Shown one piece after another: positions 1-64,000 of a DNA stretch of 64,000 nt. Position 1 is the first letter of the stretch, and each line of letters begins with the position of its first letter. The stretch covers positions 1 to 64,000 of the forward strand of contig JAOTTS010000005.1 of assembly GCA_029864335.1 (NCBI GenBank). Reading direction: 5' to 3'. The stretch is from Candidatus Nitrosopumilus sp. Lineage in GTDB: Archaea > Thermoproteota > Nitrososphaeria > Nitrososphaerales > Nitrosopumilaceae. The position numbers and the translations under genes were made by a program. The notes under the pieces were generated by a model. It did no database searches and had not been told where the DNA came from. It was given only the letters and a program-made list of their open reading frames with translations.

Positions 1-159
1 TGCAGATAGTTGGGGTTCAGATTCTGGTGTTGGTTCAGATTCTGGTGTTGGTTCAGATTCTGGTGTTGGTTCAGATTCTGGTGTTGGTTCAGGTTTAATT
101 CGAGAGTCAAATTCAGATAAAATGTCTTCTGCATCTTTTGATTTTTTAGTGTCGCTCAA
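1..159 (-). CDS. Partial acidic proline-rich repeat protein (N-terminal end)
   Basis: The reading frame starts at a TTG (157-159) and runs off the left edge. The first 30 or so residues are charged, followed by PTPESE repeats encoded by an 18-bp tandem repeat. Only one frame gives this low-complexity acidic Pro/Glu/Ser pattern, which resembles linker or surface-exposed segments. No domain is visible in the part present, so no function is assigned. An out-of-frame ATG nearby gives an implausible product. Confidence 0.6.
   Translation of the reverse strand, partial: MSDTKKSKDAEDILSEFDSRIKPEPTPESEPTPESEPTPESEPTPESEPQLSA
15..92. repeat. 18-bp tandem repeat, four full copies plus a partial one
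   Basis: Unit gttcagattctggtgttg begins at 15, 33, 51 and 69, with a partial unit at 87. On the minus strand it encodes the six-residue PTPESE repeat of the edge protein, so it is a coding minisatellite. There are no unique spacers, so it is not a CRISPR. Confidence 0.9.
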
Positions 160-207
160 TTTTGAATTCCTATAATTACAAAAATTTCGCTGGCTTTTAT
201 TAATTTT

Positions 208-447
208 TCAGGTTTGTTCACTAAGATAGTCTTCAAGTATTTTTTCAAGATCATCTCCATTACAAGTTTTCCTAATTTTTTCAACTAAATCCTCTTGTTC
301 AATCTCATAGCAATTTAATACATCTTGAGAATCTTTGAAAACCAACATTGCTTTATTTTTAAAAATACAATGATAGAGTTTTTCTTTTTCCATTTTTTCA
401 GGTTTTAAATTAATTCCATTTTCATTAACAGAAACTGGATTTTCCAT
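208..447 (-). CDS. Small conserved-looking hypothetical protein (79 aa)
   Basis: The ATG at 447 opens a charged 79-residue soluble protein rich in Lys and Glu, with a central stretch (about residues 33-75) that looks like a compact alpha/beta fold. It has no Cys motif and no membrane segment. It is divergent from the DinB gene, and the 73-bp gap between them probably holds both promoters. I do not recognise the family. Confidence 0.55.
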   Translation of the reverse strand: MENPVSVNENGINLKPEKMEKEKLYHCIFKNKAMLVFKDSQDVLNCYEIEQEDLVEKIRKTCNGDDLEKILEDYLSEQT

Positions 448-520
448 GAAAATAATAAATCGACATTAGTATTTAGATGAATACATAATATAGTAATAAT
501 CAAACAATATAGAAGAGGTA

Positions 521-1615
521 TTGGAAACAAGAGTAGTTTTCCACATAGATTTTGATTATTTTTATGCGCAATGTGAGGAGACAAGATCACCCGAATTAAA
601 AACAAAGCCAGTATGTGTTTGTGTTTTCTCTGACAGGGGCGGAGATAGTGGGGCAATAGCTACGGCCAACTATACTGCAAGAAAATACGGAGTCAAGTCA
701 GGAATGCCGATATCATTTGCAAAAAAAAGACTGGAGGATAGAAGAGATGCAGTATTTTTGTCTGTAGATTTTGATTTCTATTCTGATATTTCAGAGAAAG
801 CAATGGAGATCATGAAATCCAATGCAGATATTTTTGAATATGTCGGAAGGGATGAAGCATATTTGGATGTAACAAAAAGAGTTGAGGGGGATTTTAATAA
901 AGCAAGTCACCTTGCACAACAAATCAAAAATTCTATTCGAGAAAAAATTAAACTCAGCTGTTCAATTGGAATTTCACCTAACAAGTTAATTTCTAAGATC
1001 GCATCAGATTTTCGAAAACCAGACGGCCTTACAGTTGTGACTCCAGATAACATGAATGAATTTTTAGAACCATTAAAAATCAGGACAATTCCAGGAATAG
1101 GAAAAAAAACTGAAGAAAGATTTTCTGAAATGAAATTAGAAACAATACAAGATTTAAAAAAATTAGATGTTTTTACTTTAAATAAAGAATTGGGTAGAAA
1201 GAGTGGAACCTACATCTATAATGCAGTAAGAGGAATAGATAATGAACCAGTCAAAGAAAGAGAAGCAAGAATACAATATAGCAAAATTTCAACATTAAAA
1301 AAAGACTCAAAAGACTATCAATTTCTATCGGAAAATATTGGGGAATTATGTAAAGAAGTGCATGGTATCTTAATGAAAAATAATCGAATGTTCAAATCGG
1401 TTGGAATTCATCTTATACAATCAGATTTATCAAGCAAATCAAAATCAAAGATGCTAAGAAATCCAACCACTAGTCTTGAGGAATTACAAAAAAATGCTGA
1501 TCAGTTACTAAAAGAAGCTTTGGAAAATCAGACAGACACAATAAGAAGATTAGGAGTTAAAGTTGCAGAACTTTCAGAGGTTCATGGACAAAGTAGCATC
1601 ACAAATTATTTCTAA
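521..1615 (+). CDS. dinB: DNA polymerase IV (Y-family translesion polymerase, DinB/Dpo4 type)
   Basis: This is a lesion-bypass DNA polymerase of 364 aa, a usual length. It starts at TTG 521, just after a purine-rich gagg. Palm motif HIDFDYFYAQCEE (residues 8-20) supplies the first metal-binding Asp, and GRDEAYLD (109-116) supplies the second acidic pair. SIGISPNKLISK and the helix-hairpin-helix-like GIGKKTEERF follow, then the little-finger domain. The last eight residues, QSSITNYF (357-364), match a PCNA-interacting peptide (Q-x-x-I-x-x-aromatic-aromatic), so clamp binding is inferred. No neighbour is obviously linked to DNA repair. Confidence 0.95.
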   Translation: METRVVFHIDFDYFYAQCEETRSPELKTKPVCVCVFSDRGGDSGAIATANYTARKYGVKSGMPISFAKKRLEDRRDAVFLSVDFDFYSDISEKAMEIMKSNADIFEYVGRDEAYLDVTKRVEGDFNKASHLAQQIKNSIREKIKLSCSIGISPNKLISKIASDFRKPDGLTVVTPDNMNEFLEPLKIRTIPGIGKKTEERFSEMKLETIQDLKKLDVFTLNKELGRKSGTYIYNAVRGIDNEPVKEREARIQYSKISTLKKDSKDYQFLSENIGELCKEVHGILMKNNRMFKSVGIHLIQSDLSSKSKSKMLRNPTTSLEELQKNADQLLKEALENQTDTIRRLGVKVAELSEVHGQSSITNYF

Positions 1616-1624
1616 ATAGAATAA

Positions 1625-2542
1625 TTATTGTTCAAGTCTTTTCATGCGTCTTGATTCTATCAAGATTACTATCAGAATGAATGCAAACAGCCATGGTAAA
1701 AACATGATTTCGCCTGCAATCTTGTGATATTCTTCCCATGCCACAGGATCTGTTGTTACTTTGAGGGCATACCAAGATAATGAAAATATTCGAATCAGAT
1801 TAACTGTGATAGTACCTATAATCCCTAAAACAAAATACATTATTTTTCGATGTCTCGGAATATTCAATTTTAACATGAATGCACCAATGACCAATGAAAA
1901 AATAATAATGCTATGAACTCCAGCAGATGGCCAAAAAACTTGAAGTGCCATAGAACCATGATCACCTCGCAAGAACATGACATTGTCTTTAGCTATTGCA
2001 GTTCCAAGATCAAGCATTGTAATTATCCACACATTAGCTTGAACAAGATATGGGACAATATACTGTAAAGGACCCAATGTATCATATGGAAAAAATGCAT
2101 CAAGAGAGAGAATTATTGCAGTGCCAGTTAAAAAAATGGGCCCAGCTGGTGCAATTCTAATCCATCGTTTACCAAAGAAAAGGGTCAATGCTGAAACAAT
2201 AAAAATTGCCATGATAACAAAGTCCCACATCCATGTCCATGAGTAAATTAATTGTACATCAAACTGTTCAGCAGATTCAATAATGTAATCTCTAAGACCA
2301 GACTCTAATGAAATTAGATATGCGATAGTTAGAAGTGCCATTGGGATTACTGTAAGCAGTCGTTTTTTAGAGATGACAATTTTAAGACCAATTAATTCAG
2401 CTACTATGAAAACAAGTGCAAAGAAATACCCACCTCTACCTTCATTCCAACTCCAAGCAATTGAATCAGGGTATGCAACCATTGAAAAAAGAATTGGACT
2501 TGCAATTATGAAAATTCCAAAAATAAGATTCCAATTCCGCAT
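1625..2542 (-). CDS. Exosortase/archaeosortase-family membrane protein (thaumarchaeosortase type)
   Basis: This is a 305-aa polytopic membrane protein with about eight hydrophobic segments. The exosortase-archaeosortase core is visible in order: WPSAGVHS (204-211), an Arg in the NLIRIF segment (R251) and His in the EEYHKIAGE segment (H273). Archaeosortases cleave C-terminal sorting signals at the membrane. In the classic family the first motif holds the nucleophilic Cys; here Ser (S206) is at that place, while Arg and His are kept. I recall thaumarchaeal homologues being grouped separately. Whether it works as a transpeptidase is inference. It ends 10 bp from the convergent dinB. Confidence 0.75.
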   Translation of the reverse strand: MRNWNLIFGIFIIASPILFSMVAYPDSIAWSWNEGRGGYFFALVFIVAELIGLKIVISKKRLLTVIPMALLTIAYLISLESGLRDYIIESAEQFDVQLIYSWTWMWDFVIMAIFIVSALTLFFGKRWIRIAPAGPIFLTGTAIILSLDAFFPYDTLGPLQYIVPYLVQANVWIITMLDLGTAIAKDNVMFLRGDHGSMALQVFWPSAGVHSIIIFSLVIGAFMLKLNIPRHRKIMYFVLGIIGTITVNLIRIFSLSWYALKVTTDPVAWEEYHKIAGEIMFLPWLFAFILIVILIESRRMKRLEQ

Positions 2543-2774
2543 TAGTTAAACCTAAAAAATGGCAAATAAATAGCTCAACTTTATAAATTTTTAAAATTTG
2601 TTTCCATCAAAATTTAAAATACTGTAATCCTCATACAGTTTTAATTTCATATTCTTAAGTATCTTCTATATAGGCATGTTTGGGGCATGAATGTCATAGA
2701 ACCTATTCATAGTCACAATATACATTTCAAAGTTGCAAAATTTTGCCTCAATAGTAACTTCCAATACTTCAAGT

Positions 2775-3254
2775 TCAGGAATTGATATTGCACTCAAGTT
2801 TGAGGGATTTCACAGTCGTGAAATAAGTTACGACTAAAATAGCAATTGCCATTATTCGAATAGGAGTCTCATAATTTGTTAGAAATGCAGTTGCAGTAGC
2901 ACCTACTGAGCCAAAAGTTGAGATCACTGCAAATCCAACAGGTCCACAGCTACACGCACCAGCAGCAGCACCAATAATTGAACCAACAACACCGCCGCTC
3001 ATTTTTTGTTTTGAACTTTTCAAAATATTTATTCGGAAAATATTCATTGGAATTACCAATGCGGACATAGCTGAAAGTATCAAGATCAATACAAATCCCA
3101 ATTCAGTTCCAGAAGGCAAATGACTTACAATGTAGGGGTCTAAGAAAACATATTCAGACAGTATCAGCAAGCCAATCATCATAGATACAAAAATGACAGC
3201 AGATAACAGAACATATATGAAATTTGAAAATACAAGTTTGATTGAGTGTATCAT
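2775..3254 (-). CDS. Small polytopic membrane protein with a CSC motif, partner of the DsbA-like protein
   Basis: This 159-aa protein has about four membrane segments (approximately 13-33, 53-70, 93-125, 133-147). A Gly/Ala-rich segment holds Cys101-Ser-Cys103-Gly-Pro, and there is a further Cys at 155. Its ATG at 3254 directly follows the stop of the DsbA-like gene, so the two are co-transcribed and probably coupled. A role in passing electrons to or from the DsbA-like protein is suggested by the Cys pair and the arrangement, but this is inference; I see no VKOR or DsbB signature. Confidence 0.65.
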   Translation of the reverse strand: MIHSIKLVFSNFIYVLLSAVIFVSMMIGLLILSEYVFLDPYIVSHLPSGTELGFVLILILSAMSALVIPMNIFRINILKSSKQKMSGGVVGSIIGAAAGACSCGPVGFAVISTFGSVGATATAFLTNYETPIRIMAIAILVVTYFTTVKSLKLECNINS

Positions 3255-3917
3255 TTAGATCATTGGATCCATGATTTGTTTAAAAACAGAAAATGGTTGC
3301 GCTCCACTGATTTGTTGTTGGCCGTCAGGGCCTACAATAAAGAACCCAGGAGTTCCACGTACGCCGTGGTCTCTTGCTTGTTGTATGTTGTACTGAACAC
3401 GTTTTGAGTACTTTCCGGAATCAAGACAACTTTCAAAAAGTTCCATGTCAAGACCCAAACTAAATGCAAATGCCTTTAGCCTTTCAGAATTTGCCCAACC
3501 ACCATCTATTTTTGGTTCTTGTGAATTGTAAAGAAGGTCATGATAATCCCAATACATACCTTGATCTTCAGCACAATATGAAGCCTGAGCCGCTTTTGGA
3601 GAATCATTTCCCAAAAAGGCCAAATCAACAAAAACTAAATTTGCTTTTCCAGTTTCAATATAATCACGTGTTATTGCAGGTTTTGTATTATGAAACCAAT
3701 TATAACATTGATGGCATTGATAATCACCAAATTCAACAATTGTGATTGGAGCAGAAGGATCACCTAAAATTGCAGAGCCCATAGCAGTAGAGATCGTTCC
3801 ATGTGTTCTGCTCATGTCAAGATTAACAGTTTCAGAGGTAGATGATGAAACAGATGCTGCAATACCGGCGACTATTGATATAACAATAACACCTAGAATT
3901 ACAGCTTTTTTATTCAT
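3255..3917 (-). CDS. Membrane-anchored DsbA-like thiol-disulfide oxidoreductase
   Basis: This 220-aa protein has an N-terminal signal or anchor (residues 4-24) followed by a DsbA-type thioredoxin domain facing outside. The active site is C68-H-Q-C71 in FGDYQCHQCYNWF, and the cis-proline loop is RGTPGFF (P190). The insert between them is helical, as in DsbA. An extra pair, C115 and C164, may form a structural disulfide. It probably forms or isomerises disulfides in secreted cupredoxins and surface proteins. It forms an operon with the membrane protein immediately downstream. Confidence 0.88.
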   Translation of the reverse strand: MNKKAVILGVIVISIVAGIAASVSSSTSETVNLDMSRTHGTISTAMGSAILGDPSAPITIVEFGDYQCHQCYNWFHNTKPAITRDYIETGKANLVFVDLAFLGNDSPKAAQASYCAEDQGMYWDYHDLLYNSQEPKIDGGWANSERLKAFAFSLGLDMELFESCLDSGKYSKRVQYNIQQARDHGVRGTPGFFIVGPDGQQQISGAQPFSVFKQIMDPMI

Positions 3918-3970
3918 ATTTCAGAAAAGATGAGATAGGTTAAAAAAACTTATTCCAAATTACGTGATGA

Positions 3971-4147
3971 CTATCGTTTAAACAAATTTACAAATTTTGC
4001 AATTGCAGTGTCAATAGGACATGTCTCACATGTAGTATTTGACGAATGTTCATCAAGATGTTTTTCAAATCTTTTCCTAGATTCAAAAACCAAATCACAT
4101 TTTTCACAATAAACTTTATTTACGTTATTCTTTAATGATTTTTTCAT
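3971..4147 (-). CDS. Small C2H2 zinc-finger protein (58 aa)
   Basis: The ATG at 4147 opens a 58-residue protein with CEKCDLVFESRKRFEKHLDEH, a classic C-x2-C-x12-H-x4-H finger, then a second CETC knuckle. The N-terminus is Lys-rich. It is probably nucleic-acid or protein binding. It lies 53 bp upstream of the DsbA pair on the same strand. Confidence 0.75.
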   Translation of the reverse strand: MKKSLKNNVNKVYCEKCDLVFESRKRFEKHLDEHSSNTTCETCPIDTAIAKFVNLFKR

Positions 4148-4197
4148 GATTTTTTTGTGTAACTAGTGCTTATAAAGATCCTGTTGAAAATCAAAAT

Positions 4198-4497
4198 ATG
4201 ATTAAAATTCCTGACAAATTTGTTACAGGATTTTTTATCGTGACATTGGGAATTTTGTGGTACTGTAGTTCAAAGTATCAGGTTAATCCTAGTCAATACA
4301 CCGTTATAGTCTATGATGTGTTTGGAAGGCAAACAAAGATTGACGGAATAAGAACCAGATTTAAAACAATAAATGTCGCACAAAGTTACATTTCAGAATA
4401 TCAAAAACGTTTTGAGGATTACAGTTTTTCAATGGCTCAAGAAATCCCCATAATTAAAAATCCAGGTTATAGAATTTTTAAAAAAATTCAAAGATAA
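4198..4497 (+). CDS. Hypothetical protein with N-terminal membrane anchor (99 aa)
   Basis: There is one hydrophobic segment at about residues 8-24 and then an 75-residue soluble part rich in Tyr and basic residues (for example YTVIVYDVFGRQTKIDG). The family is not recognised. Its end overlaps the convergent zinc-finger gene by 10 bp. Confidence 0.6.
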   Translation: MIKIPDKFVTGFFIVTLGILWYCSSKYQVNPSQYTVIVYDVFGRQTKIDGIRTRFKTINVAQSYISEYQKRFEDYSFSMAQEIPIIKNPGYRIFKKIQR

Positions 4498-4877
4498 TGG
4501 ATCCTCATGTGGGCATCAAGTTCAACTTGATATCTTGTGACAAATCCACAGTGAGTGCATGAGAACATTTCAGACTGTTCAACAGAATCCCGTTCTATCA
4601 CTCTACCTGAAATTGAGGTGATGTGGATTTTTCCATTATTTGAAATCACAGCAAAGTTATTTTTTTCATCTATAGAGTCAAGATATTCTTTAATGGCAGA
4701 GATAACTACGTCAATATCAAGAGTGTCATCGTCATCAAAAGTAGATAGTGTAAATTGATGTTGTTTAAGGGTAGGAATAGCTTCTACTTTATCTGCAACA
4801 TATACAAGTAATTCGTTTTTTATTGATGGAACATCTTTACAATCTATTGTAAGCATGACATGTAAAAAACTGGTCAA
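4488..4877 (-). CDS. Protein with C-terminal C2H2 zinc finger (129 aa)
   Basis: The first 95 residues form an alpha/beta domain I do not recognise, with an acidic DDDD stretch near residue 50. The C-terminus carries a complete finger, CTHCGFVTRYQVELDAHMRIH (C-x2-C-x12-H-x3-H). A role in DNA, RNA or protein recognition is inferred only from the finger. Confidence 0.7.
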   Translation of the reverse strand: MTSFLHVMLTIDCKDVPSIKNELLVYVADKVEAIPTLKQHQFTLSTFDDDDTLDIDVVISAIKEYLDSIDEKNNFAVISNNGKIHITSISGRVIERDSVEQSEMFSCTHCGFVTRYQVELDAHMRIHYL

Positions 4878-4939
4878 TATTTTAGTCTACCAATGATTTG
4901 AAAATGATTATTATGGTTTGATATCGTGAGTTTGAGTAG

Positions 4940-5326
4940 ATGAGGGATTCAGAAACATTTGGAGTTGAGAAAGGTTACGGAGAAGATATTGTGTCATGGT
5001 TAAACAATCAGTCCAAGATTCAAGGAGTAAAACTTGAAGCCAGACTGTATGGATATGAAATTTCTACTAAAAATTTCGGAGATTTTGAAATGTTTTCATG
5101 GATTGGAGATGTACAAATAGCAAGGAAGATGATCATCAAAGCAAGTAAAAGGTTCAAGATTAAAGTAATTGAGGGAGGATACAAACCAAAAGAAAAACTA
5201 CTAAGATTGAAAAAATTTGATTTTGCCAAAGTCAAAAAAGGAGATAAAACCATAGGACAATTAGAATTTGTCTCATCAAGATTTGGAAATAATCAATGGG
5301 AGATTCAAAATGAAGAACGTCATTAA
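4940..5326 (+). CDS. Hypothetical soluble protein (128 aa)
   Basis: An ATG-initiated, basic, soluble protein with no membrane segment, Cys motif or recognised domain. It sits 26 bp upstream of the beta-hydroxyacid dehydrogenase on the same strand and may be co-transcribed with it. Confidence 0.6.
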   Translation: MRDSETFGVEKGYGEDIVSWLNNQSKIQGVKLEARLYGYEISTKNFGDFEMFSWIGDVQIARKMIIKASKRFKIKVIEGGYKPKEKLLRLKKFDFAKVKKGDKTIGQLEFVSSRFGNNQWEIQNEERH

Positions 5327-5352
5327 AATGGCAATTACAAGGAATTAAAAAA

Positions 5353-6231
5353 ATGAAGAAGATAGGAATTATAGGTTTAGGAATGCTAGGAAATGCAGTA
5401 GCACTGCATTTGTTAGATTCAGGTTTTGACGTAACAGTATACAATCGAACGAAAGAAAAAACAACGCAAATCAAAGAGAAAGGAGCTAAAATTGCATCAT
5501 CGCCTAAAGAACTTGCAGAGAACGTTGAACTTGTCATTATTGTGGTAAAAGATGCAGATGCGGTAAAACAAGTGTCTTTTGAAATAGATGGAGTAATCAA
5601 GAGTAAGAATGAAGAATTAGTTGTTGCAGATATGAGTACCATTAACCCATCAGAATCAAAAAACATTTCAGAAGTATTTCTAGAACATAACATTCAGAAA
5701 TTAGACATTCCAGTAATGGGGGGACCAAATGTTGCAATTACAGGAGATTTAGTTATGATGGTATCAGGAGATAAGAATACTTTTGAAAAGTGTAAAGAGG
5801 TTTTCTACAATATTGCAAACAAAGTATTTTTCCTAGGAGAAAGTGGGACAGCACATTCAGTCAAGCTTGCTATGAATCTTCAAATAACTATGCTTGCATT
5901 AGCCCTATCAGAGGGGATCACTTTTATCAAGAAATCTAATGTCGATCCCAAAGTATTTCTTGAAATTTTAAACTCTACATATTTTAAAACAGGAATGAGT
6001 GAAAAAAAAGCATACAAAATGGCAGATGGCAAATATAATGCAACATTTACGCTTGCAAATCTAAAGAAAGACATCAGTACAATTACAGAAACTACCAAAT
6101 CTTTAGGAATAAAACTTCCAATGATTGAGAAAGCTGAAGAATTGTACGAAGATGCCCTCAAAAAAGGACTAGGAGAAATAGATTATACAGGAATAATTGA
6201 ATATATTAAAAGAATTAATGAATCTAAATAA
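5353..6231 (+). CDS. NAD(P)-dependent beta-hydroxyacid dehydrogenase (3-hydroxyisobutyrate dehydrogenase family)
   Basis: This 292-aa enzyme matches the family length. The N-terminal Rossmann fold has GIIGLGMLGNAVA (G-x-G-x-x-G, residues 5-17) and the substrate loop MGGPNVAITGDLVMMVSG. The C-terminal all-alpha domain starts near 170 with KLAMNLQ, carrying the catalytic-type Lys and Asn. It oxidises a 3-hydroxyacid or reduces the semialdehyde. In this lineage a role in the 3-hydroxypropionate/4-hydroxybutyrate pathway or succinic-semialdehyde reduction is possible, but the substrate cannot be read from sequence. Confidence 0.85.
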   Translation: MKKIGIIGLGMLGNAVALHLLDSGFDVTVYNRTKEKTTQIKEKGAKIASSPKELAENVELVIIVVKDADAVKQVSFEIDGVIKSKNEELVVADMSTINPSESKNISEVFLEHNIQKLDIPVMGGPNVAITGDLVMMVSGDKNTFEKCKEVFYNIANKVFFLGESGTAHSVKLAMNLQITMLALALSEGITFIKKSNVDPKVFLEILNSTYFKTGMSEKKAYKMADGKYNATFTLANLKKDISTITETTKSLGIKLPMIEKAEELYEDALKKGLGEIDYTGIIEYIKRINESK

Positions 6232-6269
6232 AACAAAAATTCTATAAGGCATTAGTTATTTGTACTAAT

Positions 6270-7031
6270 ATGAGACTTAAAGATAAAGTAGCCATAGTTA
6301 CGGGTGCATCAAGTGACATAGGCAAAGGAATTGTTAAGAGATTTACTGAAGAGGGAGCAAAGGTGATTCTAATTGCAAGAAGCCTGGAAGGATTAGAAAA
6401 AGCTAGAAAAGATATCGGAAATGAAGAACATACGGCCTCGGTAACGTGTGATTTAACTGATGAGTCACAAGCACTCCAAGCAGTCAATCAAATCATGGAC
6501 ACATATGGTAAAATCGATATTTTAGTGAATAATGCAGGAGCAATTAATGATCCAGTGCATTTTCACGAAATGAAGAATTCCGAAATTAAAAAACTCATTG
6601 ACGTGAATTTGTTAGGGGTGTTTCACATGACAAAAGCAGTTCTTTCAAAAATGTCAGATGTAAAAAGTGGGGCCATTGTAAATGTAGGTTCCATATCAAG
6701 TGAAAGAGCAATACCAAGAGTACATTTGGCAGTATATTCAGCTACAAAAGCAGCAATTTCCATGTTTACAAAATCAATTTCAGTAGAATATGCAAGAAGA
6801 AACATCAGATGCAATTCTGTAAATCCAGGGATTATTAATTCCGGAATGATCAAACCATATCTAGATGATCCTCAAGCAAGAAAAGTTCTCGAAGAGAGAT
6901 TACCTCTTGCAAGAATCGGGGAACCAGAAGATGTTGCAAATGCCGTGCTTTATTTGGCATCAGACGAAGCAAATTGGGTAACAGGAACCATCCTAAATGT
7001 AGACGGTGGAAAGACAGCCTCAGAAGGATAA
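6270..7031 (+). CDS. Short-chain dehydrogenase/reductase (FabG-like SDR)
   Basis: This is a 253-aa classical SDR. The cofactor motif TGASSDIG (11-18) and NNAG (87-90) are visible, as is the catalytic set S143 (GSISS), Y156 and K160 (YSATK). C-terminal VNPG and NVDGG are typical. It reduces a ketone or oxidises a secondary alcohol with NAD(P); the substrate is unknown. The dehydrogenase upstream is on the same strand. Its last 12 bp overlap the convergent DUF99 gene. Confidence 0.88.
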
Positions 7032-7601
7032 TCCTTTTTTGAGTAGCGTTTTTGCAAGTAATCGAGATATGCGAATAGGTTCCGGAACAGAACCATGCAG
7101 AGTCAAATCATTAAGAAGATGTCTTACATCATTTAATGTACACCCCTCCATTCTAACAAAAATATCATTACAAGTATGTAAAGTAATTTTTTCTCTTTTG
7201 CCCAGTTTATGATACTCAGAAATTTTAGATTTAAACGAATTTGGGAAATGATGTTTAAGTGCATCTTCAATTCCAGAAGAATCACGGTATGAGACTCCAA
7301 TTATTGGAATGCCCAGAGAATAAAATAATTTTTTAATATCTACAATATTATACATGGAAACTATCAAACCAGAGATCAGCACATAACTGATATCAGGCCT
7401 ATCAAGTTCATCATACATCTTTAGAATAGAATCAGCAGCATCACTACCACCCAATGTCGCACTTCCAAATACAAAATCATCAATAATAAAATCTCGTCTC
7501 ATCACGATCCCAGATAAAATAGATTTTAAGGAATTTGGAGTAAAGCTTTCGGCAATAGCAAGTCCTCTTAACCCCTTTTTTTCAAGATGAAGAGATCTCA
7601 T
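7020..7601 (-). CDS. DUF99 family protein (endonuclease V-related fold)
   Basis: This 193-aa soluble protein has the DUF99 pattern: LAIAESF near the N-terminus, GLIVSMYNIVDI in the core and a C-terminal HGSVPEPIRISRLLA. DUF99 is reported to be related to endonuclease V, and the archaeal role may be repair of deaminated bases; function is not shown here. Its start overlaps the small membrane-protein gene upstream by 20 bp, suggesting coupling. Confidence 0.82.
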   Translation of the reverse strand: MRSLHLEKKGLRGLAIAESFTPNSLKSILSGIVMRRDFIIDDFVFGSATLGGSDAADSILKMYDELDRPDISYVLISGLIVSMYNIVDIKKLFYSLGIPIIGVSYRDSSGIEDALKHHFPNSFKSKISEYHKLGKREKITLHTCNDIFVRMEGCTLNDVRHLLNDLTLHGSVPEPIRISRLLAKTLLKKGLSF

Positions 7602-7707
7602 TGCTCTTTGTCCTCAAATATGCACGGTAACTTAGTCCAGAAATTACCATGATAATTCCAGTAATGGCAGACCACATTACAAAAGATGAGATTTGAGATT
7701 CATCCAT
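7582..7707 (-). CDS. Small single-pass membrane protein (41 aa)
   Basis: The ATG at 7707 gives a 41-residue peptide with one hydrophobic helix (about residues 8-25, WSAITGIIMVISG) followed by a basic SYRAYLRTK segment. It overlaps the DUF99 start by 20 bp on the same strand, an operon-like arrangement. The family is not recognised. Confidence 0.5.
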   Translation of the reverse strand: MDESQISSFVMWSAITGIIMVISGLSYRAYLRTKSNEISSS

Positions 7708-7811
7708 AAAGAATTACAGATTTGTAAACATCTAAAGTTTCGGTTCAAGAATAAAACAGTAAATTCAACATTACCTGAAACATCTAAATAGATTTGATAC
7801 GGATAAAAATT

Positions 7812-8021
7812 ATGCCTGAGTTTATTTGTCCCGACTGTGGAAAACGCCTATTTCATGAAAATGAAACAACATTAAAGATAGAGGAAACAATACACTCAAA
7901 ATTCTGTAGAAAGAGTGAGGGAGAAACTCACAGTTATATGCATAGAGATTTAGCACACATGCAGACTTTTGATTCAGAAAGGGAAAACGATACATCAGGC
8001 ACACCAGTTTTAAAGAAATAA
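7812..8021 (+). CDS. Small zinc-ribbon-like protein (69 aa)
   Basis: The in-frame ATG at 7812 (MPEFICPDCGKRLF) fits better than an upstream codon, because the knuckle is then near the N-terminus. CPDC is followed by Cys and His residues (KFCRK, ETHSYMH) that could complete a zinc site. The C-terminal 25 residues look disordered. Confidence 0.65.
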   Translation: MPEFICPDCGKRLFHENETTLKIEETIHSKFCRKSEGETHSYMHRDLAHMQTFDSERENDTSGTPVLKK

Positions 8022-8073
8022 TTTCACAGAAATTACTCAAAATTATATTCTAGGCATTACTGATTGAGTTAGG

Positions 8074-9294
8074 TTGTCTGAAGAACATCGTTATGACTTA
8101 GTTGTGGTTGGAGGAGGGCCAGCGGGATCATCGGCTGCGGATGCTGCTGCAAAAAATGGAATTAAAGTGGCCCTAATAGAAAAAGAAAGTTCAATTGCTG
8201 AAACTGTTAGAACAAGTGGAGTCACATGGATTCAAAATATCAAAGAGTTTGGAATTCCAGATGACTGTTTTAATCCAATCAAAAATTTTTCATTTTGTTC
8301 ACCAAACAATGAGGTTACAATTAGTGACTCAGTTCCACGAGCTGCAGTATTAGATGTTAGAAAAACATACCGATGGCTAGCTCAACAAGCCAAGCATTCA
8401 GGGGCAGACATCTTTGTAAAAATTAATGTGAACAATGTAATCAAAAATGAGAGAGGAGATATTGCAGGAGTTAGCGGTATTGGACCAAATGGGAAAATCA
8501 CGTTTCATTCAAAAGTGGTGATTGATGCAAGTGGATTCCCATCTACAGTTTGCAAAGCGATGGGTTTTGTAACTCAATGGAAAAGATTTGGAGCAGGGGC
8601 AGAATATGAGGTAAAAGCAGAAAATGCAGAATCAGACACATGGTGGCTGATGGTAGGCCAACAATACTCACCAGCTGGATATGCCTGGATTTTTCCTTTA
8701 GGAAACAACAGGGTTAGAATTGGGGTAGGCATAGGTAAACCGGAATCAAATGTAGACCCAACTCAAAGACTAAAAGAATTGATGGATTCAAAAATTGGGC
8801 CGATTAAAAGACTAGGAAAAATATCACCAATAGAGTTTCATTACGGATTGATTCCAAATGATGGGTTATCAAGAAAGACGGTATTTAATAACTTGATTTT
8901 AGTTGGAGATTCGGCAGGCCAAGCTAATCCGTTGGTTTTGGAAGGAATAAGATATGCAATAAAATTTGGCAGAGTTGCAGGAAAAGTTGCATCAGATGCA
9001 ATCAGATCAGGAAATACAAACAAAGATGCATTGCGTCCCTATGAAGAAAATTGGAGAAAAGAGATAGAATCAAAAATCAACTCTGCAGGAAAAGTACAGG
9101 ATAGATGGATTGGATTATCTGATGAAGAGTGGGATAAAGAATTAGATATCATTAAAGAATTAAAGCCGGAGGAGTTCATAGATTTTATAAAAGCTGAGTT
9201 TGGATTGTCAAACATGATAAAGTTAGCAACTCACCACCCAAAGCTTGCAGTAAGACAGTTATTCAATCTAGTGAAAGGAAAAAAATCACAATAA
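8074..9294 (+). CDS. FAD-dependent geranylgeranyl reductase family oxidoreductase
   Basis: This 406-aa flavoprotein starts at TTG 8074. The dinucleotide-binding motif VVVGGGPAGSSAA is at about residues 9-21, and a C-terminal FAD motif, LVGDSAGQANPL, is at about 276-287. The family saturates geranylgeranyl chains of archaeal membrane lipids or reduces isoprenoid quinones. The membrane-lipid role is the usual archaeal one, but several paralogues exist in such genomes, so the exact substrate is uncertain. A methyltransferase gene follows two bases after its stop. Confidence 0.85.
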   Translation: MSEEHRYDLVVVGGGPAGSSAADAAAKNGIKVALIEKESSIAETVRTSGVTWIQNIKEFGIPDDCFNPIKNFSFCSPNNEVTISDSVPRAAVLDVRKTYRWLAQQAKHSGADIFVKINVNNVIKNERGDIAGVSGIGPNGKITFHSKVVIDASGFPSTVCKAMGFVTQWKRFGAGAEYEVKAENAESDTWWLMVGQQYSPAGYAWIFPLGNNRVRIGVGIGKPESNVDPTQRLKELMDSKIGPIKRLGKISPIEFHYGLIPNDGLSRKTVFNNLILVGDSAGQANPLVLEGIRYAIKFGRVAGKVASDAIRSGNTNKDALRPYEENWRKEIESKINSAGKVQDRWIGLSDEEWDKELDIIKELKPEEFIDFIKAEFGLSNMIKLATHHPKLAVRQLFNLVKGKKSQ

Positions 9295-9296
9295 AG

Positions 9297-9923
9297 ATGG
9301 ACAAAGTCAGAAAAACATTTGATGAGTGGGCTCAAAATGGAAGAGCAGAATTAATGGAATTAGAGCACGGAAAGAACGTTTCAAAATTTTTGCAAACCAT
9401 ATCATTTGACAAGCCATTTACATTTCTAGATGTAGGGTGTGGAAATGGATGGGTTGTGAAGAAAATTGCCATGAAGAAAAATTGCAGAAAAGCAATAGGT
9501 ATCGACAAAAGCAAAAAAATGATTATTCAGGCTATACAAAAAAAAGGCAGTAAAGAAGAGTATATTCATACAGATATAGAATCAATGAATTACAAAGGAA
9601 GATTTGATTTTGTATTCTCGATGGAATCTCTTTATTATGCAGATTCGATTGAAGTTGCACTGAAAAAAATATTCAAACTGCTAAAGCCAGGAGGAATTTT
9701 TTTCTGCGGCACGGATTTTTATTCTGATAACAAGGCCACTGCCAAATGGGCAAAAATTATGAAAATACAAATGCATTTGCATTCAAAAAAAGAGTGGAAG
9801 GAGTTTTTCAAAAAAACAGGATTCATAGTAAAAACAAAACAAGTCAAAGATCTGGAAAGTAGGAAAAAATGGAAACGTGAATTTGGGACATTGTTTATCA
9901 TAGGCACAAAACCTCAAAAGTAA
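9297..9923 (+). CDS. Class I SAM-dependent methyltransferase
   Basis: This 208-aa enzyme has the Rossmann-type SAM motif FLDVGCGNGWV (about residues 42-52), motif II GIDKSKKMI, and FDFVFSMESLYY as the post-II region. The gene begins two bases after the reductase stop, so the pair is an operon. Methylation of a lipid or quinone that the reductase also handles is a reasonable inference. Confidence 0.82.
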   Translation: MDKVRKTFDEWAQNGRAELMELEHGKNVSKFLQTISFDKPFTFLDVGCGNGWVVKKIAMKKNCRKAIGIDKSKKMIIQAIQKKGSKEEYIHTDIESMNYKGRFDFVFSMESLYYADSIEVALKKIFKLLKPGGIFFCGTDFYSDNKATAKWAKIMKIQMHLHSKKEWKEFFKKTGFIVKTKQVKDLESRKKWKREFGTLFIIGTKPQK

Positions 9924-9955
9924 TACTCAAATTCAATTAAAACATATGTTCATCA

Positions 9956-10237
9956 TGTGAGCTGGAGCACGACATGCTGCTACGGCAGAGGAAACTCCTC
10001 CCTCCAAACAGGAAATGTGATCTGGCGATAGATAATCAGAGATGATTGGCAACGGAGCAGAAAAAAATCCAATATGGCGCACTGTGATGGCAAAACCTGA
10101 GATTTCCATAAAAGGAATGAAAAAAGCCGCCCCACATGGAGCAAGGCCAAACAGAACTTAAAGTTCCTGTACTAGGTTCAGGTAGGCTGCAAAGCGAAAT
10201 ATCGTGAAAACAGAAGGAGGGTTACTCCCAGCACACA
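9956..10237 (+). ncRNA. rnpB: RNase P RNA (archaeal type)
   Basis: A 282-base intergenic transcript with the RNase P conserved core. GAGGAAACTCC near 10001 is the 5' strand of P4 (CR-I). AAGGCCAAACAGA near 10143 resembles CR-IV, and ACAGAAGGAGGGTTACTCCC near 10210 is CR-V. The ends pair as helix P1: TGTGAGCTGG at 9956 with CCAGCACACA at 10228-10237, with one mismatch. It trims the 5' leaders of tRNAs. The exact ends are inferred from P1. Confidence 0.92.
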
Positions 10238-10239
10238 TA

Positions 10240-10255
10240 ATTTTTAATTTTATTT
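10240..10255 (+). terminator. T-rich terminator after RNase P RNA
   Basis: A T-run (aatttttaattttatt) follows helix P1 of the RNase P RNA directly. Archaeal transcription commonly ends at such U-runs without a hairpin. This is inference from composition and position. Confidence 0.45.
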
Positions 10256-10406
10256 CGGGTGGGTTTTAAAAAAAGTGTTATGAGTTTATTGACAATCAAT
10301 AAAAATAGAATGCCCCTTCTGAGCGTGAAAACGTCTTATGACTTATGCTAGTACTGAGGTTGATTTGTTGGAGTGTTTTTAATTATAACAATTGCCTGTA
10401 TATGTT

Positions 10407-11363
10407 ATGAAGAAAGGTGCAATTATTGTAATTGTGGTAGGCATTATTGTAATCGCCGTAATAATTGCAGGAAATAATATAACTCAAAATCAAACAACTG
10501 AATCGATCAGAGTAGATACAACAGTAGAAAGAGCAACTAATTCTTCTCAAATTTCTACAACACCATCACAATCTGTACAGACAACTAAATTCTCTTGTGA
10601 TCCATCATATCCTGATGTGTGTATTGCCTCTTGGCCTCCCAACTTAGATTGCGGAGAGATTTTGTACAGGAATTTCAAAGTTATTGGAGAAGACAAGCAT
10701 GGGTTTGATGGCGACAAGGATGGAATAGGCTGTGAAACGACATCTACCATTCAGCCAACTACATCCACTACTTCCAAGTACTCATCACAAGAGTGTTCTG
10801 GAATTGCGGGATGCATCATAGGAACTGTAACCAGAATAATTGATGGAGATACCATTCATGTTGATAATCAGTCTGTACGATTTTCCTTGGCATCAGCTCC
10901 TGAATTAAAGGGATTTGGAGGAGTAGATTCGAGAAATTTCATCCAAACGATTTGTCCTGTTGGTTCTGAAGTGCTAGTTGATGAAGATGATGGACATATT
11001 TTAGGTAGTTATGGTCGAATGGTTGGAATGATTACTTGTAATGATGTGAATCTCAATGAAGAATTACTTGATGCCAATTTGGGGCATTTGGAAGTGAGAT
11101 TCTGTTCTTCCAGTGAGTTTGCAAATGAGTCTTGGGCTATCAAACATGGATGCATAGCAAATTCAGTTTCTAAATCTGTTGCGCCTGTTCAAGATTTTCA
11201 GATTGATGAAAACAAATGTGATCCTTCATATCCTGATTTCTGTATTCCATCCGGCCCCCCTGACTTGGATTGCAAAGATATTCCACAAAAAAGATTTACA
11301 GTTTTGCCATCAGACCCACACAGATTTGATGGTGACAAGGATGGGATTGGATGTGAATCATAA
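10407..11363 (+). CDS. Secreted or anchored SNase-like protein flanked by two Excalibur-type Ca-binding modules
   Basis: I place the start at ATG 10407, just before a hydrophobic signal/anchor (about residues 4-22), giving 318 aa. After a Ser/Thr-rich linker comes a first Cys-rich module ending FDGDKDGIGCE. A staphylococcal-nuclease-like OB domain follows (GTVTRIIDGDTIHV onwards, about 125-240), and then a second module ending the same way. D-x-D-x-D-G-x-x-C is the Excalibur calcium-binding signature. Some SNase catalytic residues (an Arg-rich loop, and Glu near the second Arg) are hard to recognise, so activity is uncertain. It is probably extracellular. Confidence 0.8.
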   Translation: MKKGAIIVIVVGIIVIAVIIAGNNITQNQTTESIRVDTTVERATNSSQISTTPSQSVQTTKFSCDPSYPDVCIASWPPNLDCGEILYRNFKVIGEDKHGFDGDKDGIGCETTSTIQPTTSTTSKYSSQECSGIAGCIIGTVTRIIDGDTIHVDNQSVRFSLASAPELKGFGGVDSRNFIQTICPVGSEVLVDEDDGHILGSYGRMVGMITCNDVNLNEELLDANLGHLEVRFCSSSEFANESWAIKHGCIANSVSKSVAPVQDFQIDENKCDPSYPDFCIPSGPPDLDCKDIPQKRFTVLPSDPHRFDGDKDGIGCES

Positions 11364-11393
11364 TAATTGATTTTTCATGGCTCTTCAAGGTCA

Positions 11394-11618
11394 GAAAATC
11401 ATTGCAACGTAAAATTTCTTAAAGGCTACAGCCACTCTATCTCAGTAAAAAATTCTAAGATAATTTTAAAAGATAACCAGAAACCATTTTCAAAACCTAC
11501 AACTGAAGAGTGATTTGCCAAGGACATGCCATATGAAAAAATCATTCTTTCAGGTAAAGGGTACATTTCTAATGAAGCATTATCATTACTTTCTCAAAAG
11601 TTTGATAGACTCCTCTAG
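11394..11618 (+). pseudogene. Remnant of a Cas1-like endonuclease/integrase N-terminus
   Basis: One open frame (11394-11618) is interrupted only by TGA at 11511-11513 and has no good start. The translation includes FLKGYSHSISVKN, then KPFSKPTTEE, the stop, and FAKDMPYEKIILSGKGYIS followed by NEALSLLSQ. The pattern of a beta-hairpin, then a segment like KIILSGKGYISxEAxxLLxQ, is what the N-terminal domain of Cas1 (CRISPR or casposon type) looks like. It diverges after LLSQ and has no C-terminal catalytic domain. The identity is from memory of the family, not a search. Confidence 0.5.
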
Positions 11619-11671
11619 CTTGCCTACCATATGATTAAATGAATAATAATTAGAACGTAATTTTAAAAAGT

Positions 11672-13039
11672 CTAGCCCATTGATTGAGCATTCTCTTTAC
11701 AAATCTCTGCTGCACATTCGCATGATGCATCACATAGACAAGAGCCTTGCATCTCACAATCACATTCAGAGCCCATTTCAGCTGATGCTGCACATCCACA
11801 TGCTGCTTCTTGAGTTGAAGGTATAGATGCTTGTGGTGGCGGACTTTGTTGTTGAGGAGCATCATCATAAACACTTCTAGTTTGTTGATAATCAGTCTCA
11901 TCTCGTAATTGTGCCTCACCCCTATTGGTTTGGTAACCACCAGATGACGCACTAGTTTGATAACCAACTAATCTATTAGGATCAATTCCTTGTTGACCAA
12001 TTTTTTCATTTTTGAGGGATCTGTTACTTATAATGAAAAATCCAATTCCTGCAACTGCTGCCATTCCAGCCATTCCATAAACTATCATAATAGGAAAGTC
12101 ACCAGTTGAAGTTGTAGCATATCCTTCTGGAGGAGTTGGAGTAACACCTGCAATTTCAAGACCATCCAAAATATCCAAAGCCCCAAAACCAATCATAGAT
12201 AAGTTAGCCTGATCTGATGATTGTACACTTCTAACAGTATATTTTTGATCAGCATTAACTTCTGCTGTAAATACTCTTTCAACTTGTCGGCCTTCTCTAA
12301 TACTACTTTCACCCATTGTCCAACTGGATACTACAAATCCTGATATTGATTCATCTAATCCAAATGTACCAGCATCTACATTGATACCAGTTGGATCAAA
12401 CAAAAAGTGCCAGTTAGTAAGTGGTTGTTCTAAAATAAAATCGGCATTAATAATTGGTCTATGAAGAACTTGCTCAGCTTGAGTTCCAGCAAAAACAGCA
12501 TAAACTGCTGGCTCTTGGTCTCGTAGCATGTTAATAGGAATATTAATTTCGACACCGTCAATGTTGATTTCGTCATTTACTGTCATTCCTCTCCAGCCCA
12601 AATCAACTAAAGTTCTTTGAGCATCTTTTGTAATTACATAACCAGTAATGGTTCCTTCTATGAGAACCTTATAGTCAATTGATGTATTGATGTTTCTTCC
12701 TTTCAGTAAGAATTCATAAGTCACATTCAAATCGGAAATTTTTGCATGACTTCCATCATTAGATAATTTTTGATTTAGTTTTTTCATCAGATCCTGAACA
12801 CCAGGGTTAGATGAGTCTGCAGTTCCAGAAACAGTCCATTCTTTTCCACGTAATTCATCAAATAGATTGCCACTGTTTGGATATTCAATGAAGACTGTTT
12901 TTAGATAATGCATTGAAAATGGAGATGAATCAGAATTAGGATTAATTCTTGCATCTAATTGTGCGGCCCAAGCAGGACTACTTGTACCAATAACAACTAG
13001 TCCCGCAAGCAAAACTGTTAAAATTACAGCCCTAGACAC
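11672..13039 (-). CDS. Secreted/membrane protein with signal peptide, one TM helix and a Cys-rich cytoplasmic tail
   Basis: GTG start at 13039, 455 aa. There is a signal peptide (about 1-25, ending SPAWA-A), a large extracellular domain (26-325) I do not recognise, one membrane helix (about 331-350, IMIVYGMAGMAAVAGIGFF), and a Gln/Ser-rich tail. The tail ends with nine cysteines in C-x-C pairs (ACGCA, ECDCE, SCLCD, SCECA). That tail could bind metal or form a metallothionein-like cluster. The topology (outside domain, inside tail) is inferred from the signal peptide plus a basic residue cluster after the helix. The gene stands alone, divergent from cofD. Confidence 0.7.
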   Translation of the reverse strand: MSRAVILTVLLAGLVVIGTSSPAWAAQLDARINPNSDSSPFSMHYLKTVFIEYPNSGNLFDELRGKEWTVSGTADSSNPGVQDLMKKLNQKLSNDGSHAKISDLNVTYEFLLKGRNINTSIDYKVLIEGTITGYVITKDAQRTLVDLGWRGMTVNDEINIDGVEINIPINMLRDQEPAVYAVFAGTQAEQVLHRPIINADFILEQPLTNWHFLFDPTGINVDAGTFGLDESISGFVVSSWTMGESSIREGRQVERVFTAEVNADQKYTVRSVQSSDQANLSMIGFGALDILDGLEIAGVTPTPPEGYATTSTGDFPIMIVYGMAGMAAVAGIGFFIISNRSLKNEKIGQQGIDPNRLVGYQTSASSGGYQTNRGEAQLRDETDYQQTRSVYDDAPQQQSPPPQASIPSTQEAACGCAASAEMGSECDCEMQGSCLCDASCECAAEICKENAQSMG

Positions 13040-13155
13040 AAATAAAATTCACAAAATAACGGTAATAAACTTATCCTAATTTTGCTGATCGCAATTTTTT
13101 GAAAAAGTAATATGGAGTAATGTAGCATAACTTGATAGTTTTAGGGGAAAATGGT

Positions 13156-14076
13156 ATGATCACAGTTTTAGCAGGAGGAACAGGTTCAGTCAAATTAGTT
13201 AGAGGACTGGTTGCTCAAGAATCCAAAGTTAATGTAATTAGTAATGTGGGGGACAATTATTGGCTTTATGGACTCTATGTTTGTCCAGATATTGATACTA
13301 TTGTTTATGGTTTAGCAGATTTGCTTGATCAAGAGAGAGGTTGGGGAATGAAGAAGGATACTTTCAACTTTTTACGTCAAATGGAAATTTTTGGAGAAGA
13401 GACATGGTTTAGAGTTGGAGATAGAGATGCTGCAACACATTTGATTAGAACTAATATGTTAAAGAATGGAAAAAATCTAAGTGATATCACTAAATGGATG
13501 TGTGAGAAATTTGCAGTTAGCGCAAACATCATTCCAGTAACTGATAACAGTATAGAAACACGAATAACTACAGACAAAGGAGAATTACACTTACAAGAAT
13601 ATTGGGTTAAACATAGAGGCAAAGATCCTGTTTTAGGAATCCAATATATCGGGGCAGATAAAGCTCGTCCAAATCCAGAAGCAGTAAATGCAATACATGA
13701 TGCAGACATGGTAATTATAGCTCCAGGAAACCCTCTGACATCAATTGGTCCAATGCTTCAGATAAAAGGAATTAGAAAAGAGTTATCAAAGATTAAGAAA
13801 AAAGTTGTTGCAATAAGTCCATTAATTGGAGAAGATGCAATTACCGGTCCTGCAGCAAAATACATGCAAGCAGCAGGAATTGAATCTAATACTTATGGAT
13901 TAGCAAAAATGTATTCAGATGTGTGTTCCAATATCATCTTAGATTCTAAAGATAGACTGCTAACAAAGAAAATTCAGAGTTTAGACATGAGAGTTTTTGA
14001 AACAAAAATCACCATGAAAAATAAATTAGCTGAAGACGCATTAGCGAATTTTATTTTAAAACAAGTACACGTTTAA
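13156..14076 (+). CDS. cofD: 2-phospho-L-lactate transferase (F420 biosynthesis)
   Basis: CofD transfers the phospholactyl (or phosphoenolpyruvyl) group to deazaflavin FO. The start at ATG 13156 gives the typical MITVLAGGTGSVKLVRGL; a TTG 24 bases upstream is less likely. The protein of 306 aa matches the family. Later motifs include SNVGDN, PDIDTIVYGLA and APGNPLTSIGPML. cofC follows with one base between, so these form an operon making F420-0. Confidence 0.95.
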   Translation: MITVLAGGTGSVKLVRGLVAQESKVNVISNVGDNYWLYGLYVCPDIDTIVYGLADLLDQERGWGMKKDTFNFLRQMEIFGEETWFRVGDRDAATHLIRTNMLKNGKNLSDITKWMCEKFAVSANIIPVTDNSIETRITTDKGELHLQEYWVKHRGKDPVLGIQYIGADKARPNPEAVNAIHDADMVIIAPGNPLTSIGPMLQIKGIRKELSKIKKKVVAISPLIGEDAITGPAAKYMQAAGIESNTYGLAKMYSDVCSNIILDSKDRLLTKKIQSLDMRVFETKITMKNKLAEDALANFILKQVHV

Positions 14077-14077
14077 T

Positions 14078-14716
14078 TTGAAAATAGCTGTTATAATTCC
14101 TGTAAAGACTTTCTCTAATGCAAAGACACGTTTAGATTTATCTCCAGAGAAAATAGAAAATTTGTGTGAGGTAATGTTAGAAGAAATTCTACATACAATT
14201 TCAATTTCGCCTCAAATTGATAAAACAGTCATAGTAACAAAAGAAGAAAAGGCAAAAGCGATTGGAAAAAAATTTAATGCAATAGTCTTAATTGATGAAA
14301 AAGAAGAGAGTGTAAATAGTGCAGTTGCAATCGCAGACAAATATCTTTTAGAGAATAATTATGATGCATCAATTGTCTTTCCCCAAGACATCCCATACAT
14401 TAAAACTCAAGATATTGATTTTATGTTAAACTACAAGGCACCTCCAAATTTTGCAATAATTATTCCATCAAGAAGATTTGATGGTACAAATGCTCTTGTA
14501 AGAATGCCAATTGATCTTATGGAAACTCATTACGATGAGGATAGTTACAAAATTCACATGAATACTGCCAAAGAACATACACTAAATGTTGCAATGGTCT
14601 TTGTAAAAAGAATAATGTGGGATGTAGACAATTCAGAAGATTTAAAATTTTTATTAGAACAAAACGAAAAACCACATATTGCTGAACAAATTAAAAAAAT
14701 TCTAGAAATCAATTAA
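14078..14716 (+). CDS. cofC: 2-phospho-L-lactate guanylyltransferase (F420 biosynthesis)
   Basis: 212 aa, TTG start one base after the cofD stop. The nucleotidyltransferase motif IPVKTFSNAKTRLD (residues 7-20) and the FPQDIPYI acidic loop are CofC hallmarks. It activates 2-phospholactate (or PEP) with GTP for CofD. The one-base spacing shows a cofD-cofC operon. The ligase cofE is not in this window. Confidence 0.93.
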   Translation: MKIAVIIPVKTFSNAKTRLDLSPEKIENLCEVMLEEILHTISISPQIDKTVIVTKEEKAKAIGKKFNAIVLIDEKEESVNSAVAIADKYLLENNYDASIVFPQDIPYIKTQDIDFMLNYKAPPNFAIIIPSRRFDGTNALVRMPIDLMETHYDEDSYKIHMNTAKEHTLNVAMVFVKRIMWDVDNSEDLKFLLEQNEKPHIAEQIKKILEIN

Positions 14717-14828
14717 ATTGAAATTATTTTTAAGATCAAAAAATCCAGATTGAGATCATCAACAGACTTATAAACAATAAATTAGAAATTCTTAAATAGT
14801 ATCATAAAAGGTTTTGTGAGATTTAAAG

Positions 14829-15737
14829 ATGGCTAAAAAAATAAATCCAAAAGACAGATGTCCAAGATGTGGACAAGGGTCAGTAGTTACTGATGCCAAC
14901 ACAGGAGAGAATTTTTGTGGAAAGTGTGGATTTGTAATTACAGATAAAGTAGAAGAATCGGGACCAGAATGGAGATCATTTTCAAACGAAGGTGAAAACA
15001 AAAGCCGAGCAGGAGTCCCAACATCACTTGCCATGCACGATATGGGATTAGCCACAATAATCAATCCACAAAATAGAGATGCTACAGGAAAGCCATTAAC
15101 TGCTTCGATGAAAAGTACAATTGAAAGACTAAGGACTTGGGATAGTAGAAGTCAAGTACATGAACCAGTTGATAGAAATTTTAGACAGGCATTCAGTGAA
15201 TTAGACAGATTAAAAGACAAACTTGCAGTAGGAGATGCAGTAATAGAAAAAGCAGCATACATTTACAGAAAAGCACTAGAGAAAGGTCTAGTTCGAGGTC
15301 GTTCCATTTCAGCTTTGATTGCATCAGCACTTTATGCGGCATGCAGAGATACAGAAACACCTAGAACACTAAAAGACATAGGTCATGCAAGTAATATTAA
15401 ACGAAAAGATATCGCAAGATGTTATCGTCTGTTGCTTAGGGAATTGAATTTGAAAATGCCAGTAGTTGATCCAATTAAATGTATTTCAAGAATTGCAAGC
15501 AAGGCAGGTTTATCAGAAAAAACAAAAAGAAAAGCAACAAAAATTTTACAAACTGCAGAAGAGAATAAAATTTCTGCAGGAAAAGATCCAATGGGATTAG
15601 CAGCCGCAGCACTTTATGTAGCATGTGTTACAAACGGAGAAAACAAAACACAAAGAGATGTAGCAGAAGCTGCAGGGGTTACAGAAGTTACTATTAGAAA
15701 TAGATACAAAGGTTTGAAAGTAGCATTAAACCTTTAA
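14829..15737 (+). CDS. tfb: Transcription initiation factor TFB
   Basis: 302 aa, full length. The N-terminal zinc ribbon is C11-P-R-C14 and C30-G-K-C33, followed by the B-finger region (GPEWRSF) and two cyclin-like repeats (about 110-200 and 205-300). It recruits RNA polymerase to TBP-bound promoters and contacts the BRE. Thaumarchaea carry several TFBs; which paralogue this is cannot be told here. Its last 12 bp overlap a convergent protease gene. Confidence 0.96.
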   Translation: MAKKINPKDRCPRCGQGSVVTDANTGENFCGKCGFVITDKVEESGPEWRSFSNEGENKSRAGVPTSLAMHDMGLATIINPQNRDATGKPLTASMKSTIERLRTWDSRSQVHEPVDRNFRQAFSELDRLKDKLAVGDAVIEKAAYIYRKALEKGLVRGRSISALIASALYAACRDTETPRTLKDIGHASNIKRKDIARCYRLLLRELNLKMPVVDPIKCISRIASKAGLSEKTKRKATKILQTAEENKISAGKDPMGLAAAALYVACVTNGENKTQRDVAEAAGVTEVTIRNRYKGLKVALNL

Positions 15738-16715
15738 GATAGATTCTTTTTTAGAGTAAAATCGACTTACGAATAAAATTGAAATAGATATAGCACCAGA
15801 TATCAAAAATAACATTTCCAATGAAGACATTAGTGAATGAGAAAAAGATTCCTGAATGGGGATGTCATTTAATTGTGAAATAAAATTAGCGTATGAAAAA
15901 ATAAAATAATTCATGGCCCAATGAATCAAAAGCGAAGCGACAAACCCATATCTTAGATAAACCCATCCTAAAATAACACCACTGGCAGCAGCTTGAGCAA
16001 ATTTTCCTTCACTCCAAGATTCAGCAAATGCAATATGTGCAAATCCAAAGAAGACACCTACAAATGTAATTAACAAAAGGGCTTTTTTGTAATTGTTGAT
16101 ATGTAGTGAACTAGGAATCCACAAACATTTGATAAAATATTTGAGCGTAGATTTGTGAGAATACATGGCAAATAATGGGATGCCAACCAAAATTAGACGA
16201 AATCCAAATTCTTCAATCAATGGTGCAAGAGAGACATAAAAAAACTGAATCAGATCATTGTCATCAAGAGGAGGAATGGTTACAATACCAAATGCCTCTT
16301 GAATAAAATTAATCAATGCAGAAATTAGGATTAAAATGGAAAACCATTTTGTTATTTCAATCATATAGTTTGATGTAGTGTTAAATTTTCCAAAAGAGAT
16401 TATTGGTGAAAGAGATTTTAAAAATCCATGTTTTGGTCCAAAAATCGCAATTGTAAATAACACAACATAAAAAATCCAGAAAATAACAAATACATCTCCA
16501 ATACTGACATCAAATGATACCTGATACAATTCTGTGTTTTTAAAAAGGGCTAAATACGTGAGAGGGTACTCATAATTGATATCTCCACCAATTTCACTTT
16601 CAAAAACAATGTAAATCCCTATAGGAAATGAAACAAGCAACAACCCAAGAATAACTGATTGTAATCCAGCAAATGGAATTCCAAGGAATTGAAGAATTCT
16701 GTTTGAATTTTCCAA
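15726..16715 (-). CDS. CPBP-family intramembrane metalloprotease (CAAX/ABI type)
   Basis: 329 aa with about eight membrane segments. The family motifs are present: EEFGFR (E168-E169...R172), the FGFAHIAFAE motif near 225 with its His, and a late HWAMNY segment with another conserved His. These build the glutamate/histidine active site within the membrane. The substrate is unknown. The gene lies 6 bp downstream of aIF1 on the same strand. Confidence 0.85.
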   Translation of the reverse strand: MENSNRILQFLGIPFAGLQSVILGLLLVSFPIGIYIVFESEIGGDINYEYPLTYLALFKNTELYQVSFDVSIGDVFVIFWIFYVVLFTIAIFGPKHGFLKSLSPIISFGKFNTTSNYMIEITKWFSILILISALINFIQEAFGIVTIPPLDDNDLIQFFYVSLAPLIEEFGFRLILVGIPLFAMYSHKSTLKYFIKCLWIPSSLHINNYKKALLLITFVGVFFGFAHIAFAESWSEGKFAQAAASGVILGWVYLRYGFVASLLIHWAMNYFIFSYANFISQLNDIPIQESFSHSLMSSLEMLFLISGAISISILFVSRFYSKKESILKV

Positions 16716-16721
16716 TGTATT

Positions 16722-17030
16722 CTAATGTAATTCTATAGTATCAGCAGCAAATCCTAAATTGATCAAAGTGTCTTTGATGCTATCTCTATGATCGCCTTGT
16801 AAGAAGATATAACCTTCTTTGGCAGTTCCGCCACAGGCATATTTATTTTTGAGTTCTTTTGCAACAGTTTCTAAATTATTTAGTTTAGGATCTAATCCCT
16901 CAATCATAGTACCCTTTTTCTTAAATCTTCTAGTTTCTAATCTAATAATAATTTTAGTGCTATCTTTGGCCAGTTCACCGCATGCGCACAAGTCTTCTGG
17001 TAGACCACAAGTATTACAAATTACTGCCAT
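16722..17030 (-). CDS. Translation initiation factor aIF1 (SUI1 family)
   Basis: 102 aa, the usual length. An N-terminal zinc-like CNTCGLPEDLCACGE precedes the SUI1 domain, with the signature CGGTAKEGYIFLQGDHRDSIKDTL (shown in part as GGTAKEG and LQGDHRD). It ensures start-codon selection on the small ribosomal subunit. The CPBP protease gene follows after 6 bp. Confidence 0.93.
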   Translation of the reverse strand: MAVICNTCGLPEDLCACGELAKDSTKIIIRLETRRFKKKGTMIEGLDPKLNNLETVAKELKNKYACGGTAKEGYIFLQGDHRDSIKDTLINLGFAADTIELH

Positions 17031-17134
17031 TCGTTCGAAATAAATTCAATTATACGCACTATTAAGCCTTGTTTGGTTATTCCTTACAAATTAAAAAGAA
17101 ATTGATTTTTTAGATAGAAAATCAAAGAAGAGTA

Positions 17135-17467
17135 TTGTCCAAAGATCTCACAAAAAAAGCTGCTGAAATGCTACTAAATGGCGCAACGTTGCTTGGCGAG
17201 CCTTGTCCATATTGTGCAGGAGTCAGAGTAATGAAAGAAGGGCACGCACTATGTGTTAGATGTGGACGCGAACCAAGAAAAAAAGAGATCATAATAGAAA
17301 AAACACTACAGCATAAAAAATCAGGACTAGAGAAAACTCTTGAAAGAAAGATAGAATCACTCTCAAAAGAACTTGAAGAAGAAGAAAATCATGAAAAACA
17401 ACAGGAAATTCTAAAATCAATTAATTCAGTGCTAGAAACACTAGAAAAAATGAAAGGAAAACAATAA
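17135..17467 (+). CDS. Sjogren-syndrome/scleroderma autoantigen 1 (ZNRD2) family zinc-ribbon protein
   Basis: 110 aa, TTG start. The N-terminal half has LLNGATLLGEPCPYC followed by ALCVRCG: a zinc ribbon of two CxxC knuckles in the arrangement typical of this archaeal-eukaryotic family. The C-terminal half is a charged coiled coil (about 55-108). The molecular role is not established. It is followed by the Sec61-beta gene. Confidence 0.85.
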   Translation: MSKDLTKKAAEMLLNGATLLGEPCPYCAGVRVMKEGHALCVRCGREPRKKEIIIEKTLQHKKSGLEKTLERKIESLSKELEEEENHEKQQEILKSINSVLETLEKMKGKQ

Positions 17468-17502
17468 AGTTTTTATGTAAAAATCCGTGATGTCGAGATA
17501 TA

Positions 17503-17670
17503 ATGAGTAGTAAAAAGAAATCAGCACCACTTCCAGCATCAAGTGGAGGTCTCATGAGATTCTTTGAAGATGAGACAAAGGGATTCAAAATAGATCCAAA
17601 AATTGTAGTGTCAATTCCAATTAGTTTAATTGCAATTTCATGGGTAATAGATCTTTTCCTAGCTCCGTGA
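17503..17670 (+). CDS. Preprotein translocase subunit Sec61-beta (SecG, archaeal)
   Basis: The 55-aa protein has the classical arrangement: a basic Ser-rich N-terminus (MSSKKKSAPLPASSGGLMRF, split here as two parts in the protein), the FFEDE and GFKIDPK motif, then a single membrane helix (about 33-51) at the C-terminus. It is part of the SecYE-beta channel. It ends 7 bp before the DUF2070 gene, on the same strand. Confidence 0.92.
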   Translation: MSSKKKSAPLPASSGGLMRFFEDETKGFKIDPKIVVSIPISLIAISWVIDLFLAP

Positions 17671-17677
17671 AAAAGCA

Positions 17678-19426
17678 ATGGAACAAGAATCAGATGATGT
17701 TTCAAATATACATAATAGGTTTTCCCTTACTCTAGTAAATCCATCATCACACTATTTTTCATTAATTGTGTCATTAGTAGTAGCTTCAGTGATGGTTCTT
17801 GCAACATATTTTGGTTATTTGAGCAATTTAGGTTTTGAACAAAATTGGTATAGATTACCAATAGTTTTAGGAGTTTTAGTTGTAACTCAGTTACTAGATA
17901 CTAGATTTTCAAAGAAAAAAGAATATTCAAAGTCACTACATTCATCGCTTTTTGGAAACATGTTATGGACAGTTACAATTTTGATGGGAATACTTTCAAG
18001 CATAGTTTTAGCAAAAGAGATAGAATTATTCTTTATAGTTTTTGGAGTATTGCTTTTTGCTAGTTTTAGAATAGGGATTTACACTACAACACTCGGAGCA
18101 AGTCTCAAAAAAGCTTGGGCAATTTGTTTTATTCAACCATTAGCAATGTATTTTGTATTAATTCCACAAGACATGTGGCTGTCAGTACTTTACGAACCAA
18201 TTGGATTAGGATACGGAATATCATTTATGATAATTGCAAGCATTTGGTCAGTTCTCACTGACAGAGCTGGCAGACCAGGAATGGAAAGCACACACAAAAC
18301 AATTCAAGCATATCTTGCATCACAAGGAAATGATTTTGACGATGCTGAAGAACTAATGGAACAACGCTCAAGTGAAACCAAAGTAACTACATCACAACTA
18401 AGACTATCATCACCTAATGGTGAAACAGAGTTTAGAATGGTCCTGCCAGAGATTCATCCAGGACCATATCATCCAGTAGGCGGAAGTAATATCCCATACC
18501 TGATTTACAAAAATTTATCATCATCAGCAATGGTCATGCATAGCATATCTGATCATTCATTGAATCTGCCATCGAGAAATGAAGTGGAAAACTATCTGAA
18601 AAAAATAGAAGATAGTAATGTCAAAGAAGAAGGACTGCAATGTACAGAACCAGTTACAGTCCAAATAAACAAAGCAAGAGCAACAGGTTTACTTTTTGGA
18701 AATAATCCATTATTATTTTTGTCCTTATCTCCTCATGGTATGGAAGACATTCCAAGTTATATGAAAACAGAAATTGAACAGTATGCAAAGAATCGAAATT
18801 ATGCAAGAACTATGACAATTGATTGTCATAATGCCATGGGTGAAGAGATTTCAAAAGAAAATGGAGAAGACATGTTAAAAGCTGCAAAGTCTTGTTTAGA
18901 CACTCTAATTACAAAAGATAGTTATCCAATAGAGTTTGGTTATGCCAATTCAGATGACATGGATGTATGGACAGAAGATTTGGGAATGGGTGGATTAGGA
19001 ATTGTTTGTCTTGTGATTAATGATAAAAAATACTTTCTAGGTTGGGCAGATGCAAACAATATGGAAAATGGAGTTAGAGAGAAAATCATAGATAATTTTT
19101 CAAAGAGAGACTACAACCTGTTAGAAATTTGTACATCAGACACTCACTATGCACCAGTAAAAGCTAGAAACAGAAATGGGTATTATCAATTGGGATTGAT
19201 AACAAGTGCAGACAAACTTTCAAAATGGTTTTTGGAAATTGCTAAAAATGCAGAGTCAGATACAACATCTGCAAAATTTGAAATTTTAGAAAACGAGGCA
19301 AATGTGAAAGTCATGGGACAGGGAATATACGAAGACTATTCCAAAGCACTAGATAATTCGTTAAAAATCACCAAAACATTTGTAATAAGCGGAGTATTGT
19401 TTTTCATTACTAGTTTGTTTCTATAG
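17678..19426 (+). CDS. DUF2070 family archaeal membrane protein
   Basis: 582 aa. The N-terminal 200 residues contain about six membrane segments, followed by a soluble domain (205-560) with EIHPGPYHPVGGSNIPY, SPHGMEDIP and DCHNAMGEE, whose conserved His, Asp and Glu suggest a metal-dependent hydrolase-like site. A last membrane helix ends the protein. DUF2070 is a conserved archaeal family of unknown activity. It lies 7 bp after Sec61-beta, so a link to secretion or membrane biogenesis is possible, but this is context only. Confidence 0.85.
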   Translation: MEQESDDVSNIHNRFSLTLVNPSSHYFSLIVSLVVASVMVLATYFGYLSNLGFEQNWYRLPIVLGVLVVTQLLDTRFSKKKEYSKSLHSSLFGNMLWTVTILMGILSSIVLAKEIELFFIVFGVLLFASFRIGIYTTTLGASLKKAWAICFIQPLAMYFVLIPQDMWLSVLYEPIGLGYGISFMIIASIWSVLTDRAGRPGMESTHKTIQAYLASQGNDFDDAEELMEQRSSETKVTTSQLRLSSPNGETEFRMVLPEIHPGPYHPVGGSNIPYLIYKNLSSSAMVMHSISDHSLNLPSRNEVENYLKKIEDSNVKEEGLQCTEPVTVQINKARATGLLFGNNPLLFLSLSPHGMEDIPSYMKTEIEQYAKNRNYARTMTIDCHNAMGEEISKENGEDMLKAAKSCLDTLITKDSYPIEFGYANSDDMDVWTEDLGMGGLGIVCLVINDKKYFLGWADANNMENGVREKIIDNFSKRDYNLLEICTSDTHYAPVKARNRNGYYQLGLITSADKLSKWFLEIAKNAESDTTSAKFEILENEANVKVMGQGIYEDYSKALDNSLKITKTFVISGVLFFITSLFL

Positions 19427-20063
19427 TCTTCATCTGATCAATATTTCCATAAAATTCATCAATGAATGAAGAGAATTGAAAAATTGGAACAATAGGAACG
19501 TTTTCAATGAAATTTATCTTGTCTTGATATAATGTTACAATTACAGGTACAGCCATTGCACCAGGAGTTTTTTCTACATAGTGTTTTGTTCTCTCAATTT
19601 GTTTTTTGACTGCAGTTTGTAATGCTGATGCGCCATATCTTTTCCAATGTTTACAATCAATTAAAATTGCAATTCCTAACCTAATGCCAATCACATCAAT
19701 TTCCATACGGGGTTTTGTAAGAATCATATTTTTTATAACTGCAAAACTTTTTGAGGATAAAATTTCACCAGTTAAACCTTCAAAATCTTTCCAATCAAGT
19801 GCAATTGAGATTTCATCAATAGGATAACCTTTTTCAAGTAATTTAACTGCAATTTTTAGTTTGTCACCATCTTCAAAATAATAATTATTATCTTGTTTTG
19901 AACCAATGTCATTTTTGATAAATTCTTCAAGAGTTATTTCAGAGTCAGCAGCATTCATTTTTGTAACAGCAGAAAAATCCTCAATCGATACACCACCTTG
20001 AATAATTCCACTTAATCCAATAACCATCTTAGGATGAATTTTCAACTTTATTTTTTGATTCAT
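19410..20063 (-). CDS. Predicted PD-(D/E)XK nuclease-like protein (restriction endonuclease fold)
   Basis: 217 aa. The C-terminal half shows a nuclease core: E121-I-D123-V-I-G, followed by a strand ending in D136-C-K138-HW, close to the Mrr/RecB-like pattern of acidic residue, then (D/E)-x-K. The N-terminal part (about 75-100) resembles a small helical domain. There is no methyltransferase partner nearby, so this is more likely repair or a lone nuclease than a restriction system. The 3' end overlaps DUF2070 by 17 bp. Confidence 0.7.
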   Translation of the reverse strand: MNQKIKLKIHPKMVIGLSGIIQGGVSIEDFSAVTKMNAADSEITLEEFIKNDIGSKQDNNYYFEDGDKLKIAVKLLEKGYPIDEISIALDWKDFEGLTGEILSSKSFAVIKNMILTKPRMEIDVIGIRLGIAILIDCKHWKRYGASALQTAVKKQIERTKHYVEKTPGAMAVPVIVTLYQDKINFIENVPIVPIFQFSSFIDEFYGNIDQMKTIETN

Positions 20064-20143
20064 GAAGAGATATAGGTTTTAAGAACTATTAAGCGAGAGT
20101 TATTATGATATAGATTTTATTACAAGTTTTTGAAACTAAGAAC

Positions 20144-22606
20144 ATGAAAAAATTGCTAGTAATACTGCTAGCTTTTTTAATTGTAACTTTAATGTATAAT
20201 GAATCATTTGCAGAAATAAATACATTTTTTGATTCAGTTAAATTCATTCAATATTTAGATGAAAACACAGCATTAGAAGAAGTAAGAAATGGAAATCTCG
20301 ACATATATTATTATAGAATTTCATCAGATAGATTAGAAAATCTTCAATCAAGAGAAGGATTACAGGTTTTTGATTCAACAGGAGGATCATACAGCATTCT
20401 TGTAAATCCTGCAGAATCTGAAAAATTTAATCCATTTTCAAATAGAGATATCAGATTTGCTCTAAATTATTTGGTAGATAGAAAGCTAATCATCAATGAA
20501 TTGATGGGAGGGTATGGTGCACCAATCATTTCTTACTATAGTCCATCAGACCCAGAATATCTTACAATAATCAAACAGTTAGAGTCGTTTAATTTCAAAT
20601 ACAATCCTACTCTTGCAGATGAAATAATCACTAAAGTGTTAGAAGAGAAAGGGGCAATCAAGATTGATGAAAAATGGCAAATTACAAACACTCCAATAGA
20701 AATTACAATTTTGATTAGAAGTGATGATCCAGTCAGAAAATCAATTGGAGAGATTTTATCAGTAGAACTTGAAAAAATAGGATTTACTGTCAAAAAGGAT
20801 TTTGGAGATCTTAACAAAGCATTTGTTGTAGTATATGGTTCAAATCCTTCAGATTTAAAATGGAGTTTGTATACTGAAGGGTGGGGACGCTCTGCATTTG
20901 TAAGATACGATTCAGTAGGATTGGGACAGATGTATTCTCCTTGGTTTTCGAACATGCCAGGATTTAATGATCCGTCATATTGGAATTATGAAAATGACAA
21001 ATTAGATTCATTGACTCAGAAAATTTACACAGGAGATTTTGAATCGTCAGAGAAAAGATCAGAATTAATTCAAGAAGCAGTTGTTGAAGGAATTAATGAA
21101 TCAGTCAGAATTTTTTTGGCAAGCAAAATTGATCAATATGTTGCAAATGAGAAAGTAAGTGGAATTGTAAATGACTTTGGTGCAGGAGTACCAAGTAGAT
21201 TCACACCAATTAATGCTAAAAGTGAAAGTGATGAATTTGTAATCGGAGTTAAACAAATTTATCAAGGAGCTTGGAATCCAATCATGGGATTAACTGATAA
21301 TTATAGTAGACATATTTGGGGAATCATATCAGATCCTGGAACATTCAAACACCCATTCACAGGTGAGACAATTCCGGTTAGAGCAAATTGGAAAGTTGAA
21401 ACCGCAGAACCTAATGATAAACTTGAAATTCCAATAGAATCAAAAATGTGGAATCCAACATTGCAAAAATGGAAGAATGTAGAACCAGATTCACGTGCAA
21501 CAAGCAAGGTAACATTTGATTTTGAATTTAGTAATTGGCATAATGGGCAAAAAATGGATATGAATGACATTCTTTACTCATTATATTTTACAATAGAATG
21601 GGGAACACAAACGGATGAAAATGATAGAACTTTTGATACAGAATTTACTCCAAGAGCTGCTCAGAGCATTCAAACAATCATTGGAGTGAATCCAATTGAT
21701 GAAGATACGATTGAAGTGTATGTGGATTATTGGCATTTTGATGAAGGAGAGATTGCTGAATGGGCATTACTATGGAATCCTATGCCATGGGAAATTTCAG
21801 TTGCGATGGAAAAAGCAGTGGTTGATGGAAAAGCATCATTTTCAAGATCGGGTGCTACAAGCAAAAATGTAAACTGGTTATCATTAATTATCCCAAATGA
21901 TGCAAATATGATCAAAAGTTATTTGCAAGAATTCAGAGATACAAACTACATTCCAAAGGCACTAAAAGATATTAGTGATTCAAAATATTATCAAAACAGA
22001 TATGATTCATCAATTAAATGGATTGAAATCAAGAAACATGCTGTAATTAGTAATGGTCCATTTTATCTTGAATCATACTCTCCAGAATCAAGAACAATAA
22101 CAGTTAGAGAATTCAATGATAATTCATATCCATTCAAAATTGGAAAATGGGAGCAGTTTGAAAAAGCAAAATTTCCAGAAATCAAGAAAATAGATATGAA
22201 AAGTACATTACAAAGAGGAACAAAACTAAGTGTAGGGGTAGAGACAGAGAACTCAGACAACATACTTTACTTTTTAACAAATAGTGATGGAAATATGATA
22301 TCATCAAAGACTCTCAAATTAGATAAGAATAACATTACAATCAGTATTCCTTCTGAGATTACAAAAGATTTAGGAATTGGAGCAAACAACATCAAAGTAT
22401 TTGCAATTTCAAATTCAGTATTAAAACCAGATTTTTATGAGTCAAGTTTCATTGTAACTGAAAAGGGAGAAAAGTTACCAACAAGCGCCAATAGCGAAAC
22501 GGATTTTTCAGAAAATGAACCAGAATTTTGGTTTTGGATAATTCCGGTAGGAATCATAATTGGGATAATGATTATTTTAAAGAAGAGGCATCATACCAAA
22601 CCATAA
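20144..22606 (+). CDS. ABC-type peptide/solute-binding protein (family 5), membrane-anchored
   Basis: 820 aa, larger than typical. There is a signal peptide (about 1-23, ending ESFAE), then a family 5 extracellular solute-binding fold (NPFSNRDIRFALNYLVDRK, WHNGQKMDMNDILYSLYF), and finally a C-terminal membrane helix (about 795-813) with a basic tail. This is the usual archaeal way to tether a binding protein. The substrate, oligopeptide or other, is not evident. No permease or ATPase genes are adjacent, so partners must be elsewhere. Confidence 0.88.
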   Translation: MKKLLVILLAFLIVTLMYNESFAEINTFFDSVKFIQYLDENTALEEVRNGNLDIYYYRISSDRLENLQSREGLQVFDSTGGSYSILVNPAESEKFNPFSNRDIRFALNYLVDRKLIINELMGGYGAPIISYYSPSDPEYLTIIKQLESFNFKYNPTLADEIITKVLEEKGAIKIDEKWQITNTPIEITILIRSDDPVRKSIGEILSVELEKIGFTVKKDFGDLNKAFVVVYGSNPSDLKWSLYTEGWGRSAFVRYDSVGLGQMYSPWFSNMPGFNDPSYWNYENDKLDSLTQKIYTGDFESSEKRSELIQEAVVEGINESVRIFLASKIDQYVANEKVSGIVNDFGAGVPSRFTPINAKSESDEFVIGVKQIYQGAWNPIMGLTDNYSRHIWGIISDPGTFKHPFTGETIPVRANWKVETAEPNDKLEIPIESKMWNPTLQKWKNVEPDSRATSKVTFDFEFSNWHNGQKMDMNDILYSLYFTIEWGTQTDENDRTFDTEFTPRAAQSIQTIIGVNPIDEDTIEVYVDYWHFDEGEIAEWALLWNPMPWEISVAMEKAVVDGKASFSRSGATSKNVNWLSLIIPNDANMIKSYLQEFRDTNYIPKALKDISDSKYYQNRYDSSIKWIEIKKHAVISNGPFYLESYSPESRTITVREFNDNSYPFKIGKWEQFEKAKFPEIKKIDMKSTLQRGTKLSVGVETENSDNILYFLTNSDGNMISSKTLKLDKNNITISIPSEITKDLGIGANNIKVFAISNSVLKPDFYESSFIVTEKGEKLPTSANSETDFSENEPEFWFWIIPVGIIIGIMIILKKRHHTKP

Positions 22607-23091
22607 TCTTTTAGAATCAAATCTATTTGTCCCTCATTTTTAAGTTTTGAGTATTCTTCAAAGAGATTTTGATTTAGTTCATAAAAGGTATGGCCCCATT
22701 TGAATTTATCAAGTAATTCTAAACCTTGTTCGGTATAACCCAGAATTATCAATGATGCAGATAATGCTTCAGCAGTAGTGAGTTTATTGAGTTTAGAATA
22801 ATTTACGGGATTCCCCGCAAGTAAAGGAGGAAGTTTTCTTTTTATTCCATTAAATTTTTTTGAGAAAGCTTGATCTATAAGATTCCAAGAGCAATCAATG
22901 CCTATAATGGAATTTATCAAAAATCTATCTTTGGGAAGTAGAGTTTTTTCAGAGAAAGGGTCTAAGACTAATCCTTTGGTTCCAATTTTTTTTATGTTTT
23001 GAGCAAGACCAAATTTCACCATTTTAGCAGCTGTGCATTTTTTTGGATCATCTTGGTAAAACATTAAAACTTGTAATTTCACTTTAATCAA
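22591..23091 (-). CDS. tsr3: rRNA aminocarboxypropyltransferase Tsr3 (DUF367)
   Basis: 166 aa. Typical features: DPKKCTAAKMVKFGLA near the N-terminus, IGIDCSWNLI in the middle, RKLPPLLAGNPVNYSKLNKLTT and AEALSAS. Tsr3 transfers the aminocarboxypropyl group from SAM onto a methylated pseudouridine of small-subunit rRNA. The protein is somewhat short but has all the SPOUT-like core. The 3' end overlaps the solute-binding protein gene by 16 bp. Confidence 0.9.
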   Translation of the reverse strand: MIKVKLQVLMFYQDDPKKCTAAKMVKFGLAQNIKKIGTKGLVLDPFSEKTLLPKDRFLINSIIGIDCSWNLIDQAFSKKFNGIKRKLPPLLAGNPVNYSKLNKLTTAEALSASLIILGYTEQGLELLDKFKWGHTFYELNQNLFEEYSKLKNEGQIDLILKDYGLV

Positions 23092-23116
23092 TAATAAAAT
23101 CTAGGGTATTTTGAAT

Positions 23117-26100
23117 TTACTCTATTGTTTTGTATGTTATTTTGTAATAGAATCGTGAAACTTGATCATCTTTGATAATCTCAACGTTCCAATTAGTATC
23201 AGACAAAAATGCATTTGAAGATTCAGGTAGAATGCTGAATTTCTCCAATCTTGTATCTGAGCCACTATATCTTACATTCAAAGAGACCCCATCAACTTCA
23301 ACAACATCATAGATTTGGCCAGGTTTTCGAGTAGATTCACTCACTAGACAATCAGCATCAGACCCAATAATACAAATTCCAGTTTCACTTGAAATTTTGA
23401 GATTAACACTTGATTCGTCACCTCGTATAGGAGTAATCAAAGAACCAGAAATGACTCTTGGTGCAACAGTTACATCATTAACATTTTTTTCTGCAGTAAA
23501 AATAGAAATTATATTTTCAGAAAGTCTATTTTCTTTCTCAATTATCGTATCTAATTTTAGAGTTTTTGGTTTTTCAACAACATTGAATTTAATGGATTTT
23601 GTTTCAAAATCGGCATCAACTGTTGCTTCGTAGGAACCAATTGCAGCTGTAGATGTTGGGATTGTGAATTGATAAGTAAAGGATCCTGAAGAACTAGGAC
23701 GGATTGTGGTTACAGGGCCAGAATTTTTACCACAAATAAAAGAACCACATGTTATTTCATTACCTGTTTTTTTAGCAACACTTACTTCAAACTTTTCAAG
23801 ATAAATTAACTTATTTGGCTTTCCAGTTACAATCACAACATCACCTGGATAATATTCTGATTTATCAGTTGATAATAAAAGAGATAATGGTTGATCACCG
23901 CCAAAAGTAAAATCATTCACCACACTAAAGACAGCATCAGTTTTGGTATTTCCATAAAATACTTTTACTGTATAACTTCCTTCGCTAAATATTGTTGCAG
24001 GCAATTCAAAAAGACTTGAAAAGCCACCACCTTGAGTAGGATAAACAGATGATTCGTGAATTTGTTTGTATGGGAAAGTGCCATCCAGAACTTTAATTGT
24101 TACTCGCTCGGGTACTACGAGACCTTCATTACCTTGTTGACGTTTGATGACATTCCCCACAACTTTTAGTTTCTCACCTGCTTTGTATAGTGATTTTTCA
24201 GTTGTAACAAAAATAGGTGTTTTAGAAAGAGAGTCATTTTCTGGATTTGATGAAACTTTGAAGAAAAGATCGACACCGTATGGAGGACTGGCCACTCGTA
24301 TTTTGTATACTCCTATGTTAGATTTTGTCACATCTCGTCCATCATCAGTTTTGATATTTTGATATCTTTCAGAGATAGGAGTAGTCCAGGTCCATGAGAA
24401 TCGTTGGTTTTCAATTGAGGTGCCAAAATTGCTTCTAGTACCATCAGGTCTAATGATGAAGATTTCAACTGTATTATCACCTGTAGGCGGAACGACTCCA
24501 GTGAGACGAACAGTTTCACCAAAACCATAAACTTCCTTATCAAGAGAAATTATTGGACCATCTTTCAGATCAAGTGGATTGATAATGGAGAAATTTTTTG
24601 TTGCAGTGTTACTGAGGTATTGAGCTTTGATAATGTAGTTTCCATCAGTAAAGATATTCTTTGAAACGTCAATTTGTAGGGAGTATTGACCAGAGGTTTC
24701 CGGGATTGCTGTAAAAACATACCCAATTGAAACTCCACTTGTAGATAATTTTCCAGCCTTAGATGAGCCAATGATTTCTAATGGAGTTCCGTCTTCATGA
24801 GAAATGGAAATTTTTACAGGAGCAACAGAGGTATAACTTGAACTACTATAGTGATCTCTGATAAATCCACTGACAATGATTTTTCCACCAAGTTCATAGA
24901 CATTTTTATCGGTTTTCACAGTTAATGGTGTATTTGACACAACAAATTCATCAGGATTTGTGGATACATGGATGATCATTGAAGCAGATCCTATATCCTT
25001 TGAAACATTAATTTTGTAATCACCCAGCCTTTGGGAGTTATTTGGAATTTTGAATTTATATGTAAAAGTGCCATCACCCAGTATTCTCACACCATCTAGT
25101 ATTTTAAATCCAGAATCACTTCCTAAAGTATTTTTTAATGCTGATTGTTTTGTTTGGATTATTTCTAAATCCAAATAACTAATCCAAACTTGGTTTAGCC
25201 TTCCAGAAATTGTTACTTCGTCACCCAAGCCATAAACAATTTTATTAGTCCAAAGTGAGATTGGTACATCTTCTTTAATATCTTCAAGTACCTCAAAAGT
25301 TGTCAATGCAGATTTATCAGAATATTCGGCGTACACATTGTATGTTCCAAATACAGGTTTTACAGTTGTCAAGAACAAACTAGTTGAAAATTTACCTTTA
25401 GTAGGATACAAATTTCCACTTAAGACAACTTTATCTTGAGTATCTTTTACAGTTAATTTCATACCCTCAAATGGAATTATTTCAGAAGCAAAACCAGTAA
25501 TTGAAACTTGTTGTCCTGGAATGTATTGAGATTTATCAGTGATTATACTAAGAGAAGAATCTTCCTTTGTTTTTTGTTCTAATATTTCATATCCCACTGA
25601 AAAATTTGTATTAGCATTTGCACCAGCATAAGAAACTGAGACAGTGAATTGACCTTCTTTAATTCCTAGAACCTGATGTAAGTTGAGTGTGGTTTTGTAA
25701 TTTAGATTAAGATCAGGATACAAATTTATTGATTGGGAATAGTTTGGACCAGAAATATCCACTTTGATTGGTTGTGACTGGAAAAAGGGTTTAACGATAA
25801 AAACTTCTTTAGATACATTTCCCGTTATTGTTGCAGTTTGGCCAAACAAATATGATAATTTGTCTGTAGATACAGTGACAGTGACTTCTTCAGATGCTTG
25901 TGTCTCTACAAGTTTTCCATTTGATGAGCCCGCAGTTGATGTTGCAAATTTCCAATCACTTAAACTGTCTAGATCAAAACCATCATAGATTCTCTGCCAA
26001 GATTTAAAGTCATTTTGAATATCAGCAATTAGAGGAGTTTTATCAATTACAATTCCATTTTTATCTCTTAGTTCAACTGATTCATTTGAATCAGTAAACC

Positions 26101-26398
26101 AAACACTTTGGTAAGAATATGTCAAGAATTGTCCAGGTTTTATTACAGTACCATCAGGTATTGTCATAGTTTTTTTAAGAACAGTGGTTGACGCAATTTT
26201 CCATCCACCTAAATTAATATCAGAGTTTGTTGGATTGTAAATCTCTACCCATTCTGAAACGGATGTTGCATCATTTCCAGGAGGGTTTATGTCTACTTCA
26301 TTTATTATCACATGATCAGAATTTGTTTGAGCATATGCTGGAACTATAATTCCTGCAAGTATGAATAAAGATAACACTAAAGAGAGATTACTGTTCAT
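23117..26398 (-). CDS. Large secreted surface protein: lamin-tail domain plus serial Ig-like/MG2-type domains
   Basis: 1093 aa, signal peptide (1-23, ending PAYAQ). Residues about 27-145 form a lamin-tail domain (VIINEVDINPPG, WVEIYNPTNSDINLGGWKI). Then come about seven beta-sandwich repeats, each starting with a variant of TDKSQYIPGQQVSITG (also TDKNVYELGGKIIVSG, TDKSEYYPGDVVIVTG). No C-terminal membrane helix or sorting signal is seen. It is probably a cell-surface or adhesive protein. The gene stands alone, with its own promoter region upstream. Confidence 0.85.
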   Translation of the reverse strand: MNSNLSLVLSLFILAGIIVPAYAQTNSDHVIINEVDINPPGNDATSVSEWVEIYNPTNSDINLGGWKIASTTVLKKTMTIPDGTVIKPGQFLTYSYQSVWFTDSNESVELRDKNGIVIDKTPLIADIQNDFKSWQRIYDGFDLDSLSDWKFATSTAGSSNGKLVETQASEEVTVTVSTDKLSYLFGQTATITGNVSKEVFIVKPFFQSQPIKVDISGPNYSQSINLYPDLNLNYKTTLNLHQVLGIKEGQFTVSVSYAGANANTNFSVGYEILEQKTKEDSSLSIITDKSQYIPGQQVSITGFASEIIPFEGMKLTVKDTQDKVVLSGNLYPTKGKFSTSLFLTTVKPVFGTYNVYAEYSDKSALTTFEVLEDIKEDVPISLWTNKIVYGLGDEVTISGRLNQVWISYLDLEIIQTKQSALKNTLGSDSGFKILDGVRILGDGTFTYKFKIPNNSQRLGDYKINVSKDIGSASMIIHVSTNPDEFVVSNTPLTVKTDKNVYELGGKIIVSGFIRDHYSSSSYTSVAPVKISISHEDGTPLEIIGSSKAGKLSTSGVSIGYVFTAIPETSGQYSLQIDVSKNIFTDGNYIIKAQYLSNTATKNFSIINPLDLKDGPIISLDKEVYGFGETVRLTGVVPPTGDNTVEIFIIRPDGTRSNFGTSIENQRFSWTWTTPISERYQNIKTDDGRDVTKSNIGVYKIRVASPPYGVDLFFKVSSNPENDSLSKTPIFVTTEKSLYKAGEKLKVVGNVIKRQQGNEGLVVPERVTIKVLDGTFPYKQIHESSVYPTQGGGFSSLFELPATIFSEGSYTVKVFYGNTKTDAVFSVVNDFTFGGDQPLSLLLSTDKSEYYPGDVVIVTGKPNKLIYLEKFEVSVAKKTGNEITCGSFICGKNSGPVTTIRPSSSGSFTYQFTIPTSTAAIGSYEATVDADFETKSIKFNVVEKPKTLKLDTIIEKENRLSENIISIFTAEKNVNDVTVAPRVISGSLITPIRGDESSVNLKISSETGICIIGSDADCLVSESTRKPGQIYDVVEVDGVSLNVRYSGSDTRLEKFSILPESSNAFLSDTNWNVEIIKDDQVSRFYYKITYKTIE

Positions 26399-26535
26399 TG
26401 TTGTTTCCTAATTTGATTGAATAGAGGGCTCTTTTTAGAATGAAATTGAGGAAAAGTTGAGCTTGTTGTTAAAGTCATATATCTTAAAAACATGAATTTT
26501 TTTGCAATTTTTCGGTATTAAGGCATACGTAGGAA

Positions 26536-26793
26536 TTATTCTTTAGAATAGTCACAATTGAGGCATTTTTTATTAAAAACTCGTGAGCCGCATTCCATAC
26601 AGATTCCCTCACCCACATCTTTTTGAATTAATTGTTTTCTTTTCCCCACATACACTTTGATTCCAAAATACATAATAATCACAATAATACCAGCATACAT
26701 TGGTGCCATAAAGGGGATCAGACCTATCATGAAAAGCAAAAGCCCTGCAATCAGCAAGATGTCATGTCTTTCAAATTTCAATAAAATCAACAC
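26536..26793 (-). CDS. Small membrane protein with C-terminal zinc ribbon (85 aa)
   Basis: Two closely spaced hydrophobic stretches (about 12-45) are followed by a basic stretch and a C-terminal zinc knuckle pair: CMECGSRVF and KKCLNCDY (two C-x2-C). The family is not recognised. A cytoplasmic zinc ribbon is likely from the positive-inside pattern. Confidence 0.7.
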   Translation of the reverse strand: MLILLKFERHDILLIAGLLLFMIGLIPFMAPMYAGIIVIIMYFGIKVYVGKRKQLIQKDVGEGICMECGSRVFNKKCLNCDYSKE

Positions 26794-26925
26794 CTCAAAT
26801 AATTCATAAAAACATGCCGGAGCTCAGAGCCAATTAGTTTACTTCATTTCAAAGTCAATTCTCTAACTCTTCCTCATTGCTCGGCAAAAAAACTAGGTAA
26901 TGATTTGATAATAACATAATGATTA

Positions 26926-27002
26926 TGGTGGGATCGGAGAGATTTGAACACTCGACCTCTGCGTCCCAAACGCAGAATCATACCAAGCTAGACCACGATC
27001 CC
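26926..27002 (-). tRNA. tRNA-Pro (anticodon TGG), CCA encoded
   Basis: Folded by eye on the minus strand: acceptor GGGATCG (26996-27002) pairs with CGATCCC. The anticodon stem is CTGCG/CGCAG around the loop TTTGGGA, which gives anticodon TGG. The T arm holds GTTCAAATC, and the gene ends A-CCA. The genomic CCA (26926-26928) is part of the gene. No intron is visible. Confidence 0.95.
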
Positions 27003-27324
27003 AGTAAATTTTGAAAGTAGCCCAATTTAAGCTTCACAGATACTAAATTTGATGGAAAAATCATTCCAAAATTTAACAAATTTACACATATAGGAATGAA
27101 TTTTGAATAAAGAAAAATAAGAAAAAATGGAAGACAGAGTATTTTTTGATGGATTAGTATCGTTGATAAAAACTGGCATTATTGAAAAAAATTAATTTGA
27201 AAATACATAATAGTACATTACAATAAAATATTATCAAAAACTGTTCATTTTAAAATACGAATCTATGGGATGATTTGGTAATGAGTTACCAATCAATTGA
27301 GATAATTATTTTAAAGGTAATCTA
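27003..27324. other. Intergenic region without clear gene
   Basis: An AT-rich gap between tRNA-Pro and the methionine aminopeptidase. The only ATG frame (27127) is 22 codons long with no recognisable features. It presumably carries the promoters for both genes; I see nothing else. Confidence 0.6.
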
Positions 27325-28233
27325 ATGAACAAAAATGTGCAACTAGAAGAATATCTCAGAGCAGGAAAAATTGCTGCAGAAGTAAGAGAAATGGTCAGGA
27401 AAAAAGATTGGATTGGAAAATCGGTTTATGATATTTGTGAAGAAGTTGAAGGAGAAATCAAAAAAAGGGGTGCAAAATGTGCATTTCCAGTAAACACCAG
27501 CATTAATGAAATTGCAGCACACTATACTGCAGAGCCTAACGATCCAATTACAATCAAGGATACGGACATGGTAAAAATTGATCTTGGTGCTCAAATTAAT
27601 GGATACATTGCAGATACTGCAGTAACTGTTTGCTATGATGCACAATTCGATGGATTAATCCAAGCTGCAGAAGAAGCATTAGGAAATGCAATGTCCATGA
27701 TAAAAGCAGGAGTAAAAGCAAGCGATATTGGACGTACAATTGAAACTACAATAAAGCAAAGAGGATACAAGCCAATTGCAAATCTTAGTGGACATTCATT
27801 GGATCAATATACTATTCATGCAGGAAAATCCATTCCAAATATTTGGTCAATTGGTGGATTTTCACTTTCTGAGAATTCTGCATATGCATGTGAACCATTT
27901 GTCACCACAGAGCAGGGCGGAGGATTTGTCAGAAATGGGCAAATCAGAAATATTTTTGCAATAAATTCACGAAAGAAAACAAAACATGAAGAAGCTGACA
28001 GACTACTTGATTTTATCTGGGAGGAATTTAACATGTTGCCATTTGCATTGAGATGGATAACAAAAGAATGGGATGAAAAACAAGCAGGAGAATTACTAGA
28101 TGTTTTGATAAAAAAGAAAGCAATTCAGGCATATCCAGTTCTTATTGAAGTAAATGAGCAAAAAGTTGCTCAGGCAGAACACACATTTATTCCATTAGAA
28201 AATGGTGTTACAGTAACTACAAAAGATCCATGA
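27325..28233 (+). CDS. map: Methionine aminopeptidase, type II
   Basis: 302 aa. The pita-bread fold metal ligands are in the usual places: H66 (AAHYTAEP), D86 (KIDLGAQ), D97 (YIADTAVTV), a His in NLSGHSLDQY, and Glu residues in YACEPFVTTE and QAEHTF. The type II insertion is present, as in all archaea. It removes the N-terminal Met from new proteins. The gene has its own promoter gap. Confidence 0.95.
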   Translation: MNKNVQLEEYLRAGKIAAEVREMVRKKDWIGKSVYDICEEVEGEIKKRGAKCAFPVNTSINEIAAHYTAEPNDPITIKDTDMVKIDLGAQINGYIADTAVTVCYDAQFDGLIQAAEEALGNAMSMIKAGVKASDIGRTIETTIKQRGYKPIANLSGHSLDQYTIHAGKSIPNIWSIGGFSLSENSAYACEPFVTTEQGGGFVRNGQIRNIFAINSRKKTKHEEADRLLDFIWEEFNMLPFALRWITKEWDEKQAGELLDVLIKKKAIQAYPVLIEVNEQKVAQAEHTFIPLENGVTVTTKDP

Positions 28234-28248
28234 ACACCATGAAGTAAA

Positions 28249-28364
28249 TTGAGTGAAGAAGTAAGACCGTGTCCTAAATGTGGAGGATTTATGTTCAAAG
28301 AACAAGGAGAGACAGCATATCATGGTTTTGCCCAACTTGTAATCTAAAATTCAGAACAGAATAA
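28249..28364 (+). pseudogene. Zinc-ribbon protein gene broken by a one-base deletion
   Basis: The TTG frame (28249) gives SEEVRPCPKCGGFMFKEQ...ETAYH, then runs to an early stop. One base missing near 28322 (catgg for cattgg) restores WFCPTCNLKFRTE to a stop at 28364. That would pair the first knuckle CPKC with a second knuckle CPTC, a normal zinc ribbon of 38 aa. Total length 116 is one short of a multiple of three. It follows MetAP by 15 bp. Confidence 0.75.
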
Positions 28365-28371
28365 TTCAGAA

Positions 28372-28551
28372 TTATTGTTCTAGGGTTTCGCCGAAAATTT
28401 TCTCAATGAAACTCATTCCGTCACAGGAATCACATTTAGAGCATTCAGTAAACAAAACATCACCTTCAGAAAATTTTCTTTTTTTTTGCATTCCACATTT
28501 GGAGCATTTTTCAACAGTATATTCTAGAATGATTTTTTTCTTTGAAAACAT
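28372..28551 (-). CDS. Small zinc-ribbon protein (59 aa)
   Basis: The ATG at 28551 overlaps the stop of the DUF1512 gene (TAATG), so the two are translationally coupled. It has two knuckles, CSKCGMQ and CSKCDSC, in a basic protein. It is probably structural zinc; no function is known. Confidence 0.75.
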   Translation of the reverse strand: MFSKKKIILEYTVEKCSKCGMQKKRKFSEGDVLFTECSKCDSCDGMSFIEKIFGETLEQ

Positions 28552-29681
28552 TATTGTGGCACCCCAGCAGAATTGCCTACACCGATTATAGCAATGGATT
28601 GACCTTGAGTTGTGTTTTCTTGAATCATTTCATAAACTTGAGTACGTACATCATCTGCCTTATCTGCAATTTCTTTGGTCATCAATGTAATTGCCTCTTT
28701 AACGGATTGTTTAACAACTATTGAAAATATTGGAATGTTTTTAGATGTTGCAATTGCTTCAATTTCGAATTTTTCAGTTCCAATTCCACCAATTGCAGCA
28801 CCGAATCCACGTGCCACAGTTGCAGAATCTTCGCCTTCCATCTTTAATGCAGCATCAATCATAATTATTACATCAATTTCGTTTTCAGAAACAATTTTTT
28901 CTAAACCATCAGCAGGTCTTCCAACAGTAGATCCTGGACCTTCAGCTTTTAAAAAAAATAGATTTCTGCCCTCAAATTCAGATTTTGCAAGAACAGTTTG
29001 AAATGCAACTGTTTCTTTTTGATTCTTTAACATCATTTTTCCAACAACCATAGGACCAATTCCATCACCCACAGGTTGTCCTTTTTTAAATACAGGAATT
29101 GCTTCTTTCATTGCCTCGGATTGCTCCATTATAAAAGGAAGAATCATCTGTAAAGGTAAAATTAATGGATAGTTATTTTGTTTCTTTGCAGTCAGATACA
29201 TGTGATTAATTATTTTGTAAATCATTTGTAGGGAAGACGCAATTTCAAGTAAAGTTTGAACTTTGGTCAATTCAATATTACTCATTTGGGGGGAAAGGGA
29301 TCTTACGTGTTCTCGAGTGTAATCTTCTCTAGACCTAACAATGTGTCTAACTTTGTCAACTATTCCATTAGGATCCATATCAACTGGCATTATTGTAAAA
29401 TAATCTATAAAGCGGTCAATTTTTTGAACTGGATCATCTACTGGTTTCAAATTTTTCTTCACATAATTAATTAATTCTTCTCGAGATTCATTTCTAAAAC
29501 CATCAAGCTTACCAATTCCTTTTTTGATTTCACCCGAAGTAACATAGAGTTGAATTCGTTGTCCATAAAACACAAAAAAGAAAATTGGAAGAATCCAAAT
29601 TAACATCATTATTGGATTTGTGTCATCACTCATTGCAAAAAGCTGATCAAAATCAAAACTTGTAAAATTCACTAAACTCAT
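28551..29681 (-). CDS. DUF1512 family archaeal membrane-anchored protein
   Basis: 376 aa. An N-terminal membrane helix (about 23-42) precedes a soluble domain with features of DUF1512: long helical part (50-200), then PVGDGIGPMVVGKMM and GPGSTVGRPADGLEKIV, with IIMIDAALKMEGEDS as a possible Asp-containing site. It is conserved in archaea with unknown activity. A zinc-ribbon gene is coupled to its 3' end (TAATG overlap). Confidence 0.83.
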   Translation of the reverse strand: MSLVNFTSFDFDQLFAMSDDTNPIMMLIWILPIFFFVFYGQRIQLYVTSGEIKKGIGKLDGFRNESREELINYVKKNLKPVDDPVQKIDRFIDYFTIMPVDMDPNGIVDKVRHIVRSREDYTREHVRSLSPQMSNIELTKVQTLLEIASSLQMIYKIINHMYLTAKKQNNYPLILPLQMILPFIMEQSEAMKEAIPVFKKGQPVGDGIGPMVVGKMMLKNQKETVAFQTVLAKSEFEGRNLFFLKAEGPGSTVGRPADGLEKIVSENEIDVIIMIDAALKMEGEDSATVARGFGAAIGGIGTEKFEIEAIATSKNIPIFSIVVKQSVKEAITLMTKEIADKADDVRTQVYEMIQENTTQGQSIAIIGVGNSAGVPQ

Positions 29682-29714
29682 CGATCGTCGAATCTAAATT
29701 AAATCATTCGTCCC

Positions 29715-29834
29715 ATGGCTAAAAAGAATACCAAAAATTCGAAAAAAATGGTCAGAGAGACAAAAAAATTGGCGAGTGTTTTTATTATAGATAAAGGGTG
29801 CTCATTCTGTCTATTAACATTTAATGATAATTGA
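29715..29834 (+). CDS. Possible lysine-rich small protein (39 aa)
   Basis: The ATG at 29715 opens a very basic N-terminus (MAKKNTKNSKKMVRETKK) followed by a hydrophobic and Cys-containing end. The stop lies at the edge of the frameshifted zinc-ribbon copy. It may be real or a remnant; I see no family. Confidence 0.3.
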   Translation: MAKKNTKNSKKMVRETKKLASVFIIDKGCSFCLLTFNDN

Positions 29835-29991
29835 CTAGGATCGAATCAAAATTAAACAAACAGTTTCAAATTATTTTCAATACTACTTACAATTCCATGA
29901 TAGGTTATGTTCAAAATGTCACTCTTCAGACAAATCATTAGTCTTAGATGAGGAAACCTTTGAGACTATCTGCGATAAGTGCAGAGAATAA
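29831..29991 (+). pseudogene. Frameshifted copy of a small zinc-ribbon gene
   Basis: This is a paralogue of 33789-33950, by eye about four fifths identical over 160 bp. It starts at TTG with MTRIESKLNKQFQ and then IIFNTTYNSMIG. It loses the frame where ggtta replaces ggttta (near 29903); the next frame continues LCSKCHSSDKSL and ends ICDKCRE. Length 161 is one base short of the intact 162. Confidence 0.75.
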
Positions 29992-30085
29992 GCATCAGTT
30001 GGCTCTTTAATTGTCGGGACTGTCAATACAAAATAAAATTAGATTGAAAAATAAATTAATGTTGAGAAATTAATTGAAAATAAAA

Positions 30086-30774
30086 TTAGTTTCTATGCAC
30101 TGAATAAATTGGATACATATTTTTTTGACCAATTGAAAGGCTTTTTTTTTCTTCAAAGTAATAACCTTCAAAATTTTTCACAAATGGATAAAGATCACCA
30201 CCAATAACAACTCCATTTTTTTCTGCTCTATAGTTTATCTTGGCACAGATATTTACAGGAGACCCGAAAAGATCAGTGCCAGAGATATTAGTGGATTTCA
30301 TTATAGCTACTTTTCCATAATCAGCACTGACACGATAATTCAGAGCAGGCAAGCCTTCTTTTTTGAAATATTCAGAGATTAACTTTTGTGCATCAATCAT
30401 TGTAAGACTAGAATCAAGATAACTGCGAAAGCCAAAACCACTTTTTTGCTCAGGGGCCTCAGCAAAATAATAAAACAGACTGTCTCCACAATTCTTAATT
30501 GTGATCCCACCAAAACTATGCAAAATTTCTGTCATTGAATTTAAAAAGTTTTCATAATATCTGCACCACCTATCTCATTCATGTTTGCAGAAATTATTGT
30601 AGAATTTACTATATCAATAAACCCAACACAATACTTTTCAGATAAACCAGAAAATTTTATCATATAGTGGGGAGAACCCATCTCATTATACATTGGATAT
30701 TCATATTTTCTTTCTTTTGATTGGGAATTATTGAAACACTCATTCATTATCCAGTTGGTCAATTTTTTCTTCAT
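30086..30774 (-). pseudogene. Class III adenylate/guanylate cyclase domain protein, split by a one-base frameshift
   Basis: Two frames join at about 30541. The first (30541-30774) holds the first metal-binding motif, FIDIVNST. The second (30086-30535) starts with ILHSFGGITIKNCGDSL (second metal Asp) and continues with DLFGSPVNICAKINYRA and GGDLY, typical of a class III catalytic domain. A missing T in a T-run (ACTTTTTAAA) causes the break; adding one base gives a 229-aa protein. Class III cyclases make cAMP or cGMP. It overlaps the upstream zinc-ribbon frame by ATGA. It may be decayed, or a sequencing error. Confidence 0.8.
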
Positions 30775-31016
30775 GCTTTACCCACCTTATTTTGATCTCC
30801 GCTAAAGGTCATTATTGCTGCATGGACTTGCTGGTCTTCTACTGCAGTGTCATATTTCTCATGTCAATAGTAGGTTTTTGCAAACTTTGCTGGTGTTTTT
30901 ACATATTGAATTTTGCCAACTTGGTTTCCACATATACAGACTCCTAACTTGAATGGAATTTCTCCCTGTCCGCATTGAGAACAGACCTTGTAGTCATTTC
31001 TTGTTTCTTGTTTCAT
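30771..31016 (-). pseudogene. Zinc-ribbon gene upstream of the cyclase with an in-frame TGA
   Basis: The ATG at 31016 begins MKQETRNDYKVCSQCGQGE, and a second CxC group follows (GVCICGN). TGA at 30864-30866 stops it at 50 aa, but the same frame remains open for a further 30 codons and ends with a stop overlapping the cyclase ATG (ATGA at 30771-30774). That ending makes a translationally coupled pair likely in the ancestor, so the TGA is probably a nonsense mutation. The 50-aa form may still work. Confidence 0.65.
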
Positions 31017-31077
31017 GAAAAAACTACCCAATAATCGCATATAGGCTCTGTGATAATATTGTTAACAGTGTTAACAC

Positions 31078-31297
31078 TTATGCCTTTTTGATTTCAGGTG
31101 CTTTTTCTTTTTTATCCTTAACCTTTTGCCATTCCGTCTTTTCTGCAGTAAGCTGGTTAAGATGAGCAGTTACATTTTGCAGTTGTGTTTAGATTCTTGC
31201 ATTCGTTATACACTAACTCAAAGGCGGTTCTAGAGTTTAGCTCGTTTTGGTTAAACTGCTGATAGATATCTTCTAGTGTAGTTTTTTGATTTGACAA
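31078..31297 (-). pseudogene. Frameshifted copy of a small coiled-coil protein gene
   Basis: A paralogue of the intact gene at 35676-35894. TTG start at 31297; TLEDIYQQFNQNELNSRTAFELVYNE is read normally, then two bases are lost near 31190. The next frame continues QLQNVTAHLNQLTAEKTEWQK and ends PEIKKA. The shared sequence also runs past the start codon into upstream DNA. Confidence 0.8.
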
Positions 31298-31333
31298 TGC
31301 AAATTATTTTAAAAAATGGTATTGAGGAAGTGT

Positions 31334-31659
31334 TCAGGCACCTAATCCTAGATTTCTTAATGCAGTAACAACTTGGGTAAGTGTTATACCAGCAGGAATT
31401 GTTTGCTGAACTCCAAATCTATACACTTTTCTAAACGCAGGACTTTCTGGGGTTAATTTCTCACCATCTGCAATTCTCTTTTTGATATACCTGAAGAAGC
31501 ATTAGTTCCTTCAGGAGGTAAGAAAGTAGTATATTCCTCTTTTTCCTCGGCATATCCAATTATTGCCATACAGAAATCAGTCAAATCAATTGACATTTCT
31601 TTTAACCAATCCTCAAACTTTAGTTCCTTGTCATCAATTAGTAGTATGATATGCTTCAT
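31334..31659 (-). pseudogene. Frameshifted gene with C-terminal QTIPAG/NLGLG motif
   Basis: The ATG at 31659 gives MKHIILLIDDKELKFEDWLKE and ends in frame at 31453. With one A added to the A-run near 31480, the frame continues KKRIADGEKLTPESPAFRKV and then QTIPAGITLTQVVTALRNLGLGA, ending at 31334. The last 22 residues closely match the end of the gene at 36615-36787, which fixes the correct frame. Total length 326 is one short of a multiple of three. Function unknown. Confidence 0.7.
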
Positions 31660-31662
31660 CTT

Positions 31663-32114
31663 TTATTCATTGAAAATACCCATTCGTCCACCAGAACCAT
31701 TCTCAAAAAGAACTAGGGCATCTGCATTGTTGTGCTACACATATTGAGCATATCTTCAATCTCAGTATTAGTCCAACCCCTTTCAACTACGGTCTTTACC
31801 TTGGATGGCAATAATCTCTTTAATTTCTTAAAATTAAGCAAAATGTCATTCATTTCTAGAAAAGCCTGAATGGGATAATAGTATCCACCAATAGAATTAG
31901 AATGGTTGTTGTCTATTCTGTAAAATATGTAATCTTCAATTAACATCGGGGGTTCTTTTGTATCCATTTCCAATAGATCAGAATACTTTTCAAACTTTGC
32001 AAATTTCTTGAAATACTGCATTCTAATGGTATAACCCTCTCTTGTTACCTCAGTTTTTAGTTCAGCCAGGAAAAGTCTGAAACATCTTTCTATGTTGTTA
32101 TTGTACATTTTCAA
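31663..32114 (-). pseudogene. Truncated and frameshifted tyrosine-recombinase (integrase) fragment
   Basis: The ATG at 32114 opens 133 residues that look like the N-terminal, SAM-like core-binding domain of thaumarchaeal integrases (basic, helical; ending KTVVERGWTNTEIEDML). A one-base shift in NMCSTT leads to ADALVLFENGSGGRMGIFNE, similar to the start of the catalytic domain (ALxLFxxSxGxRxG), where the first catalytic Arg is expected. The rest of the catalytic domain is missing. A remnant of an integrated element is inferred. Confidence 0.6.
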
Positions 32115-32170
32115 ATTAATTAAAACACATTATTAATGCTTTAATTATAGTTCAAATACAAAAACTGAAT

Positions 32171-32731
32171 ATGCCACAAACAAAACCAATTGTAAGTGTG
32201 GAAAACGTTGTAGCCTCAGCTTCTGTGGACCAGAAGATGGACTTAAATGAAATCACTAAAACATTTCCAGATGTAGAATATCATCCGGATCAATTTCCAG
32301 GTCTAGTTTTTAGATTAAAGACACCAAAGACGGCGACATTGATTTTTACTTCAGGTAAAATGGTATGTACAGGTTCCAAATCTGAGGAGATGGCAAGAAA
32401 GGCAGTAAAAACAGTAGTACAAAAACTTCGGAAAGGAGGAATTAAAGTAAAAAAAGATGCCACAGTACAAATTCAAAACATCGTAGCATCAATTAATTTA
32501 GGTGGAAAAATCCATTTAGAGCAAGCAGCCAGAACATTGCCTAGAAGCATGTACGAACCAGAACAATTTCCCGGACTTATTCACAGAATGCTAGATCCTA
32601 AGACGGTGATTTTGTTATTTTCATCAGGAAAACTTGTCTGTACAGGAGCAAAGCAAGAGCCAGATGTTTACAGATCAGTCAATAATTTGCACGCATTACT
32701 AGAAGAAAAAGACCTAATGATTTATGATTAA
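32171..32731 (+). CDS. tbp: TATA-box binding protein
   Basis: 186 aa, two direct repeats of the TBP saddle: residues about 8-95 and 98-186, each with the FPGLVFRLKTPKTATLIFTSGKMVCTG pattern (cited here in part: FPGLVFR, FTSGKMVCTG and FPGLIHR, FSSGKLVCTG). It binds the TATA element and with TFB recruits RNA polymerase. It is intact within the otherwise decaying region, as expected of an essential gene. Confidence 0.97.
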   Translation: MPQTKPIVSVENVVASASVDQKMDLNEITKTFPDVEYHPDQFPGLVFRLKTPKTATLIFTSGKMVCTGSKSEEMARKAVKTVVQKLRKGGIKVKKDATVQIQNIVASINLGGKIHLEQAARTLPRSMYEPEQFPGLIHRMLDPKTVILLFSSGKLVCTGAKQEPDVYRSVNNLHALLEEKDLMIYD

Positions 32732-32908
32732 TCATAAATCAAATCTATTTTCATTAATTTCTACAATTTGTGTATAAACACGATTATTATTTTATGCCAA
32801 TTTAGAAACAACAATCATACAATTCTGAAAAAATGGTTCCCAAAGAATCCACTTTGAAAATATGGATGGTAAGGAGGTAAGATGAACTCCCTTTTAAAAA
32901 TTTAAAAA

Positions 32909-33238
32909 TTATTTTATTGGACTGCCCAATGGTACATCTTCATTTATTGTCAACCAAAATGGTTTGTCACCAACATCAGCTGCTAACAGCATTGCATTTG
33001 ATTCAACACCTGCCATTTTTTTTGGTTCTAAATTTGCAATAACAATTACAGTCTTGCCCACAATATCTTCAGGGTGATAATATTGGGCACCGCCAATTAT
33101 TACATCTCGTTTATCATCATTTCCTAAATCAATTTGGCCTTTGATAATTTTGGATTTACCCTCAATAGGTTCAGTTGAAATAATTTTTGCAACTCTAATG
33201 TCTAGTTTTGCAAAATCATCATAGGATACATTTGACAT
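32909..33238 (-). CDS. tRNA-binding OB-fold protein (MetRS C-terminal domain/CsaA-like)
   Basis: 109 aa. The sequence FAKLDIRVAKIISTEPIEGKSK, IIGGAQYY, VGKTVIVIANLEPKKMAGVESNAM matches the tRNA-binding OB fold that follows or stands beside methionyl-tRNA synthetase. It likely acts as a stand-alone MetRS beta subunit that binds tRNA; in archaea it can also serve as a multisynthetase component. Confidence 0.9.
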   Translation of the reverse strand: MSNVSYDDFAKLDIRVAKIISTEPIEGKSKIIKGQIDLGNDDKRDVIIGGAQYYHPEDIVGKTVIVIANLEPKKMAGVESNAMLLAADVGDKPFWLTINEDVPLGSPIK

Positions 33239-33276
33239 GATAAACCCTAATGTTTCCTGTTAAAATAAATTCGCAT

Positions 33277-33492
33277 TCATTGTAATTCCTTTTTGTCGAT
33301 TCCACTAGTTTCAATTTCATATCTTAGAGCAGCAGGAAGATCCATGTATTTTTTGTTGGCTATTTCAATGATTTGATCATCTGGAACATTTACTTTTTTT
33401 AACAATTTACCACGCTGATGAGCATAAGCATTCTTCCAAAAACCAGCGCCATCTAATGTTCCAATTTTTGGCATGTATTTTGTGGGTTTCAT
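33277..33492 (-). CDS. Conserved-looking hypothetical protein (71 aa)
   Basis: A basic soluble protein of 71 aa with a Gly-rich start (KIGTLDGAGFWKNAYAHQRGKLLKK) and an acidic helical end. No domain known to me. It lies 38 bp upstream of the OB-fold gene on the same strand, so they may be co-transcribed. Confidence 0.6.
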   Translation of the reverse strand: MKPTKYMPKIGTLDGAGFWKNAYAHQRGKLLKKVNVPDDQIIEIANKKYMDLPAALRYEIETSGIDKKELQ

Positions 33493-33788
33493 TTTTTTTC
33501 AAATTTTAAGTGACTGTGACGGAAGAATGGCAAACGCCATTGGAACTGGAGTTACTGTTCCGGATTTTAGGCATGTTGCCCATCACAGTCTATTTGCAAT
33601 GCAGTTGGAATCTAATATATTGTATGCGGATAAAATTTAGAACATTATAGGTATTCCGTTATAACCTAATGGCTGAATTAAATAGCAATTTTACAATTAA
33701 ACTCGATGGCATTACACAGTTCGGTCTATTGCGTGGTTCTGAAAAAACCATTTCCTTCCTAGTTGCATTATTGTGAAAATCAAAAATC
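33493..33788. other. Intergenic stretch with short unassigned frames
   Basis: About 300 bases between the 71-aa gene and the zinc-ribbon gene. Two ATG frames, 33527-33640 (37 aa, MANAIGTGVTVPD...) and 33671-33775 (about 35 aa, MAELNSNFTIKLDG...), look more protein-like than chance but match nothing I know. They are possible remnants, not supported as genes. Confidence 0.35.
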
Positions 33789-33950
33789 TTGACTCGGATC
33801 GAATCAAAGTTAAACAAGCAGTTTCAAATTATCTTCAAGATTAATTACAATTCCATGATAGGTTTATGTTCAAAATGTTACTCTTCAGGCAAATCCCTTG
33901 TCTTTGACGAGGATGGCTTTGAGAAAGTATGTGACAAGTGCAGAGAATAG
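33789..33950 (+). CDS. Small zinc-ribbon protein (53 aa), intact member of a local family
   Basis: TTG start at 33789: MTRIESKLNKQFQIIFKIN, then MIGLCSKCYSSGKSLVF and a second knuckle VCDKCRE at the end. The two C-x2-C knuckles form a zinc ribbon. A shorter form from ATG 33855 (31 aa) is possible. Frameshifted paralogue at 29831-29991; a shorter relative at 34470-34586. It is 12 bp upstream of hicB on the same strand. Confidence 0.7.
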   Translation: MTRIESKLNKQFQIIFKINYNSMIGLCSKCYSSGKSLVFDEDGFEKVCDKCRE

Positions 33951-33962
33951 ATTCAAAGATAA

Positions 33963-34223
33963 ATGAATAAATGCAATAATCAACCAGTAATCACATTGAA
34001 GACCACACACAAGCAAGGAGGCAGAGAGTTTACCATAATGATTCAAAAAGAATCAGAGGGAGGATACAGTGGACAGTGCCTTGAAATTCCAGGGGTAATC
34101 AGCCAAGGGGAAACCCTAGGCGAATTAAAGAAGAACATGAGAGAGGCTATACAACTATCAGTAGAATATCTCAAAGACAAGGCAAAATCAGAAAACAAAA
34201 AAATTGTCAAGATTTCTGCATGA
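33963..34223 (+). CDS. hicB: HicB-family antitoxin
   Basis: 86 aa. The HicB core TIMIQKESEGGYSGQCLEIPGVISQGETLGELKKNMREAI (abbreviated: GGYSGQC, EIPGVISQGET, LGELKKNMREAI) is clear. It neutralises the HicA toxin downstream and often autoregulates. The hicA ATG overlaps its stop (ATGA), so the two are coupled. Antitoxin-first order. Confidence 0.9.
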   Translation: MNKCNNQPVITLKTTHKQGGREFTIMIQKESEGGYSGQCLEIPGVISQGETLGELKKNMREAIQLSVEYLKDKAKSENKKIVKISA

Positions 34224-34435
34224 GCCTTAGAAATCATCGTTGGCATGATGTCTACAAAGTCCTAAAGAAGCATGGATTTGATGTCGCAAGACAACGTGGA
34301 GACCATCTTCAAATGGTTCATCCAGATGGGAGATTTGTAACTTTGATCAAGAAAGATCCTATCAAGGTTGGAACACTAAAGGCTATTTTGATTCAGGCAG
34401 ACATTTCACAAAAAGAATTTCTAAGTCAAGTGTAA
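34220..34435 (+). CDS. hicA: HicA-family mRNA interferase toxin
   Basis: 71 aa. The double-stranded-RNA-binding-like fold contains KHGFDVARQRGDHLQMVHPDG; the His of RGDH takes the place of the catalytic His (usually GSH) of HicA. Toxins of this family cleave mRNA. Overlap of its start with the hicB stop is typical. It lies in the accessory region with integrase remnants. Confidence 0.88.
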   Translation: MSLRNHRWHDVYKVLKKHGFDVARQRGDHLQMVHPDGRFVTLIKKDPIKVGTLKAILIQADISQKEFLSQV

Positions 34436-34469
34436 TAGATTTTGGCATATTGAATCATGTCGATTTCCC

Positions 34470-34586
34470 ATGAAGGGATTATGCCATAAATGTCACTTCT
34501 CAGGAATAGAAGTTATTCTTACGGAGATAACAAGAAATGAGATCGGAGTATCTATAATTCCTTTATGTGACAAGTGTAGAAAATAA
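34470..34586 (+). CDS. Small zinc-ribbon protein (38 aa)
   Basis: ATG 34470: MKGLCHKCHFSGIEV ... LCDKCRK. Two C-x2-C knuckles, 25 residues apart. It resembles the 31-residue C-terminal part of the 33789 protein, with a longer loop. It follows hicA by 34 bp on the same strand. Confidence 0.6.
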   Translation: MKGLCHKCHFSGIEVILTEITRNEIGVSIIPLCDKCRK

Positions 34587-34645
34587 ACTAGGTTATTCTG
34601 CAAATTAAAAAATTAAGAAAATTAGAATTTCTAAAAAACCAGTTT

Positions 34646-35640
34646 TCAAAGCTCACATCTTATTGGAGCAGTCGTGTCTCCTACATCAGAAATACATGTG
34701 TCAGTTCCTATACCGCCATTCATGACATCATCACCTGCCCTGCCAGCAAGAAAGTCATTTCCTGGTTGACCCAAAATGTTATCATTTCCAAGTCCACCAT
34801 CCATTGAATCATCTCCAAATCCACCAGATATCTCATCGTTTCCAAGACCTGCAAGAATCAGATCATGTCCTATTCCACCTATCAGTCTGTCACTTCCATC
34901 ATTGCCAAAAATAATATCATTGCCTGCATTTCCGTTAATGATGTCATTGCCTGCACCTCCGATTATGCAGTCAGCGCCTGCCCTGCCAGAAATATCATTT
35001 CCTGCATCTGAAGCTAGGATAAGATCATTGAAGATGGTTCCTTGTAAAACATTACCAAGTAAACCAAGTCTGTTATCAATTGGAATGTATTGTCCACTAA
35101 GTATAAGCTGGTTAATGGTCATATCATTGCAGTATGTTGTCAAATCGGTAGTACCGTCAATAACAGCTATTATCTTAACCAATTCAAAATCTACATAGAC
35201 TTTGTTGGTTTCAGGGTTTACGAAAATAAACACAGGACCAGGAAGAACAGGAATGGTATCAATAATTGTATCTGAATTACCATCAATCACAGAGACAGAA
35301 ACCTTCATTGTTAGCTACATAGATTTTGTTTGTAATGGGATTAATGTCAATCCCAAAAGGATTCTCAATAAGAATGGTAGTAACTACGGCATCAGTAGTA
35401 CCATCAATCACAGAGACGGTACCATCAATCAGAGACGGTATCATCATTACCGTTACTTACATAGATTTTGTTGGTTGTCGGGTTTATGGCAAAATCGAAT
35501 GAAGAAATAGTTTCATCGCCTATAGAAATTATGCTATAACAGAGTCAGCATATACCATTGAAACAGCAGACAATGAGCCAAGTAGAATAATTGAGAAAAA
35601 TGCAGTTAGTATTATTTTGTGATTCGTATAATTTGTGAGA
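34646..35640 (-). pseudogene. Secreted beta-propeller (YVTN) plus RTX-repeat protein, broken by several frameshifts
   Basis: The open 3' part (34646-35308, 220 aa) has a YVTN-like repeat (FVNPETNKVYVDFELVKIIAVIDG) and then six to seven glycine-rich calcium-binding repeats (GNDIINGNAGNDIIFGN type). Upstream, in other frames, are further propeller repeats (FAINPTTNKIYVSN, DINPITNKIYVAN) and a signal-like stretch (FFSIILLGSLSAVSMVYA). At least three frame changes separate these pieces. The ancestor was an exported calcium-binding beta-propeller protein. A start codon for the signal peptide is not clear. Confidence 0.75.
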
Positions 35641-35675
35641 ATAACAAGTATTTTAGTTTTAGATTAGATAACAAT

Positions 35676-35894
35676 TCACTTTAATTTTTTTGGAGTTGCC
35701 TTTTCTTTTTCTTTGAGTTTTTCCCATTCCGTCTTTTCTGCAGTTAGTGAGTTTAGCTGAGCAGTTACATTCTGTAATTGTGCTCTAAGATTCTTGCATT
35801 CATTATACACTAACTCAAATGCTGTCCTGGAGTTTAGTTCGTTTTGGTTGAACTGCTGATAGATATCTTCTAGTGTAGTTTTTTGGTTTGACAA
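35676..35894 (-). CDS. Small coiled-coil protein (72 aa)
   Basis: TTG start at 35894, soluble. Helical first half (TLEDIYQQFNQNELNSRTAFELVYNE), then heptad-like leucines (LRAQLQNVTAQLNSLTAEKTEWEKLKE) and a Lys-rich end. Paralogue of the frameshifted 31078-31297. Function unknown; probably oligomeric. Confidence 0.65.
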   Translation of the reverse strand: MSNQKTTLEDIYQQFNQNELNSRTAFELVYNECKNLRAQLQNVTAQLNSLTAEKTEWEKLKEKEKATPKKLK

Positions 35895-35971
35895 TATGAG
35901 AATTTTTTCAAAAATAGGTATTAAGGAAGTATTTCATGGCAATCTTTTAGTAGCCAATCCAGCCATGATGG

Positions 35972-36613
35972 ATGATGAAGTTACTTTACCTTACGCCTTT
36001 ACTTTTACTAGTTTTTGCTCCTCAGGCTTTTGCAGATTATTCAGAGGTTACAATTGTACCCGCAGCAGGTTCTGGCGCTCCAGAATGTGAAGAAACTGCA
36101 GACGGATGTTACATTCCAAGTACTGTAACAGTTGATGTTGGCGGAGTTGTAATTATGTCAAACACTGACACTGCAGCCCATACTTTTACATCAGGAACTG
36201 CAGCTGATGGTCCAAGTGGCAAGTTTGATACGGGATTAGTAATGGCAGGAAATTCATTTGAATGGTCTCCAGACACGGTAGGTGAGTATCCTTATTTCTG
36301 TATGGTGCATCCATGGATGGAAGGATTAATTGTTGTAAAAGGTGAAAGTAATGGAGGAGATCAACCAGATGAACAGGATTATCCAACAGATGATAATACA
36401 AATAATGATAATTCAGAAATAGAGAAATTAAGAAATGAAATTTCACAATTAAAATCAGAAAATACAAATCTAAAGGCAGATAATAGAAAACTTTCAAACC
36501 AAAATAATCAGTTTCAAAATACTATTCAAGATTTACAGCAACAAGTTACTGATTTGAATGCAATATTGATGGAGCAAGTCAAAGTAATCTATGAATGGAT
36601 TACTTCAAGATAA
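35972..36613 (+). CDS. Secreted cupredoxin (type 1 copper) with C-terminal coiled coil
   Basis: 213 aa. Signal peptide 1-21 (cleavage after QAFA). The blue-copper domain spans about 24-122 with ligands H in TAAHTF and C-x4-H in YFCMVHPW, plus a Met (WM). A Asp/Asn-rich linker leads to a coiled coil (about 145-205). Such small copper proteins are abundant in marine ammonia oxidisers and are thought to move electrons outside the membrane. The two neighbouring minus-strand genes form a module that it interrupts. Confidence 0.92.
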   Translation: MMKLLYLTPLLLLVFAPQAFADYSEVTIVPAAGSGAPECEETADGCYIPSTVTVDVGGVVIMSNTDTAAHTFTSGTAADGPSGKFDTGLVMAGNSFEWSPDTVGEYPYFCMVHPWMEGLIVVKGESNGGDQPDEQDYPTDDNTNNDNSEIEKLRNEISQLKSENTNLKADNRKLSNQNNQFQNTIQDLQQQVTDLNAILMEQVKVIYEWITSR

Positions 36614-36614
36614 A

Positions 36615-36787
36615 CTAAGAACCTAATCCTAAATTTCTTAATGCAGTAACAACTTGTGCCAATATGGCACCTGCAGGGATTGTTTGTCGTCTCTATCTTT
36701 TTGTGCAAAGGCAAGATGGTCTGCTGATAATGTGCCAATAATTAGAATAGATACTAGAGATAATACTAGCATAGTTTTGCTTTTCAT
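36615..36787 (-). pseudogene. Secreted-peptide gene with QTIPAG/NLGLG end, one-base frameshift
   Basis: ATG 36787 opens a signal peptide (MKSKTMLVLSLVSILIIGTLS then ADHLAFAQ). Just after KDRD the frame shifts; one base added there restores RQTIPAGAILAQVVTALRNLGLGS, ending at 36615. That end is nearly the same as that of 31334-31659. Length 173 is one short of a multiple of three. A secreted small protein is inferred. Confidence 0.7.
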
Positions 36788-37097
36788 TTTATAGTGTGAT
36801 ATGAGCTAACCTAAACTGAGGATAATATTATCAAAATTGACAAAGAAAAGTAAAGTACCTATCTAAATCATTTCATCTGTCTTTGATTAATGAATCTGTA
36901 TTTGGCATCATCTAATTAAGTAGACATCAGAATATCACAATTGAAACCCTAAATACGAAAACGACGTAACAGAATGGTCAGAGGAATCTTATTTTCATTA
37001 TACATAATATCTTCTATTGTGTATACTCCTTTGGCATTTGAAATGTAAAGTGTTTGGAAAAAAAAGTAATGAAATTATCTAAAATGCTCTTAAAAAA
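36788..37097. other. Intergenic region with a signal-peptide-like remnant
   Basis: No supported gene. An ATG frame at 36974 yields MVRGILFSLYIISSIVYTPLAFEM and stops at once; it looks like a signal peptide cut off from its protein. The rest is AT-rich with nothing I recognise. Confidence 0.4.
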
Positions 37098-37322
37098 TCA
37101 AGAAATAGTTTTTCCTATTGTTAAAGTAAGCACAATTTCTGATGTGTCTGTTTCCTTATTTTCTGCCCAACCAAGATCCCTTTTTATCAGTTCATATTTT
37201 TCTAAAGTATAATCCTCTGAATCTACAACCTCAACTTGATTGGCCTTTGGGTGAACTATTACCTCTCTTGGCTCATGATATGCTCTAAGGATTCGATTAT
37301 TACGAATTAAGACTATCTTCAT
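37098..37322 (-). CDS. Hypothetical small protein (74 aa)
   Basis: I choose the inner ATG at 37322 (MKIVLIRNNRILRAYHEPRE) over an upstream one at 37367, since the extra 15 residues are atypical. A beta-rich soluble protein is likely, with Thr/Lys-rich ending. The family is not recognised. Confidence 0.5.
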   Translation of the reverse strand: MKIVLIRNNRILRAYHEPREVIVHPKANQVEVVDSEDYTLEKYELIKRDLGWAENKETDTSEIVLTLTIGKTIS

Positions 37323-37481
37323 GTTGTATGTGTTGGAAATTATGATAAATATTGATTTCCATCTCATCTACCGCTGTTGTTTTTTACCATGAATCAAACG
37401 ATTACACGCAACACTAAGAGAAGTATTTAGAAATTAATGAAAAGTGTTGTAATTTTTGAATTTAAGAGACGCGAATTTTAT

Positions 37482-37697
37482 TCATAAATATATGCTGAAT
37501 TTTCGGGGTGACACACACTGACATCCAAGATTCTTACATAACGTATGTCTGTCCTGCATACACTTGAAACTAAATTTACACTTGATGGTTAGCTTCTGAT
37601 AAATGTCCTCCTCCCAGCAGGCACTCATCAAATATCGTAATGTATTTTTAGAATTTAAGGATTTTGAATTTTTCCTAGTGCTAAAATTTAGACCCAA
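37482..37697 (-). CDS. Small Cys/His-rich protein (71 aa or shorter)
   Basis: The C-terminal third reads CKFSFKCMQDRHTLCKNLGCQC, which fits a C-x5-C-x4-H-x2-C-x4-C-x-C metal-binding pattern also seen in the proteins at 60735 and 60948. The start is uncertain; ATG 37625 (MSACWEED...) is possible. No function known. Confidence 0.45.
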   Translation of the reverse strand: MGLNFSTRKNSKSLNSKNTLRYLMSACWEEDIYQKLTIKCKFSFKCMQDRHTLCKNLGCQCVSPRKFSIYL

Positions 37698-37739
37698 AAT
37701 AAGAGAGTCCTATTTTAGCGATGCTGAACATAAAGAAAT

Positions 37740-38004
37740 ATGAGACAAGTGTTGGTTGTATCTGTAGTTGTGATTCCTCTAGTATTATCTGTGGTACTTA
37801 TTGTAAATGGTGTTGTTTCAGATACTTTTCCAATGTTTAGAGAAATACCTATGAATGAATCACAATATTTACAACAAACATATCAAGCAGGGTTGGAACA
37901 CTGAAAATAATTATGAAAGTTTTGTTATATTAGATAAGAAAAACGAATATGAGGAATGCATCAACTTAGTTGAAACATGGTACACTGAAAATCTTGAAAC
38001 ATAG
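37740..38004 (+). pseudogene. Small membrane-anchored protein gene with a one-base frameshift
   Basis: ATG 37740: a hydrophobic signal/anchor (VLVVSVVVIPLVLSVVLIVN) followed by a soluble segment ending at TGA 37902-37904 (54 aa). Around 37891 the frame changes, and the next frame continues WNTENNYESFVILDKKNEYEECINLVE to TAG at 38004. Length 265 is one more than a multiple of three. A single extra base probably broke an 87-aa protein. Confidence 0.6.
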
Positions 38005-38243
38005 ATTACTTCATCTTTATGAAAAAGATTTTAAAGTATGAATGTATGAGTGCGCCAAGAAAAGGATACCAACTCAACCGTTCGGAGCATTTGCATAATT
38101 CAGGTTGATTGTATCTAAAATTAGAAATGATCTGATATATGTCCCTGTAGCCCGTTGAATTCTTCGAATATCTCAAAGGGTTCAAATGATGCGAAATACT
38201 GCATGATGAAATGTACAGATTTATTCTATTGAGAAGTGTTTAA

Positions 38244-38906
38244 GTGGATTTTCTATATTCAATGTCTATGGCTGATGAACCTTCCTGGATGACAAGTTTA
38301 CTTTATCCATTAATTATGTTAGGAATAGGGACAGTGATAACATATATTCTCGGAACAACTTTAACCAGAAAATATCAGGAAAAACAGAGAACAAGAGAAA
38401 TTGAAAGAGAAGACTATCATCACTCTATTTCAATAAAAGATGACATGATAAGACAATTCAGTGATACAATTGTAATTCTAGAAAAAATTGTAATTTGTGT
38501 TAAACTTCTACATGAAGCAGAAAAGTCTAAAGATTGGCGTGAAGTGTTAATCAATAATTTTGATGAATTTCAATTAAAAACAGGAAAACTAATGCTACTA
38601 ATCAATTTGTATTTTGGAATAGGAAATAAGGTATCTGAAGAATTTTCCATTTTTGTAATTTTAGTAATAATCATAAAAAACTACGGTTTTCAAGATGATA
38701 AACAAGAAAGAGAAAAACTAAAAAATAATATCATTAAGTATATTGAAATTTTATCACCAAAAGACACTCAAACCATAACAGAAAAAACAATGAAAGAAAT
38801 TGGATTGCCTATTGATTTCTATACAGAAATAACTACAAAAATAGGATCTTGGAGTGTTCATTTTTCCAAGACGATGCTAGATACTAAATTTAAAACACAA
38901 AATTAA
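38244..38906 (+). CDS. Membrane-anchored hypothetical protein (220 aa)
   Basis: GTG start at 38244, or ATG at 38262. One membrane helix (about 18-38) is followed by a basic, mainly helical soluble domain with coiled-coil character (REIEREDYHHSISIKDDMIRQF). A hydrophobic stretch near 130-145 may be internal. I do not recognise the family. It lies next to an integrase remnant, so it may be element cargo. Confidence 0.6.
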   Translation: MDFLYSMSMADEPSWMTSLLYPLIMLGIGTVITYILGTTLTRKYQEKQRTREIEREDYHHSISIKDDMIRQFSDTIVILEKIVICVKLLHEAEKSKDWREVLINNFDEFQLKTGKLMLLINLYFGIGNKVSEEFSIFVILVIIIKNYGFQDDKQEREKLKNNIIKYIEILSPKDTQTITEKTMKEIGLPIDFYTEITTKIGSWSVHFSKTMLDTKFKTQN

Positions 38907-38940
38907 TTAATTTAATAATTCATCACTCCAAAGATTACTA

Positions 38941-39312
38941 TTACATTAATTTTCCATCGTAATCTCTTTTCCCTTGCATGTTTTGAGGCCATTCGATGTC
39001 GGTTAGATCCAATAGAATTTTTTGATATTTCATGTACTTGTTTATTCCAGAACAATAGGTTCTAAGAGTTCTATAACTGACTTTCTCAGACATGGAGTTT
39101 ACCCAATCCTGCAAAACTTCTATGATTACCTCATCAGGATACTTGTCTTGTCTTGCTTCCTCTATTACCTCATCTGTGGTTTTTTTATAGATCTCTTGTA
39201 AAAACTCGTTAAAAATTCTGTTTGAATAAACAATATTTTCTTTTGTTGCCTTTGATAGATTCTTTATCTTAATATTAAGAAAATTATCGAAATTTCGTTG
39301 CATTCTTAGCAT
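38941..39312 (-). pseudogene. Truncated integrase (N-terminal core-binding domain only)
   Basis: 123 aa, ATG 39312. Helical, basic: NLSKATKENIVYSNRIFNEFLQEIYKKT and then SYRTLRTYCSGINKYMKYQ, which looks like the SAM-like N-terminal domain of tyrosine recombinases. It ends before the catalytic domain (no Arg-His-Arg-Tyr residues), followed by AT-rich DNA. It differs in sequence from the other fragment at 31663-32114. Confidence 0.55.
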
Positions 39313-39395
39313 AGTACTCCTATTCTCGTGCCTACTTTTAAGGTGGTAGTTTTTTGGAACATGTTATATTTAATACGGAAGAAATGATTTTGTAC

Positions 39396-39812
39396 ATGGC
39401 TAAAATAGAAGTCGAAGTAGAGATTAATGCCACAGTTGACAAAGTTTGGGACATAGTTTCAGATATTGACAATGAGCCAAAATTTTGGAAGGGAACAAAA
39501 GAGGTCAAGAACTTGTCAAAAGAAGGAGATACAATCAAACGGGAAATAACAATAGCATTCAGGGATCAAAAATGCCTCCAGGAAGTGAGACTAGAGCCCA
39601 AAAAGAGAATAGAGGCCAAGTTCACAAAAGGCATCATCAATGGAGAGAAAATAGTATCAATCATCCCAAATGAAGAAAAAACTGTACTACGAACAGTTTG
39701 GGACATAAAACTGACTGGCATGATGGGAATGTTCACAGGAATGATTAAAAATCACATCAAAAGTGGAACAGAGCAAGCTATGCAGAACATCAAAGAAGAG
39801 ATAGAGCGATAA
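39396..39812 (+). CDS. SRPBCC (START-like/polyketide cyclase) family protein
   Basis: 138 aa from ATG 39396 (MAKIEVEVEINATVDKVWDIVSDIDNEPKFWKG), which is the typical SRPBCC beginning; an upstream start at 39354 adds 14 unlikely residues. A hydrophobic ligand-binding cavity is expected, with an amphipathic C-terminal helix (about 115-137). Ligand unknown. The glycosyltransferase begins 5 bp after its stop, so the two form an operon. Confidence 0.85.
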   Translation: MAKIEVEVEINATVDKVWDIVSDIDNEPKFWKGTKEVKNLSKEGDTIKREITIAFRDQKCLQEVRLEPKKRIEAKFTKGIINGEKIVSIIPNEEKTVLRTVWDIKLTGMMGMFTGMIKNHIKSGTEQAMQNIKEEIER

Positions 39813-39816
39813 ATTC

Positions 39817-41025
39817 ATGGAACTGATTTTAGATATATTCAATTATTCATTAACTGCAATTTTAATTGGAATTTGTGGTGCATGGATTTTTCTTATCAAA
39901 TCAATGGTTGATTCATTTCGATTAACACCGTATCTAGATAAATTTGAAAATATGTCAAAGTCTAATCCGAAGGTATCAATAATTCTTCCAGCAAGAAATG
40001 AAGAAAGATTTATCAGCAAATGTCTAGACTCGTTAATTGATCAAGATTATAAAAATCATGAAATCATAGTAATCGATGATTCATCAGAGGACAATACACA
40101 AAAAATTATTTTTCAATATGCAGAGAAACATTCCAATGTAATTCCAGTAGTTGCAAGACCCAAACCCGAAGGATGGATGGGAAAAAATTGGGCATGCATG
40201 GAAGGATATAAGAAAGCAACAGGAGATCTTTTGCTATTTACGGATGCAGATACAAAGCATTCTAAAAATGTAATATCATTGGCAGTTGGGCATTTAATTT
40301 CATTTAATTTAGATGCATTGTCTGCAATTCCCAAAATGATAACACTTGATTTTTGGACAAAGATTACACTTCCAATGATTTCTACATTTTTGCATAGTAG
40401 ATTTTCTGCATTGAATGTAAATAATCCTGCAAAAAAAACTGGTTACTTTTTTGGTAGTTTTTTCATTTTAAAAAAAGAAACATATGAAAATGTAGGTATG
40501 CATGAAGGAGTTAAACACGAAATCATTGAAGACGGAGCACTAGGCAAAAAAGTCAAAGAAGCAGGACATAAAATGAAGATGGTAAGAGGGGACCATCTAA
40601 TTGATGCAGTGTGGGCAAGAGACAAAAGCACGTTATGGAATGCTCTAAAAAGACTGATGATTCCACTTTACCTTCAAAGTGGAAAAATTGCGATTGGGAT
40701 TTTTTTTGCTGTTACATTTTTGTTATTTGTACCATTTCCAATTTTTGCAGTATCAGCTTTCATGCCAGTTCAAGAATCATCTGCAAAAATACTTTGTATT
40801 TCTGCAGCAGTAGCATCACTGCTAATCTATACGGGGGCAATTATTGAAGCAAAGATAGGGCTACATCTAAGATTAGTTCATGCGTTGTTTGCACCATTAG
40901 GTAGTTTAGTAGTAGTCTTAGGATTTCTTAGTGGATTATTGCAGGCAAAAAGAAGTGAATCAGTAATGTGGGGAGGGAGGAGTTATTCTATGAAAGACCA
41001 TACTCAAAGTTCCATCAGTATATAG
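39817..41025 (+). CDS. Membrane glycosyltransferase, family 2
   Basis: 402 aa. N-terminal helix (about 9-29), GT-A domain about 50-280 with SIILPARNEERFI, IVIDDSSEDNT, the metal-binding FTDADTKHS (D-x-D), and an EDGALGKKVKEAG acidic motif. Three to four C-terminal membrane segments follow (about 292-390). It transfers a sugar to a lipid or carotenoid-like acceptor; substrate unknown. It forms an operon with the SRPBCC protein upstream. Confidence 0.87.
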   Translation: MELILDIFNYSLTAILIGICGAWIFLIKSMVDSFRLTPYLDKFENMSKSNPKVSIILPARNEERFISKCLDSLIDQDYKNHEIIVIDDSSEDNTQKIIFQYAEKHSNVIPVVARPKPEGWMGKNWACMEGYKKATGDLLLFTDADTKHSKNVISLAVGHLISFNLDALSAIPKMITLDFWTKITLPMISTFLHSRFSALNVNNPAKKTGYFFGSFFILKKETYENVGMHEGVKHEIIEDGALGKKVKEAGHKMKMVRGDHLIDAVWARDKSTLWNALKRLMIPLYLQSGKIAIGIFFAVTFLLFVPFPIFAVSAFMPVQESSAKILCISAAVASLLIYTGAIIEAKIGLHLRLVHALFAPLGSLVVVLGFLSGLLQAKRSESVMWGGRSYSMKDHTQSSISI

Positions 41026-41063
41026 TAAACCTTTTAGATAGAAAACAGAAAACTTAGAATCTC

Positions 41064-42206
41064 ATGGACAAATCAGGAATTCTTGTTGGGAGTGCAATGG
41101 GAGCTACAATTGTACTAGTGTTATTTACGGTGTTATTCATTTCACCTCCAGAATCATTAAAACCAGAGATAGTAGTTAGCAATGGTCATTCACCAAGTAC
41201 CGTTGGAGAAGTAACTCCTGTTTATTCAAAAAAATTATCATTAATTGAAATTTTTGAAAAATCAGAACCTGGAGTAGTTAGAGTTAACGTACAAAGAAGT
41301 GAATCAGCAGAAATTGCAAATGGTGTAGGATCGGGGTTTGTTTTTGATAAAATGGGACACATCATTACAAATGCACATGTTGTAAATGGTGCAAACAAAG
41401 TAGTTATCACATTTCTTGATGGGAGATCATATAATGCAGAAATTATAGGATCAGATGAATTTACAGATATTGCAGTGGTAAAAGTTAATGCAGGTTTGGA
41501 ATTTTTACATCCATTATCTCTCGGAGACTCTTCTAATCTCAAAGTAGGAGAGCAAATAGCTGCAATTGGGAATCCATTTGGATTGTCAGGTTCCATGACA
41601 TCAGGAATCGTAAGTCAATTAGGGCGATTGCTACCATCAGATAATGGATTTTCTATTCCAGATGTAATTCAAACAGATGCAGCGATTAATCCAGGAAACT
41701 CTGGAGGGCCATTACTAAATATGCGAGGAGAGATAGTCGGCATAAACACTGCCATACAATCAGCTACCGGTGAATTTACAGGAGTAGGATTTGCAATCCC
41801 TTCACAGACTGTTGCAAAAATTGTGCCCATCCTTATTGAAAAAGGCGAATACAAACACCCATGGATTGGAATTTCAGGTAGAGATATTGATCCAGACTTG
41901 GCAAAAGTTTTGGAGTTAAAGGACGCTGTGGGATTTATGATAGTCACAGTAGTAGAGGACAGCCCTGCAGCAAAAGCTGGCTTGATTGGCTCAGATAAAA
42001 CAATTGAAGTGGATGGCTTAAGCTATGCTGTAGGAGGAGACATCATACTAGCTGTAGATGGGAAAGAAGTTAGAAAAATTGATGATATTTTGATACATCT
42101 TCAAAGGGCAAAAAGCGTTGGAGATGAAATGATTTTAGAGATTTTAAGAGATGGTAGAACAACAAATGTAACAATTGTTCTAGAAGAAAGACCAAACGGG
42201 AATTAG
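41064..42206 (+). CDS. HtrA/DegP-type serine protease with PDZ domain
   Basis: 380 aa. An N-terminal anchor (about 9-26) places the protease outside. The catalytic triad is H105 (TNAHVV), D135 (TDIAVV) and S213 (GNSGGPL). A PDZ domain spans about 265-370 (GLIGSDKTIEVDG, GDIILAVDGKEV). It degrades damaged exported proteins. The full triad is present, so it is predicted active. It is 32 bp upstream of cofG but probably separately expressed. Confidence 0.93.
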   Translation: MDKSGILVGSAMGATIVLVLFTVLFISPPESLKPEIVVSNGHSPSTVGEVTPVYSKKLSLIEIFEKSEPGVVRVNVQRSESAEIANGVGSGFVFDKMGHIITNAHVVNGANKVVITFLDGRSYNAEIIGSDEFTDIAVVKVNAGLEFLHPLSLGDSSNLKVGEQIAAIGNPFGLSGSMTSGIVSQLGRLLPSDNGFSIPDVIQTDAAINPGNSGGPLLNMRGEIVGINTAIQSATGEFTGVGFAIPSQTVAKIVPILIEKGEYKHPWIGISGRDIDPDLAKVLELKDAVGFMIVTVVEDSPAAKAGLIGSDKTIEVDGLSYAVGGDIILAVDGKEVRKIDDILIHLQRAKSVGDEMILEILRDGRTTNVTIVLEERPNGN

Positions 42207-42238
42207 TATAACACAAGAATAAATACTTCTAGTCAGGA

Positions 42239-43417
42239 ATGATTCTGTTGAACAAGCTTGTCTTAAACTCTGAGAGTTTAAACAAAGTTTTAGAGAATAA
42301 AACCATATCTCGTGAAGATATTTCTAAAATTTATCAAAGTGCTAGAAATGATCCTACTGATCTTTTTTCAGCATCTCAAAATATAAGAGAAAAATTCAAA
42401 AAAAATACTGTTACATTTTCAAAAAAAGCATTTTTCAACATTGTTAATCTATGTAAGGATACTTGTTCTTATTGCACATACAAAGCAGAACCAGAAGAAG
42501 ATAAACTATCTTTAATGTCAAAACAACAAATTCTAGAATTACTACAACTTGCAAAAAAATACAGATGTGTTGAAACACTTTTTGTTACTGGAGAACAACC
42601 AGAACAAAGATATCAAGAAGCACGTAATTGGCTAAAAGAAAACGGATTCAAATCAACTGCAGAATATTTAATTCATTCATCAGAGCTAGCATTAGAATTA
42701 GGACTATTCCCACACACTAATGCAGGAAATCTTAATTTTGAAGAAATGAAAGAGTTGAAAAAAACAAATGTTTCAATGGGAATAATGCTTGAAAACATAA
42801 GTGAAAGACTAACAGAAAGAGGAATGCCACACTATCTGGCAGCAAGTAAAAGACCAAATGCAAGATTACAAGTATTAGAGAACTCTGGAAAACTAGGCAT
42901 TCCAATGACTACAGGAATTCTTGTAGGAATAGGAGAAACTATTGAGGAAGTAATTGATTCAATTTTAGCAATTAGAGAACTGCATAGAAAATATGGAAAC
43001 ATTCAAGAGGTAATTTTACAAAACTTTCAACCAAAACCAGATACAGTTATGAAAAATGAACCATCAGCAGATGAAAATTATTTCAAAACGATTGTTGCAT
43101 TATCAAGAATAATAATGCCTGAGATGAATATACAGATTCCTCCAAACCTATCTCCCAAATCATATCAAAGTTTCTTATCAGTTGGAATAAATGATTGGGG
43201 AGGAATTTCACCACTTACTCCTGATTTTGTCAATCCTGAATTTGCATGGCCTGAAATTAACAAAGTAGATAGGGATACAAAAGATGCAGGGTTTGAATTA
43301 AAGTGTAGATTCCCAGTATATCCAGAATTTTTTTCTTTTATTAGCAAAGAGTTAAGAGACAAGATGGCAGTAATTGAAAACGAGGAAGGATTGGTAAGAG
43401 AGGAGTATTGGAGATGA
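42239..43417 (+). CDS. cofG: FO synthase subunit 1 (CofG), radical SAM
   Basis: 392 aa. C72-x3-C76-x2-C79 binds the 4Fe-4S cluster (LCKDTCSYC). Downstream motifs VTGEQPEQRY and NFQPKPDT are characteristic. With CofH it makes the deazaflavin FO, the chromophore of F420, from tyrosine and the pyrimidine 5-amino-6-ribitylaminouracil. Its stop overlaps the cofH start. Confidence 0.95.
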   Translation: MILLNKLVLNSESLNKVLENKTISREDISKIYQSARNDPTDLFSASQNIREKFKKNTVTFSKKAFFNIVNLCKDTCSYCTYKAEPEEDKLSLMSKQQILELLQLAKKYRCVETLFVTGEQPEQRYQEARNWLKENGFKSTAEYLIHSSELALELGLFPHTNAGNLNFEEMKELKKTNVSMGIMLENISERLTERGMPHYLAASKRPNARLQVLENSGKLGIPMTTGILVGIGETIEEVIDSILAIRELHRKYGNIQEVILQNFQPKPDTVMKNEPSADENYFKTIVALSRIIMPEMNIQIPPNLSPKSYQSFLSVGINDWGGISPLTPDFVNPEFAWPEINKVDRDTKDAGFELKCRFPVYPEFFSFISKELRDKMAVIENEEGLVREEYWR

Positions 43418-44673
43418 CAATGAATATAGATCCACTTTTGAAAAATGCAGATCCAATCATATCAGAAATTCTAAATAATGCATTATCAGACAAGGAGATT
43501 TCTGCTCAAGATGGATTAGCATTATACAAAACAACTGGAATTGATTTTCATTTAGTAGGTCTTGTTGCTGATGAAATTAGAAGGAGGAGAGTAGGGAATA
43601 TTGTATCGTATGTGGTAAATAGAAACATCAATTTTACAAATGTGTGTATAAAGCAATGTGGATTTTGTGCATTTAGTAGAGATTTTCGAGAAGAAGAAGG
43701 ATATTTTCTTCCAACAGAAGAAATAGTACGAAGAGCAAAAGAGGCACATCAGTTAGGAGCAACCGAAGTTTGCATTCAAGCAGGACTTCCACCAGACATG
43801 AAAGGTGATCTTTATGAGAATATTTGCAGAGAAATCAAAAAAGAAATTCCAGATATTCACATTCACGGATTTTCTCCTGAAGAGATTCTTTACGGAGCAT
43901 CAAGATCCGAGATTTCAATTGATGAATTTCTAAAAAGAATGAAAGAAGCAGGAGTAGATACACTTCCAGGAACATCAGCTGAGATTCTTGATCAAAAACT
44001 AAGAGATACAATTTCCCCAGGAAGAATAAGTGTAGAAAATTGGGAAAAGGTAATCAAAAATGCCCACAAAATGGGAATTAATACCACATCAACTATGATG
44101 TTTGGACACTTAGAAACACTGGAACAAAGAGTTAACCACATTACAAAATTAAGAGAGATACAAAAAGAGACAGGAGGATTTACTGAATTTGTTCCTCTAA
44201 ATTTCATTCATACTGAAGCGCCAATGTACAAGCACCAATTACATGAAGGAATAAGACAAGGCGGAAGTGGAAATGATGTCTTGCTAACACATGCAGTTGC
44301 AAGAATAATGCTGAATAATTCAATTGATAACATACAGATGTCATGGGTCAAAGAAGGACAAAAAATGTCGCAGTTATTATTAATGTGGGGTGCAAATGAT
44401 TTTGGAGGAACACTCATCAATGAAAGCATTTCAACTTCAGCAGGATCAGAGCATGGACAATTGTTAAGACCAAAAGAAATCAGAAGAATGGTAAAAGAAA
44501 TTGGAAGAATCCCAGCAGAGAGAAACACCAATTATAAAATTCTAAAAAAGTTTGATACAGAAAAAGAGATAGATGAGAAACTAGACCGAGTATCAGATGC
44601 ATCTCAATTTGGATCGTATGTGGAATTAATAAAAATTAACAAATTCAAATACAAAAATCCAAGAGAAAAGTAA
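43414..44673 (+). CDS. cofH: FO synthase subunit 2 (CofH), radical SAM
   Basis: Start at ATG 43414 (MTMNIDPLLK), which overlaps the cofG stop as ATGA; a TTG at 43408 is the alternative. 419 aa. Cluster motif C78-x3-C82-x2-C85 (VCIKQCGFC). Other motifs: EVCIQAGLPPD and a late SMG-like WVKEGQKMSQLLLMWGANDFGGT. With cofG it makes FO. The pmbA gene follows directly, so cofGH-pmbA is one transcription unit. Confidence 0.95.
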   Translation: MTMNIDPLLKNADPIISEILNNALSDKEISAQDGLALYKTTGIDFHLVGLVADEIRRRRVGNIVSYVVNRNINFTNVCIKQCGFCAFSRDFREEEGYFLPTEEIVRRAKEAHQLGATEVCIQAGLPPDMKGDLYENICREIKKEIPDIHIHGFSPEEILYGASRSEISIDEFLKRMKEAGVDTLPGTSAEILDQKLRDTISPGRISVENWEKVIKNAHKMGINTTSTMMFGHLETLEQRVNHITKLREIQKETGGFTEFVPLNFIHTEAPMYKHQLHEGIRQGGSGNDVLLTHAVARIMLNNSIDNIQMSWVKEGQKMSQLLLMWGANDFGGTLINESISTSAGSEHGQLLRPKEIRRMVKEIGRIPAERNTNYKILKKFDTEKEIDEKLDRVSDASQFGSYVELIKINKFKYKNPREK

Positions 44674-46032
44674 ATGTCTGCCTTAGAAAAGGCATTAAAT
44701 CATTCAAAGAATATGAGGATAGATGAATGTGAAATAGTTATTTTGAAAAAAAAGATTACAACCATACGAATCACAGATTCAGAAATTGCGGAAACAAAAC
44801 AAAACTTTGATGAGAGTTATGGCATTAGACTAATCCATAATAAGAAAATTGCATCAATTCAGACTACAAATCAACATGAAATTAAAGATGCAATTAATGA
44901 ATCGCTAAAGACATTATCAAATCTCAAACCAAGGAAATTTTGGAGAGGATTGCCATCCAAAGTAAAATCAAGACAAATAGACGGTACCTATGATGAGAAA
45001 CTTGAAAAGATTTCAGGATCAAATATAATGGATATCGCAGAATCCATGATAAATGCAACTGATGACAACAAAATAAGCAGGATAACAGGCTCATTGAATA
45101 TTGTTACAGATGATTTTGAACTTGAAAACTCAAATGGATTAAATCTCAAAGAAAAGGCCACATACATTTCAGGGATAATTAATGCAGAATCAGAATTTGG
45201 AACACTGCCAGTGTCAGGAATAGGACATGATAGTTGCAGAACATTATCACATTTTTCAGCAGAAAAAATAGGAATAGATGCAAAAAAAATGTGTTTAGAA
45301 TCAATAAATCCACAAAAAATTGATTCAGATGTTTATTCAGTTATTTTTGAGCCCTATTCAGTAGGAGAATTATTAACTTTTGTGGTAGCATCAAATTTTA
45401 ATTTTAAGACATTTGTAGAAAAGAAAAGTTGTTTCTCAAATAATTTTGAAAAAGAGATTGCAATGGAGCAACTCAGTCTTATTGATGATCCCCATGTTCC
45501 AGAAGGCATAGGAACAAAATCAGTTGATGATGAAGGAATTGAAACTAAGAGACAAAGTCTGATAGATAATGGAATTTTCAAAAATACGTTCTCAAATCTT
45601 TTTGATAGCTACAAAGAAGGAGAGCAATCTTCTGGAAATGCATTACGTTTTGGTTCCCCCATGGGAAAAAGTTCAGAGCCAATTCCAATTTCAGCACCAC
45701 ATAATCTAAAAATTAATCCAGGAAAAAGTTCTCAAGAAGACATGATTAAAGATACTAAACAAGGATTATTAGTTGGGAGATTATGGTATACATATGCAGT
45801 AAATCCAATCAAAGGAGATTTTTCATGTACTGCAAGAAGTGGTATAAAAATAATTGAGAAGGGAGAAATTAAAAGTCCTGGAAAATCAGTTAGAATAATT
45901 CACAATCTTGCAACAATGTTAAAAAACATCTCAGAAATTGGAAGTAATCAAAGAAACGTCATTCAATGGGCATCACTTCCATCAATTACGCCATCAATAA
46001 AGGCAGAAAATATTTCAGTAAAATCAATCTAA
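44674..46032 (+). CDS. pmbA: TldE/PmbA-family protein (metallopeptidase-like)
   Basis: 452 aa, beginning at the base after the cofH stop, in the same operon. The C-terminal part has RLWYTYAVNPIKGDFSCTARSGIKI, typical of TldD/TldE. There is no HExxxH zinc site, so it is the non-catalytic TldE/PmbA partner; a TldD partner must be elsewhere. Such pairs cleave modified peptides. The link with F420 synthesis is only positional. Confidence 0.87.
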   Translation: MSALEKALNHSKNMRIDECEIVILKKKITTIRITDSEIAETKQNFDESYGIRLIHNKKIASIQTTNQHEIKDAINESLKTLSNLKPRKFWRGLPSKVKSRQIDGTYDEKLEKISGSNIMDIAESMINATDDNKISRITGSLNIVTDDFELENSNGLNLKEKATYISGIINAESEFGTLPVSGIGHDSCRTLSHFSAEKIGIDAKKMCLESINPQKIDSDVYSVIFEPYSVGELLTFVVASNFNFKTFVEKKSCFSNNFEKEIAMEQLSLIDDPHVPEGIGTKSVDDEGIETKRQSLIDNGIFKNTFSNLFDSYKEGEQSSGNALRFGSPMGKSSEPIPISAPHNLKINPGKSSQEDMIKDTKQGLLVGRLWYTYAVNPIKGDFSCTARSGIKIIEKGEIKSPGKSVRIIHNLATMLKNISEIGSNQRNVIQWASLPSITPSIKAENISVKSI

Positions 46033-46052
46033 AGGAGAAATTTAGGCACAAA

Positions 46053-46988
46053 TTAATTAAAAAATGTGAAAATTAGATATGATACATAACCTGCAACAAT
46101 ACAAGCACCCATGATGCGATTAATTATTCCAGTTTTCAGAGCAATTAACAATGAAACACTAAAGATAATCATAATTGCATAATCAATGAAAACATCAGGG
46201 GCAACCATCACACCACCAAGTGCTGCACCGGCACCCATAATCATCAAAATATTGTAGATGTTACTTCCAATGATATTGCCAACACCAATATCTCCATGTC
46301 CCTTTCTTATTGCAATAATCGAAGTAATTAATTCTGGAAGAGATGTTCCAATTGCAATTACAGTCAAACCAATAATTTTTTCAGACAGACCAAATTCTTG
46401 AGCTAAAATGACTGCATTGTCAACTGTAAGAATTGCACCAACATACAAAAGAACAACTCCTATTCCAATTAGTCCAAAAGATTTTAGATAGATGTTATTT
46501 TTACTTTGCTCAGTATTTTCTTTATTTTCTTCTCTATGCTTCATTGCATCCTTGAATGTATAATATGCGAAAACACCCAATCCTGCAAGTAGTAAAACTC
46601 CATCATATACGGAAAGTTCACCATCAATTGAAATCAAAACCAATAGAAAAGAAACGCCTAGCATTATTGGAATTTCTTTTCGTAAAACAGATTTACTTAC
46701 TGTAAGTGGAACAAGAATTGCAGCAATTCCAATAACCATTCCAACATTTGCAATGTTGCTTCCAATTATATTTCCCAAAATTAGTGCACCGTGTTCACCA
46801 GCTGCTGCAACACTTGCTGCAAGTTCAGGAGTTGAAGTACCATATGCAACAATCGTCATTCCAATTACTAGATTGCTAATTCTAAATTTTCTTGCAATGG
46901 CAACACCACCACTTACTAACCAATTTCCACCAAAACATAGCATGACTAATCCGACTATAGTCAACACTGCATTGATTACTACATCCAC
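46053..46988 (-). CDS. Ca2+/cation antiporter (CaCA, YrbG-like)
   Basis: GTG start, 311 aa, about ten helices. The two alpha repeats are clear: GTSTPELAAS (50-59; E55) and GTSLPELITS (215-224; E220), with the GSNIANVG and GSNIYNIL halves. It exchanges Ca2+ for Na+ or H+. The 3' end is close to the convergent pmbA gene. Confidence 0.92.
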   Translation of the reverse strand: MDVVINAVLTIVGLVMLCFGGNWLVSGGVAIARKFRISNLVIGMTIVAYGTSTPELAASVAAAGEHGALILGNIIGSNIANVGMVIGIAAILVPLTVSKSVLRKEIPIMLGVSFLLVLISIDGELSVYDGVLLLAGLGVFAYYTFKDAMKHREENKENTEQSKNNIYLKSFGLIGIGVVLLYVGAILTVDNAVILAQEFGLSEKIIGLTVIAIGTSLPELITSIIAIRKGHGDIGVGNIIGSNIYNILMIMGAGAALGGVMVAPDVFIDYAIMIIFSVSLLIALKTGIINRIMGACIVAGYVSYLIFTFFN

Positions 46989-47118
46989 AATTGGGTTTCC
47001 AAATATGGTGGTTTAAACTCAATGATGTACTATAATTTCACAATTCTACTAATTCAAGCTAATTTTAAAAATCATTTACAGGCTCAAGATAAGATAAAAA
47101 TTTCTAAAATCTTCACTA

Positions 47119-47490
47119 TTAGGCGTCTTTCTGCGAATCAAGTGCAGAATGCACATAGTCAATTATCTTCAAATAATCTGCCCTAGGCTCTGTACTAATC
47201 ATAAATAATTCATTAGAATTAATTGGGACACTAATCATTGTGACTTTTTCATATTCTGTAATGGAAGATGTTTCTTTACCAATCTTGTAGGCCAAATTAG
47301 TGTAGAGTTCTCTTTTTTGTAGTGCATAGTGCATTGACATTTTGACCTCATCACCAGATAGGATTCCCTCAACATTTTCGTTATGTCCTCCAGCTACAAG
47401 CTCACCTTTGCTGTTTGCGACACCTGCAAATCTAACTTGCGAATCTAAAGCAAGTACTTTTTTTGATAATTCATCATAATTTATTGTCAA
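47119..47490 (-). CDS. DUF6659-type thaumarchaeal protein (123 aa)
   Basis: A paralogue of the first half of 54683-55294: RFAGVANSKGELVAGGH, MHYALQKRELYTNLAYKIGKE and ISVPINSNELFMIST. The pattern is that of a small alpha/beta fold, similar in outline to roadblock/profilin-like domains. DUF6659 is my recollection of the family name. Function unknown. It lies between the antiporter and the nitrogen-sensing block. Confidence 0.7.
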   Translation of the reverse strand: MTINYDELSKKVLALDSQVRFAGVANSKGELVAGGHNENVEGILSGDEVKMSMHYALQKRELYTNLAYKIGKETSSITEYEKVTMISVPINSNELFMISTEPRADYLKIIDYVHSALDSQKDA

Positions 47491-47612
47491 TATTTGTCTC
47501 TACAAACCTAACATTTTTAGCAATATTTCAGCGTTTACATTCAGACTAAAATTATAGAAAAAACCGAAATATCTAATGTATGTTTTTAAATATCAGTTCA
47601 AAATTTAAAATT

Positions 47613-47699
47613 ATGAAAAAAGTAGAAGCAATTGTTCAAAGTGAAGTTTCAAAGCAAGTAGTTGATGCAATCAGAAAAATAGGAATTGAAGGAGCATAA
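47613..47699 (+). pseudogene. N-terminal fragment of a P-II signalling protein
   Basis: ATG 47613: MKKVEAIVQSEVSKQVVDAIRKIGIEGA then stop. This is the usual first strand and helix of a P-II/GlnK protein (compare MLKIEVILGENDVMAISEELKKIGIGG in the intact glnK), cut off before the T-loop. It is a leftover of a second P-II gene next to amt. Confidence 0.75.
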
Positions 47700-47818
47700 T
47701 CAAAATTCATGTAAGATGCTATTCCAAGTGCAATTACGGTCACAATCATTACAAGTAAAACAAGTTTTTTATTTAGAGTAAATGAAATAAAAGACTTATT
47801 TCTTTCGGAATATTTCAT
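47636..47818 (-). pseudogene. N-terminal fragment of a membrane sensor protein
   Basis: ATG 47818 overlaps the 3' end of amt by 23 bp on the same strand. MKYSERNKSFISFTLNKKLVLLVMIVTVIALGIASY (part cited: KLVLLVMIVTVIALG) is a cytoplasmic start plus first membrane helix of a sensor, as in sensor kinases with an external domain. After about 41 codons it runs into the reverse of the P-II fragment and ends. A truncated sensor is inferred. Confidence 0.6.
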
Positions 47819-49103
47819 CTTTTTCCTGCAATTCGTCTGTAAAGGTATCCATATCCAACATGAATTCCTCTTCATCAGAATAAGCAGATTCTGCATGTTC
47901 ACTAATATCTAGACCAACATCTTCTACCTCAGCTGAAACCCTAATTCCAACAAGATGCTTCATTATTTGTAGAATTATCCAAGTTCCACCAAAGCCCATT
48001 GCTCCTGCAACACCAACGCCTACTGCTTGAATCCATAATTGATCTGGATTTCCAAATAGTAATCCATCAACACCACCAGGATTAATTGCGGTACTTGCAA
48101 AGATTCCGATTGCAAGAGCGCCAACAATTCCTGCAACTCCGTGAACAGAGCTTACATCAAGTGCATCATCAATCTTTAATTTTTCTTTGAATAGTACTAC
48201 TCCAGAATATGAGATAATACCTATTGCAATACCAATTACAAATGCATGTTCTGCACTTACAAATCCAGATGCAGGTGTGATTCCTGCAAGACCTGCAATT
48301 GCACCATTAATTGTAGCAACAACAGAAGGTTTTCCTGTTCTAACCCAAGAAAGACCAGCCCAAATTAAAGCAGAAACTGAAGAAGCCATGTGAGTAACAA
48401 TTACAGTATTTCCTGCAACACCGCCAGAAGCTGCAAGTGCACTTCCTGCGTTAAATCCAAACCATCCTAGCCACAACAATGAAGAACCAAGAACTGCAAG
48501 TGGAATACTGTGAGGAATCATGATGGCAGGGCCGTAATGTCTTCTCTTACCAAGTACGATTGCTGCAGCAAGAGCTGCCATTCCCACACTTGTGTGAATA
48601 ACAATACCACCTGCAAAGTCAACTACACCCAGTTCAGCTAGCCAACCACCACCCCAGACCCAGTGGACTAGAGGATAGTAAATCAGCATAGACCATGCAG
48701 CGATAAATATGATAAATGAGCTAAACTTCATTCTTTCAGCAATTGTTCCTGTAAGCAATAGTGGAGTAATTGCTGCAAACATTAATTGGAATTTAACAAA
48801 CAAGACACCAGGAATTGTTGGAGCATATTGTTCCAATGGAGCATCAGATGGAATACCCTTGAGGAATACCCAATCCATACTTCCAACTAGGCCCATAGTA
48901 GAATCGCCAAATGATAAACTAAATCCAAATACAAACCACATTACACTAAGTAACGCAAGACCAAAGAAGATCTGCATAAAAATTGATGCTGCATTCTTTT
49001 TTCTTAAAAGTCCAGATTCAAAGAGACCTAATGCAGGGATCATTAAAAGTACAAGACTGCCAGCTACTAGCATCCACGCTGTATCCCCTGAATCAAGTAC
49101 CAT
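47796..49103 (-). CDS. amt: Ammonium transporter Amt
   Basis: 435 aa, eleven helices. Amt markers: WMLVAGSLVLLMIPALGLFESGL at the N-terminus, VHWVWGGGWLAELGVVDFAGGIVIHTSVGMAALAAA (part: DFAGGIVIH) with the pore His, and SSVHGVAGIVGAL with the second pore His. It takes up ammonium, the energy source of the organism. P-II proteins encoded close by (49221 and 49772) likely control it. The C-terminal tail of about 40 aa is acidic. Confidence 0.96.
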   Translation of the reverse strand: MVLDSGDTAWMLVAGSLVLLMIPALGLFESGLLRKKNAASIFMQIFFGLALLSVMWFVFGFSLSFGDSTMGLVGSMDWVFLKGIPSDAPLEQYAPTIPGVLFVKFQLMFAAITPLLLTGTIAERMKFSSFIIFIAAWSMLIYYPLVHWVWGGGWLAELGVVDFAGGIVIHTSVGMAALAAAIVLGKRRHYGPAIMIPHSIPLAVLGSSLLWLGWFGFNAGSALAASGGVAGNTVIVTHMASSVSALIWAGLSWVRTGKPSVVATINGAIAGLAGITPASGFVSAEHAFVIGIAIGIISYSGVVLFKEKLKIDDALDVSSVHGVAGIVGALAIGIFASTAINPGGVDGLLFGNPDQLWIQAVGVGVAGAMGFGGTWIILQIMKHLVGIRVSAEVEDVGLDISEHAESAYSDEEEFMLDMDTFTDELQEKDEIFRKK

Positions 49104-49220
49104 TATTGAAAAAAATTAATTCAAAACTAATAACAATGTCTAAGATCGATTATCAAATGATAATCATTTAGTCATCAAAATCAGAAATTATATTTGTGTA
49201 ATGAACAGTACGATAACTAA

Positions 49221-49550
49221 ATGCTTAAAATTGAAGTCATACTTGGCGAAAATGATGTAATGGCAATAAGTGAAGAATTAAAAAAGATCGGCATTGGCGG
49301 TCTCACAGTCTCCAAAGTTAGAGGAAGAGGAAAGAGGCCAGGTCCGGAAATTCACGCATCAAAAGGAAGTGAGATTTTCACGCCTCAGTTCAATGACAAA
49401 TATAGAATTGAGGCAATAATTGCAGATGCAAAAGAAGATGAAGTTATAGGAATTATCAAAGAGAATGGAAGAGTCGGAAAAATTTTCGTCTCTCAAATTT
49501 TACGTGCAGTAGACATTGCAACAGGTGACGAAGGAGAAACCACAATTTAG
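49221..49550 (+). CDS. glnK: Nitrogen regulatory protein P-II (GlnK type)
   Basis: 109 aa, standard length. KIEVILGENDVMAISEEL, VSKVRGRGKRPG, YRIEAIIADAKEDEVIGII and GKIFVSQILRAVDIATGD (ATP/2-oxoglutarate site) are all present. The T-loop (about 37-55) lacks the bacterial uridylylation Tyr. It binds ATP/ADP and 2-oxoglutarate and blocks Amt. The gene is divergent from amt. Confidence 0.94.
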   Translation: MLKIEVILGENDVMAISEELKKIGIGGLTVSKVRGRGKRPGPEIHASKGSEIFTPQFNDKYRIEAIIADAKEDEVIGIIKENGRVGKIFVSQILRAVDIATGDEGETTI

Positions 49551-49557
49551 AATCACC

Positions 49558-49686
49558 ATGAATTTACGCAAAAGTAAATTATTTCACAGAGAAAAGATAC
49601 AACCACTTCAACGCAAAGATTATCTTAAAGTAGCAGCAATGTGCGGAGTTATAATAGTACCATTGCTTGTTGGTTTATTTTTATGA
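49558..49686 (+). CDS. Small membrane protein (42 aa) downstream of glnK
   Basis: ATG 49558, 7 bp after the glnK stop. A basic N-terminus (LRKSKLFHREKIQPLQRKDY) then one membrane helix (about 24-42). Its stop overlaps the next ATG (ATGA). Its place in the P-II/Amt block suggests a role in ammonium transport; that is inference. Confidence 0.5.
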   Translation: MNLRKSKLFHREKIQPLQRKDYLKVAAMCGVIIVPLLVGLFL

Positions 49687-49775
49687 AACTCTCAAAAATT
49701 TTAATTGCAAAATTAATTCTTGCAGCAGTTGGTATGACTTTTGTAGGATTAGCTTTGTTTGGACCTTATATCTAA
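49683..49775 (+). CDS. Very small membrane protein (30 aa)
   Basis: ATG 49683 overlaps the stop of the 42-aa gene. It is almost entirely one helix (KILIAKLILAAVGMTFVGLALFG). The coupling with a second small membrane protein makes chance less likely. The end overlaps the convergent P-II-like gene by 4 bp. Confidence 0.45.
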   Translation: MKLSKILIAKLILAAVGMTFVGLALFGPYI

Positions 49776-50353
49776 AACTCGCCAAAAGTATTTTCATAAA
49801 CAATAGTAGGATTTTTCAATTGTTTTTCTAAAGTTGGAAGAGATTTTACAATACAGTAATTTACAAAATCACTAAAAGATTTTATTCTATAATCATCTCT
49901 GAGTTTTTCTTGATTTGCCTCATAAACTGTTTGTAGTTTATGTAAAGTGAATTTCTGTAACGGGACAAATCTGCTTCGTTTAGGCAATGGCACAGATTCT
50001 GTTTTTTCTTCTATGATAATTTCTAGATCTTGTTTTGAATCAAGTGTTTCCATATCTACAACTTCTTCCATTTCAGAAACAAAGATTTTTCCCCCATGAT
50101 CAGCTGAAAGACCAGAATTTTTGGAAATCATTTCTACAACTTTTCTTGCATCCTTATCAGTTACGACAATTTCGATTTTTGCTAGTGGTATCGATTTTAT
50201 TCCAGGAGAGCCAATGCGAGAACCTCTTGCCTCATCATAAATATCACTGTCATCTAAATTTCGTTTGTCAATTACATATGTCCCCATGACATTCAGATTT
50301 GTCTTAATTGTGGTGAAAGTTTTTCTCTTAATTATTGCCTCTATCTTTTTCAC
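49772..50353 (-). CDS. P-II-like regulator with a C-terminal extension (193 aa)
   Basis: Residues 1-105 have P-II structure: KKIEAIIKRKTFTTIKTNL, then PLAKIEIVVTDKDARKVVEMI and GGKIFVSEMEEVVDMET. The T-loop is replaced by a longer Asp/Arg-rich segment (GTYVIDKRNLDDSDIYDE). The C-terminal 80 residues (RSRFVPLQKFTLHKLQTVYEANQ, then a helix up to 193) are not part of P-II. It probably senses nucleotides and 2-oxoglutarate with a new output; targets are unknown. It sits beside glnK and amt. Confidence 0.7.
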   Translation of the reverse strand: MKKIEAIIKRKTFTTIKTNLNVMGTYVIDKRNLDDSDIYDEARGSRIGSPGIKSIPLAKIEIVVTDKDARKVVEMISKNSGLSADHGGKIFVSEMEEVVDMETLDSKQDLEIIIEEKTESVPLPKRSRFVPLQKFTLHKLQTVYEANQEKLRDDYRIKSFSDFVNYCIVKSLPTLEKQLKNPTIVYENTFGEF

Positions 50354-50512
50354 AAATAATTTCAGAAAAAGGGGTTATTTATGAGAAGAGGTAGTTATCA
50401 GTGCTAAAAACTAGATCGTACTAGATTTAAGAGTACATACAAGCATGATCATGGTGTAAAAAAACCAGCTAGAAAGACAAGCAAAGCTCAAGTTAAAGAC
50501 TAATAAGGTAAT

Positions 50513-50531
50513 ATACCGTACAATACGGTAT
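50513..50531. promoter_or_regulatory. Perfect palindrome overlapping a start codon (probable operator)
   Basis: ATACCGTA-CAA-TACGGTAT: two 8-bp arms with a 3-bp spacer (arms 50513-50520 and 50524-50531). The right arm ends inside the ATG (50530-50532) of the winged-helix gene. Such symmetry at a transcription start suggests dimer binding, most simply autorepression by that regulator. Inference from position. Confidence 0.6.
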
Positions 50532-50877
50532 GGTGCGAGCAAGACTAACATATGTACCACTAGAAGTGGCAGACCAATTCGGAGATTTTATCATACAAAG
50601 AGATGAACAAGTTCTCGATGCAGTAAAAGCAAGGACACGAGATTTTAGCACACTGTCTTTGATAAAGTTGCTATATCAATTAAGAGGAAATCCCATGACA
50701 TTTTCTGATTTGTATTCAAAATCAAAAATCAGAATGAAAAAGTCATTTCTAAACTATCTACATCTATGTGTAGATTACAACTTTATCAAAAAAGAAGCAG
50801 TTGGTCCAAACATGATCTACACAATTACAGACAAAGGACGAACTATGTTGAATCTGTTTATGCAGAAAAGTAATTAG
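50530..50877 (+). CDS. Winged-helix transcriptional regulator (115 aa)
   Basis: The last 75 residues are a winged-helix domain: FSTLSLIKLLYQLRGNPMTFSDLYSKSKIRMKKSFLNYLHLC (cited in parts: MTFSDLYSKSKI, KKSFLNYL), then a wing (MIYTITDKGRTML). The N-terminal 45 residues may be for dimerisation. An exact palindrome overlaps its ATG. PAC2 follows 22 bp downstream. Confidence 0.75.
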   Translation: MVRARLTYVPLEVADQFGDFIIQRDEQVLDAVKARTRDFSTLSLIKLLYQLRGNPMTFSDLYSKSKIRMKKSFLNYLHLCVDYNFIKKEAVGPNMIYTITDKGRTMLNLFMQKSN

Positions 50878-50899
50878 ACATAAAAAATCGACGTAAACA

Positions 50900-51625
50900 G
50901 TGCAAAAAGAATTTCCAGAAGCAGAAGTCTTTGAGATAAAGAAAGTAGAATTAAATAGTCCAATAATTTTTGCAGGGTTTGTAGGAGCAGGTCTGGTAGG
51001 CCCTCTTGCAATAAACCACATTATTGAGAAATTAAAAATGCAACAAATTGCAGTGATGAGATCAAAGTATCTTCCACCATCAACAGTTTTCATGAGAGGC
51101 AGATTACGTCATCCATTTCGATTTTATGCAAATGAAGAAGGAACAATATGTGCAATAATTTGTGAAATAACTTTGAGAATGGAAGGATTGTATTCCCTAG
51201 TAGGATCAATTCTAGATTGGGCAGCACAGAAAGGATCAAAAGAGATTGTAATTTTAGATGGGGTTGCAAGTAATGAACACGACGACAAAGCATATTGTGC
51301 AGCTGAAGAAGATTTGGTAAGAACTATGGCAGACAAAGACATCAGTATGATTCCTCAAGGGTTCATTACCGGAATTCCAGGTGGAATACTAAATGAATGT
51401 CTAGTAAGAGAAATCCAAGGGTTAACACTATTAGCAAAAGCAAACAAAGTAGCGCCTGATTCAGGAGCAGCCGCCACTCTAATTGAGGCAATAAATCGAT
51501 TCTATGACCTAGATATCGATACAAAGCAACTCCAAGAAGAGAAAGATAGAATTCACACAGAATTTAGCGAATTATCCCAGAAATATGTAGAGCATAGAGA
51601 AGAGATAGCTGGAATGTACATGTGA
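50900..51625 (+). CDS. PAC2-family protein (proteasome assembly chaperone-like)
   Basis: 241 aa, GTG start. PIIFAGFVGAGLVGPLAINHII near the N-terminus, GVASNEHDDKAYCA in the middle, GIPGGILNECLV and PDSGAAATLIEAINRFYDLDI near the C-terminus match the PAC2/DUF75 family, with a coiled coil at the end (about 208-238). In archaea they are thought to help proteasome assembly, though this is not shown for all members. Confidence 0.87.
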   Translation: MQKEFPEAEVFEIKKVELNSPIIFAGFVGAGLVGPLAINHIIEKLKMQQIAVMRSKYLPPSTVFMRGRLRHPFRFYANEEGTICAIICEITLRMEGLYSLVGSILDWAAQKGSKEIVILDGVASNEHDDKAYCAAEEDLVRTMADKDISMIPQGFITGIPGGILNECLVREIQGLTLLAKANKVAPDSGAAATLIEAINRFYDLDIDTKQLQEEKDRIHTEFSELSQKYVEHREEIAGMYM

Positions 51626-51674
51626 TCAAAACAGCAGGCAAATTCTTTTATTCACAGTAAATACGCATCAAACT

Positions 51675-52697
51675 ATGGCCCTAACCTACAAAAAAGCAGG
51701 AGTGGACATTTCTAAAATTAAACAAAGTCAGCAAACAATTGGGAAATTAATTGCATCGACGCACAAGCTTCAGAAAAAAGCAAAGATAGCACATGGGTTT
51801 GGGCATTATGCCGGAATTGTAGAAATTCCAGGAGGAAAACTTTTGGCCACACATACAGATGGTGTCGGAACCAAAGTAGTAATTGCAAATATGATGAAAA
51901 AATACAACACCATAGGAATTGATTGTATTGCAATGAATGTTAATGATATAATCTGTATTGGTGCAACACCAATTTCATTTGTAGACTATATTGCTGCAAA
52001 CAAAAATGATGTAACCATATTCAAAAAAATTGTAGAGGGGTTGGTAACAGGTGCAAAGAAATCTGCAATGCCAATAGTTGGAGGAGAGACTGCAATTATG
52101 CCAGATGTGATTGAAGGAAAAGGATTTGCGTTTGATCTGGCAGGAATGGTTGTAGGACTAGTAGAGAAAAAAGATTTGGTGTTAGGAAATAAAATAAAAT
52201 CAGGAGATGTAATTATTGGTGCAAACAGTACAGGTATTCATTCAAATGGATACTCACTTGCAAGAAAAGCAATTTTAGAAAAATATTCTCTTAAAGATAA
52301 AGTCAAAGGAGTGGGAACAATAGGGGATGCATTGCTAAAACCAACTGAAATATACACAAATCCAGTACTAGAAATAATTCAAAAATGTAAAGTAAACGGT
52401 CTTGCCCATATTACTGGAGGAGCATTTACCAAACTATTACGCCTCAAAAAGATAGGATATGAGATTGACTCACTACCAAAAATTCCACCAATCATGAGAT
52501 TAGTTGAGGAACAAGGAGTAAAACCTGATGAGATGTACAAAACTTTCAACATGGGTGTAGGATTCTGCGTAATTGCATCAAGAAACCAGGCAACAAGAAT
52601 CAAATCAATATTCAAAAAACACAAGATATCAAGTCAAGAAATAGGACAGATAATTTCCAAGAAAGGAGTTTTTGTAAACTCGATAAAAATTGCTTAA
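51675..52697 (+). CDS. purM: Phosphoribosylformylglycinamidine cyclo-ligase (AIR synthetase)
   Basis: 340 aa, a normal length. Motifs: LLATHTDGVGTK (nucleotide/FGAM site), MNVNDIICIGATP, GGETAIMPD, STGIHSNGYSLARKA and HITGGAFTKL. Catalyses the fifth step of purine synthesis with ATP. Other pur genes are not in this window. Confidence 0.95.
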   Translation: MALTYKKAGVDISKIKQSQQTIGKLIASTHKLQKKAKIAHGFGHYAGIVEIPGGKLLATHTDGVGTKVVIANMMKKYNTIGIDCIAMNVNDIICIGATPISFVDYIAANKNDVTIFKKIVEGLVTGAKKSAMPIVGGETAIMPDVIEGKGFAFDLAGMVVGLVEKKDLVLGNKIKSGDVIIGANSTGIHSNGYSLARKAILEKYSLKDKVKGVGTIGDALLKPTEIYTNPVLEIIQKCKVNGLAHITGGAFTKLLRLKKIGYEIDSLPKIPPIMRLVEEQGVKPDEMYKTFNMGVGFCVIASRNQATRIKSIFKKHKISSQEIGQIISKKGVFVNSIKIA

Positions 52698-52752
52698 GAA
52701 CCAAAAGTAGAATTTTCAACCTTGATTCAAATTTCTAAAGAAAGATAAAAAA

Positions 52753-53055
52753 TTAGTTTGTAGGATTCATCAATGCAGCTCGTTCTTTTGTTTTTTGATC
52801 AACTAGAGCATTGATATATTGACCTGGCTGTGAATCACAATCACCAATATTGACTGAATAGCCATCCAAAGTTTCGCCAATACATCCATCTTCAGTGACT
52901 GCAATTATCTTAACAAGTTCCATTGTTTCATCGGGTGCAGTATAGAACATCAAATATGCAAAAAGAATACCTGCAACTAAGGCAATAACTCCAGATATGA
53001 TTATAGTGGAATTTTTGCTTGATTTTGCGTCAGGTTTTCTGCCTACAGATGACAT
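52753..53055 (-). CDS. Small membrane-anchored protein (100 aa)
   Basis: I take ATG 53055 (MSSVGRKPDAKSSKN) rather than the one at 53103. A membrane helix (about 17-39) is followed by an extracellular part with Cys in DGCIGETLDGYSVNIGDCDS (a probable disulfide). Family unknown. Confidence 0.6.
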   Translation of the reverse strand: MSSVGRKPDAKSSKNSTIIISGVIALVAGILFAYLMFYTAPDETMELVKIIAVTEDGCIGETLDGYSVNIGDCDSQPGQYINALVDQKTKERAALMNPTN

Positions 53056-53365
53056 GTTTTCAGATCTTAAATTTTGGTTAATAATTATACGGGTGTTTCT
53101 CACAAATGATTTTTCTAAGGAATCTTAATATAGAAAAATTTCTCCACATAATGAAGTTTTGAGATTTGTGCAACGATGCCAGTTTATTCGATGAATCCCT
53201 CTTAGTCATTTTTTTCGTTTTTATATTGAAAATTTTTTAAAGATCAGAAGTTTTTGATCTATTTTACCCAGAATACTTCTCAAACTGCTTAATTTACCAA
53301 CATCAAAATTATTTTCAACCCAATTTAGCTTATATGATAGGATTTTTAAAAAAAGTAAGAGAACG

Positions 53366-54613
53366 ATGGTAGAGGCGCATTTAATTGAAACAATTATCGG
53401 TATAGGAATTCTTCTTTTTGCAGCTAAACTAATGGCAGAGCTTTTCCTTAGATTAAAACTCCCAATTGTTTTGGGCGAACTATTGGCGGGAATGATAGTA
53501 GGCCCGTTTGCATTGGGGGCATTTTTTGTTATAGACGGCAAACAATTACTCCAGATCAACGATGAGATAAGAATACTTGGAGAGATGGGCGCAATTGTAA
53601 TTTTATTTATGGCAGGACTTGAGATGACACCCAAAGAATTCCTCAAAGGAGGAAAAGCATCTTTTACTGTTGGGACACTTGGTGTAGTAGTACCATTCTT
53701 TGCAGGTCTCGTAGTTTTTCAAATGTTTGGATTTGATGCATTGCAATCGATGCTTATCGCAACAGCACTAACTGCTACAAGTATTGCAATATCAATTCAA
53801 GTGCTAAGTGAATTTGGAAAAATAAAAACGCCTGAAGCAAGACTCATCATCGGGGCAGCTGTAGTTGATGATATTTTAGCAATTGCAGTGTTGTCAGTAG
53901 TTTCATCCATTGCAGGATCAGATGGAGGAGTAGACAACATAGACATTAGTGAAATCGTAATTACAATTTTGCAAGTATTGGGATTCTTTGCAATAATGCT
54001 TGTAGTAGCAGTAGTTGTGATTCCAAAAATTATCACACCAAGATTATGGAAAGCAAAGGGAAGTGTTGAAGGGATTGCGACTGCGTCGTTTTTTGGTGCG
54101 GCAGCTCTTGCAGGATCCATAGGGCTATCACCCATCGTAGGAGCGTTTGCTGTAGGAATGGCATTATCTACTACAAAAGTATTTGAAAAAGTAGAAAATT
54201 ACATTGGAAAGATTGGATTAATTTTTGCGCCTTTATTTTTTGCAATTATCGGTGCACAAGTAGATCTAAGGGCTGTAGATTTGAACGTTTTGATGCTAAG
54301 TGGAATAATAATCGTAGTTGCAATTGTTACAAAATTGTTTGGTTGTGGACTACCAGCAATGCTATTTTTGAAAAACAAACAGCAGGGAATGCGAGTTGGA
54401 ATTGGAATGATTTCCAGAGGAGAGGTAGGACTTATTGTTGCGGGGGTAGGAGTAGCGGCAGGAATTCTTACTTCTGAAGTATATTCTACAATTGTAATCA
54501 TGGTAGCAGTCACAACCATTATCACACCAATATGGTTAAAGATGGAATACAGAAAAGAGCAAAAAAGTGGTCTCGGAGATAATACACAAAGTATTGAGCA
54601 GAAACCAGAATAG
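53366..54613 (+). CDS. Monovalent cation/proton antiporter (CPA2/Kef type)
   Basis: 415 aa, about twelve helices. PIVLGELLAGMIVGPFALG, FMAGLEMTP, the ATSIAISIQVLSEFGK motif and VVDDILAIAVLSV with the two Asp of the ion site (near D174-D175), and MISRGEVGLIVAGVG are all typical. It exchanges Na+ or K+ for protons. There is no attached TrkA-N domain. Confidence 0.9.
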   Translation: MVEAHLIETIIGIGILLFAAKLMAELFLRLKLPIVLGELLAGMIVGPFALGAFFVIDGKQLLQINDEIRILGEMGAIVILFMAGLEMTPKEFLKGGKASFTVGTLGVVVPFFAGLVVFQMFGFDALQSMLIATALTATSIAISIQVLSEFGKIKTPEARLIIGAAVVDDILAIAVLSVVSSIAGSDGGVDNIDISEIVITILQVLGFFAIMLVVAVVVIPKIITPRLWKAKGSVEGIATASFFGAAALAGSIGLSPIVGAFAVGMALSTTKVFEKVENYIGKIGLIFAPLFFAIIGAQVDLRAVDLNVLMLSGIIIVVAIVTKLFGCGLPAMLFLKNKQQGMRVGIGMISRGEVGLIVAGVGVAAGILTSEVYSTIVIMVAVTTIITPIWLKMEYRKEQKSGLGDNTQSIEQKPE

Positions 54614-54682
54614 ACAAGCACATACTCTTAGAATATATAGAAAATTCATAATGATTAAGCATGGTGTCTGATAGAAAATTTG

Positions 54683-55294
54683 ATGGTGAAAAAATTGACT
54701 GCTGATTACAACGAACTAACAAAACAAGTTCTCAATCTGTACCCACAAGTCAAATTTGCAGGAGTTGTAAATATCAAGGGAGAAATTGTTGCAGGAGGGC
54801 ATAAAGAAAATGTCGATCAAATACTGGTTGGCGATGAGGTCAAAATGTCAATTCATTACTCCATACAAAAAAGAGACATCTATACTAATTTGGCATACAA
54901 AATTGGAAAAGAAAGATCTGCAATTACAGAATTTGAAAAAGCTGCAATTATTAGTATTCCAATAAATTCCAATGAGTTATTTTTAGTTCGTACAGATAAA
55001 GGGGTTGATTATTTAAAAATTGTTGATTTTGTTTATTCAAAACTAGATCTTCAAAAATACATTCGTGAAGAAATTAAAGTAATTAAAAAAGAGATTGAGA
55101 AATTAAAAAAACTCAGTGAGAATATGAAATTAAAAAAGAAAAGTGTTGTTAAGAGAAAACCAGTTAGAGAGACGGCTGCAAAGAAAAAGACAGTCAAGAG
55201 AAAACCAGTTAGAGAGACGGCTGCAAAGAAAAAGACAGTCAAGAGAAAACCAGTTAGAGAGACGGGCAAATCTAAAAGAAAATCTACCAGGTAA
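54683..55294 (+). CDS. DUF6659-type protein with lysine-rich tandem-repeat tail
   Basis: Start at ATG 54683 (one codon after a TTG). The first 125 residues match the 123-aa paralogue at 47119-47490. After a short coiled coil (KEIEKLKKLSENMK) comes an about 55-residue basic tail of repeats KRKPVRETAAKKKTV (2.6 copies of a 45-bp unit at 55151-55264). The tail resembles linker-histone-type C-terminal tails. It may bind DNA or RNA. The paralogue lacks the tail. Confidence 0.72.
   Translation: MVKKLTADYNELTKQVLNLYPQVKFAGVVNIKGEIVAGGHKENVDQILVGDEVKMSIHYSIQKRDIYTNLAYKIGKERSAITEFEKAAIISIPINSNELFLVRTDKGVDYLKIVDFVYSKLDLQKYIREEIKVIKKEIEKLKKLSENMKLKKKSVVKRKPVRETAAKKKTVKRKPVRETAAKKKTVKRKPVRETGKSKRKSTR
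55151..55264 (+). repeat. 45-bp tandem repeat, about 2.6 copies
   Basis: Copies at 55151-55195 and 55196-55240 look identical, with a third partial copy starting at 55241. Each encodes 15 residues of the basic tail. Identity of copies implies recent expansion; the number may differ between strains. Confidence 0.9.
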
Positions 55295-55355
55295 AGATAA
55301 CAGCAGATTAGCTAAATTATTTAACAAATTTATGTCCAAATTAAGATGAGTAGCC

Positions 55356-56942
55356 ATGAGCAATCTAGACCCTGTATTGTCAAAGGCATGTAGTGAAATT
55401 ACTCAAAATCTTCTAACAATTAACCAACCAAGCAAAAAGCAAGTCAAAGAAGAAATTATAAAAATTTGTACAAAATATGCCCTAGAAAGAATTCCTAGAA
55501 ATTATGAAATCCTATCAATGGCAAAAGAATCAGATTTTAACAAATTAAGAAAAGTATTGTTAAGAAAACCGGCAAAGACAGCCTCAGGAGTGTCAGTTGT
55601 TGCGTTAATGCCTAAACCTTATGCATGTCCACACGGAAGATGCACATATTGTCCAGGTGGAATAGAATACAATTCTCCAAATAGCTATACAGGAAAAGAA
55701 CCATCATCACTTAATGCAATTGAAAATGAGTTTGATCCTAAATTACAAATCACCTCAAAAATTAAAAAATTAATTGCCTTTGGACATGAACCATCTAAAA
55801 TGGAAGTGGTAATTGTTGGAGGAACTTTTCTTTTCATGCCAAAAGACTATCAAGAAAATTTTATCAAGTCATGTTATGATGCACTAAATGGAATCGATTC
55901 AAAAGATTTGGAAGAGGCCAAATCAAATAATGAACATGCGGCAATAAGAAATGTAGGATTTACGATTGAGACAAAACCAGATTATTGTAAAAAAGAACAT
56001 GTAGATTTAATGCTAAACTATGGAGTTACAAGAATAGAGATTGGAGTGCAATCACTACAAGAACGTGTTTATGAAATAGTTAACAGAGGACACAATTACA
56101 ATGACGTAATAGAATCATTTCAAATTTCAAAAGATGCAGGTTACAAGATTGTAGCACATATGATGCCAGGATTACCTACAATGACTCCAGAAGGAGATAT
56201 TGCAGATTTCAAAAAACTTTTTGCTGATTCACAACTACGTCCTGACATGCTGAAAATTTATCCATCATTAGTTATTGAAAACACTCCACTGTATGAGGAA
56301 TATAGACAAGGAAAGTACATTCCATATTCAGATGAGGATATGATCAGAGTTTTAACAGAAGTAAAAAAGAATGTTCCAAAATGGGTCAGAATAATGAGAA
56401 TACAAAGAGAGATTTCTCCAAATGAAATCATTGCAGGACCAAAATCAGGAAACCTAAGACAGATTGTTCACCAAAATTTAGCCAAACAAGGACTATCATG
56501 CAAGTGTATCAGATGTAGGGAAGCAGGACTATCAAACAAAAAATCAGATCCAAATAATGTGAAACTAAAAAGAATTGATTATGATGCCTCAGAAGGAAAG
56601 GAGGTATTCCTGTCTTATGAGGATAAAAATGAATCAATCTATGGATTTTTGAGATTAAGAAAGCCAAGCAGTGATGCCCACAGAGATGAAGTAAGCAAGG
56701 ACAGCTGTATCGTTAGAGAAATTCACGTCTATGGAAAATCACTGAAGCTTGGAGAAAAAGAAGAAAATGAAATTCAGCATTCAGGATTAGGGAAGAACCT
56801 GATGAGAGAAGCTGAGAAAATATCCAAAGAAGAGTTTGATGCAAAAAAAATTCTAGTAATCAGTGCAGTTGGTACAAGAGAGTATTATCAAAAGTTAGGG
56901 TATTCGTTATATGGGCCATACATGTCCAAGACATTGAATTAG
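55356..56942 (+). CDS. elp3: Elp3-family tRNA U34 carboxymethyl transferase (radical SAM + GNAT)
   Basis: 528 aa. Radical SAM cluster C91-x4-C96-x2-C99 (ACPHGRCTYCPGG), later GVTRIEIGVQSL and HMMPGLP; C-terminal GNAT domain (about 385-528; HVYGKSLKLG, HSGLGKNLMREAE). It makes 5-carboxymethyluridine at the wobble base. lysS overlaps its last base. Confidence 0.95.
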   Translation: MSNLDPVLSKACSEITQNLLTINQPSKKQVKEEIIKICTKYALERIPRNYEILSMAKESDFNKLRKVLLRKPAKTASGVSVVALMPKPYACPHGRCTYCPGGIEYNSPNSYTGKEPSSLNAIENEFDPKLQITSKIKKLIAFGHEPSKMEVVIVGGTFLFMPKDYQENFIKSCYDALNGIDSKDLEEAKSNNEHAAIRNVGFTIETKPDYCKKEHVDLMLNYGVTRIEIGVQSLQERVYEIVNRGHNYNDVIESFQISKDAGYKIVAHMMPGLPTMTPEGDIADFKKLFADSQLRPDMLKIYPSLVIENTPLYEEYRQGKYIPYSDEDMIRVLTEVKKNVPKWVRIMRIQREISPNEIIAGPKSGNLRQIVHQNLAKQGLSCKCIRCREAGLSNKKSDPNNVKLKRIDYDASEGKEVFLSYEDKNESIYGFLRLRKPSSDAHRDEVSKDSCIVREIHVYGKSLKLGEKEENEIQHSGLGKNLMREAEKISKEEFDAKKILVISAVGTREYYQKLGYSLYGPYMSKTLN

Positions 56943-58534
56943 TGAAAATGTTAGAACAAGAAATTATTGGCAAAGGAACTTGGATTGATAAGCTAGCTTC
57001 AGAGCTTCTTGAACGTGAAAAATCCCTTGGGAGAAATTTGGATAATATTAGAGTAGAAAGTGGTCTTGGTGCATCAGGAGTGCCACATATTGGAAGTTTA
57101 GGGGATGCAGTAAGAGCTTATGGTGTCAAACTAGCACTTGAGAATTTTGGTTACAAATCAGATTTAATTGCATACTCAGATGATCTTGATGGCTTACGAA
57201 AAATTCCAGAAGGATTCCCAGATTCTCTAGAGGAGCATTTAGCAAAACCAGTATCGTCAATACCTGATCCTTATGGGTGTCACGACTCATATGGCATGCA
57301 CATGAGCAGCATTCTTTTAGACGGATTAGATAAAGTTGGAATAAAATATGAATTTAGAAGAGCAGCTGATACTTACAAGAAGGGATTACTACAAGAACAG
57401 ATTCACACAATCCTGCAAAATAGTGCAAAGATTGGAGCCAAGATTTCAGAACTTGTAGGACAAGAAAAATATCAAAAATACCTCCCATACTTTCCAGTTT
57501 GTGCAAATTGTGATCGTCTCTACACTGCAGAAGCTACTGAATACATTGCAGATGAAAAGAAAGTAAAGTATCTTTGCCACGATGCAGAGATTGGCTCAAA
57601 AATGATCAAAGGATGCGGTCATAAAGGTGAGGCAGACATTACAAAAGACCTTGGAAAATTAGCCTGGAAAGTAGAATTCGCTGCAAGATGGGCTGCATTT
57701 GACATTCGATTTGAGGCATATGGAAAAGACATTATGGATTCAGTAAAGGTAAATGATTGGGTTGCAGATGAAATTTTAGGGTTTCCGCATCCTCACCATG
57801 TAAAATATGAAATGTTCTTAGACAAAGGAGGAAAGAAAATTTCAAAATCACTTGGAAATGTAATTACAGCACAAAAGTGGTTAGAGTTTGGAAGTCCAAA
57901 GTCGGTTCTATTATTACTATACAAAAGAATTACAGGAGCTAGAGAATTAGGATTTGAAGACATACCATCCTTGATGAACGAATACAATGAATTAGAAGAC
58001 ATTTACTTTGGACGAATCAAAGTAGACAATCAAGCAAAACTAACAAAATCAAAAGGACTCTACGAGTATGTAAATCTCCTTAATCCCCCAAAACAGTCAA
58101 GCACACATGTTAACTATAGACTACTAGTAGAGTTGGCAAAAACATTCAAAGAAAACAGAGTTGAGCGAGTGATGAAAAAATTACTAGACTACGGGGTAAT
58201 AAAAAATCCAGAACCAGAAATAGAAAAACTCATCGAGATTGCAGGGAATTATTCAAATAAATTTGATGAACAAGAAAAAACACATGTTGATTTAGACGAG
58301 TCTGCAAAAAAAGCACTAAAGATTCTTGTTGATGCACTAGGAGCAGATGAGGAACCAGAAGATATTCAAAACACAATATATCAAATTGCAAAATCAAATG
58401 ACGTACAACCAAAAGATTTCTTTAAAATATTATATCAAATAATCCTCGGAACATCAAGAGGACCAAAGATAGGCCCATTAATTTCAGACATTGGAAGAAA
58501 ACAAGTTGCAAAAACACTTTCAGAGTATACATAA
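56942..58534 (+). CDS. lysS: Class I lysyl-tRNA synthetase
   Basis: 530 aa; GTG 56942 (ATG 56948 possible). HIGS (49-52) replaces HIGH and KISKS (299-303) is the second ATP motif; a zinc-like CANC and later Cys/His lie near 187-227. This class I form is typical of archaea. It begins on the last base of the elp3 stop, so elp3-lysS form an operon linking wobble modification and lysine charging. Confidence 0.95.
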   Translation: MKMLEQEIIGKGTWIDKLASELLEREKSLGRNLDNIRVESGLGASGVPHIGSLGDAVRAYGVKLALENFGYKSDLIAYSDDLDGLRKIPEGFPDSLEEHLAKPVSSIPDPYGCHDSYGMHMSSILLDGLDKVGIKYEFRRAADTYKKGLLQEQIHTILQNSAKIGAKISELVGQEKYQKYLPYFPVCANCDRLYTAEATEYIADEKKVKYLCHDAEIGSKMIKGCGHKGEADITKDLGKLAWKVEFAARWAAFDIRFEAYGKDIMDSVKVNDWVADEILGFPHPHHVKYEMFLDKGGKKISKSLGNVITAQKWLEFGSPKSVLLLLYKRITGARELGFEDIPSLMNEYNELEDIYFGRIKVDNQAKLTKSKGLYEYVNLLNPPKQSSTHVNYRLLVELAKTFKENRVERVMKKLLDYGVIKNPEPEIEKLIEIAGNYSNKFDEQEKTHVDLDESAKKALKILVDALGADEEPEDIQNTIYQIAKSNDVQPKDFFKILYQIILGTSRGPKIGPLISDIGRKQVAKTLSEYT

Positions 58535-58536
58535 TC

Positions 58537-58737
58537 ATGGTTCACGGAGAACATAATAGATCAAAAAACAGTGGAGGATTTGCACTAATTATCCTAGGAG
58601 CATTATTGCTATTTCTTGCCCCACAAGAGGCCACAATTAATGCAGGATTAGGCACAAGTGCATGGATTGGAGGCATGATAATTGGTGGAATTGGATTTTA
58701 TCTGAAATTCTTCAGATGGCGAATTAAACAAGGATAA
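58537..58737 (+). CDS. Small two-helix membrane protein (66 aa)
   Basis: ATG 58537, 2 bp after the lysS stop, so in the same operon. Two hydrophobic stretches (about 13-28, 40-56) with a Gly-rich loop (NAGLGTSAWIGG). Function unknown. Confidence 0.65.
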   Translation: MVHGEHNRSKNSGGFALIILGALLLFLAPQEATINAGLGTSAWIGGMIIGGIGFYLKFFRWRIKQG

Positions 58738-58773
58738 GAAAGGTTCATCTTTTGGAAATGATTGGCGAGTATC

Positions 58774-59559
58774 ATGGGGCTTTTTGGTAAGAAAAAAGAA
58801 GAAGCAGAGAGAATCTCTCAAAACAGTGAAGAGTATGTTCTAAAAGAAGAACTAGAATCAGAAGTAGAAAAATTACAACAAGAATATAGAATAAAACAAG
58901 CTGAGCTAGAAGAAATTACCCAAAAAATTCAATCGGTAAAAGAAGAGTATGATTCGACAGTTGGCAATTTAATGCTAGTCAAAAAAGAGCTTAATCAAAA
59001 AAAGATGGAGCATGATATTATTCAAAGAGAATGCAAAGAGATGGAGGAGAGGATTAAAAATGCGGAAAAAATTAAAGATTCAAAATCAATTGAAGAGTTT
59101 AAACAAACAGAAAAAAATCTAGAAAAATTAAAACAAGAGCTAGACGAATTTACAAAAAAGCAAAATGAGATTAAAGAAGAAATTGAACAAGGAAAAACAG
59201 AACTACACAACATAAGAAAACAGCAAATAGATGCTCAAAAAGAATTGGATGAAGCAAATTCAAGACTATATAACGCAAAAGAAGAATTAAACAAAAAGGA
59301 TCAATTTCAAGACACCGATGTTCTAACCCCTAAAGAAAGAGAATTCATTGCAGATGAAAAATCAATTGAGAAGAGTTCTGCAGGAATTATCGAAGCTGCA
59401 AGTGCAGTTGTAGGTTCATTAAAATCAAAACTTAGCATGACAGAAAAAGAATTAGAAACAGTTCAATTACTTTTAGAAAAAGAAAGAGAAGATCATCAAG
59501 AAACAAAAAAAGGATTAGACGAAATCAAAGCATCATCTAACAAACTGGATGAATCATAA
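58774..59559 (+). CDS. Long coiled-coil protein (261 aa)
   Basis: Start at ATG 58774 (MGLFGKKKEEAERIS); an upstream TTG at 58762 is less typical. Residues 15-180 form a nearly continuous coiled coil rich in Glu, Lys and Gln (heptads EELESEVEKLQQEYRIKQ and following). A hydrophobic/Ser-rich segment near 195-215 is followed by another coiled-coil segment. A structural or scaffolding role is likely. The short basic N-terminus may attach to the membrane. Confidence 0.75.
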   Translation: MGLFGKKKEEAERISQNSEEYVLKEELESEVEKLQQEYRIKQAELEEITQKIQSVKEEYDSTVGNLMLVKKELNQKKMEHDIIQRECKEMEERIKNAEKIKDSKSIEEFKQTEKNLEKLKQELDEFTKKQNEIKEEIEQGKTELHNIRKQQIDAQKELDEANSRLYNAKEELNKKDQFQDTDVLTPKEREFIADEKSIEKSSAGIIEAASAVVGSLKSKLSMTEKELETVQLLLEKEREDHQETKKGLDEIKASSNKLDES

Positions 59560-59994
59560 ACTCTCAAAATGTTTTTTCCATTTTGATTTAATTTCTTTCT
59601 CTGAGATTCCCATGTCATATAAGGGAGATGTCACTTCAGAGATCTCTGAGACATCCACTAGAACAATTGAATTAATTGGACTCTTGACACCATTTGCTCT
59701 ATAATGATTGAGAATTTCCTCAAATAGTGTCTCTTCAGGGATAATTCTAGCCTCACCCCTAAACAAATATCCTTTCCGCAAAAGTGGATCAATTACATTA
59801 ATTTCTACATGAGGATTTATTTTCAAATTATTTATGGTGTCAGGTGAGCGAATATCTGCAAATGCCAATGTTTTGTCAGCCCATCCAATAATTGTCCCTT
59901 TTGGCGAAAGATTGGGACTTCCATCAGAATTTACTGTTGCAACATATCCAAGTTTTTGAAGATCTAAAAACTCCATAATTTCCTTGGTAATCAT
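59554..59994 (-). CDS. Pyridoxamine 5'-phosphate oxidase-family flavoprotein (FMN or F420)
   Basis: 146 aa. YVATVNSDGSPNLSPKGTII and INPHVEINVIDPLLRKGYLFRGEARI are the split-barrel hallmarks. Such small proteins bind FMN or F420; given the F420 genes in this genome, F420 dependence is possible. It overlaps the coiled-coil gene by 6 bp at the 3' ends. Confidence 0.85.
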   Translation of the reverse strand: MITKEIMEFLDLQKLGYVATVNSDGSPNLSPKGTIIGWADKTLAFADIRSPDTINNLKINPHVEINVIDPLLRKGYLFRGEARIIPEETLFEEILNHYRANGVKSPINSIVLVDVSEISEVTSPLYDMGISEKEIKSKWKKHFESL

Positions 59995-60039
59995 AAAAAT
60001 TGTTACTGTAATTCACTATAATGTATTTTGTCTGTGTAA

Positions 60040-60138
60040 TTATCGCATGACTTCTGTCATAAATTGTGAAAAGAAGAAAAATGCAATTCCCCCTCCAATA
60101 ATTGCAACCCAAGCAACTATTTGTTTAATTTTAGACAC
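60040..60138 (-). CDS. Tiny membrane protein (32 aa)
   Basis: GTG 60138: MSKIKQIVAWVAIIGGGIAFFFFSQFMTEVMR. One helix (about 6-24) and a basic end. It lies 45 bp upstream of the flavoprotein gene. It has no known family; the low length leaves real doubt. Confidence 0.4.
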   Translation of the reverse strand: MSKIKQIVAWVAIIGGGIAFFFFSQFMTEVMR

Positions 60139-60221
60139 ATAATGGAAATTTCTAAACTCATTATTGAATCTAATTGAATTTATTTAGACAATTTAATTAG
60201 ACTGACGACTAAATATCAATA

Positions 60222-60371
60222 TTGGCAAGCATCAAAGACATTGGAAAGTTTTTTCTGTTTATAGTTGGGGGATTAGTAGCAATTATTGTGGGTTCTTTTA
60301 TGATTCGAGGAACAATGCACATGTGGGATAGTCCAGACGAAGAGAAAACAAAGGAAGAGAAAAAGGACTAA
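60222..60371 (+). CDS. Small single-helix membrane protein (49 aa)
   Basis: TTG 60222: a helix at about 8-30 (FFLFIVGGLVAIIVGSFMI) and a charged end (EEKTKEEKKD). It precedes the 99-aa gene on the same strand. Function unknown. Confidence 0.5.
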   Translation: MASIKDIGKFFLFIVGGLVAIIVGSFMIRGTMHMWDSPDEEKTKEEKKD

Positions 60372-60400
60372 AAAGCAAGCAGTGCCAATTTAATTTAGAA

Positions 60401-60700
60401 TTGCTTCAAGATTCATCAATTAGAAAATCACTTGACGAATATATCAAAAGAAGAATTTTAGAGATTCCAACTGAAATAAAACAGACATTTCCAAACATCA
60501 GACAAATTTGGAAGTGCAACGATGAACTTGATTTTCTTTATGGGTATTATGTTGGAAAAATTGAAGAGGGGGCTTTGCACTATTTACTTAAAGCAACACG
60601 TGCATCAGCTGGTGGCTATGTGGATACTTTTGAGATTAGAGGAATAATTGAAACCCGTAAAATGGAATTGCATGATGCAATAAAATCAGCAATCAATTAG
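60401..60700 (+). CDS. Hypothetical soluble protein (99 aa)
   Basis: TTG start. Residues LDEYIKRRILEIPTEIKQTFPNIRQIW, then GYYVGKIEEGALHYLLKATRASAGGYVD make a compact helical/beta protein. It is not recognised, but the even composition suggests a true gene. Confidence 0.6.
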   Translation: MLQDSSIRKSLDEYIKRRILEIPTEIKQTFPNIRQIWKCNDELDFLYGYYVGKIEEGALHYLLKATRASAGGYVDTFEIRGIIETRKMELHDAIKSAIN

Positions 60701-60734
60701 TGAAGTAGAAATAGAACATCAATCATCTAAAAAC

Positions 60735-60908
60735 ATGGTAGGCCCACAAGATGGAGGATTTGGATTTGACCAATCTAAAAAATACACAACAGTTGAGAAT
60801 ATCGAAGAGGTTTGTGTTCAATGCCAAGCAGGGCAGCACAAGAAATGTCTGAAAAAAGCAAAAGAGCAAGATGTTTGTGAATGCGAGCACTGTATGATTT
60901 ACGGCTAG
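60735..60908 (+). CDS. Small Cys/His metal-binding protein (57 aa)
   Basis: ATG 60735: a Gly-rich start (MVGPQDGGFGFDQSKKYTT) then CVQCQAGQHKKC and CECEHC. The order C-x2-C-x4-H-x2-C and C-x-C-x2-C suggests two zinc sites. Similar arrangement in 60948 and 37482. Confidence 0.65.
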   Translation: MVGPQDGGFGFDQSKKYTTVENIEEVCVQCQAGQHKKCLKKAKEQDVCECEHCMIYG

Positions 60909-60947
60909 GAAAACAAGTTAATCTAATAAAAAATCATACAAATCAAC

Positions 60948-61058
60948 ATGAATTGTAATAATAAGAAAATTGGATGTTACCATGATAATTCCATACATGC
61001 AAACGGAAATGGAAAATGTCTAGTAAGAGGATGCAAGTGTGAAAAATTTGAATCCTAA
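60948..61058 (+). CDS. Small Cys/His metal-binding protein (36 aa)
   Basis: ATG 60948: MNCNNKKIGCYHDNSIH, then GKCLVRGCKCEKFES. Five Cys and two His in 36 residues. It is 39 bp after the 57-aa protein on the same strand. The last 4 bp overlap the convergent gene. Confidence 0.6.
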   Translation: MNCNNKKIGCYHDNSIHANGNGKCLVRGCKCEKFES

Positions 61059-61387
61059 AGATCTGCTAACTTGTTTTCAAGATCCTTGATCTCTTTTTGA
61101 TGTGTATCAGAAACATTTTGTGCAAACTCTTTGTGTGTAGAAATTATTGCATTCAAGGCATCTTGATAATTAGGATGTCCTTTTTTGAGAACATCACATG
61201 ATTCCAGTGATGTTATATGACCAGTGACAGTTGCCATTGCACCTTTTTGATTGAATTGAACTATTCCTCCAAATGCCTCAATTAGCATGTATGCAGAATC
61301 TGCTTTGCATTTGTAGGTGACTCGTCCAGTTTCGGTGTTAAATAGTTGTGTTATTCCTCCAGGTTTTCTTGTCACGGTAACTGTCAT
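61055..61387 (-). CDS. Hypothetical protein (110 aa)
   Basis: A beta-rich N-terminal part (MTVTVTRKPGGITQLFNTETGRVTYKCK) and a helical C-terminus (about 70-108). No known domain. Confidence 0.6.
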   Translation of the reverse strand: MTVTVTRKPGGITQLFNTETGRVTYKCKADSAYMLIEAFGGIVQFNQKGAMATVTGHITSLESCDVLKKGHPNYQDALNAIISTHKEFAQNVSDTHQKEIKDLENKLADL

Positions 61388-61429
61388 GAAAAGATTTGAA
61401 ATGATGCAGTATTAATTATTTTAGAAAAT

Positions 61430-61948
61430 CTATGCTGCTGGATCAGATTCAGGAGTTGCAGCATCTGCTGCAAGAACTTTATCAATTTCATTAATTCCCA
61501 GTTTATCTCGACCTAGAAGATCAAATTTTTGCAAGATTGACTCAAACTTTGTCTCTTCCTGAACTTGTTCGTTGACAAACCATTCAAGGAAGGCATATGT
61601 TCCATGATCTTTTTCTTTTTGTGCAATCTCCACCATTTTGTGAATTGCTGCAGTTACTGCCTGTTCGTTTTTTAGTGCAGTTTTGATTAACCCTTCAAGG
61701 GATTTGTAAGAACCTGTAGGTGCTTTGATTGCAGGAATTGTTGCGACTGCCCCTATGTCATTTAGATAATGGATGATTTTGAGCATGTGGGTTTTTTCTT
61801 CATCGAATTGAGCATAAAAGTAACTTGCAGCACCTTGGTATCCTGTAACTTCGCACCATGATGCCATTGCAAGATAGCTGTTTGATGCGAATTCTTCAAG
61901 TGCGACTTGATCATTTAGTGCTTTTTTCATTTTAGGAGAAATTTTCAT
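61430..61948 (-). CDS. Ferritin (non-haem)
   Basis: Start at ATG 61948 (MKISPKMKKALNDQ). 172 aa. Ferroxidase residues: E in LEEFASNSYLAMASWCE, and E-x2-H in FDEEKTHMLKII; later NEQVQEE. It stores iron as a 24-mer. An NRAMP gene is close by, consistent with metal homeostasis. Confidence 0.9.
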   Translation of the reverse strand: MKISPKMKKALNDQVALEEFASNSYLAMASWCEVTGYQGAASYFYAQFDEEKTHMLKIIHYLNDIGAVATIPAIKAPTGSYKSLEGLIKTALKNEQAVTAAIHKMVEIAQKEKDHGTYAFLEWFVNEQVQEETKFESILQKFDLLGRDKLGINEIDKVLAADAATPESDPAA

Positions 61949-62125
61949 GATTAACAATATTACATGTTTTTTCCATTAAAAAAACTTGCTAAATGAGAAA
62001 GGAATAATTTGGTCTACTCAACAGGGATTTAGCCACCAAATTGGGGATAGAAATGAACGAAGATAGGTGTGAAATTATGTTCTAAACTCCAAATCTGCAC
62101 ACTCAAAGATTGTTCTATCTTTTAG

Positions 62126-62842
62126 TTATGATTGCCATTTTTCATGAAATTTGTAAAATACTACACTATCATCCAAGTACAATTCATAATTTTCTCGTTC
62201 ACATTTACCATATTCCCAAGTTTGCAACAATGTATTATCTCCTGAAAATATTTCTACAGTAACATCGAATTCTTCGGGAATTTTTCCTGGATTTACATAT
62301 CTTGTAAGTAATTGGTAGAACCATTCTTTGTCAGAGCTTAGCAAAGATTCAAGATAAAACATTGTAGATTTTTTCTTGAAAGTGTTATCGGGCATCAAAA
62401 AGGGCAGGTTATCTTTTTCTAGAGGGGAAAATTTAGAAAATGTAGTCATTGTTTGTGTGGGAGCAATAGTAGTTCCTTGAAAAGGAACTACAATCTTTTG
62501 TGCTCTTTCATCATCAGTCGGAATGATAGGGTTTAGTGTCAGAGGTAATGTAGAAGAAGGATTTGTGACTCGATCTACAAATTCAATGATTTTTTGTTTA
62601 GAGTTTCCTTCATTCCATGAAGGAGAGGGTCTGATGAAATTATTTTGGTTTCAAGAAGGATAACCCTATCCACGTTCAACTAGTATTTCAGTAGTTGGAG
62701 TTACACAAGCAATTTCTCCTTTAGAATTTTCAATCCATACTTTATCAATGCAAATTGGGGGATGTTCAGATGCGTCATTAAAAGGAATTAAAGTAATAAT
62801 CCCAATGGCTGCAATTAAAAGTCAATAATGTATATGCATCAT
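62126..62842 (-). pseudogene. Secreted protein gene downstream of NRAMP with three in-frame stops
   Basis: One frame from ATG 62842 to the stop at 62126 (238 codons) has stops at 62822-62824 (TGA), 62666-62668 (TAG) and 62651-62653 (TGA). The ATG overlaps the NRAMP stop as TAATG, so the pair was coupled. A signal-like helix (LLIAAIGIITLIPF) follows the first stop, then SEHPPICIDKVWIENSKGEIACVT, and later a 107-codon open part from ATG 62449. All three stops are one base from TGG. The 3' part alone (62126-62449) may still be made, but a leaderless product is unlikely to be exported. Confidence 0.75.
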
Positions 62843-64000
62843 TATTGTAAAAATTTTATAAACAAAAAGAATACTGCAAATCCACTTAAGAAGATGATTC
62901 CTGCAAGACTCAATATTCTCATCAAAACAGATGGTTGATGCTCTTTCTGTAGAAATTTGCCTGTAACCAATCTAAAATTAAAAATTGCAATTATAGGGGC
63001 TATAACAAAGGACAAAACAGTTGCGAAGTCAACTAGCTCTTTTAGATTGCTTCCAAATTGAAATATTACTACAAGAGAACCTGCAGATATTACAATTAAG
63101 AAAATTACGTAAAATGTGCGAAATTTTGTGCGTATTTTGTCCTCTTTTTTAGTAAAAATCAACTCCACAGTTCTCTGTAAAGATCTAGAGTATCCATCAA
63201 AGACTGCAATGATTGTTCCAAACATTACAGTGAATGCAGATGCCGCAATAATGATGTAACTCCAATCACCAATTGTTTCAGTGTATAGTGTTACAACATT
63301 GTGTGCAAAATCAGAATTGCTGTTTGGCAATTCCTGACCAGAACCATAGAAGATGAAAGTTCCAAGTACAACAAACATCACTGCAAGAATTCCAGTAATT
63401 AGATATGCTAATCTAAATTCAAGTAGAGTTTCTTTTAATTTTGGTTTATAGTTTGTTTGTTTCATTCTCTCCAAAGTCCACAAACTATTCCAGCTTGAAA
63501 GATCAACAGCTGTTGGCATCCATCCCATTAATGCAAGCAAGAAAAAGATTCCAGAGACATTCCAAAGTTCTTTTGGTTCAAATCCAGATACAGGTTCTAT
63601 AGGACCATTATACAATGCAAACAAGAATGCAGATACTGTAGAAACTAGTAAAACAATTGCAATTATCTTAATCAAACTGTCAAGTACATTGTATTTTCCA
63701 ATTGACAATATTCCAACACATACTGCAAATAAAATCACTACAGTCCATTCTCCTAGAAAGTCAATTCCAAATAGATTCTCAAAAAACCCAGCAGTGACAA
63801 ACCCTACTGCACCTGTCACAAAAAACATTGATGTGATTGTTAGTAGAAAATATAACCAAAGTGCAGGCTTGCCAAGTTTTTTGTAACCATCAATGATACT
63901 TGTTTGTGTAGAGTTTGCATAACGAGAGCTATACTCAAAGAAAGGATATTTCATCAAAGTTACCAATATTACAAATCCCAAGATCAACAAACCAAAATCG
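62842..64000 (-). CDS. NRAMP-family divalent metal transporter (partial at the right edge)
   Basis: 386 codons present; the frame is open to the window edge, so the first helix is cut off. Residues DFGLLILGFVILVTLMKYPFFEYSSRYA match the start of NRAMP's first repeat, and later GWMPTAVDLSSWNSLW and FTVMFGTIIAVFDGYSRSLQR are typical of the divergent NRAMP branch. It imports Mn2+ or Fe2+ (or Mg2+). The downstream broken gene overlaps its stop. Confidence 0.85.
   Translation of the reverse strand, partial: DFGLLILGFVILVTLMKYPFFEYSSRYANSTQTSIIDGYKKLGKPALWLYFLLTITSMFFVTGAVGFVTAGFFENLFGIDFLGEWTVVILFAVCVGILSIGKYNVLDSLIKIIAIVLLVSTVSAFLFALYNGPIEPVSGFEPKELWNVSGIFFLLALMGWMPTAVDLSSWNSLWTLERMKQTNYKPKLKETLLEFRLAYLITGILAVMFVVLGTFIFYGSGQELPNSNSDFAHNVVTLYTETIGDWSYIIIAASAFTVMFGTIIAVFDGYSRSLQRTVELIFTKKEDKIRTKFRTFYVIFLIVISAGSLVVIFQFGSNLKELVDFATVLSFVIAPIIAIFNFRLVTGKFLQKEHQPSVLMRILSLAGIIFLSGFAVFFLFIKFLQ

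Follow-up and report, generated by a model that had tools for sequence, protein, structure and literature searches.

The short cas1-like frame in the 64,000-nucleotide stretch of Candidatus Nitrosopumilus sp. DNA analysed here (the window) is very probably the fossil left end of a dead casposon of the family-1 type, not the trace of a lost CRISPR locus. Casposons are transposons whose integrase, the casposase, is a homologue of Cas1. The assignment follows from the homology of the frame to casposases, from a left terminal repeat upstream of it and from the absence of the surrounding block in the relatives aligned at the site. The left repeat, one probable cargo gene and the first quarter of cas1 are kept; the remainder of cas1, the gene for the type-B DNA polymerase (PolB) and the right repeat are gone. 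Such a remnant cannot move itself. The features of the locus are the following, with strand in brackets where it applies:

9957..10236 (+), RNase P RNA gene, left host neighbour (Rfam RF00373, 184.8 bits)
10245..10251, left copy of the direct repeat TAATTTT, edge of the insert, from the alignment with L067, L068, L069 and L071
10252..11657, block of about 1.4 kb, of which 10258-11647 has no blastn match in the loci of 14 aligned relatives
10272..10299 (+), stretch bordering the terminal repeat on its outer side and resembling the EF-2 3′ end (local score 13)
10300..10385 (+), left terminal repeat, family-1-like casposon; exact match over the first 17 bases, approximate inner limit
10392..11363 (+), open nuclease-like gene with Excalibur motifs, probable cargo; 323 aa if read from its first TTG codon
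11377..11597 (+), truncated casposase gene (cas1), with a frame slip near codon 7, a TGA at 11511-11513 and the end of homology at about 11597
11598..11657, about 60 bases between the cas1 break and the host flank, origin not matched by blastn-short
11658..11664, right copy of TAATTTT, edge of the insert, from the alignment with relatives
11672..13039 (-), host gene on the right side, also conserved in relatives; search of Pfam gave no family

The truncated casposase gene

As the preliminary description had proposed, positions 11394-11597 of the forward strand form a single frame interrupted by one TGA (11511-11513), and the peptides quoted from it lie where they had been placed. In the window's own genome (G000), residues 9-76 of the conceptual translation are 75% identical to a gene on contig C49 (65330-65533; E 5e-31), and the fragment is 53% identical to a Cas1 gene on contig C44 (E 1.3e-20); a short third match lies on contig C31 (E 8.8e-5). 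The C44 gene encodes a compact Cas1 of 322-323 aa (Pfam E 1.5e-45), and the C49 gene joins the start of Cas1 to the end of a type-B DNA polymerase (DNA_pol_B_2) in one frame. Given that both homologues lie above the Pfam cut-off for Cas1, the fragment is read as the start of a casposase-like cas1 gene, and the earlier suspicion of a Cas1-like fossil was well founded. The profile search recommended at that stage supported it only by way of these homologues: the fragment alone matched no Cas1 model in Pfam, NCBIfam or PADLOC, and its C49 and C44 homologues did. A search of the PDB with the fragment alone returned nothing useful. For the C44 Cas1, the best solved chain was 6opm, which we take to be the A. 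boonei casposase (E 6.8e-30), ahead of other Cas1 chains.

Three lesions mark the gene. Comparison with homologues puts the likely start codon, ATG 11377, in a different frame from the Cas1 reading at 11394 and beyond, which indicates a frame slip near codon 7; the TGA follows, and homology ends near 11597. About 75 first codons are kept, and the part of the gene expected to hold the catalytic residues of Cas1 (E, H, D, D) is absent beyond 11597. The end of the match at LLSQ, where a deletion joint had been suspected, is a real joint. The minus-strand frame reported beside it (SNYYSF...) is not part of that joint: among the compared loci it has no convincing relative besides the window's own copies (best E 0.37), and it looks like a chance frame.

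The left end and its probable cargo

The first 17 bases of the left terminal repeat, about 1.1 kb upstream of the cas1 fragment, match the pattern TAAAAATAGAATNCCCC with 0 mismatches (10300-10316), and 0.07 chance matches would be expected if up to two mismatches were allowed, the pattern having been drawn up after the repeat had already been seen in relatives and in the window. The identical 17 bases stand first at ends in L084, L087 and L091. No second match to the pattern occurs in the window and no inverted pair was found in 10000-12200. PolB has no match within 8001-14000 of the window; among the matches listed for G000, PolB pieces lie on C49, C31 and C2 only.

The gene between the repeat and cas1 (10392-11363) matches Excalibur with E 2.1e-8, and its thermonuclease matches are weak (best E 0.012). 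In genome G032 the order is EF-2, terminal repeat, a similar nuclease gene (SNase E 1.4e-6) and the first 41 cas1 codons, and window positions 11209-11461, which span the last part of the nuclease gene and the beginning of cas1, align to G032 as one piece at 80%. Since the gene occupies the same place in G032, between repeat and cas1, it is probably the element's own cargo; still open, it may be expressed. The view that the cas1 frame sat between two ordinary genes holds for the right host gene and fails for the upstream one, which lies between the left repeat and cas1. Given that the word thermonuclease does not occur in the main text of PMC6563490, nuclease cargo of this kind may be undescribed. 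Beyond the cas1 break, a blastn-short search of the compared loci with 11599-11657 returned only the window's own copies at E 0.01, and 11634-11669 has a short match at G000:C48:42585-42616 (83%, E 0.0018).

Fuller casposons in relatives and in the same genome

In relatives, the same Cas1 and PolB are encoded several kilobases apart, mostly on the same strand, the exceptions being L095 and one element of L090. A complete element there consists of a terminal repeat, one or more cargo genes, cas1, further genes, the PolB gene and a second terminal repeat. Clear terminal inverted repeats were detected in six of nine elements (scores 73-156, with at most 36 in shuffles) and not in the other three, in L082 and L084 possibly because the stretch ends soon after PolB. 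The relatives' repeats start with TAAAAATAGAATNCCCC or variants of it. Several elements lie directly behind the EF-2 gene, and some are arranged in tandem with 11 bases between the outer TTTTTA and TAAAAA. At L085 and L089, cas1 is matched over nearly its full length and both repeats are present, without a PolB match. Matches to a relative's Cas1 in named genomes came from two loci, both in Nitrosarchaeum, in keeping with a probable origin of the window in the Nitrosopumilaceae.

Family 1 casposons have been described from Nitrosopumilus and its relatives (NitAR1-C1 and others), with a compact Cas1, terminal repeats and variable cargo beside conserved genes, and with the 3′ end of EF-2 as their commonest target, according to the available portions of PMC4046053 and PMC6563490. 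The relatives' elements match this published anatomy in Cas1, PolB, terminal repeats and EF-2 site and are therefore considered family-1-like. Compared with family 1 casposons, the window keeps the left end only, occupies a site other than EF-2 and has no PolB. Decayed casposons in tandem are described for M. burtonii C3 and M. psychrophilus in the same portion of PMC4046053. These are inactivated copies, as in the window; however, they adjoin another casposon, whereas the window remnant stands alone between host genes and has one end.

The closest relative of the fragment in its own genome, the C49 element (75% identity; L032:9248-11897), is a two-ended casposon derivative of 2.65 kb. It contains an acetyltransferase-like gene, the in-frame fusion of the cas1 start with the PolB end (with a stop) and another gene. 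Unlike the window, which keeps one end, it has both repeats; its 11-base direct repeat, TTGAAAYTCTA, has one mismatch. On C31 from 93261 on (L034, L139, L140), decayed terminal repeats and the ends of polB and cas1 lie behind EF-2. Two further observations concern such derivatives: the left repeat of L032 provides the stop codon for the preceding gene, and at L179 (G195:C10) cas1, kept up to residue 74, has been joined independently and out of frame to PolB, which starts there at residue 381.

The insertion site

Some part of the region is matched in 99 of 151 searched genomes, and the alignment of the site covers 14 of these, which are 73-88% identical there and do not include the nearest relatives conceivable. 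Comparison of the same locus in related genomes, which the preliminary description had called for, bore out the presence of an insert: positions 10258-11647 have no blastn match in any of the 14 aligned relatives, and the flanks meet directly in four of them (L067, L068, L069, L071), with an overlap of 7-8 bases that reads TAATTTT in the window. In these four best-fitting relatives the shared DNA resumes at 11658. The other ten have 42 to 827 other bases between the aligned flanks. Separately, at positions 9286-9297 the window lacks some 2.9 to 3.4 kb that is present in 11 of the 14 relatives aligned.

The search for terminal repeats or a target duplication that had also been advised succeeded on the left side, with the repeat at 10300, and yielded the 7-base direct repeat that bounds the block. 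It gave no right repeat, and a target duplication of the casposon type was not found, the right end being absent; these two absences count against the casposon reading, together with that of PolB and with the lack of a Cas1 model match for the fragment alone. So do the block edges (10252 and 11657), which differ from the repeat edge (10300); the 48 bases outside the repeat are likewise unmatched in relatives. Given that the block edges are not the repeat edge, entry may not have been plain casposase transposition. We suggest that the block would have come in behind the RNase P RNA gene, either as a casposon or as part of one, and that its right side would have been lost by deletion or by incomplete insertion.

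Survival of element parts in 250 genomes

Across 250 genomes of the family, the matches listed for the C44 Cas1 at 49% identity or more, once merged, comprise 35 full, 38 N-terminal-only, 3 C-terminal-only and 3 middle loci; two of the three C-terminal-only loci are cut at a contig start, one of the 38 N-terminal-only loci is cut by a contig end, and rows below 49%, including a 45% C-terminal piece in G153, are left out. The C44 Cas1 lacks a normal C-terminus, its final stretch having no alignment with the other Cas1 sequences, and this query therefore undercounts C-terminal pieces. With the L094 query and listed rows of at least 48%, the tally is 35 full, 3 middle, 36 N-terminal-only and 10 C-terminal-only loci, two of the last being cut off by a contig start. 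For polB, the matches listed comprise 43 loci that keep only the C-terminal part, of which one is cut off by a contig start, against 2 that keep only the N-terminal part, of which one is cut off by a contig end; a further 28 loci are full and 10 are middle pieces.

Binomial P values, computed on the matches listed and assuming an independence of loci that does not fully hold, are 1e-8 for cas1 with the C44 query, 1.6e-4 with the L094 query (36 versus 10), 0.007 for L094 pieces of at least 60 aa (24 N-terminal versus 8 C-terminal) and 6e-11 for polB. In detection trials, all pieces of at least 60 aa from either end were recovered for 27 Cas1 proteins and all of at least 50 aa for 8 PolB proteins; for Cas1 pieces of 35 aa, recovery was poorer when they came from the C-terminal side. 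Elements thus tend to retain their outer ends and to lose the middle, a bias that is very clear for PolB and more moderate for cas1.

Among 48 loci, three of which are C-terminal or middle pieces and some of which are cut by contig ends, the short elements at C49 (L032), L088 and L196 are two-ended, with inverted-repeat scores of 90-100 (at most 36 in shuffles, which were made on shorter stretches); the cas1 piece of L196 is only 43% identical. Most of the 48 loci show no clear repeat pair. The clustering of cas1 breaks near codon 75 might have reflected one non-autonomous family, but this was rejected, no common sequence having been found after the break among those copies; a few other pairs of loci share sequence downstream of it. 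The titles and abstract openings of the literature searched contain no report of non-autonomous, remnant, miniature, internally deleted or truncated casposons.

The preferential survival of outer ends also speaks for a window remnant that was one-ended from the beginning, through incomplete replication from the ends or single-end integration, and not through later deletion. The 7-base direct repeat around the block fits such an origin, as does the finding, in the available part of PMC6614799, that purified family-1 casposase makes single-end integrations without a target present. However, the surviving end is not at the block edge, and internal deletions that retain both repeats (L032, L088, L196) give the same bias. 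We hold a one-ended origin to be less likely than not, though far from negligible.

It is very improbable that the truncated piece is a functional mini-protein, an N-terminal part of Cas1 that regulates casposon movement. Among the matches listed, 30 of the 38 N-terminal-only pieces lack an internal stop in the matched part, and synonymous codons outnumber replacement codons between the window and four copies (28:12, 27:17, 18:15 and 22:18), both of which would suit such a role. Against it, the reading frame of the window copy is broken by a TGA and by a frame slip, a synonymous excess is also expected from the time before truncation, the excess in two of the four window comparisons lies below all six among the other copies (20-29 to 6-17), and the sequences after the break mostly differ between loci.

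CRISPR origin and a second Cas1 group

A simple test for exact repeats detected nothing like a CRISPR array in the window, only a 45-base tandem repeat at 55151-55265, and Rfam lists no array there, only RNase P RNA and a tRNA; this agrees with the preliminary description. PF01867 (Cas1) has no match on the window's contig. Of the two origins offered at the outset, an old casposon or a lost CRISPR locus, the second is barely credible: the Cas1 family is common to both, the kept N-terminal part is present in both kinds and the C44 Cas1 finds matches among Cas1 chains from CRISPR systems too, but the closest matches of the fragment accompany PolB and terminal repeats, a left terminal repeat stands in the window, no array was found in it, PF09827 (Cas2), a model that also misses E. 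coli in a control, has no match in the 95.6% complete assembly, and the other Cas1 group of G000 is, where listed, 36-43% identical to the casposase queries. On these grounds a CRISPR origin was rejected.

That second Cas1 group has five partial copies in G000, at L112 (C33), L113 (C2), L114 (C52), L115 (C38) and L116 (C50). Copies in relatives are about 410 aa long, and three lie within 66 kb in G124. No PolB or CRISPR array was recognised by eye near the copies at L222 and L223. At the end of C2 (L113:13005-13303), seven identical tandem units of 43 bases, with an inverted repeat inside, extend to the contig end, directly behind a broken gene of this group; they could be a satellite or an assembly artefact.

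EF-2-like flanks away from EF-2

The window site is downstream of the RNase P RNA gene, and the repeat of the fossil casposon end is preceded there by an EF-2-like stretch, a weak match: the 28 bases before the repeat score 13 against the EF-2 3′ end, which 7 of 20000 background 28-mers reach, and the outer half alone is not significant (976/20000). C44 (16) and C48 (23) resemble EF-2 more closely, with scores that none of the background pieces attains. The sole EF-2 match in G000 is at C31:92569-93261, and the window, C44 and C48 loci are not EF-2. At C44 and C48 the flanks of three relatives meet, overlapping by 8 bases at the former and 6 at the latter, and the extra DNA includes the EF-2-like stretch. 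On C20, 17 bases identical to the window's stand before repeat-like sequence (score 13); the C44 insert carries these 17 flanking bases a second time. Similar flanks are found at L091 (score 23, with no EF-2 match there) and at G149:C47, and C49 shows no EF-2 likeness. The first comparison used nine reference ends that included L091, itself without an EF-2 match; dropping it leaves the results for the window, C44 and C48 unchanged.

Together with its ends, an element could possibly carry over its target, a suggestion to which the window contributes the weak match described above. The length of the EF-2-like stretch is close to that of the shortest competent targets of A. boonei, which span -15 to +14 or -24 to +5 in the available part of PMC6614799. 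In M. mazei, the available part of PMC10359463 describes a casposon end at a new locus with its own target sequence.

The window feature by itself is an ordinary fossil; novelty lies at most in the wider survival pattern, which is suggestive and unproven. It is conceivable, though we remain doubtful, that casposons in these genomes yield non-autonomous derivatives that keep their ends, either one-ended (window) or two-ended (C49, L088, L196), and that these ends carry an old EF-2-like target copy to new loci where it was previously absent. We judge this slightly less likely given the weaker bias in the cas1 recount. It has been proposed that the CRISPR adaptation module derives from casposons (PMC4046053 and PMC6452270, available portions). 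If the derivatives are real, these short, end-keeping elements would offer a casposase substrates to mobilise in trans, and a moving target site, if true, would match the observation in M. mazei.
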